Positions 1 to 26,319 of a stretch of 26,319 nt of DNA are shown here, one piece after another; position 1 is the stretch's first letter; every line of letters begins with the position of its first letter. The notes beneath the pieces were generated by a model. The model saw only the letters and a program-made list of their open reading frames with translations, was not told the origin of the DNA and ran no database searches. Source of the DNA: a virus; the IMG/VR virus record IMGVR_UViG_3300032240_000564, positions 1 to 26,319 of that record. The stretch is one strand, 5' to 3'. A program made the translations under genes and the position numbers.

Positions 1-1125
1 GGTCAAGATAACAATAGTCAGGGATTTAGAAACAACTTCAATAACATTCAAGCCGCATTGAGCAACTTGGATAGTTATATGAATAGTTTAGCGGCTACCA
101 CACTGAACGTTAATGCTCCAAATGTAACAGCAACCAATGTGTTGACCGCTGAAAAATCATTAGTTATAGGTCACGGAAATACACAAACTACAGTAAGTTT
201 GGCGTTTTTAAACAATAATTTAGTAGTAGTTGGACAAAATCCAGACGGATCAGAAGCTGGCGGATCTGTAGCATTCTTTCCCTTCACTGTGCCAATTGGT
301 GTAATTGGTTATGGCATTGATACTGTTGGCGGGCAAGTATTAAACTATTTTGTGGCCAGCAACGATACAACCAATGTACTTACTGGTGCAACATTCAGCA
401 CAATTAACAATAACACTGGCACTACATACACAGTCAGTCAAGTCAGCGGACAAAAGGTATATTTCTATCCTTCAAGCACTTCGTTAGATCCTGTAGTTAA
501 TATTGTTAATCCAACATTTAAGAATTACACAGTTATTAATGCCAGTACTGTAACTAACCTTATCAGTCAAACTCTAAACGGACCCACTGTAACTTTTAGC
601 GGTAATACCCCTTCAGATGGATACACTAATGGTACCGTAGTATTAACTGGACAAGGCGGTTTAGGTGTAGGTGGTGATATCAACACTAAAGGCGTTATTA
701 ATGCAGTACAAGGGTTTGTTACATCATCCACACAAAGTTTACTTGGCGGACTTACTATTGCTGGTTCACAAGGTATTGATATCACTGACATTCTTGGTAA
801 TTTATTACTGACTATCAGTCCTTCTAGTTTTAAAAATAGTTTAGATGACCCAAATGTTTCAAAACCAAGTGGTTATCAATTTTTGCCAGGCGGTATTGTT
901 CTACAATGGGGATTGGCTCCGGCCACTGGACAGTCAGCAAACTTTACATATGATTTCCCCATACCTTTCCCAACTGAATGTTTTGTTATATTCAGTGAGG
1001 CAAACTATGCGTTGTATGTAGGTACTGACAGTTATACACAAGGTACAGCAATCGTTAGTCGTACACAGTTTACAATTACTCAAGACTACGGTCAAGCACA
1101 GTTTTGGTTTGCTATAGGACATTAA
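1..1125 (+). CDS. Tail-fibre-like virion protein, 5' end outside window
   Basis: The frame is open from base 1, so only the C-terminal 374 residues are visible. The first residues (GQDNNSQGFRNNF, then NNIQAAL) resemble a segment common in structural proteins of marine T4-like phages. The middle is rich in N, T, G, S and V with repeated short beta-strand patterns, as in fibre shafts. The last ~80 residues (LPGGIVLQWG, FPIPFPTECF, ending FWFAIGH) match the pattern of the gp53-like tail-fibre C-terminal domain, where the chain ends in an aromatic-IG[YH] motif. It probably acts in receptor binding at the particle surface. An internal TTG at 58 gives an apparent shorter ORF, but the upstream codons fit the same protein, so I treat it as 5'-truncated. 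Assignment to a specific fibre or baseplate component is not possible. Confidence 0.8.
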   Translation, partial: GQDNNSQGFRNNFNNIQAALSNLDSYMNSLAATTLNVNAPNVTATNVLTAEKSLVIGHGNTQTTVSLAFLNNNLVVVGQNPDGSEAGGSVAFFPFTVPIGVIGYGIDTVGGQVLNYFVASNDTTNVLTGATFSTINNNTGTTYTVSQVSGQKVYFYPSSTSLDPVVNIVNPTFKNYTVINASTVTNLISQTLNGPTVTFSGNTPSDGYTNGTVVLTGQGGLGVGGDINTKGVINAVQGFVTSSTQSLLGGLTIAGSQGIDITDILGNLLLTISPSSFKNSLDDPNVSKPSGYQFLPGGIVLQWGLAPATGQSANFTYDFPIPFPTECFVIFSEANYALYVGTDSYTQGTAIVSRTQFTITQDYGQAQFWFAIGH

Positions 1126-1370
1126 TGTTTAACCCTTTATTACCAGATCTTTCAAAAATAAAAGATCAAGATTTAGATAACAAAATTTTCGAACTTACAA
1201 AAAAATACTATACCGCCCTACGTTTAGGCAACGGCGGTGTAGCACAACAAATTGTATTAAACTTAGATGCATTTAAAATGGAACAACAACAAAGAAGAAT
1301 CAATGCAACTAAAGAAATATCAAGAAAAAATCAAGACGATGGATTGGACGATTTAATTAATGTCGACTAA
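1125..1370 (+). CDS. Small conserved phage protein, unknown function
   Basis: 81 residues starting at the ATG that overlaps the upstream stop by one base (TAATG); a TTG at 1104 would lengthen it but lies inside the fibre gene. The protein is helical and charged, with KIFELTKKYYTALRLGN followed by an amphipathic QQQRR stretch and an acidic C-terminus (DDGLDDLINVD). There is no signal peptide or membrane segment. Similar short proteins occur next to virion genes in marine T4-like phages, but I know no established function. Tight coupling to the fibre gene suggests late co-expression. Confidence 0.7.
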   Translation: MFNPLLPDLSKIKDQDLDNKIFELTKKYYTALRLGNGGVAQQIVLNLDAFKMEQQQRRINATKEISRKNQDDGLDDLINVD

Positions 1371-1914
1371 TTTAGAACCATATATCTGGCCAACAAGTTT
1401 TGCGTGTTCTTTAGTAACTAATAACATATTACTGCCAAACCATTATACCATTACTGTTGGCATACATCAGGTTGATCCTGTCTATTTCTCTTTAGGTTTT
1501 AGACGCTTAAAGACTTTTATAGATAGCTTTTTACATAACGGTATTTTTATATTTCAAAATCATGAATTAACTGAATCTTTTTTAAAATTGGATTCAAACG
1601 TAGTCAAATTTCCTACGGAGCCTTATGATCATTTTGTAGGGTGTGTGCTATTGAGAAAATTCCAATCAATAACATACAAATACTTTGAAATTGAACACAT
1701 TACTATTGACAGCGCCATAGGAGATAATGTACAATATTGTATAAGGGATCCGGAAGAAACCGGACTCGAATTATCAGGCAATCAACAATGGTGGAACAAC
1801 GAACATTTAGATACAGGCAAGGGACTAATAGTTTCCTGGTCAGATCTGGATCTACAAGACGGCCCGAAATTCGAACCCCGAATTGTCAAGGGCGGACGCG
1901 GTGAAAACGAATAG
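1360..1914 (+). CDS. Hypothetical protein, 184 aa
   Basis: It starts at ATG 1360, overlapping the previous gene by 11 bases. The composition is that of a soluble globular protein rich in aromatic residues (FSLGFRRLKTFIDSFL, FPTEPYDHFVGCVLLRKF, KYFEIEHITIDSAIGDNVQY) with a C-terminal WWNNEHLDTGKG stretch. I see no catalytic motif, membrane segment or signal peptide. Alternating hydrophobic strands suggest an alpha/beta fold. It sits between a small structural-type gene and the DnaE-like fragment, and its stop overlaps the next start. No function can be assigned. Confidence 0.7.
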   Translation: MSTNLEPYIWPTSFACSLVTNNILLPNHYTITVGIHQVDPVYFSLGFRRLKTFIDSFLHNGIFIFQNHELTESFLKLDSNVVKFPTEPYDHFVGCVLLRKFQSITYKYFEIEHITIDSAIGDNVQYCIRDPEETGLELSGNQQWWNNEHLDTGKGLIVSWSDLDLQDGPKFEPRIVKGGRGENE

Positions 1915-2413
1915 CTTCGGCGAAGTAGAACTTACTGAAAAAGAATTATTTGATGCATTGTACACAGGGAAAATTTCTTCTCTGGAAAATGTATTTGTAG
2001 ATTCTATTGAACAATTCAACCAAGCCCGTAATACTAACGCAGATCGCTTGCCTAACCTAAAACAGTTACCCCAAGATACCGGGACTGTGGGCGAGTTTGA
2101 TAAGAAAAATCAAACTAGTTGGTTCATTCCCGAGACATATAAAGATTTCAACATGGTAGAGTTTCTGTTAGACAAAACAGAAAACGAAGAACAGTACCAA
2201 CGTGTAGTGTCAGAATTGGAAATGTTTATCCAATATGATATGATGGACGTACTAATTTACTGTAAATATCTAGTCGATGTTATGCGGGAAAACAACATTC
2301 TTTGGGGTGTTGGACGTGGTAGTAGTGTAGCATCGTATGTGTTATACTTGATAGGTATACACAAAATCGACAGTATAAAATACGGGCTCGATATTAACGA
2401 GTTTTTAAAATAA
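1901..2413 (+). CDS. Truncated DNA polymerase III alpha (DnaE)-like protein
   Basis: About 170 residues from GTG 1901, preceded by AAGGG at 1888-1892; a TTG at 1883 is in frame but has poorer spacing. The last ~60 residues (YLVDVMRENNILWGVGRGSS, then SYVLYLIGIHKID, KYGLDINEFLK) align by eye with the start of the C-family polymerase palm (pattern GPGRGSxxGSLVxYxLxIxxxDPxxxxLxFERFLN). The protein stops just before the segment where DnaE carries its catalytic aspartates (PDxDxD), so it cannot be a polymerase by itself. The N-terminal part (ELTEKELFDALYTGK, SWFIPETYKDF) is not recognisable. It may be a domesticated nucleotide- or DNA-binding fragment. The stop is clean and followed by an ordinary SD and gene, so this looks like a stable short gene and not recent decay. 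Confidence 0.7.
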   Translation: MKTNSFGEVELTEKELFDALYTGKISSLENVFVDSIEQFNQARNTNADRLPNLKQLPQDTGTVGEFDKKNQTSWFIPETYKDFNMVEFLLDKTENEEQYQRVVSELEMFIQYDMMDVLIYCKYLVDVMRENNILWGVGRGSSVASYVLYLIGIHKIDSIKYGLDINEFLK

Positions 2414-2423
2414 GGAAAACAAA

Positions 2424-2711
2424 ATGGCTTTACATAAATCAATGCAGGGTAAAACAGTCGATATGACCAAACTAGCCCAAAAGAATGAACTAACTCCAGC
2501 AGTTAGTAATGAAAAAATTAACGCACGTGGAGATAAATTAGGACCAGGTGGTCAAATTATTCAACGTAGAGAAGAAGCAATGAGTTCATACTATGCAAAT
2601 ACTAGTCAGGCTCCGGCTGCTATGCCAGAACCAGTGGTTGAAAAAATTGTTGAACCACCAAGTGTGTTACCACCAACCAAGGTACCCACAACTAAAAAGA
2701 GTGAGGAATAA
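2424..2711 (+). CDS. Small conserved phage protein, unknown function
   Basis: 95 residues; ATG 2424 has a good AAGGA Shine-Dalgarno just upstream. The N-terminal half (MALHKSMQGKTVDMTKLAQK, NELTPAVSN, INARGDKLGPGGQI) is the conserved part that I recognise from marine T4-like phages, where it is annotated only as hypothetical. The C-terminal third is a Pro/Val/Thr/Lys-rich linker (EPVVEKIVEPPSVLPPTKVP) that is probably disordered. It lies directly before the GroES-like gene and ends at its start codon with no spacer. Function unknown; a virion or assembly-linked role is possible given the neighbours. Confidence 0.75.
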   Translation: MALHKSMQGKTVDMTKLAQKNELTPAVSNEKINARGDKLGPGGQIIQRREEAMSSYYANTSQAPAAMPEPVVEKIVEPPSVLPPTKVPTTKKSEE

Positions 2712-3053
2712 ATGGTAGTTACAGGCACACTCAAACCGCTACGTGATGGCGTACTATTATACGATATGGAATTTGGTGAAGAAGTAACCAAATCTGGTAT
2801 TGTACTTAAAAGTGACGACGGTAAAGTTGAAGGTATTAAGCCTCGATGGGGCAAAGTATTTGCAATTGGTCCAGAACAAAAAGACGTCCAAGTTGGGCAA
2901 TGGGTGTTGATGGAACATGGACGCTGGAGTCGTACACACAAGTACGAAACTGAAGACGGTACCATTATTAAAATTCAAAAAGCAGATACTAACGCAATGA
3001 TGCTGGTTGCTGACGAAAAGCCCAGCGACATCTATCGCGGAGAAGGCGTGTAA
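2712..3053 (+). CDS. groES: GroES/gp31-like co-chaperonin
   Basis: 113 residues with the GroES beta-barrel pattern: LKPLRDGVLL at the N-terminus (bacterial family: PLxDRVLV), a mobile-loop-like segment EEVTKSGIVL (family: TxxGIVLP), then WGKVFAIGPE, VQVGQWVLMEHGRW and a C-terminal strand ending in DTNAMMLV. The mobile loop binds the apical domain of GroEL. T4 uses gp31 in the same way to fold its capsid protein, and marine T4-like phages carry a more GroES-like version. This one probably lids the host GroEL for folding major virion proteins. It has a GAGGA Shine-Dalgarno; its stop overlaps the next start by one base. Length is slightly above bacterial GroES (~97 residues). Confidence 0.85.
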   Translation: MVVTGTLKPLRDGVLLYDMEFGEEVTKSGIVLKSDDGKVEGIKPRWGKVFAIGPEQKDVQVGQWVLMEHGRWSRTHKYETEDGTIIKIQKADTNAMMLVADEKPSDIYRGEGV

Positions 3054-3289
3054 TGGGTCACAAATATCAAATCGATGTAACGTCTATTGCGGGACAAATT
3101 AATTCCGCAGTATACGAACAAACTTCAGGTTATAACGAAGGATTTCTTGGTTGGGGTTATAAACAAGATCTTTATAGAATAAAATGGATTTTGGAAGATG
3201 CATTGCAGAGATGTCCAACCTATGGTCCCGAAAACGAATGGTTGCGTGAACAAGAAAAAAAGCAAGTAATAAAAATTTTATCAAAATAA
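3053..3289 (+). CDS. Small phage protein, paralogue 1 of a tandem pair
   Basis: 78 residues. The C-terminal ~50 residues (GWGYKQDLYRIKW, EDALQRCPTY, EWLREQEKKQVIKILSK) closely match those of the next gene, whereas the N-termini differ. This points to tandem duplication and divergence. The shared part is predicted helical with a conserved Trp-Gly, one Cys and a Lys-rich end. There is no known domain, membrane segment or signal. Translation is coupled to the co-chaperonin gene through TAATG. Confidence 0.75.
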   Translation: MGHKYQIDVTSIAGQINSAVYEQTSGYNEGFLGWGYKQDLYRIKWILEDALQRCPTYGPENEWLREQEKKQVIKILSK

Positions 3290-3292
3290 CTT

Positions 3293-3535
3293 ATGTATCC
3301 TTACCCATATGAGATCGGAGATATCCTTCGCAGTATTCAAAAAGCAGTACGCTGTAATACCGATTCAGGTGGTGAAGGTGGCTATGCATGGGGTGCTAAA
3401 CAAGATTTATATAAAATTAAATGGGCCGCTGAGGAAGCACTAAAACAATGTAATATTTTTGAAGAAGAAGATCAGTGGCTTAAAGAGCAAGAGAAGAAAA
3501 AAATTGTAAAAATTCTAAGTAATGATATTCAATAA
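3293..3535 (+). CDS. Small phage protein, paralogue 2 of a tandem pair
   Basis: 80 residues, starting three bases after the end of its paralogue. The shared block reads AWGAKQDLYKIKWAAEEALK, QWLKEQEKKKIVKILS. The N-terminus (MYPYPYEIGDILRSIQKAV) is its own. No obvious Shine-Dalgarno precedes ATG 3293, so it may depend on translation of the upstream copy. Its end overlaps the cytidylyltransferase start by 14 bases. Function unknown. Confidence 0.75.
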   Translation: MYPYPYEIGDILRSIQKAVRCNTDSGGEGGYAWGAKQDLYKIKWAAEEALKQCNIFEEEDQWLKEQEKKKIVKILSNDIQ

Positions 3536-3986
3536 AGTAAAACAATTAAAAGCAGAAGGTAAAAAGATTGGAATAGTGTTTTCAACTTTTGATCTATTAC
3601 ACGCAGGGCACATTGCCATGCTGGCCGAAGTTAAAAATCATTGCGATTATTTGATTGCAGGATTACAAACAGACCCCACCATTGATCGTCCAGATACTAA
3701 AAATGCCCCAATTCAAAGTATTGTTGAACGCCAAATCACATTAAGTGCTACTAGATACGTAGATGAAATCGTAGTTTACCAAACCGAGAAGGATTTGGAA
3801 GACATACTCTTGACTTTACCGATAGATGTGCGTATACTAGGAGTTGAGTACGCAGATAAAGAGTTTACAGGTAAACAGATCTGTATCAGTCGCGGAATTG
3901 AAATTGTCTATAACGGACGAGATCATTCTTTTAGTTCATCAAGCCTACGCAAACGTGTGGCAGAAGCAGAAAGAAATAAAAAATGA
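3522..3986 (+). CDS. Cytidylyltransferase (glycerol-3-phosphate type)
   Basis: 154 residues, a single complete nucleotidyltransferase domain of the TagD/RfaE-C class. The nucleotide-binding motif is FSTFDLLHAGH (residues 20-30; HxGH at 27-30). An ERQ at 69-71 falls near the usual conserved Arg, and SSSSLRKR at 138-145 is in the place of the C-terminal RTxGISTT/SSTxxR element that contacts the triphosphate. Family members transfer CMP or AMP to glycerol-3-phosphate, heptose-1-phosphate or ethanolamine phosphate. Marine T4-like phages often carry such an enzyme, and its phage substrate is not established. The active site looks intact. The C-terminus overlaps the next start (ATGA). Confidence 0.85.
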   Translation: MIFNKVKQLKAEGKKIGIVFSTFDLLHAGHIAMLAEVKNHCDYLIAGLQTDPTIDRPDTKNAPIQSIVERQITLSATRYVDEIVVYQTEKDLEDILLTLPIDVRILGVEYADKEFTGKQICISRGIEIVYNGRDHSFSSSSLRKRVAEAERNKK

Positions 3987-4198
3987 ATTCAGTAGATATG
4001 GCTAACAACCTAATCTTTAGAGCCAAACATCTAAATGAGTATGTTGTTACAACAGAAGTTCCTGAAGAGTTTCGATTCAATGGAGTAGTTCCGTTTGACA
4101 TGGAAATTATAGACAATATTATATACGCCAAAGTTTGGGGTATTGATTTTAATGAAGCAGTAAACAGATTAAATGATTGGTTGGAGACATGCAAATGA
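3983..4198 (+). CDS. Small hypothetical protein, 71 aa
   Basis: Starts at the ATG overlapping the cytidylyltransferase stop by four bases. It is soluble and acidic, with two parts: an N-terminal strand region (NEYVVTTEVPEEFRFNG) and a C-terminal helix (DFNEAVNRLNDWLETCK). No motif is recognisable. Linkage on both sides by ATGA overlaps shows that it belongs to the same translated unit as its neighbours. Confidence 0.7.
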   Translation: MNSVDMANNLIFRAKHLNEYVVTTEVPEEFRFNGVVPFDMEIIDNIIYAKVWGIDFNEAVNRLNDWLETCK

Positions 4199-4500
4199 AT
4201 TGGTTAAAACTTAAAATTCGTGATTGGTTGAATAGCGCACAAGATATATGTATTCGAGAAGAAATTGTGTACAGCAAACATGCAAACAGAGGTCTTGCTG
4301 TTACCGCCGACGGAGAAACTCTAAGCACAGAACCGTTGCGTCTAAGTGTTTACCGTGCTAATGGTGGTACTATTGTAGAAACAAGAATCTACGATAGACA
4401 AAAAGATAGAAGTACAAATCAACTACACATTGTAGGTCATGACCAAGACCTTGGACAAAGTTTATCAAAAATTATTACTATGGAGAGCCTGCGTGGATAA
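4195..4500 (+). CDS. Conserved small phage protein, 101 aa
   Basis: ATG 4195 is favoured over an in-frame ATG at 4177 because GGAG (4183-4186) is 8 bases upstream and the start overlaps the previous stop as ATGA. The protein reads MNWLKLKIRDWLNSAQDI, then a beta-rich domain (GLAVTADGETLSTEPLRLSV, GGTIVETRIYD) ending in QSLSKIITMESLRG. Similar proteins are common and unannotated in cyano- and pelagimyophages. No enzymatic residues can be identified. Its end overlaps the next gene by 8 bases. Confidence 0.7.
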   Translation: MNWLKLKIRDWLNSAQDICIREEIVYSKHANRGLAVTADGETLSTEPLRLSVYRANGGTIVETRIYDRQKDRSTNQLHIVGHDQDLGQSLSKIITMESLRG

Positions 4501-4639
4501 GTGTACAACTTGCGGTAAAGATTATAGTCCCAACTGTGATTTTCAACAAGGAAGGTGCCCGTTACATCCGCCTTTGATTACAGATTATCATAAAAGGTTT
4601 TATAATCTAATTCAAAGTATCAAAGGAATCTTTAAATGA
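4493..4639 (+). CDS. Very small cysteine-rich protein (possible zinc knuckle)
   Basis: I place the start at GTG 4493, which has GGAG at 4482-4485 seven bases upstream; an in-frame ATG at 4439 would bury 54 bases in the previous gene with no good ribosome site. The 48-residue product begins with CTTCGKDY followed by CDFQQGRCPLHPP: four cysteines and a histidine (CxxC-x7-C-x6-C-x2-H) arranged as in small zinc-binding knuckles. The C-terminal half is a basic amphipathic helix (DYHKRFYNLIQSIKGIFK). It may bind nucleic acid or a protein partner; metal binding is inferred only from spacing. Confidence 0.6.
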   Translation: MDKCTTCGKDYSPNCDFQQGRCPLHPPLITDYHKRFYNLIQSIKGIFK

Positions 4640-4857
4640 ACGAACAAAAATTAGAAAGATTGTACAACAATTTTTTAGAATTTACTGATCATATGGTTGG
4701 CCAAAACGATCCAATGGCAGTGGCTGGTGTTATGATGGCGCAGGCCATGAGCATTTATCGAACTGCTATGAGTGACAAAGATTATAACATGATGGTTGAC
4801 AGTATCAGTGCAAATAGAGACAACGTTCAAAAATTCACAAACCAAGTATTACAGTAG
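4636..4857 (+). CDS. Small conserved phage protein, 73 aa
   Basis: ATG 4636 overlaps the previous stop (ATGA) and has AAGGA at 4623-4627. The conserved block NDPMAVAGVMMAQAMSIYRT followed by DYNMMVDSISANRD is one that I recognise from marine T4-like phages, where it has no assigned function. It is an all-helical protein with a Met/Ala-rich central helix but no true membrane span. Confidence is good for the gene, none for function. Confidence 0.75.
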   Translation: MNEQKLERLYNNFLEFTDHMVGQNDPMAVAGVMMAQAMSIYRTAMSDKDYNMMVDSISANRDNVQKFTNQVLQ

Positions 4858-4864
4858 GAAACAA

Positions 4865-5071
4865 ATGGATATTCATCAAGCGGCAGTTTTTTTAGCCGGA
4901 AGTATTTTAACAGCACTAGGATTTGTTATAATTGTTATTGCCGCAGTAACTATCAATAATATTCTGCACAAATACTGGAAACCAGTAAAAATGTTTACAC
5001 CAGATAGTTGGAAAGGATTCAATCCCCCAAGCCCTATGATTGAACCAAAACTAGATAAGGAAAGTAAATGA
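4865..5071 (+). CDS. Single-pass membrane protein, 68 aa
   Basis: Start ATG 4865 follows TAGGA, giving MDIHQAAVFLAGSILTALGF. Residues ~6-32 form one hydrophobic segment, followed by a conserved juxtamembrane block (NNILHKYWKPVKMFTPDSW, KGFNPP) and a charged tail. The same layout occurs as an unannotated small inner-membrane protein in marine T4-like phages. It could mediate a host-membrane function; nothing more can be said. The stop overlaps the next ATG (ATGA). Confidence 0.75.
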   Translation: MDIHQAAVFLAGSILTALGFVIIVIAAVTINNILHKYWKPVKMFTPDSWKGFNPPSPMIEPKLDKESK

Positions 5072-5235
5072 GTAAAGGCAGTAGACGTCGTCCAACACGT
5101 ATACCAACTGAACAAGCGGACGCAAACTATGAAACAATTTTTGGAAAATATGTTCCATTGTATCTTAGAAAACAAATTCCAGATGAACCTGTAGTTAAAC
5201 AAGAAACCAAAGAAGAACCTAAGGATAAAGAATGA
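5068..5235 (+). CDS. Very small basic protein, 55 aa
   Basis: A complete short reading frame with ATG 5068 overlapping the upstream stop (ATGA) and its own stop overlapping the gp44 start at 5232. It begins MSKGSRRRPTRIP, continues NYETIFGKYVPLYLRK and ends in a Lys/Glu-rich tail. The Arg-rich start followed by the I-F-G-K block resembles short conserved proteins of T4-like marine phages. Gene-quality evidence is the precise overlaps at both ends and the filling of an otherwise empty 164-base gap. Function unknown. Confidence 0.7.
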   Translation: MSKGSRRRPTRIPTEQADANYETIFGKYVPLYLRKQIPDEPVVKQETKEEPKDKE

Positions 5236-6155
5236 AAGAATTATGGGTAGAAAAGTATCGTCCTAAAACTGTTGAAGAATATGTTTTTAAAGATGAGGCA
5301 CAACGTCGACAAGTAAAATCTTGGATCAAAGAAAAGAGTGTACCACATCTATTATTGAGTGGTAGTGCAGGTATCGGTAAAACTACTTTGGCCAAAGTAT
5401 TGCTACACGAAATTGGTATTGAAGATTTTGATGTACTAGAAATTAACGCCAGCCGTGAAAATAACGTTGAAGTAGTCCGTGAGAAAATTACAAACTTCGT
5501 ACAAATGATTCCGTTTGGTCCATTTAAGGTTGTATTACTGGACGAAGCAGATTATTTGACTATCAACGCACAGGCGATTTTGCGTGGCTTGATGGAAACT
5601 TATGCCAACACTTCAAGATTTATTCTTACTTGTAACTATCCCAATCGTATTATTCCAGCGTTGCATAGTCGTTGCCAAGGCTTTCACGTTGATAAAACTG
5701 ACCAAACAGAATACACTGCCCGTGTTGCCACTATCCTGGTAAATGAGAATGTAGAGTTTGATCTTGACACATTGGATACATACGTTAAATTAAATTATCC
5801 AGACTTGCGTAAGTGTATTCACGCAGTACAACAAAACGTCACTGAAGAAAACACATTGGCAGCACCTTCGGCTGGTGATGGCGACTCTGCTGATTACAAA
5901 ATTGAAATGGTTGAATTGTTTAAGGCTGGTAGAATCCAAGATGCACGTAAATTACTATGTGGTCGTGCTCGCCCAGAAGAGATTCCAGAAATTTATACAT
6001 GGTTGTACAACAACTTGGATTTGTTGGGATCGACTGAAGAACAGAAAGATTCAGCTGTGTTAATTATTAAACAAGGTCTAGTGGATCACATTGCCCTTGC
6101 CGACCCAGAGATTGGGCTAGCGGCTGTATTGATTAAACTGGCTAGAATACAATAA
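5232..6155 (+). CDS. 44: Sliding-clamp loader ATPase (T4 gp44 type)
   Basis: 307 residues, an AAA+ clamp-loader large subunit. It starts with LWVEKYRPKTVEEY, the family signature. Walker A is GSAGIGKT (44-51), Walker B VVLLDEAD (100-107), sensor 1 TCN (133-135), and the SRC arginine-finger motif is at 146-148. The C-terminal collar domain follows after an Ala/Gly/Ser/Asp-rich linker near 210-220. In T4, gp44 forms a pentamer with gp62 and loads the gp45 clamp on primed DNA. Neither partner is in this window, so they must be elsewhere. AAGGA with a 6-base spacer precedes the ATG. It is the last gene of the rightward operon and is followed directly by a terminator. Confidence 0.92.
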   Translation: MKELWVEKYRPKTVEEYVFKDEAQRRQVKSWIKEKSVPHLLLSGSAGIGKTTLAKVLLHEIGIEDFDVLEINASRENNVEVVREKITNFVQMIPFGPFKVVLLDEADYLTINAQAILRGLMETYANTSRFILTCNYPNRIIPALHSRCQGFHVDKTDQTEYTARVATILVNENVEFDLDTLDTYVKLNYPDLRKCIHAVQQNVTEENTLAAPSAGDGDSADYKIEMVELFKAGRIQDARKLLCGRARPEEIPEIYTWLYNNLDLLGSTEEQKDSAVLIIKQGLVDHIALADPEIGLAAVLIKLARIQ

Positions 6156-6163
6156 TCAAAATA

Positions 6164-6203
6164 AAACCACATAACATTGTTGCAGGTCGCTGTTATGTGG
6201 TTT
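6164..6203. terminator. Bidirectional intrinsic terminator
   Basis: A perfect 13-bp inverted repeat (AAACCACATAACA at 6164-6176, TGTTATGTGGTTT at 6191-6203) encloses a 14-base loop. T-rich sequence follows on both strands (TTTATTTTG rightward; TTTTATTTTGATTATT leftward). It lies between the convergent gp44 and phoH genes and can end both transcripts. Confidence 0.8.
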
Positions 6204-6224
6204 ATTTTGTATGTTAGTGATTAG

Positions 6225-6983
6225 TTAATCGATACTGTCTTCCTTATAGATTTTCAAAATTTCTTTAACAACTGGATGACGTTCCACGTGTTTAGATTCA
6301 AACCTTGCCATAGCTATCATACGATAATCACCCCCTTGGCCGTACAATGAGCAAAATTCTAGCAATCCGTTCTCTTGTGGTCTATCTGCTTGATTTAAGT
6401 CGCCAGTAACTACCATACGGCTATTTTCGCCAATACGTGTTAATAGCATTTTCATTTGACTTGGTGTAGCGTTCTGCATTTCATCTGCAACAACAAACGC
6501 ATTTTTAAAAGTGCGCCCACGCATATACGCAAGTGGACTAATTTCAATTACACCGTCGTCAAGCATTTCTGCAATTTCTTTTGGATGGTAATACTCCGCA
6601 AATACATCCATGATTGGACGTGTCCACGGCTCCATCTTTTGATTTAAGGTTCCTGGTAAGAACCCATGCTCCTCATCTACACTTACAGCTGGCCTTGTGA
6701 TAATGATTTTATTAATCACCCCCTCTTTGTATAGTTTAATGGCCATCTGTACACCCAACATAGTTTTACCCGTGCCTGCTGGCCCGATAGCAAAAACAAT
6801 GTATTTTTTGGGATTTTTCAGCAGTTCCAGGTAAGTTTCCTGCGCTAGATTGCGTGGGACTATTGTTACCTGCTTATTTCTTTTCAAATAGGGCTTGATC
6901 GCAATCAAGTTATTTGTGTCAGGATTAAAACGTGGATCACGTTGTACCTGCTCTTTTTCGTTACGTCTTCTTGCTCTGGACAA
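6225..6983 (-). CDS. phoH: PhoH-family ATPase
   Basis: 252 residues with Walker A GPAGTGKT (67-74), the conserved ITRPAVSVDEEHGFLPG (95-111), Walker B AFVVADEMQ (162-170) and GDLNQAD (194-200), as in PhoH proteins. The family consists of RNA/DNA-associated P-loop ATPases; phoH is widespread in marine phages, but its role in infection is not settled. The N-terminus is Arg-rich. The start appears to be TTG (6983), because GGAGG (complement of 6990-6994) lies six bases before it and no in-frame ATG occurs until within the P-loop region. It is the only minus-strand gene in the first 24 kb, and its transcript ends at the shared terminator. Confidence 0.92.
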   Translation of the reverse strand: MSRARRRNEKEQVQRDPRFNPDTNNLIAIKPYLKRNKQVTIVPRNLAQETYLELLKNPKKYIVFAIGPAGTGKTMLGVQMAIKLYKEGVINKIIITRPAVSVDEEHGFLPGTLNQKMEPWTRPIMDVFAEYYHPKEIAEMLDDGVIEISPLAYMRGRTFKNAFVVADEMQNATPSQMKMLLTRIGENSRMVVTGDLNQADRPQENGLLEFCSLYGQGGDYRMIAMARFESKHVERHPVVKEILKIYKEDSID

Positions 6984-7020
6984 ATTACGCCTCCGTTTAG
7001 TGAAGATCGACCTGCATAGA

Positions 7021-7028
7021 TATTTACA
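7021..7028 (-). promoter_or_regulatory. Possible late-promoter octamer for phoH
   Basis: On the minus strand this reads TGTAAATA, one base from the T4 late octamer TATAAATA. A start about six bases downstream would give a leader of ~30 bases that includes the strong GGAGG site of phoH. The position fits; the match is imperfect. Confidence 0.35.
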
Positions 7029-7092
7029 TCATAGATTAGAAATTGGCTTGAAACGGGCTGAATTTTGATTAATTGGTTTAAGTAAATTTGAG

Positions 7093-7100
7093 TATAAATA
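7093..7100 (+). promoter_or_regulatory. T4-type late promoter (TATAAATA)
   Basis: An exact TATAAATA octamer, the -10 element read by the T4 gp55 sigma factor with no -35. It lies 22 bases before ATG 7123 in the 139-base divergent gap between phoH and the rightward lysis/structural block. No gene-sized frame occurs in this gap. It is the likely start of the late transcript that runs toward ~12.2 kb. Confidence 0.75.
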
Positions 7101-7122
7101 CTTAAAATAAAAGAGAACCCAC

Positions 7123-7662
7123 ATGCATGATATCATTGAAGTAATTAAAAACGTTCAAAAACTTGCCGAAAACGACAATGCCTTTAAAGTTATCAAAGAC
7201 TTTGAGCGTGTTATCGACGAGCTAGATTTGTATGTCTTTAAAAATTGGGAAGAGGGCGAATTAGTCGAAGGTCCCGATGTGGGCAGATACTCAGTAAAAT
7301 GTAGTTTTATGTGGCATGAAAAAGAAATGCCAGATCCAGAAGGAGCAAAACGTCTATATGATTACGGATGCCAAGTAGTGTATAAACGTGAACACATCAT
7401 GGTTCCACGTAAAATTAAACATCCGGATGATTTCCGCCCTGGCACTAAGAAAGGCAAAATAGATGCTCATCCAGTATGGATTGTAGAAATTACAATGCCT
7501 AAAAAATTAATGCAAGATGTATATGTTGGTAGTGAAAACAAACAGCATAACCAAATGGCAGAATTAATGAAATACAAACAAGATGGTACATCTGATACAG
7601 GTGAACTAGCACAACAGGAACCAGGCAATGACACAGCAGAAGAAACAGCACCAACAGCATAA
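7123..7662 (+). CDS. Conserved phage protein, 179 aa
   Basis: First gene behind the late promoter, with AAGAGAA before ATG 7123. The globular part covers ~1-145, with an acidic N-terminal helix region, then GRYSVKCSFMWHEKEMP, LYDYGCQVVYKREHIMVPRK and HPVWIVEITMPKKLMQDVYVG. A Gln/Glu/Thr-rich disordered tail follows. I recognise this protein and its partner (next gene) as a conserved pair in marine T4-like phages with no known function. A late promoter argues for a virion or assembly role. Its tail overlaps the next gene by 35 bases. Confidence 0.75.
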   Translation: MHDIIEVIKNVQKLAENDNAFKVIKDFERVIDELDLYVFKNWEEGELVEGPDVGRYSVKCSFMWHEKEMPDPEGAKRLYDYGCQVVYKREHIMVPRKIKHPDDFRPGTKKGKIDAHPVWIVEITMPKKLMQDVYVGSENKQHNQMAELMKYKQDGTSDTGELAQQEPGNDTAEETAPTA

Positions 7663-8395
7663 TTTAACTGAGAGCCTTCGTCCTAACGATTTGGCCAATC
7701 TAGTTAACGAAGTTTTTACGGTTGACCAATACAAGAGTAAAATGGGTGAAGACTCAGATATTGTTGTACTAGGATTTAAAGTTAAAGAAAAAAACCCAGC
7801 AACAGATCTAGTTGAGTTTATTGAACGCGGTTATAATTACGTGCTTGATGCTGATATGAGTACTGGTGAAGAACATGATGGGCAATACCAAGTGTTCGTT
7901 GAATTAGAACGCAATCAACAACTTCCAGAAAACTTAAAACATTTGCTAGCAGGTGTTGCTAAATTAACTGGTACTAAAGAGTGGCGTTTTAGATATCAAC
8001 AAGCTCCAAGCAGTGTAGAGTTTAATGAACAAAGTGTAATGGAACATATTCCAACAACTCCAGAAGATTACAATATGAAAATTAACGAAATTAAAACTAC
8101 CGATGTTCAACAATTCTTTGATCAAGGCACAGTAGAGGTTGCTTTAGAATCTGACAACACTATCAAGTTTAGCAAAACATACAGTGGTGACGTTGATGCC
8201 AAGTTTATAGCAATTGGTGAATACGATGATGTTAAACAAACTTTGCCAGGTGCATTATCATTAGATGAAAGCAGTCAAAGTCAAGTAACGTTTTTAACAA
8301 AATATTTAGGAAATTACGATATCAATAAAATTGGCAACAAGTTCTTAATAAGAAATGGCGCCAAAGCCGTTGTTATAGAAAAAGGTAAGTGGTAA
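7628..8395 (+). CDS. Conserved phage protein, 255 aa, partner of previous gene
   Basis: Starts ATG 7628 after AGGA, inside the 3' end of the previous gene. It opens with a Gln-rich leader, then LRPNDLANLVNEVFTVDQYK, a beta/alpha region (DIVVLGFKVKEKNPATDLVE, RGYNYVLDADMSTGE, YQVFVELERN) and a C-terminal domain (SGDVDAKFIAIGEYDDVKQT, FLIRNGAKAVVIEKGKW). Always seen beside the preceding protein in related phages as I recall, with no characterised function. No membrane segment or catalytic motif is visible. Confidence 0.75.
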   Translation: MTQQKKQHQQHNLTESLRPNDLANLVNEVFTVDQYKSKMGEDSDIVVLGFKVKEKNPATDLVEFIERGYNYVLDADMSTGEEHDGQYQVFVELERNQQLPENLKHLLAGVAKLTGTKEWRFRYQQAPSSVEFNEQSVMEHIPTTPEDYNMKINEIKTTDVQQFFDQGTVEVALESDNTIKFSKTYSGDVDAKFIAIGEYDDVKQTLPGALSLDESSQSQVTFLTKYLGNYDINKIGNKFLIRNGAKAVVIEKGKW

Positions 8396-8880
8396 TGAAT
8401 CAAATTCAGTGGATGTTGAGCATTATACCTGATGCAGTACTAAACTGGTTTTACTGGATAATTATTGCGGTCGGTATATCCGGCATGTTTGCTGGGTGGC
8501 TTGCTAAATTTATTCCTATGTATGGAAGATACATTGGCTTTATTAAGCCTGTTGGTATTGCATTGGTAATACTAGGTGTATGGCTACGTGGTGGTTACGA
8601 TACTGAAATGGCATGGCGTGCCAAAGTAGAGGAAGCACAAGCCAAGGTTGCCAAAGCTGAAGAAGCTAGTAAAGAAGTTAATGCTAAACTAGAAGCTAAA
8701 ATTAAAGAAAAACAAAAGGTGCGTGTTGAGTACTACGCTACTGTTAAAGAACGTATTGTAGAAAAAGAAAAATTGATTGATGCCAAATGCGAATTAGACC
8801 CAGCGGTACCAAAAATCTTAAACGATGCCGCAAAAAATCCAGCTAAAATAGGCACTGTAACAATAGAGGTTAACAAATGA
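8395..8880 (+). CDS. i-spanin (Rz-like) with two membrane segments
   Basis: 161 residues from ATG 8395, which overlaps the upstream stop by one base. Two hydrophobic spans lie at ~15-38 and ~46-65. A long Ala/Lys/Glu coiled coil follows (~70-128), then a C-terminal block with one Cys and LDPAVPKILNDAAKNP, similar to the periplasmic end of Rz-type proteins. The next gene starts within its stop codon and encodes an Rz1-like lipoprotein, the standard two-component spanin layout that fuses inner and outer membranes in lysis. Classical i-spanins have one N-terminal span; two spans here need an unusual topology. Confidence 0.7.
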   Translation: MNQIQWMLSIIPDAVLNWFYWIIIAVGISGMFAGWLAKFIPMYGRYIGFIKPVGIALVILGVWLRGGYDTEMAWRAKVEEAQAKVAKAEEASKEVNAKLEAKIKEKQKVRVEYYATVKERIVEKEKLIDAKCELDPAVPKILNDAAKNPAKIGTVTIEVNK

Positions 8881-9143
8881 AAAAAGCATTTTTAATCTTA
8901 GCCCTAGTGTTATCAGGTTGTGCAACATCTGTTCCAGTAACTATGAAATTCCCCGATGTGCCTAAAGAATTATTGAAGAGCTGTCCAGATCTTAAACCTG
9001 TAGATCCTGATACAAAAAAATTAAGTGAAGTATTGAATGTGGTTGTTGACAATTATGGACAATACTATGATTGTAAGGCCAATGCCGATGATTGGATTGA
9101 GTGGTACAACACTCAAAAATATATTTTTAATAAGGTGAAATAA
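8877..9143 (+). CDS. o-spanin (Rz1-like) lipoprotein
   Basis: 88 residues with a lipoprotein signal: MKKAFLILALVLSGC, lipobox LSGC with the lipidated Cys at residue 15. The mature chain is short and Pro/Lys-rich near the start (PVTMKFPDVPKELLKSCPDL) and ends with DWIEWYNTQKYIFNKVK. It overlaps the i-spanin by four bases (ATGA). It should sit in the outer membrane and pair with the i-spanin coiled coil. The presence of a Lol-type lipoprotein shows a Gram-negative host. Confidence 0.78.
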   Translation: MKKAFLILALVLSGCATSVPVTMKFPDVPKELLKSCPDLKPVDPDTKKLSEVLNVVVDNYGQYYDCKANADDWIEWYNTQKYIFNKVK

Positions 9144-9144
9144 C

Positions 9145-9876
9145 ATGTCTAAACTAGATTTAATGGAAGAAGCGATTGCATTGAGCAATTATCATTTTGA
9201 TAAAAATCAACATGACCCAAGGTTTGATGGCGCACAAGTACTAGGCCGCTTTGAAGGTGACTGGTCTGACGAAGTAGCACAAATGATCGAGATATCTAAA
9301 GAAAGATCATTTGGTACTAGAAATTTAATAGATGGCCAAGTTAATGTTGATCTAGATAATCCTAGTGGCGAAACTACTGATTACAAGTCAATGATTGAAG
9401 GCTTTCGTCCGTTTGAAAAAGAATTCTTTGATAAAACTGATTTAGATTATTATGGTTATCCTATTATTAACAAGACTAATCAAATTGGACCAAAAGTAAC
9501 TGCCTTGTTTAAAGCATTTAAATTTGCGGCGCCTACAACTTACACGGTACACATTCAAAAAGTAGGACAAGTATTTCCTTATCACATTGATTTCTTTCAT
9601 AGACGTCGTTGGAAAGATGCTCCACAAGATAAGGTTATTCGTATTCAAGTTATGTTGAATGATTGGGTACCAGGACAGTGCTTGGGCTATGGCAACAGTG
9701 TATATACTGGTTGGAAAGCAGGCGAGTTCCACACATTTGATCATGCCAGCGTTCCTCACTGGACCAGCAATGCCAACTATGAGCCACGTGTATCGTTGTT
9801 AATTACAGGCGTAAAAACTCCAGAGACAGAAGAATTTTTATACAGAGCAAGAACACAAAAAACGGTGACTGCATAA
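9145..9876 (+). CDS. 2OG-Fe(II) oxygenase (aspartyl/asparaginyl hydroxylase-like)
   Basis: 243 residues. The C-terminal half has the double-stranded beta-helix iron site: H147-I-D149 (FPYHIDFFH), a distal His205 (ASVPHW) and, ten residues later, Arg215 (YEPRVSLLITGV), which would bind 2-oxoglutarate. The H-x-D...H-x9-R pattern matches the aspartyl/asparaginyl beta-hydroxylase branch. Such oxygenases are frequent in cyano- and pelagimyophages, and their targets are unknown; protein or nucleic-acid hydroxylation is possible. It sits between the spanin pair and another lipoprotein. AAGGTG at the end of the o-spanin gene serves as its Shine-Dalgarno. Confidence 0.8.
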   Translation: MSKLDLMEEAIALSNYHFDKNQHDPRFDGAQVLGRFEGDWSDEVAQMIEISKERSFGTRNLIDGQVNVDLDNPSGETTDYKSMIEGFRPFEKEFFDKTDLDYYGYPIINKTNQIGPKVTALFKAFKFAAPTTYTVHIQKVGQVFPYHIDFFHRRRWKDAPQDKVIRIQVMLNDWVPGQCLGYGNSVYTGWKAGEFHTFDHASVPHWTSNANYEPRVSLLITGVKTPETEEFLYRARTQKTVTA

Positions 9877-9878
9877 TT

Positions 9879-10283
9879 ATGAAAAAACTACTACTAGCCT
9901 GTGCAGTATCAATGTTGTCAGGGTGTGCTATTATAGATGCTTATCTAATGACACACTATGACCCAAACGAATATAAAATCATCACTGACATTAGAGCAGA
10001 TGCACAGAGTTTCAAATCGCAGTGCGATGATCCCGTAGCAAGCAAGGCCAATGCAGTTAAACTGGCACACGAAACACAGGTGTTTGCGTTGTACAGTGAA
10101 CACATTCCTAGAAATGAACAACTTATTTCAGCTAGTAAAGATTTAAATACTATAGCACAAGGGCTAGCAGATCAATATTCAAAAACTGACAAAGTAAGTG
10201 TTGGATTTTGTAAAATTAAATTTGCCAGCATAGAAACTAATGCAGATAAAATGCAAGCAACCATAGCAAAAAGACCGAGGTAA
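9879..10283 (+). CDS. Lipoprotein, 134 aa, unknown function
   Basis: Signal peptide MKKLLLACAVSMLSGC with lipobox LSGC, lipid anchor at Cys16. The mature protein is helical (YKIITDIRADAQSFKSQCDD, ANAVKLAHETQVFALYSEH) with two further cysteines that could form a periplasmic disulfide. A second lipoprotein beside the spanins could support lysis or change the outer surface of infected cells. I do not recognise a family. Confidence 0.72.
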   Translation: MKKLLLACAVSMLSGCAIIDAYLMTHYDPNEYKIITDIRADAQSFKSQCDDPVASKANAVKLAHETQVFALYSEHIPRNEQLISASKDLNTIAQGLADQYSKTDKVSVGFCKIKFASIETNADKMQATIAKRPR

Positions 10284-10287
10284 AATT

Positions 10288-10722
10288 ATGTCAGAAACAG
10301 TAACAACACAAGAGTCGACTTTAGATATATCGACCGCAACGATAAGGGTCACAGTGACCAGAGTTCGACCATCAATAGATATCCCATGGTTTGAACCTAC
10401 TGAATTATGGGCGCATATGACCAGTACCTATAATAATACTGGTAAGCGTTGGAATCAAGTTACAGATAGTGAAGACGGTTTAACAAAAAGATCAGTGACA
10501 TACTGGGTAGATTGGTTAACATGGCAAGATGCTAATATGAATGATCCAATTATGATGGAATTTGATTTAGTTACCGCGCCAGCATATGGATTATCTACAG
10601 GTATAGTACGCACCACAGTTAAAGAAATGAAAATAAATGGGGAATGGGTTACAATGCCCGTGTTAGACTCAGTCGGGGCGAATTTTAAACGATTGAGACT
10701 TCAAGAACTGAAAGGATCATAA
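10288..10722 (+). CDS. Hypothetical protein, 144 aa
   Basis: GAGGT precedes ATG 10288. The protein is Thr/Trp-rich and probably beta-structured: STATIRVTVTRVRPSIDIPW, KRSVTYWVDWLTWQDANMND, and a C-terminal VKEMKINGEWVTMPVLDSVG. No signal, membrane span or catalytic motif. Its place in a late operon next to a small helical protein and the endolysin suggests a virion or lysis-associated role, but nothing in the sequence proves it. Confidence 0.7.
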   Translation: MSETVTTQESTLDISTATIRVTVTRVRPSIDIPWFEPTELWAHMTSTYNNTGKRWNQVTDSEDGLTKRSVTYWVDWLTWQDANMNDPIMMEFDLVTAPAYGLSTGIVRTTVKEMKINGEWVTMPVLDSVGANFKRLRLQELKGS

Positions 10723-10723
10723 A

Positions 10724-10984
10724 ATGAGCGTAGAAACATATCAAGGACAATTAGGTCAAGCATCTACAAGTCCTGACCCAGTAGTACAAGAAGTAGCACA
10801 AACAGCTAACCAATATACTGAAATGTTCAAACAAGGTCAGCTGAGTAAAGATGAATATCAACAACTAATGGCTGATCTTGCTACATCAGCTAGAATTAAT
10901 CAAAGCATGAACGATTTAGCCCGTCTAGAAATGTTAAATACAGCTATAAACGGTTTAATCAATTTAGCAAGTTTAGCGGGGTAA
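10724..10984 (+). CDS. Small helical protein, 86 aa
   Basis: AAGGATC precedes ATG 10724. The sequence is Gln-rich and helical (NQYTEMFKQGQLSKDEYQQL, ARLEMLNTAINGLINLASLAG) with a moderately hydrophobic C-terminal helix. The segment GQLSKDEYQQLM looks like a short oligomerisation or scaffolding helix often found in phage structural proteins. No family recognised. Confidence 0.68.
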   Translation: MSVETYQGQLGQASTSPDPVVQEVAQTANQYTEMFKQGQLSKDEYQQLMADLATSARINQSMNDLARLEMLNTAINGLINLASLAG

Positions 10985-10990
10985 CACTAT

Positions 10991-11605
10991 ATGACAGCAC
11001 TAACAAAACAACAACTAGCACAAATCATTCCTGGTAATCCATATTTGGATCATTGGTTCGATGCATTATCACAAGCACTACCAGATTATGACATTGACAC
11101 TCCACAACGCATTGCGGCTTTCTTGGCACAATGTGCTCATGAGAGTGGTGAGTTTAGAGCCATCAAGGAAAACTTAAACTACAAGGCAGAAAGCCTATGT
11201 AAAGTTTGGCCTAGATACTTCAATGCAGGCAATGCCGCACAGTACGCACACAATCAAGAAGCCATTGCCAATCGTGCTTACGGTGGACGCATGGGCAATG
11301 GCCCAGAAGAATCAGGTGATGGTTGGAAATTTTGCGGAAGAGGATTAATTCAATTGACAGGGCGTAGCAACTATCAAGCATTTGCTGACAGTTTACAAAT
11401 CAGTATTGACGATGCTAGCGAATACTTAAAAACTTTTGAAGGATGCGTACAGTCAGCTTGTTGGTTCTGGGAAGCTAACAACTTAAACCAATATGCAGAC
11501 AACGGTGATATTTTAACAATGACCAAACGTATTAACGGTGGTACATTAGGATTAGAAGATCGTCAAAAGCATTATCAACACGCCTTACACGTTTTAGGAG
11601 CATAA
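10991..11605 (+). CDS. Endolysin, glycoside hydrolase family 19
   Basis: 204 residues, a single GH19 chitinase-like/lysozyme domain. The motif AHESGEF places the catalytic acid at Glu51, and KENLNY gives a second conserved Glu60, the likely base. GRGLIQLTGRSNY (116-128) and INGG (181-184) form the substrate groove. GH19 endolysins cut the glycan backbone of peptidoglycan. No signal peptide is present, so it needs a holin or another route to reach the wall; the holin-like gene is 1.5 kb downstream. Domain boundaries and length are typical and the active site looks intact. Confidence 0.88.
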   Translation: MTALTKQQLAQIIPGNPYLDHWFDALSQALPDYDIDTPQRIAAFLAQCAHESGEFRAIKENLNYKAESLCKVWPRYFNAGNAAQYAHNQEAIANRAYGGRMGNGPEESGDGWKFCGRGLIQLTGRSNYQAFADSLQISIDDASEYLKTFEGCVQSACWFWEANNLNQYADNGDILTMTKRINGGTLGLEDRQKHYQHALHVLGA

Positions 11606-11608
11606 CAT

Positions 11609-12193
11609 ATGGCATTATTAGATTCAGTATTAGGTCTAGTCACTAAGACCCCAAAAGACCCAGACGCACCCAAGCCACCAGTAGGTAGCCGCAGTGAGCG
11701 AGAGGCAAAAATCAAAGACAAAGCAGGTATGGTAATCAACGTATTTGCATTATTACTAGCATTAAACGCATGGTATGGCGGCAAGTTGTCTAGCACAGTA
11801 TTAAACAACACTATCAAAGCTAACGATACTTACAGTTTTTATCAAGCCAAGAGCTTAAAACAAACTCTAGCAGAACAAAACTTGTACGAAGCAAAGCGTA
11901 ATGGTGATAAAGCTCGTGCAGAAGACATGGCCGCACGTATCGATCGTTATGAAAACGAACCCAAAGATGGTAAGAAAGACCTAATGATCAAAGCCAAAGC
12001 CTTAGAAGCCGAGCGTGATGAAGCTAAAACACGTAGTCCATGGATTGGATACGCTAGTACAGCATATCAATTGGCAATTGTTGTATTATCAGCAAGTATT
12101 CTTGCAGTTAGTATGAGCCTATTCTGGAGCAGTTTTGCTGTCGCAGGTATTGGTGTGTTGCTAAGTCTTAATGGATTATTCCTCTGGTTTTAA
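11609..12193 (+). CDS. DUF4337-type membrane protein
   Basis: 194 residues with three hydrophobic segments (~40-57, ~150-170, ~173-194) around a charged helical loop (~58-145). The block VINVFALLLALNAWYGGKLS, then SSTVLNNTIKANDTYSFYQA fits the bacterial DUF4337 family as I recall it. GGAG lies before the start. Its position between endolysin and holin, with the long soluble loop, is compatible with a lysis-timing or membrane role. DUF4337 has no known function, so this is context only. Transcription probably ends just after it at the hairpin at 12221. Confidence 0.72.
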   Translation: MALLDSVLGLVTKTPKDPDAPKPPVGSRSEREAKIKDKAGMVINVFALLLALNAWYGGKLSSTVLNNTIKANDTYSFYQAKSLKQTLAEQNLYEAKRNGDKARAEDMAARIDRYENEPKDGKKDLMIKAKALEAERDEAKTRSPWIGYASTAYQLAIVVLSASILAVSMSLFWSSFAVAGIGVLLSLNGLFLWF

Positions 12194-12219
12194 ATACACA
12201 CTTAATTTAGATTAAACTA

Positions 12220-12260
12220 CCGCTTAAATAATAGTATACTACTATTATGGAGCGGTTTTT
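12220..12260 (+). terminator. Terminator hairpin containing the next gene's ribosome site
   Basis: ACCGCT...AGCGGT form the base of a hairpin; inside it ATAATAGTA pairs with TACTATTAT around the trinucleotide TAC, and T6 follows at 12255. This is a good intrinsic terminator for the 11609 gene. The 3' arm contains GGAG (12249-12252), the only Shine-Dalgarno for ATG 12263, so the same hairpin could limit translation of the next gene when read through. A weak -10 (TATACT, 12235-12240) lies in the loop region. Confidence 0.65.
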
Positions 12261-12262
12261 TA

Positions 12263-13045
12263 ATGGATCCACTAACACTCTTTGCACTGGCAAACGGGGC
12301 CGTCTCCGCTGTCAAGGCTGGGTGTAAACTTTACAAGGACATTAAAGGTGCCGCAGGTGAAGTTAAGGAAGTCCTTAAGGATCTAGACGACCAGTTTCAC
12401 AAACTACATCCTCCTGAAAAACCACCCACTGTAGCACAGAAAAATGCCTACATAGAGGAAAAGAACCGTGTAATAGAGTTAAACAAAAAAGCCAATGCTG
12501 GAGAAACTACTGGCATATACACAGAGATAGGTGAGAAGTTAGGCGAGTATTATGATAATTTTTACAAATGCCTTGCAATATTCGAGGAAGAAGAACGTCG
12601 AGCTAAAACAGAAGTATATCACGGGGAAGCCAGTTTAGGGAAACGTGCCTTACAGCGTGTTCTAATGAAAAAGCAGTTGGAACAAATGAGTGTAGATCTA
12701 CGTGAACTAATGGTTTATCAAAGCCCGCCAGAACTTGGAGCATTGTATACCGAAGTAGAAGCAATGATGAAGCAGATGGGCAAGGAACAAAAAGTCCTTA
12801 TTGCCGTAGAAATGAGAAATCAAGCAGTTCAAGAACGTAGAAGACGAGCAAGATTACAAAAACTTAGATATGAATTTATGATAGGTGTTGTAGTAATCTC
12901 TATGATTTTCTTTTTAGGCGGGGTGTTTATGTATGTGGCATACGACAGGCAACAGAAATATCCACAATACGGTAACGGAATATTCCCTAAAACTGAAAAA
13001 CAGCGGCAAAGAGAGGCAGAGCCTCAGATTTATATAGGAAGATAA
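12263..13045 (+). CDS. Membrane-anchored coiled-coil protein, 260 aa
   Basis: Residues 1-200 are mostly charged helix: DPLTLFALANGAVSAVKAGC, KLYKDIKGAAGEVKEVLKDL, a Pro-rich break (HPPEKPPT), and long heptad-like stretches with an Arg-rich end (QERRRRARLQKLRYEF). One transmembrane span lies at ~206-227, followed by a short tail with YPQYGNGIFP. I recall similar proteins in pelagimyophage-type genomes without a known role. The predicted layout is a large cytoplasmic coiled coil tethered to the inner membrane, next to the holin-like gene. Start ATG 12263 depends on GGAG inside the terminator stem. Confidence 0.72.
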   Translation: MDPLTLFALANGAVSAVKAGCKLYKDIKGAAGEVKEVLKDLDDQFHKLHPPEKPPTVAQKNAYIEEKNRVIELNKKANAGETTGIYTEIGEKLGEYYDNFYKCLAIFEEEERRAKTEVYHGEASLGKRALQRVLMKKQLEQMSVDLRELMVYQSPPELGALYTEVEAMMKQMGKEQKVLIAVEMRNQAVQERRRRARLQKLRYEFMIGVVVISMIFFLGGVFMYVAYDRQQKYPQYGNGIFPKTEKQRQREAEPQIYIGR

Positions 13046-13048
13046 ATA
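13041..13048 (+). promoter_or_regulatory. Possible late promoter (GATAAATA)
   Basis: GATAAATA fits the NATAAATA late consensus and lies 20 bases before the holin-like gene's ATG. It overlaps the end of the 12263 gene. The resulting leader would be only ~15 bases but would include AAGGAG (13054-13059). Confidence 0.35.
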
Positions 13049-13068
13049 ATTCAAAGGAGCTAAACACT

Positions 13069-13602
13069 ATGGCAGATAACGTAGCAAGCGCAAGCGAACA
13101 GAAAAAAGAAGATTGGATGAACAGCAAATGGCGTCCAATGATGGGCTGGATGTACATGTTAATATGTACCATGGACATGGTAATATTTCCAGTATTATGG
13201 AGCTTATTGCAAGCCTTTACACACACGGCAATTACACAATGGAATCCACTAACACTACAAGGTGCAGGTTTATTTCACATTGCGATGGGTGCTGTATTGG
13301 GTATTGCGGCATTTGGTCGTACACAAGAAAAACTAAATGGAGCAAACAATGGCGGACTACAAACACCAACAACAGGATTTGCGAGCGGGCCAGCAACACC
13401 TAGCCCTGCGCCAACAGGATTCAGCGCACCAACAAGCGGCTTTGGAGCCCCAGCCGCAACACCAAGTAGCTTTGGCGCCCCAACAGGCAGCTTTGGTAGC
13501 AGTTCAGGTTTTGGAGCAACAACGGCTCCGGCCGCAACAGGAGTAACAACTGGTTTTGGCGGCAAGCCAGCCCCAGTTATGCCTCCAGATCCAGTTCTAT
13601 AA
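13069..13602 (+). CDS. Holin-like protein with FG-repeat tail
   Basis: 177 residues. The N-terminal domain (~15-88) has NSKWRPMMGWMYMLICTMDM, a span at ~25-48, then QWNPLTLQGAGLFHIAMGAV with a second span at ~64-84 and FGRTQEK. This is the pattern of the 3TM holin family first described for gene-transfer-agent release. It should form lesions in the inner membrane and free the GH19 endolysin. Residues 90-177 are a low-complexity Gly/Ala/Pro/Ser/Thr tail with repeated GFGAP/SFGAP-type units and five FG dipeptides, unusual for a holin. AAGGAG precedes the ATG. Confidence 0.72.
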   Translation: MADNVASASEQKKEDWMNSKWRPMMGWMYMLICTMDMVIFPVLWSLLQAFTHTAITQWNPLTLQGAGLFHIAMGAVLGIAAFGRTQEKLNGANNGGLQTPTTGFASGPATPSPAPTGFSAPTSGFGAPAATPSSFGAPTGSFGSSSGFGATTAPAATGVTTGFGGKPAPVMPPDPVL

Positions 13603-13613
13603 AGGAAATTAAA

Positions 13614-13826
13614 ATGAAAAAATTATTAGTCGCACTATTGGCCACTGCTTTTGTAGGTGTATCATTTGCTGAGGCAGAGAAAAAAGAAGTATGTCACGAT
13701 CGTTTAGATAAAGCTGGTAAACCAGTTATTGATAAAAAGACTGGCAAGACTGCACAAGACTGCAAAGTAATCAAAGTTCATAAAAAGCTCGAAGGAGCAG
13801 AAGTAGTTCCAGATAAGAAGAAATAA
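13614..13826 (+). CDS. Small secreted protein, 70 aa
   Basis: A cleavable signal peptide (MKKLLVALLATAFVGVSFA, likely cut after residue 19) is followed by a short Lys-rich mature chain with two cysteines (EVCHDRLDKAGKPVIDKKTG, DCKVIKVHKKLEG). It should be exported to the periplasm, where the cysteines could pair. AAGGA precedes the start. It is the last gene before the 13847 hairpin. Such proteins have no known function; bacterial relatives of this layout exist as small periplasmic proteins. Confidence 0.7.
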   Translation: MKKLLVALLATAFVGVSFAEAEKKEVCHDRLDKAGKPVIDKKTGKTAQDCKVIKVHKKLEGAEVVPDKKK

Positions 13827-13833
13827 TTAGCTG

Positions 13834-13862
13834 TTGACATTACTCGAAAGGTATAGTATAAT
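13834..13862 (+). promoter_or_regulatory. Consensus sigma70 promoter for the dnaJ-def-clpA cluster
   Basis: TTGACA (13834-13839), a 17-base spacer, and TATAAT (13857-13862): a perfect match to the host housekeeping consensus. The predicted start is near 13869, about 14 bases before ATG 13883. This would be an early, host-RNA-polymerase promoter, unlike the late octamers elsewhere in the window. Confidence 0.85.
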
Positions 13863-13875
13863 TTACTATACCTTT
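13847..13875 (+). terminator. Palindrome/hairpin overlapping the promoter -10
   Basis: AAAGGTATAGTA (13847-13858) and TACTATACCTTT (13864-13875) form a perfect 12-bp inverted repeat with a 5-base loop, followed by TTTTC. As RNA from upstream it is a candidate terminator for the secreted-protein gene. As DNA it covers the TATAAT of the promoter and could be an operator. Its core ATAGTATA...TACTAT is shared with the hairpin at 12230-12248. Confidence 0.55.
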
Positions 13876-13882
13876 TCTTATC

Positions 13883-14725
13883 ATGACAGATCACTATCAA
13901 ACTCTTGGCATTAATAAAAATGCATCTCCGGATGACATAAAAAAGGCTTACCGAAAGTTGGCAAGCCAGCATCATCCTGACAAAGGGGGCGATACTAAAA
14001 AATTCCAAGATATTCAAACTGCATATGCTACCCTAAGCGATCCAGAAAAGCGTCATCAGTATGATAATCCTCAACCGCAGTTTCATGGTGATCCATTTGG
14101 TGGATTTCATGGCGGTGGTATGCCACCAGGGTTTGAAGATATATTTGGACAGATGTTTGGTAACGGCGGCAATCCTTTCTTTGGGCAAGGGTTTAGACAA
14201 CAGCCACAACGTAATAGAATATTAAACATTCAAACTGCTATTTCGTTAGAAGAAGCATTTCATGGTAAAGATTTATTGGCCAACTTACAATTACCTAGTG
14301 GACGCCAACAAGTTTTAGAAATTAAAATCCCTGCTGGTATTAGCGATGGCACAACATTGCGATTGGCTGGTATGGGTGACGACTCTGTTCCAGGTGCTCC
14401 TAGAGGAGACATACATTTAACAGTTAATGTTAATCCGCATAATAAATTTGCAAGACAAGGTGACGATTTACTATGCAAGGTAGATATTACTTGTATAGAT
14501 GCAATGCTTGGCAAAACAATCAATGTAACCACAATAGATGGCAGAACTTTGGAAGTTACTGTCAATCCAGGAACGCAACACGGGCAAATACTTGCGGCAG
14601 CAGGCTACGGCATGCCAAAAGTTAGTGATAACCGTTTCAAAGGCCGTATGTTAATATCTGTTGATATTTCTATACCTAAACTAACTGAAGAACAAAAAGC
14701 AATCCTCCAACAACTAACCATTTAA
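13883..14725 (+). CDS. dnaJ: DnaJ/CbpA-like co-chaperone (class B)
   Basis: 280 residues. The J domain occupies ~4-62: HYQTLGINKNASPDDIKKAY, the HPD tripeptide at 31-33, then FQDIQTAYATLSD. A Gly/Phe-rich linker (~65-108, FGGFHGGGMPPGF) leads directly into the C-terminal substrate-binding domains (ILNIQTAISLEEAFHGKDL, LEIKIPAGISDGTTLRLAGM, GDIHLTVNVNPHNKFARQGD). The Cys-rich zinc finger of classical DnaJ is absent, so it is CbpA/DjlA-like class B. It should stimulate the ATPase of host DnaK and feed clients to it. The HPD motif is intact. No Shine-Dalgarno is seen in the short leader. Confidence 0.9.
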   Translation: MTDHYQTLGINKNASPDDIKKAYRKLASQHHPDKGGDTKKFQDIQTAYATLSDPEKRHQYDNPQPQFHGDPFGGFHGGGMPPGFEDIFGQMFGNGGNPFFGQGFRQQPQRNRILNIQTAISLEEAFHGKDLLANLQLPSGRQQVLEIKIPAGISDGTTLRLAGMGDDSVPGAPRGDIHLTVNVNPHNKFARQGDDLLCKVDITCIDAMLGKTINVTTIDGRTLEVTVNPGTQHGQILAAAGYGMPKVSDNRFKGRMLISVDISIPKLTEEQKAILQQLTI

Positions 14726-14733
14726 ATACTCTT

Positions 14734-15261
14734 ATGCTAGAAATAATTAAATTCCCCCATGAAATATTAAGACACAAAGTTGAAGAGTTCGATTTTGAAA
14801 ATTGTTTACTGGATCCAGTAAAGTTAGAAGCAGAGCTAATTGAAACAATGCTGGCTAATGACGGCATTGGTTTAGCCGCAGTACAAGTTGGTATACCAGT
14901 ACGTGTGTTTGCCATGGGCTATAGAGCAAGCCCAGAACTAGCCCAAGCATTTTTTAATCCAATAGTTGTCAGTTGTACTGATGAAGTTGAAGATCTGGAA
15001 GAAGGATGTTTGAGTTTTCCAGGCATTTATGTTAATATTAAAAGGCCTAAAAAAATATTAGCACGTTGGCAAGACAGCAAAGGAGAATGGCAAGAGTCAG
15101 AATTCGATGGTTATAATTGTAAGTGTTTTTTACATGAGTTAGATCATTTAGAAGGCATTGTATTTCAAGATAGGGTTAGTAGTTTAAAATGGTCTTTGGC
15201 TGTTAAGAAATCAAAACCTAAAAAAATTAAAAAAGTAAGATTAAAAAGGAAATTTAAATAA
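14734..15261 (+). CDS. def: Peptide deformylase with basic C-terminal tail
   Basis: 175 residues with all three deformylase motifs: GIGLAAVQ (44-51), EGCLS (90-94; Cys92 binds the metal) and HELDH (134-138; two His ligands and catalytic Glu135). It removes the N-formyl group from nascent proteins. Marine T4-like phages often carry a short form without the C-terminal helix. This one has an extra ~24-residue tail (152-175) that is almost entirely Lys/Arg with hydrophobics, ending KKVRLKRKFK. Bacterial deformylase uses its C-terminal helix to bind the ribosome, so the tail may play that part. Translation is coupled to the next gene (TAATG). Confidence 0.92.
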   Translation: MLEIIKFPHEILRHKVEEFDFENCLLDPVKLEAELIETMLANDGIGLAAVQVGIPVRVFAMGYRASPELAQAFFNPIVVSCTDEVEDLEEGCLSFPGIYVNIKRPKKILARWQDSKGEWQESEFDGYNCKCFLHELDHLEGIVFQDRVSSLKWSLAVKKSKPKKIKKVRLKRKFK

Positions 15262-17540
15262 TGCTGGAGCCAAGTAAGGACTTAGAGAAGATTTTTGAAC
15301 ACGCTGTTGAAACAGCAGTTACTCATAATCACGAATATATTACATTAGAACATTTTTTATACGGGTTACTACATAATCAACCTTTTACAGAAATTCTAAC
15401 TGGTTTTGGTACTGACATTGATTCCTTTAGAGCAAATGTTGAAAAATATATTGAAGAAGATTTGTCAGTCATTGCAAATCCCTCTTCCGAAAAACCTAAG
15501 AAAACAGAAACAGTTGAACGTATGTTAAACCGTGCGTTTACCAGTGTTGTATTCCAAGGACGTCAAACTATCGATCACATTGATTGTTTTATCAGCTTGT
15601 TTGCAGAAAAGAAAAGCCATGCAAGATACTTTATTGCCAAGGCCAACATTGAAAAAGACAAGTTCATTGATTTCCTAAACAAAGAATCAATCAATATTGA
15701 AAAAGAAGAAGACGATAAACAAAATCCGCAAATTGCAAGAATGATTAATCAGTTTTGCGTGGACTTGACTGCAAAAGCCAAGGCTAAAAAGATTGATCCT
15801 GTCATTGGGCGTGAGACTGAGATTGATGACATTACACTGGTGTTGGCTCGACGTACCAAAGCTAATGTTATCTTAATCGGTGATCCTGGTGTAGGTAAAA
15901 CTGCCATTGCTGAAGGTATTGCCCGCAAAATCATTGAAGGCAAAGTTCCTAAGTTTATTCAAGGACACACAGTACTAAGTTTAGATATTAGCGCCATGTT
16001 GGCTGGTAGCAAATATCGCGGCGACTTTGAAGAAAGACTTAAAGGTGTTATCTCTGGTATTGAAAAACGTGGCAACTGCATTTTGTTTATTGACGAAGCA
16101 CATATGATGAACGGTGCTGGTGCGGCAGGCAACAGCAGTAACGACATGGCCAATATGCTTAAGAGTTCGTTAGGCAAAGGTAAAATTAAAGTCATTGCTA
16201 GTACTACATGGGAAGAATATCGTAAACACTTTGAAAAGGATCGTGCGCTAATGCGTCGTTTCCAACGTGTCACAGTTGACGAGCCTACAGAAGCAGTGGC
16301 CATTAAGATCCTTAAAGGACTTAAGAAGTATTACGAAAAACATCACAATGTTAAGATCACTAATCAAGCAATTATTGATTCAGTCAAGTACTCAGTCAAA
16401 TATATTACTGATCGCAAACTGCCAGATAAGGCAATTGACTTGATCGATTGTGCATCGGCTCGTTTTAAAGTACGTGATGAAGAAGGTGGAGTTGTTGATC
16501 ACGAAGAAATTTTGTTCGAGATTAGTAAAATTGCAAATCTCCCCTTGGAGCAAGTTACAAACAAAGAAACTTCTAATCTATCTAGTTTAGAAAAGAATAT
16601 GAAGTCAACTGTACACGGACAAGAAAAAGCAATTGAAAACTTGCTAGACAAAGTGTTTATTGCACAGTCAGGACTAAAATCATTAAACAAGCCAATTGGT
16701 AGTTTCTTGTTTGTTGGCCCTACAGGTGTTGGTAAAACTGAAACTGCTAAACAACTTGCAACTAACTTAGGTGTTAAGCTGGTACGTTTTGATATGAGTG
16801 AATATCAAGAACAACACAGCGTGGCTAAATTTATTGGTAGCCCACCAGGCTATGTAGGGTTTGACGATAATGCTGGCCAACTAATTACACAATTACAAGA
16901 AAATCCTAACTGTGTTCTATTGTTAGACGAAGTTGAAAAAGCACATCCTAGTGTATTGACAGTGATGTTACAGTTAATGGACAATGGATTTATTACAGGA
17001 TCAAATGGTAAAAAGGCTGATGGACGCAATGCTATCATTATTATGACCAGCAACTTAGGTGCTGCCGATAATGAAAAGAACGGAGTTGGGTTTGGTAGCT
17101 TGGAACGAGATGGTGACCCAAAAGATGCCGTCAATAAATTCTTTGCTCCTGAATTCCGTAATCGTTTAGATGGCATTATCAAATTTGGTAAGTTAAGTAC
17201 TGAAACGATGGCACTGATTGTTAAGAAGTTTATCAAAGAACTTAACGCATTGGTCAAAGATAAGAACATCGCTGTTAAGGCCACTGATGCCGCTATTGAG
17301 CATTTAATTAAAGAAGGCTTTGATAGCAAAATGGGTGCTCGTCCATTACAACGTACTATTGACAACATGATCAAACGTCCTTTGAGTAAGGAGATATTGT
17401 TTGGTCGATTAATTAATGGCGGAGTTGTAGAGATAGATATAACGGACAACAAACTTGTTTTACATTTTGTTGATCCGTTACCAGTAGAAAAGGTCAGCAA
17501 TGATACCAACACAACACAAGACGACCAAGTTATTTTATAA
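15261..17540 (+). CDS. clpA: ClpA/ClpC-type AAA+ unfoldase
   Basis: 759 residues, the length of bacterial ClpA. The Clp N-domain (~1-145) has both repeats (ITLEHFLYGLL; IDHIDCFISLF). First AAA module: Walker A GDPGVGKT (207-214), pore loop KYRG (251-254), Walker B ILFIDEAH (274-281). Second: Walker A GPTGVGKT (486-493), pore GYVG (530-533), Walker B LLLDEVEK (553-560), arginine fingers RNR (633-635), sensor 2 GARP (692-695). No ClpB-type middle coiled coil is present. The ClpP-docking loop reads VGF (609-611), the ClpC-like version of ClpA's IGL, so docking to host ClpP is plausible. All catalytic elements are intact. No clpP or clpS lies nearby. Confidence 0.93.
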   Translation: MLEPSKDLEKIFEHAVETAVTHNHEYITLEHFLYGLLHNQPFTEILTGFGTDIDSFRANVEKYIEEDLSVIANPSSEKPKKTETVERMLNRAFTSVVFQGRQTIDHIDCFISLFAEKKSHARYFIAKANIEKDKFIDFLNKESINIEKEEDDKQNPQIARMINQFCVDLTAKAKAKKIDPVIGRETEIDDITLVLARRTKANVILIGDPGVGKTAIAEGIARKIIEGKVPKFIQGHTVLSLDISAMLAGSKYRGDFEERLKGVISGIEKRGNCILFIDEAHMMNGAGAAGNSSNDMANMLKSSLGKGKIKVIASTTWEEYRKHFEKDRALMRRFQRVTVDEPTEAVAIKILKGLKKYYEKHHNVKITNQAIIDSVKYSVKYITDRKLPDKAIDLIDCASARFKVRDEEGGVVDHEEILFEISKIANLPLEQVTNKETSNLSSLEKNMKSTVHGQEKAIENLLDKVFIAQSGLKSLNKPIGSFLFVGPTGVGKTETAKQLATNLGVKLVRFDMSEYQEQHSVAKFIGSPPGYVGFDDNAGQLITQLQENPNCVLLLDEVEKAHPSVLTVMLQLMDNGFITGSNGKKADGRNAIIIMTSNLGAADNEKNGVGFGSLERDGDPKDAVNKFFAPEFRNRLDGIIKFGKLSTETMALIVKKFIKELNALVKDKNIAVKATDAAIEHLIKEGFDSKMGARPLQRTIDNMIKRPLSKEILFGRLINGGVVEIDITDNKLVLHFVDPLPVEKVSNDTNTTQDDQVIL

Positions 17541-18231
17541 TAAATGGCCCTATAAGTTAGTGGTTAACCATCCTAGGTCCCGCTATATAAAAATGTACGG
17601 GCCACAGTCTGTACTACTGGATTTTAATTCTAAAATGAGAAAATATCATAATGAATTAGATACTGTAGATTTTGCTAGTCGAATTGCCAAGTACTGGGAT
17701 CAAGAAATTCAGGTAAGAGTCGAAAATGCCACAATGAGTATATTTTGTAAAAACGAAAAATTATTCTATGAGATGGAACTAGACTTGGCCAAGTGGTTAC
17801 GTGAAATACATGCTCCTGCCAATAGGGAAGAACTTGATTTCTTAATGACGCAGAACAAACGAAGAATTGTTTGTAATATGTTTCCTTATGAAAAATATCA
17901 TTATAGAATTAGATTAAAATCGACCATGGATATTGAACTACGAAAAAAGTTTAAAATTTGGATTGAAAAATACGGTGATAAAGCCAGCATTGCCAACCAC
18001 ACTAAACAGTGGTTTGGCAACGGCCAGTCGGGCTATGGATGGAACCCAGCTATATTGATTGAAGATTCTGCTACACTATCTATGGCTCTGTTGTTCTTGG
18101 GCGGAAACGCTAGATACATTGAAGAATTTGTTTTGCGTTCTAGCATAAATATTAGTCTAGAACAGGATAACACATGTCAGCACTCAGCGTCGCCCTTGAA
18201 TTCACAAACTATCTGGGAACAGCCAGCGTAG
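17500..18231 (+). CDS. Hypothetical protein, 243 aa
   Basis: It starts inside the last 41 bases of clpA. The N-terminus (TKLFYNKWPYKLVVNHPRSR) and the block PYEKYHYRIRLKSTMD are basic and aromatic, followed by KFKIWIEKYGDK and a hydrophobic LSMALLFLGGNARYIEEFVL. I have a vague recollection of similar unannotated phage proteins; no catalytic motif is certain. The many Lys/Arg/Tyr suggest nucleic-acid binding. Its last 58 bases overlap the next gene, one of the longest overlaps here, and its C-terminal ~20 residues look unconserved. Confidence 0.65.
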   Translation: MIPTQHKTTKLFYNKWPYKLVVNHPRSRYIKMYGPQSVLLDFNSKMRKYHNELDTVDFASRIAKYWDQEIQVRVENATMSIFCKNEKLFYEMELDLAKWLREIHAPANREELDFLMTQNKRRIVCNMFPYEKYHYRIRLKSTMDIELRKKFKIWIEKYGDKASIANHTKQWFGNGQSGYGWNPAILIEDSATLSMALLFLGGNARYIEEFVLRSSINISLEQDNTCQHSASPLNSQTIWEQPA

Positions 18232-18569
18232 CAGTTCACTACCCTAATAGTGGTACTGGAGTTTCAGTCTACACCAGCGATTGGGCTCAAGGTGATGGAT
18301 ACTACGGAAGTGGCAGTGGATTACACACTGTCATGTATACTTGTTCAGCAGACTTTGTAGGCACTGTTACCATGCAGGCAACATTAGCAACAAAACCAGC
18401 CAATACAGATTGGTTTAATGTTAACGGGACTACAAGTACCTATCGTTTAACTGATAATCGCAACACAAGTACCGTAGATATCTACAATTTTACCGGTAAT
18501 TTTGTATGGGTTCGTGGGCAAGTATCCATTGCCAACGGGCAAATGCAGTCAGTTCTGTACAATCACTAA
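18174..18569 (+). CDS. Decoration-like virion protein, 131 aa
   Basis: AGGAT lies before ATG 18174. Thr/Ser/Gly/Tyr-rich beta protein: VALEFTNYLGTASVAVHYPN, GDGYYGSGSGLHTVMYTCSA, DFVGTVTMQATLATKPANTD, TSTVDIYNFTGNFVWVRGQV, ending LYNH. I recognise the pattern DFxGTVTMQATLAT...VDIYNFTGNFVWVRG from repeated structural proteins of cyano- and pelagimyophages, probably an Ig-like or jelly-roll surface or tail component. It is the last gene before a late-type promoter. The exact location in the particle is unknown. Confidence 0.78.
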   Translation: MSALSVALEFTNYLGTASVAVHYPNSGTGVSVYTSDWAQGDGYYGSGSGLHTVMYTCSADFVGTVTMQATLATKPANTDWFNVNGTTSTYRLTDNRNTSTVDIYNFTGNFVWVRGQVSIANGQMQSVLYNH

Positions 18570-18590
18570 TTTCCACTTTAGTTAAATCGT

Positions 18591-18598
18591 AATAAATA
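18591..18598 (+). promoter_or_regulatory. Late-type promoter octamer (AATAAATA)
   Basis: AATAAATA fits NATAAATA and is followed by CTTG, as the first octamer is followed by CTTA. It lies 44 bases before ATG 18643 in the 73-base gap and gives a ~39-base leader that contains AAGGA (18632-18636). A sigma70-like TTGAAT-16-TATGAT (18600-18627) overlaps but would start transcription inside the Shine-Dalgarno. Confidence 0.55.
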
Positions 18599-18642
18599 CT
18601 TGAATAGTATCAGTGTCTATCTATGATTGATAAGGAAATAGT

Positions 18643-19017
18643 ATGTTATTAAAAGAATTCTTTGGCAAAGCCATTGACATCAATAAGGAAATGCAGAAGA
18701 ATCGAGACGATGACAACATCGGTAACGATTTGTTCTGGTTTATTATCGATCATGATCGCCTTCACAAAGATCACTTTCACCCTCTAGCTAAAAAAATTCA
18801 CCACTCTCACAAAAGCGGCAAGCTAGATAAAGAGAACATGGTCAAAGATTTCTTACCTATGGTTAAAAAAGGTTGTATGGAATTTTATGAAAAAAATAAG
18901 TTGCCAGGCAGACTACAAGATCATTTCGACAAAGAGTTTGTAAAAGACATGTGTGAACGATTGTTTGATCATTATCGTGAAGACATTGTTCAAGGCAAAT
19001 ACAAGATTGGGGTTTAA
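18643..19017 (+). CDS. Hypothetical protein with targeting-like N-terminus, 124 aa
   Basis: First gene behind the 18591 octamer. It begins MLLKEFFGKAIDINKE, similar to the short N-terminal peptides of the following genes. The rest is helical, His/Lys/Asp-rich (FWFIIDHDRLHKDHFHPLAK, KIHHSHKSGKLDKENMVKD, GRLQDHFDKEFVKDMCERLF). Related proteins occur in pelagimyophage-type genomes without an assigned function. Many His residues could bind metal, but no canonical site is seen. Confidence 0.7.
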   Translation: MLLKEFFGKAIDINKEMQKNRDDDNIGNDLFWFIIDHDRLHKDHFHPLAKKIHHSHKSGKLDKENMVKDFLPMVKKGCMEFYEKNKLPGRLQDHFDKEFVKDMCERLFDHYREDIVQGKYKIGV

Positions 19018-19018
19018 G

Positions 19019-19792
19019 ATGAAGTTATTAGAAGGTGGAAACATTTGGGATGACGTTGTTACTGGTTTTGACCCAGCAGTTGTTGCCAAACCTTTAGAAG
19101 CTGAAACACAAAGATACCTAAAAGGTGTTGGTGTCGAAGTATATGTTGTAGGCAGCGGATACGAACCAAGAAAAGACGCTGAAGGAAATCCAGTTCCAAG
19201 TAATGACTTAGATGTTATGATTGATTTGCCTATTAGTATGCAACACTTTGGAACTAAGGATAGTTCTACAACACGCAAGGCGTTGGCCGCATATTTAAAT
19301 CAACAAGGTATTCAAACAAAGTTGGCAGGTGTAACTGTACACTGCCGTATTCCAATGGACGGACAATTTTACCAAGTAGACGTTAAAGTTGTTAACAATG
19401 CTGCCAAAGTAGCACAGTTCCATAGACACAGTATTCCACAAGGTAGTCCATATAAAGGTGTTAATAAACAAATGATTATGAACACACTGGCCAGTAGTAA
19501 AAATATGTTATGGAGTCCAGACGAAGGACTATATGCAAGAGATGCCACTGGAAAGAAAGCAAACTTACTAAGTGACGAATGGGATACCATTGCACAATAT
19601 CTTTTAGGTAAAGGTGCTACTGGTAAGGATTTAGGTAGTGTAGAATCTATTATGGCTAAGATTCCAGACGAAGCAGTTAAAGCAGATATTATGGCCAAAG
19701 CCAAAGCCAGTGCAAGCTGGCAGGCCGCAACTCCCACAGTACAAGAAGGTTCACGCGAGTGGTTTAGATTTTTAATGGATAACATTCTATGA
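19019..19792 (+). CDS. Pol-beta-superfamily nucleotidyltransferase
   Basis: 257 residues from ATG 19019; an upstream in-frame ATG lies inside the previous gene. The N-terminal domain carries VVGSG (43-47), then DLDVMID (63-69) after a 15-residue insert, and a third carboxylate in YQVDVKVV (118-125). This is the hG[GS]...[DE]h[DE]...h[DE]h pattern of the superfamily that includes CCA-adding enzymes, poly(A) polymerases and kanamycin nucleotidyltransferases. A helical C-terminal half follows, ending SREWFRFLMDNIL. The substrate is unknown. It is followed by a ligase-like protein and an HxGH nucleotidyltransferase. Confidence 0.75.
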   Translation: MKLLEGGNIWDDVVTGFDPAVVAKPLEAETQRYLKGVGVEVYVVGSGYEPRKDAEGNPVPSNDLDVMIDLPISMQHFGTKDSSTTRKALAAYLNQQGIQTKLAGVTVHCRIPMDGQFYQVDVKVVNNAAKVAQFHRHSIPQGSPYKGVNKQMIMNTLASSKNMLWSPDEGLYARDATGKKANLLSDEWDTIAQYLLGKGATGKDLGSVESIMAKIPDEAVKADIMAKAKASASWQAATPTVQEGSREWFRFLMDNIL

Positions 19793-20928
19793 AAATACGT
19801 GAACTGTTAAAAGAAGCCGCGGCACCCGCAGTAGGTAGAAAATATCAACACCTTGAAGATTTAGTGTTTACTAATGGCGCACTGGGTGGCCTACATGCTG
19901 TTGAACGATTACAAAGCATGACTAAAGAAGGTCATGGACTTGAATTAAAATGGGATGGTAGTCCTGTAGTATATTGGGGGCGGGATGAACAAGGACGATT
20001 TAGTTTAATTCCTAAAAATGCCTGGGAATATTTAAAGCGTGGCAAGACATCTTTAGATAATGGAATCAACACCGTTATGTACAGTCCTGAAGATATTCGA
20101 GCATTTATTTTAGGTACTGGTAAAGTTGAACCTGGTAAAGAAAAACAACGTGAACATTTTGCCAGTGGCATGGCTAATTTATGGAGATACTTTGAAGCCG
20201 CAAGTCCAGATCGAGGTTATTTAGAAGGCGGTATTTTATTCTCTCCAGATCAGCCACCTAAACTAAATCCACAAAGTCAAGAATACGATTTTAAACCCAA
20301 CATCACAGCATTCCATATTCCAGTAGGTAGTGAGCTGGGCAAGCGCATTAAGACTGCAAAAGTTATGGTGGCGGCTACTGGATATTATGAAACATTAGGT
20401 AGCAGTGAAGAAGGACGTTATCCTGATGCTCCAAATTTAAGTACCCCAGATATTATTGTCCAAGGAACTACATATGTTGAAGCTCCACCAAATTTAGATC
20501 CTGCAGGCATAGCAAAAGTTGAACAATACATTTCAAAAAATGCGCAGTCCATTGACAATTTCTTATCCCCAAAACCTGGATTAAGTAAACCAGGTGATAT
20601 ACTTTACAAATTCTATAATCAAAATTTGCGTATACCAGGAACTAAAACAAAATTTACACAATGGGCGCAACAAAATTTATCAGCTGGACAAGCACAAAAG
20701 GTATTGGGCGATCCTGGATTAGATATTGTACTACACGCTGTAGAAATGATCAGCCATGAAAAGTTAAAACTAATTCAATTAATCAGTGCCGGTACACACG
20801 GTGGTATTAGACAAACAAAACCAGAAGGATATGTACAGGCACACCCAGGTACACAATTTAAAAATGATTTACCAGGACAGTTCGTTAAAACTATAGACCA
20901 GGCCAACTGGGCTCCAAGGAAAGATTAA
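19789..20928 (+). CDS. Ligase/capping-enzyme-like protein (KxDG motif)
   Basis: 379 residues; ATG overlaps the previous stop (ATGA). It starts MKIRELLKEAAAPAVG, like a T4 capsid-targeting peptide with an L-K-E cleavage-type site. The segment LELKWDGSPVVYWGRDEQGR contains E-x-K54-x-D-G, the motif I of DNA/RNA ligases and capping enzymes, where the Lys takes the nucleotide. LEGGILF (145-151) could be motif III and DFKPNITAFHIP a later core strand; other motifs are not certain. The C-terminus (~330-379) is helical with a Pro/Gly/Gln-rich end. A related family in marine phages is known only as a domain of unknown function, as I recall. Nucleotidyl transfer is an inference. Confidence 0.65.
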   Translation: MKIRELLKEAAAPAVGRKYQHLEDLVFTNGALGGLHAVERLQSMTKEGHGLELKWDGSPVVYWGRDEQGRFSLIPKNAWEYLKRGKTSLDNGINTVMYSPEDIRAFILGTGKVEPGKEKQREHFASGMANLWRYFEAASPDRGYLEGGILFSPDQPPKLNPQSQEYDFKPNITAFHIPVGSELGKRIKTAKVMVAATGYYETLGSSEEGRYPDAPNLSTPDIIVQGTTYVEAPPNLDPAGIAKVEQYISKNAQSIDNFLSPKPGLSKPGDILYKFYNQNLRIPGTKTKFTQWAQQNLSAGQAQKVLGDPGLDIVLHAVEMISHEKLKLIQLISAGTHGGIRQTKPEGYVQAHPGTQFKNDLPGQFVKTIDQANWAPRKD

Positions 20929-20929
20929 T

Positions 20930-22126
20930 ATGTTATTAAGAAATATTTTTGAAACTTTAGCAAGAACTGGAGAAGGTAAAGCCGCAGTTGTTGGCTGGGG
21001 TCGCGGTATGGGACACAAGGGACACATGTTCTTGGCTAGTAGCGTAATTACACAGGCCAAAGAAACAAATGCAGATCCTTATTTTGTTGTTAGTCGTACT
21101 GTTGGCAAAGATGATCCAATTAATCCAGAAGAAAAACTAGCAATCTATAAAAAAGTATTTCCACAAAGCGGACATATTTTTCAAACTGCCACTGAAGAAA
21201 TGCCAGACTTAACTCGTGTATTAACACAGTTACAGGGCATGGGCTACACTGATGTTACAGTTGTAGTTGGTGCAGATCAAGTTAAGGCATTGGGATATGT
21301 TAAAAATTACAACGGAAAACCAGACAAATCCGGCAATATTCCGTTCAGTTTTAACACATTAAACGTCATAAGTCGTCAAGAAACTAACGATCCTAGCCGT
21401 GATCAAGAAGGGCCACGTGCTACACCTATGCGAGACGTATTAATGGACCCAACTAAAAGCGAACAACAAAAGTTTGCAGTTTGGCGTGATGCCATGAATG
21501 ATGAATTAAGTGACGACGAAGTTCGTGATTTAATGAATAAAGCACAGCAACGTATGCAGGCATTGGTTAAACCTAAGAAAGGTGTGGCGGAGGCTGGAAG
21601 TCCAGCACAGCAGGCCGCTATTGCTATTGCTAAAAAGAAAGCAAAAGGTGTTTCTGAAACTCCTATTGACGGGCCAAATGACAATCCTAAGATTTACGGG
21701 TGGCAAGGCGCTAATCCATCAGAATTAAAAACTCGTATCATGAGAGCCAGAGGACAAATAAAGGATTTATCACAACGAGCTGACACAGATAGTTTATTAG
21801 GTTGGGAAAGTATTGCCCGTCAGTTTCCTGAGCTGGCAATGAACATTGAACAAATACGTCATGCTATTGAAGAACTAGCTAAGAAACGTAAAAAGGGCGG
21901 CATTGGTTCTAGAGGTATTGATCCCAATATTGGCGAGGAAATGATGCCCACTAGCAATTTTACTGGAAGTAAAAAGAATAAACTAGGGTCTGCAGGACAA
22001 TTAAAAGCAACTGACGACCATGCTCGTGCAGGCGATTTAGTAGGCAGTGCTGAAAGTATTCGTGAAAATTGGGAACTAGAAAAAGCCAACGCATTATCTA
22101 AGTTAATTGAAAGACAATTAAAATGA
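20930..22126 (+). CDS. HxGH nucleotidyltransferase (NMN adenylyltransferase-like) with C-terminal extension
   Basis: 398 residues. Residues ~17-190 form a Rossmann-type nucleotidyltransferase: VVGWGRGMGHKGHMFLA (HKGH 29-32), the DPINPEEKLAIYKKVFP segment usual in phage members of this family, VVVGADQ, and ATPMRDVL in place of the C-terminal ISxTxxR element. NMN adenylyltransferase and glycerol-phosphate cytidylyltransferase are the nearest functions. The C-terminal ~200 residues are a separate, Lys-rich, helical region (KGVSETPIDGPNDNPKIYGW, LLGWESIARQFPELAMN) ending NALSKLIERQLK. It could make NAD+ or activate another phosphate compound. The N-terminus MLLRNIFETLA resembles its neighbours. 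Confidence 0.72.
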   Translation: MLLRNIFETLARTGEGKAAVVGWGRGMGHKGHMFLASSVITQAKETNADPYFVVSRTVGKDDPINPEEKLAIYKKVFPQSGHIFQTATEEMPDLTRVLTQLQGMGYTDVTVVVGADQVKALGYVKNYNGKPDKSGNIPFSFNTLNVISRQETNDPSRDQEGPRATPMRDVLMDPTKSEQQKFAVWRDAMNDELSDDEVRDLMNKAQQRMQALVKPKKGVAEAGSPAQQAAIAIAKKKAKGVSETPIDGPNDNPKIYGWQGANPSELKTRIMRARGQIKDLSQRADTDSLLGWESIARQFPELAMNIEQIRHAIEELAKKRKKGGIGSRGIDPNIGEEMMPTSNFTGSKKNKLGSAGQLKATDDHARAGDLVGSAESIRENWELEKANALSKLIERQLK

Positions 22127-22404
22127 AACAGTATTATATTACAAAAGAAAACATAAGCCAGAACAGCCCCGATGACTGTTTTCTAGCCCCAGAAGATCCT
22201 ATACATGAATTAAAAATAGCCAGCTACATGGGCGGATTAGGCAGTACCGTTAAATTAGCCGAATATCGAAACAAAGTAGCAGAAGCAAACAAACTAAATA
22301 CTGACAGCGCCGGAATGAGTGGGAACGACAAGGCTCAATACATGAAGGCAAATAATATACGACCAGGAACTCCTGCGTGGTTTGAATTATGGTACGGAAA
22401 ATAA
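22123..22404 (+). CDS. Small conserved phage protein, 93 aa
   Basis: ATG 22123 overlaps the previous stop (ATGA). MKQYYITKENISQNSPDDCF, LAPEDPIHELKIASYMGGLG and the C-terminal RPGTPAWFELWYGK form a pattern that I recognise from pelagimyophage-type genomes, where it is unannotated. It is soluble and partly helical, without enzymatic motifs. It sits between the nucleotidyltransferase and the mosaic protein. Confidence 0.72.
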   Translation: MKQYYITKENISQNSPDDCFLAPEDPIHELKIASYMGGLGSTVKLAEYRNKVAEANKLNTDSAGMSGNDKAQYMKANNIRPGTPAWFELWYGK

Positions 22405-22405
22405 T

Positions 22406-24010
22406 ATGAACAACGAATTTAAAACTAAAATTTATAAAGATGCAACCGTCTATGTATTAGAAAGTGCAACTGGCGGATCTACATCTGCTGGTGGAGCAAC
22501 ACTTAGCAAACCATTAGGAAAAGATCAAATTGTCATGCAGAGCAGAAATGGTCCTAAAGAAATTCCTGCTAGTAAGCCACGTAACTTTGTAGCCAAGAAC
22601 GCTAAAATGGGCGGTGCTGGTCAACACAAAGATAAAAAGAAAGCTGAAAAGCAAGGTGATGTAAAACATCGTAAACCATTTGCCGAGGGCGATTACAATC
22701 ACGGATTTGCAGATCCCAATGCTCCTAAATTAGGTGCAAGTGATCAATTCCGTAATCGTGAGCGTAATGCAGGTCTAGAGCACGAACAAAATAATATTCA
22801 AATTTACATTAACGGCAAGCCATGGAAAGTTATTCCTGGCAAGGGGTATGCTGATAGTCCAGAAGAGTGGAAATACTTAGACAACATGAAAACATGGGCC
22901 GCTAAAAAATCAGCAGCCACTGGTAAAAAATGGACAGTAAGTTTAACTGGAGCTCCACTTAGTGAAGACCATAGTGATATGGGCAAGGGTTGGGGACAAG
23001 GTAGTCAAGCCACTGCATATCCGTCTAGTGCATTATCTGGTGCAGGACACAATGACCGTACCATGGAAAATCCAGACTGGTATAATGATGAAGCCAACAG
23101 TATGACTACTGCTCAATTAAAGAGTCTAGTTAAGCATGCCTCCAAATTGCGTCATGCCGTTAAATCAATGGGTACTGACACATTAGAGCCATGGCAACAA
23201 GCTAAAGTTACCAAGGCCGCAGACTATTTAGATGCGGTGTTTAATGCCGTAGATGACGAACATGACATGGGCGAAGGAAACCATCCAGATGAAAAAGAAG
23301 ATAAAGCACTTATCCGTAAGATGGTCAAACAACAAGCATTGAAACAAGAACGTATGGCAGAAGGTGAACGCACTATGAGTCGTGCTGCCAAAGGTAACGA
23401 GAAATATGGCAAGGATGGTATGAAGGCCCTGGCCAAGGCAGGTCGCGAAGGTGCCAGTGAAAAGAAATTAGATGCTATTCGCGACAAACATAACCACTAT
23501 AACGAAGAGTGGAGTCAAAAGTATAAGAGCAGTATCAATTGCAGTCATCCAAAAGGTTTCAGTCAAAAGGCTCACTGTGCTGGTAAGAAAAAGCACGAAG
23601 AAAGTATGATGACCATGGAAGCAGTATGTCCAGATTGCGGTATGTGCCAAACACACGGAAACCTTAATGAGATTAAGAAAGGTGCTAAGGACTCAAACGG
23701 ATTTACTAAGTGCTGGCCAGGACATCACGCCGCTGGTACTAAGAAAGGTAAGAACGGTGGGCAAGTTCGTAACTGTGTACCCAATGAAGATATAGAAAAA
23801 GATGCTTACATGTCTGAGTTAAATGCTAAACTAGCAGAAAAGATTCCTGCCAATGCTCCAGTAGATCGTTGGATTAAAGATTTTGACAAAGCGTCAAAAA
23901 CTCCTAATGCTAAGGGCCATCACCAGTTTAAAAATAAAAGTAAAGACAAGGTCAGACAAATGGCCATAGCGGCATCGTACGGTGCTAAAAATCCTAAAAA
24001 GAAAAAATGA
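22406..24010 (+). CDS. Mosaic protein built of recurring marine-phage modules, 534 aa
   Basis: Start ATG 22406 follows the previous stop by one base. The chain is a string of short modules: ~102-186 (DQFRNRERNAG, IQIYINGKPWKVIPGKGYAD, WTVSLTGAPLSE); ~228-290 (QLKSLVKHASKLRHAVKSMG, LEPWQQAKVTKAADYLDAVF); ~321-365 (EKYGKDGMKALAKAGREG); ~371-397 (SSINCSHPKGFSQKAHCAGK); a C-rich VCPDCGMCQTHG (407-418); ~426-461 (FTKCWPGHHAAGTKKGKNGG, QVRNCVPNE); ~485-534 (PVDRWIKDFDKASKTP, RQMAIAASYGAKNPKK). Several recur in other marine phage proteins as I recall. It is strongly basic overall, so DNA contact inside the capsid or a prohead core role is plausible. Not an enzyme by any visible motif. Confidence 0.75.
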   Translation: MNNEFKTKIYKDATVYVLESATGGSTSAGGATLSKPLGKDQIVMQSRNGPKEIPASKPRNFVAKNAKMGGAGQHKDKKKAEKQGDVKHRKPFAEGDYNHGFADPNAPKLGASDQFRNRERNAGLEHEQNNIQIYINGKPWKVIPGKGYADSPEEWKYLDNMKTWAAKKSAATGKKWTVSLTGAPLSEDHSDMGKGWGQGSQATAYPSSALSGAGHNDRTMENPDWYNDEANSMTTAQLKSLVKHASKLRHAVKSMGTDTLEPWQQAKVTKAADYLDAVFNAVDDEHDMGEGNHPDEKEDKALIRKMVKQQALKQERMAEGERTMSRAAKGNEKYGKDGMKALAKAGREGASEKKLDAIRDKHNHYNEEWSQKYKSSINCSHPKGFSQKAHCAGKKKHEESMMTMEAVCPDCGMCQTHGNLNEIKKGAKDSNGFTKCWPGHHAAGTKKGKNGGQVRNCVPNEDIEKDAYMSELNAKLAEKIPANAPVDRWIKDFDKASKTPNAKGHHQFKNKSKDKVRQMAIAASYGAKNPKKKK

Positions 24011-24693
24011 AAATCTTAGAGTTTATTAAAAGTGATTATGAGATTCACAGTCGCGATAAACTAGACAAGATTTTAACCGAGTTATGTCAAGCCGTTATCA
24101 AAGGACAACAAGATGATCCTGTAAAATATGGGATGGTTGCGGCCTGTGTCTTAGACCCCCAAAACCGCAAAGTCTTGAGTGTTAATGAGGCGGCTCAGGA
24201 CGATACTAGAAAACACGCAGAACGTGTCGCCATTGAAGCATATACCAAAAAGTATGGCGAAGTGCCATCTGGTAGTATTATACTGACTACATTAAGTCCA
24301 TGCAATGAAGATGATACAGACATGGCTGATGAAAGATTTGGTGAAAGCTGTACTGATTTGATTAACAACAGCAACGTGAGAAAAGTATATTGCGGATACA
24401 TTGATCCTAGTCAAGAAGATGAACATAACAAATACACTTTAGAAGAAACTGGCAACAGTGATGTTAAAGATTTATGTAAAAAATTTGCTGATACATTTTT
24501 AAAAAAAGATGTTGATGAAAACTTTGCAGATGGTAAACACCCAGGACGCAAAGGACTTGCCAAACGCAGTGGAGTAAATACCAAAGCCAGTGTCAGCAGT
24601 CTACGCAAAACTGCTAAACACAGTTCAGGTGAAAAACAACGTATGGCACATTGGCTAGCCAATATGAAAGCTGGGAGAGCAAAGAAAAAATGA
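24007..24693 (+). CDS. Cytidine/nucleotide deaminase-like protein with basic tail
   Basis: 228 residues. It begins MKILEFIKSDYEI, close to the T4 capsid-targeting peptide. The deaminase core has HAE (70-72: zinc His and proton-shuttle Glu) and LSPC (96-99) with a second Cys in GESCTDLI (Cys115). The usual PCxxC spacing is replaced by PC-x15-C, so the zinc site has an insert containing DERFGESC. The C-terminal ~55 residues (GKHPGRKGLAKRSGVNTKAS, SLRKTAKHSSGEKQRMAHWL, ANMKAGRAKKK) form a separate Lys/Arg-rich module found on other marine phage proteins. Likely substrates are cytosine compounds, free or in nucleic acid; this is not decidable from sequence. Confidence 0.75.
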   Translation: MKILEFIKSDYEIHSRDKLDKILTELCQAVIKGQQDDPVKYGMVAACVLDPQNRKVLSVNEAAQDDTRKHAERVAIEAYTKKYGEVPSGSIILTTLSPCNEDDTDMADERFGESCTDLINNSNVRKVYCGYIDPSQEDEHNKYTLEETGNSDVKDLCKKFADTFLKKDVDENFADGKHPGRKGLAKRSGVNTKASVSSLRKTAKHSSGEKQRMAHWLANMKAGRAKKK

Positions 24694-24974
24694 GAGCGCA
24701 CGAATTTATTAACGAAGATTGGAACAAAGTTAACCATCACGACAAAACTGATGGACTAAGCCAAAAAGCTGTCAATGCTTATCGTCGTGAACACCCAGGT
24801 AGTAAATTAAAGACTGCCGTAACTACTAAACCCAGTAAGTTAAAAGCTGGCAGCAAAGATGCCAAACGCCGTAAATCATTCTGTGCTAGAATGTCAGGTA
24901 ATAAAGGCCCAATGAAAGACAAACACGGCAAACCTACACCCAAAGCAAAAGCGTTAAGTCGCTGGAATTGTTAA
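24690..24974 (+). CDS. Small basic protein with capsid-targeting-like N-terminus, 94 aa
   Basis: ATG 24690 overlaps the deaminase stop (ATGA). The first residues, MRAHEFINEDWNK, are the closest match here to the T4 internal-protein targeting peptide, with I-N-E fitting the gp21 protease consensus (I/L-x-E). The rest is a highly basic conserved module: GLSQKAVNAYRREHPGSKLK, SKDAKRRKSFCARMSGNKGP, ending ALSRWNC. Such modules are frequent in cyano- and pelagimyophages; one related family carries a DUF number (DUF6321, from memory). A DNA-binding internal capsid protein is the favoured inference. Its stop codon overlaps that of the convergent next gene. Confidence 0.75.
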   Translation: MRAHEFINEDWNKVNHHDKTDGLSQKAVNAYRREHPGSKLKTAVTTKPSKLKAGSKDAKRRKSFCARMSGNKGPMKDKHGKPTPKAKALSRWNC

Positions 24975-25735
24975 CGCCAAGGGTTATAACAATAAACTCG
25001 GCCAGTGCCGTTAAGTCCGCGTTGTCCACCTGGTGGAATATGTAATCGTGGAATTCCATCTTTGTTAGACCAATCCTGAGGCATTTCAAATATTGGGCTT
25101 ATTCCACCAAACTGTTTGTGGATCCAATCCATGTTAAACACTTCAGGTTCTAATTTATTTTCCCAAGCAAATCTTTCAATGCCGGCATTTTGCCAACGTA
25201 TCTGATTCCAAATAGCTTCATAATCATTTTCATAATAGTAATAGCTATCATACTCTAGTTGGAACCCGCCAGTGTGTTCCCACCATACATAACATTTATG
25301 ATCCACTTGATGATGTAATACTAACATGGCATCGGGCCATAGTTTGTGAATTTTATCTAAATGATAGGGCCAGTAATGACTTTTGTGTATGCGTATACTT
25401 TTGTCACCAGTCTTACCCATCCAAGGAGCACCTAGATCTGATACGACTTCAGGATGTTCTTCTTCGTTAAACACATGATCCAACATGTATTCAATTTCTT
25501 CTTTGCTGTAATCACCAAAGCCTAAGATCCATTCTCCAAATTCTGTACCAGGATCAAAAAATGCACCCATATGGTTAAAACTTTTTTCTGTATTACCAGA
25601 ACTGTGCAATCTATGTGGAACAATGTCAGTGTTGTTGATATTCTCTACACTGCCACGAATACATTTATCCACACGACCCCAGCCACTGCCAGGAGCGCCT
25701 GTTAAGAAGATTCTTTTTATAGGGGCTTTTTCCAT
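24971..25735 (-). CDS. P-loop/sulfotransferase-like protein
   Basis: About 254 residues from ATG 25735; TTG 25741 is an alternative but sits only four bases from the AAGGA site. It opens IKRIFLTGAPGSGWGRVDKC, a P-loop-like GAPGSGW where sulfotransferases bind the PAPS phosphosulfate; a GKT/GKS ending is missing. Further on, SIRIHKSHYWPYHLDKI and PDAMLVLHHQVDHKCYVWW fit the core of a sulfotransferase fold with the (I/V)R-x-HK element. The C-terminus is Gly/Pro/Tyr-rich. In marine phages such genes accompany methyltransferases in surface- or glycan-modification islands. The function is inferred. It overlaps the methyltransferase gene by 19 bases. Confidence 0.6.
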   Translation of the reverse strand: MEKAPIKRIFLTGAPGSGWGRVDKCIRGSVENINNTDIVPHRLHSSGNTEKSFNHMGAFFDPGTEFGEWILGFGDYSKEEIEYMLDHVFNEEEHPEVVSDLGAPWMGKTGDKSIRIHKSHYWPYHLDKIHKLWPDAMLVLHHQVDHKCYVWWEHTGGFQLEYDSYYYYENDYEAIWNQIRWQNAGIERFAWENKLEPEVFNMDWIHKQFGGISPIFEMPQDWSNKDGIPRLHIPPGGQRGLNGTGRVYCYNPWR

Positions 25736-26241
25736 GTCCAAATTATCCTTACGTGTTTAGTTACTGTGATGGGTTTAATGATTTCAAGATTGTATTTTTT
25801 AGTGAAGTTAAAAATATCAACCAATGTCCAAGGGTACGCAACTTCAGGAGTATTGTTTGGATTAATGCAAGGGTTGACTCGCATATAAATCCTACCACCA
25901 GGTTTGCACCACTTAACTATTCGATCAATCTGTGCTTCAATAGTTTCAAATGGATGAAAGTTGGTTGAACCTAATGCAACTACTACATCATAGCTTTCTT
26001 CAGGAGCATCGAAATCCATTGTATCAATTAGTATATCTGCCGCAGTATTGTATTTGTCAATGGCAGTAAGATTTTTAATCTTGCCTTTGAACAAATTATG
26101 ACCACAGCCCACATCTAATACAACGTCATTGTCTGCTATTTCTGAAGCAATAACATCATGTTCTTCTTTGCTGCCTAGTCCGGTACTCCAATTTTTTCTT
26201 CCAAAAAAATCAGTTAGGTATTGTTCTTTATCTATGTTCAT
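25717..26241 (-). CDS. Class I SAM-dependent methyltransferase
   Basis: 174 residues. Motif I is VVLDVGCGHNLFKGKI with the Gly-rich SAM loop; an acidic residue after the next strand (LTAIDKYN) would bind the ribose. Motif post-II (SYDVVVALGSTNFHPF) and the later strand CKPGGRIYMRVNP complete the small Rossmann methyltransferase core. The C-terminus (PITVTKHVRIIWTWKKP) is short. The substrate is unknown; the partner sulfotransferase-like gene suggests a small molecule or glycan rather than DNA, since no DNA-methylase DPPY/NPPF motif is seen. It is the promoter-proximal gene of a two-gene leftward unit. Confidence 0.82.
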   Translation of the reverse strand: MNIDKEQYLTDFFGRKNWSTGLGSKEEHDVIASEIADNDVVLDVGCGHNLFKGKIKNLTAIDKYNTAADILIDTMDFDAPEESYDVVVALGSTNFHPFETIEAQIDRIVKWCKPGGRIYMRVNPCINPNNTPEVAYPWTLVDIFNFTKKYNLEIIKPITVTKHVRIIWTWKKPL

Positions 26242-26280
26242 GATTGTATTTACAACAGTAAATCTTTGATAAGTAACTTT

Positions 26281-26319
26281 ATGAAACAGCTTTTAATATT
26301 TGCAGGGCCGCAGGGTTCA
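26281..26319 (+). CDS. 5' end of a P-loop protein gene, cut by window edge
   Basis: ATG 26281 opens MKQLLIFAGPQGS, the first strand and P-loop of a nucleotide- or PAPS-binding protein; 13 codons are visible. It is divergent from the methyltransferase gene with a 39-base gap. The start resembles that of the 24971 protein, so another sulfotransferase- or kinase-like member of the same island is likely. Only the N-terminus can be judged. Confidence 0.55.
   Translation, partial: MKQLLIFAGPQGS

Follow-up and report, generated by a model that had tools for sequence, protein, structure and literature searches.

In phage T4, the record X04567 annotates residues -10 to -1 of IPII, i.e., its first ten residues, as a removed peptide, and mutational work on IPIII showed that targeting needs residues 4 and 7, while processing needs residues 8 and 10 (PMC9026906). 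The capsid-targeting sequence (CTS) was already proposed there as a general uptake route for various proteins in T4-like phages; therefore, the CTS principle itself is not new. "Non-structural" virion enzymes of cyanophages, including NMNAT-like proteins, SAM hydrolase, kinase, and a Cas9-annotated nuclease, have been found repeatedly, and their entry route is unstated. NMNAT-like/cytidylyltransferase proteins recur in the virions of several cyanophages, and a targeting mechanism is not stated in the proteome paper of either S-CREM2 (PMC10665884) or S-SCSM1 (PMC9602691).

We analyzed a DNA stretch of 26,319 nucleotides (hereafter, the window), a 26.3 kb piece of the genome of an uncultured freshwater T4-superfamily phage. 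The original prediction held that consecutive genes at 18643–24974 share a T4-like capsid-targeting N-terminus and possibly form a packaged enzyme set. The T4-like tag, together with relatives of some of these enzymes inside the particles of other phages, indicates that the phage probably carries an enzyme set into the cell with its DNA.

Results

The window encodes a clamp loader, PhoH, endolysin, peptide deformylase, and a Clp-type protease in addition to further virion genes; being a fragment, it contains no head genes. A search of isolated phages for its kin gave no near match. G004 (97 kb), the closest relative found, is largely syntenic with the window (p3 is 89% identical) and also encodes gp20, a gp67-like gene, gp21, gp22, and gp23, of which gp20, gp22, and the gp67-like gene were assigned from position and appearance. 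Genes for a DnaJ-like protein, peptide deformylase, and a Clp-type ATPase are clustered beside the block at 13883–17540 of the window, and the cluster is conserved in G004.

The block consists of eight genes on the plus strand (p1–p8). The first, p1 (18643..19017), is an all-helical protein of 124 aa, and its comparison with PDB structures gave no fold match. The nucleotidyltransferase of the original prediction is p2 (19019..19792). Human pol lambda and pol beta match the AlphaFold model of a fused homologue of p2 (Foldseek; best E 3.5e-6, pol lambda), and G54 S55 and D67 L68 D69 of the active-site motif GS...DLDVM are invariant; by this modeled palm fold with GS...DxD, p2 is polymerase-X-like. 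The third gene, p3 (19789..20928), encodes a DUF6267 protein (PF19782, E 6.8e-14) whose K54 W55 D56 G57 is invariant in 11 divergent members, as far as P-HM1 (24% identity). It had been described as ligase-like, a description of which the invariant KxDG remains. A search of the sequences of PDB structures at E<=10 gave no match to p3, hence no solved ligase, and ligases were absent among the structural matches listed for the fused model, which cover the p2 domain; with the KxDG motif and no similarity to solved ligases, p3 was not assigned as an ATP-dependent ligase. The HxGH transferase proved to be p4 (20930..22126), a cytidylyltransferase/NMNAT-like enzyme with a modular C-terminal extension, in which the motif reads GRGMGHKGHM (phrog_3041, E 2.6e-20). 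In the Prochlorococcus phage P-HM1 (L223 197–1959), DUF6267 and cytidylyltransferase genes, T4-GC 71 and 190, are adjacent and carry no leaders; the two seem to be an old gene pair that gained leaders later in some lineages.

Comparison with homologues showed that p5 (22123..22404) is a small conserved protein without a leader (it starts MKQYYIT; conserved MKQY[RK]IT) and that p6 (22406..24010) is a basic multi-module protein with a different conserved start, MNNEFK...Y[VIT]LE/SA (a slash marks the predicted or known cleavage position here and below). The expected deaminase is p7 (24007..24693), of the cytidine/deoxycytidylate type (PF00383, E 2.6e-11, above the cut-off), and p8 (24690..24974) is a DUF6321 basic protein (PF19846, E 6.3e-18). 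In the T7-like pelagiphage HTVC031P (L229 1186–1431), a DUF6321 gene without a leader lies between the scaffold and capsid genes, a position that suggests a head role without any leader.

The block had also been placed behind a late-type octamer, which is correct for the octamer type of this clade and not for the canonical sequence. No canonical late octamer (TATAAATA) precedes the block; instead, the variant AATAAATA, a T4-type late promoter octamer in this phage group's form (NATAAATA), lies at 18591..18598 on the plus strand, 52 bp upstream. Copies of NATAAATA lie no more than 70 bp upstream of called starts in 13 of 16 cases in G004 and 26 of 31 in G001 (~3.5% expected), and NATAAATA marks gene starts in the window's clade. 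Roughly one in two relatives has a similar octamer upstream of p1.

All five N-terminal peptides named in the original prediction are encoded in the block as described: MLLKEFFGKA (p1, from 18643), MKIRELLKEA (p3, from 19789), MLLRNIFETLA (p4, from 20930), MKILEFIKS (p7, from 24007), and MRAHEFINE (p8, from 24690). The T4 cleavage pattern is exact, as claimed, in MKIRELLKE/A of p3 (19789–19815) and MRAHEFINE/D of p8 (24690–24716), the only two with (I/L)xE exactly at residue 9. The site of p4 is IFE, at residue 8 (MLLRNIFE/T), and the sole (I/L)xE within the leaders of p1 and p7 is at E5, with none at residues 8–10. That is, p3 and p8 fit a short T4-type leader, p4 fits it partly, and p1 and p7 fit its targeting half only. 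The second gene, p2, which had not been listed, has a very short leader, MKLLE/GG, comparable to MELITE of T4 Alt.

The leader motif is present in five of the eight block genes and in none of the 33 other complete genes of the window (Fisher p=7e-5). In G004, it is present in 6/10 block genes vs 2/86 genes elsewhere, and these two are the gp67-like prohead-core gene (MFLREFIYFD) beside gp20/gp21 and a DnaJ-like false hit; thus, genome-wide, the leader in G004 is confined to the block and a prohead-core-type gene, the false hit aside. A pattern copied from the T4 leader, with one residue fewer, matched 2 of 42 genes of the window, compared with none of 665 internal Met/Val positions; over six related genomes, the corresponding counts were 15 of 908 gene starts and 5 of 23,094 internal positions. 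Counted by family in seven records, the leader is found on 27 of 482 families with different bodies, about seven of the 27 being expected by chance, vs 1.5% of internal Met positions (p=1e-8). The cargo at first also looked poor in (I/L)xE sites outside the leaders (0.71 vs 1.21), but with one representative per family the difference vanished (1.07 vs 1.15), and this mark was rejected.

The small gene in the place of gp67, between gp20 and gp21, starts like the cargo in three genomes: MFLREFIYFD in G004 (8324–8572), MILRELFYID in G001 (112620–112859), and MLLNEFIYFN in G002 (130336–130590). In G004 and G001, a late octamer of its own accompanies it.

A common N-terminus could also arise from translation signals, or from upstream DNA copied between neighbors, and have no targeting role. 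The leader DNA is indeed repeated between p7 and p8 and between p1 and p4 (75–77% alike), and the block genes are overlapping and late, which also favors this reading. However, leaders distant from one another in the genome have residues in common and differ in their bodies. In addition, L3, E5, F6, and F7 of the p1 leader are 92–96% conserved in 24 homologues against a whole-alignment mean of 48%, so that the conservation of E5, F6, and F7 exceeds that of the body, and leader-bearing proteins are over-represented in the virion proteome of S-CREM2 (see below). We consider copying or translation signals a very improbable origin of the leaders.

The protease expected to cut the leaders is of the gp21 type. 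The window lacks head genes, and the gene was found in the syntenic G004 and five other relatives; i.e., among 16 larger relatives searched, six had gp21 (PF03420), the rest being fragments or giving no match. In gp23 of six relatives, L[AMR]E/[SA] stands directly before the conserved mature part, where the T4 equivalent is LTE/A, and the scaffold gp22 has 6–9 [IL]xE[AGS] sites vs 1.3–1.5 expected. As read from these sequences, the predicted site preference of the clade's head protease is the T4 rule, and the evidence from gp23 and gp22 is independent of the leaders. As a positive control, the leader pattern was applied to T4 itself, where it matched 6 of 244 called genes, including 61.1, ipII, ipIII, gp21, and gp22. 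T4 gene 61.1 is annotated as hypothetical, and its start (MKTFKEFIKE/D; L281 967–1131, T4 18966–19130) matches at all four key positions.

These sites also bear on whether the common start is cut at all. The proteins might reside in or on the virion with an uncut helix that docks to the scaffold or head, and would then count as minor parts of the head, not as enzymes for delivery. The gp67-like core gene starts similarly (MFLREFIYFD) without a site at residues 8–10, and p1 and p7 likewise lack one, all of which would suit docking. On the other hand, several block proteins have recognizable enzyme folds, and a terminal [ILV]xE/[AGST] at residues 8–10 is found in the majority of leaders elsewhere. 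An uncut docking helix is thus unlikely, and we retain the cleaved, T4-type leader as the preferred reading.

Published virion proteomes of relatives contain leader-bearing proteins, including a p4 homologue, in agreement with the original prediction. In the Synechococcus phage S-CREM2, six proteins match the strict T4 pattern, five of which were detected in purified virions (PMC10665884, Table 3): the SAM hydrolase (MKDFDSFLEE), gp13 (MKDLHSFLTE), the kinase (VKRFDAFLTE), gp136 (MQTFSMFFSE), and the cytidylyltransferase (MKNFSSFLTE/A). They account for 5 of 28 detected non-structural proteins, compared with a single one among 167 undetected proteins (p=2e-4) and none among 24 structural ones, and the S-CREM2 leaders agree with the key IPIII positions 4, 7, 8, and 10. 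The virion NMNAT of S-SCSM1 begins MKSFLQFLKE/A (PMC9602691), and p4 is homologous to both virion transferases, i.e., the cytidylyltransferase of S-CREM2 and the NMNAT of S-SCSM1. The DUF6321 domain of p8 is 57% identical to a domain of the S-CREM2 virion protein gp137, itself without a canonical leader, and a p6 module weakly resembles a module of the S-CREM2 virion protein gp160 (E 0.001). Homologues of p3 and p7 were looked for in the virions of S-CREM2 and S-SCSM1 and not found. ORF30 of S-SCSM1 (MKTFKQFMSE) is leader-like, yet it has no virion-protein annotation. In the Cas9-annotated nuclease of the S-CREM2 virion (L217 7704–10313), RFASFMAE/AA occurs ~20 residues in; the annotated start is probably misplaced and may lie upstream of the true one, which could then yield a targeting leader.

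Such detections could instead reflect ordinary late intracellular enzymes of auxiliary metabolism that contaminate virion preparations. This concern is raised by the proteome authors themselves: abundant non-virion proteins may occur in CsCl preparations of S-CREM2 (PMC10665884), and the S-SCSM1 paper gives the same caution (PMC9602691). However, contamination does not predict a leader, yet five of the six leader-bearing S-CREM2 proteins were detected, whereas replication enzymes such as the polymerase and primase were not. The recurrence of NMNAT-like/cytidylyltransferase proteins in the virions of several cyanophages also argues against it, and we give contamination hardly any credence as an account of the leader-bearing proteins.

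Some homologues have no full leader, namely the marine P-HM1 GC71 (p3) and GC190 (p4) and the HTVC008M homologue of p4, and the DUF6321 proteins of two podophages without gp21 have no leader, an absence that speaks for the T4-type reading. Leader-driven packaging of every homologue of these domains is ruled out by P-HM1, HTVC008M, and the podophage DUF6321 proteins. As the P-HM1 and HTVC008M homologues have no full leader and gp137 is in S-CREM2 virions without a canonical one, such proteins do not all carry the leader, nor do they need it.

In 37 distinct relatives, p2 and p3 form a single chain. The AlphaFold model of one such fusion has two folded domains, with residues 4–17 and the junction at 244–259 below pLDDT 50, so that the junction is predicted to be disordered. 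In an alignment of 23 junctions, position -2 is I/L/M/V in 23/23, the next position is variable, E is invariant (23/23), and A usually follows. [IL]xE occurs in 33 of 37 junctions vs 2.4% of segments elsewhere in these proteins; as the 37 fusions are related, these are not 37 independent events. The start of p2, LLE/GG, matches the junction site. We infer that the p2–p3 fusion is a polyprotein cut by gp21; since the junction carries its own cleavage-type site, the chain would be cut into separate enzymes.

A further element lies inside p4. The inter-module spacer AAGGTGTGGCGGAGGCT (21579..21595, plus strand) is a DNA-conserved in-frame element that encodes GVAE/A, and it is the one good copy in the window. 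In relatives, the p4 tail and p6 are strings of 50–80-residue modules parted by (E/K)(Q/E/K)GVAE(G/A/D), in which particular codons are conserved (GGT 77/84, GTG 62/84, GCG 61/75). Close matches in the genomes read are in frame and essentially only in multi-module cargo-type genes. Of 176 exact matches in the viral collection, 173 encode GVAEG in frame; many contigs have several copies, and 52 of 56 distances between copies are multiples of three. The exact spacer DNA AAGGTGTGGCGGAAGG occurs in at least 120 viral contig stretches, examples of spacer loci being L003 2951–5443, L093 11145–13643, L463 2297–3655, L403 233–2863, and 21579–21595 of the window. A 16-mer search of 257 billion bases of bacterial genomes gave, among the matches listed, scattered singles at about the number expected by chance; therefore, we claim no bacterial source for the spacer. 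We found no mention of the spacer in phages in the papers searched.

Leaders were found on 56 of 146 spacer proteins vs 495 of 2991 others (p=1e-9), counts in which only the ratio is informative because the pattern was loose and the loci were biased. The 118 modules fall into 85 clusters, and few modules match a known family. One relative carries, in order, the leader MRAQEFITE, a GNAT domain, a spacer, an ART-like module, a spacer, and a ParB-like module, the last two modules being assigned by eye. The conserved codons of the spacer may mean that its DNA has a function of its own, for example as a recombination joint, or that the copies have a recent common origin, and its V-x-E/G would suit a protease. 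It is possible, although we hold it tentatively, that freshwater T4-superfamily phages carry capsid-targeted modular polyproteins, composed of a leader, shuffled modules, and an (E/K)QGVAE/G spacer that would act twice: as AAGGTGTGGCGGAAGG, in-frame homology for exchange, and as a head-protease site freeing the modules inside the prohead.

Discussion

Packaging by a T4-type leader is, with good probability, the best explanation of the block as its sequences stand. The packaged enzyme set of the original prediction is supported by the enrichment of leaders, by gp21 in relatives, and by the virion proteomes of relatives. We propose that the block genes form a cargo operon that a freshwater T4-superfamily phage expresses late. 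The first ~nine residues of the block proteins would bind the prohead scaffold core, as the T4 capsid-targeting sequence does, and the gp21 protease of the clade would then cut the leaders after [ILV]xE. The mature enzymes would be retained beside the packaged genome and pass into the host when it is ejected. The predicted cargo comprises the polymerase-X-like nucleotidyltransferase, the KxDG protein (DUF6267), the cytidylyltransferase/NMNAT-like enzyme, the deaminase, the DUF6321 basic protein, and the multi-module proteins; in relatives, neighboring cargo genes appear to fuse, with a cleavage-type site of their own at the junction. For the window's phage itself, we infer both targeting and cleavage, as well as injection. 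Early in infection, the cargo could plausibly serve for protection or as a kit for repair or nucleotide/NAD handling.

A T4-type leader on the non-structural virion enzymes of cyanophages would supply a mechanism, and also a sequence test by which injected cargo could be predicted in T4-like phages that abound in the environment. The spacer between the modules hints at cargo built from exchangeable parts; if this is true, spacer/module polyproteins would be a cassette system for assembling cocktails of injected effectors.

Among the known systems, the ejection proteins of SPN3US/phiKZ-type jumbo phages resemble the present case, by literature description, in that the head protease processes cargo, as is predicted here, whereas the lineage, protease, and leader all differ. 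Polyvalent proteins (Iyer et al. 2017, PMC5512222) are strings of unrelated domains that are predicted to be injected, and the module strings here may be of a like kind; unlike in polyvalent proteins, a GVAEG spacer conserved at the DNA level links the modules, and a T4-type leader opens some of the chains. Among the virion NMNAT-like/cytidylyltransferase, SAM hydrolase, and kinase proteins of the T4-like cyanophages S-CREM2, S-SCSM1, and S-SM1, the leaders seen in S-CREM2 and S-SCSM1 have the same design. Like T4 IPI, IPII, IPIII, and Alt, the block has a short N-terminal peptide of the MKTYQEFIAE/A type on otherwise unrelated proteins, and it shares with the T4 internal proteins a gp21-type protease (in relatives), a late-type octamer, and the (I/L)xE site. 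Unlike in T4, the usual leader has one residue fewer (MRAHEFINE), is carried by a nucleotidyltransferase, a deaminase, and multi-module proteins, and in the window's relatives is also found on fused chains with internal sites. The block would extend a known mechanism to the enzyme cargo of environmental T4-like phages, and the new element would be cargo that is fused and modular.
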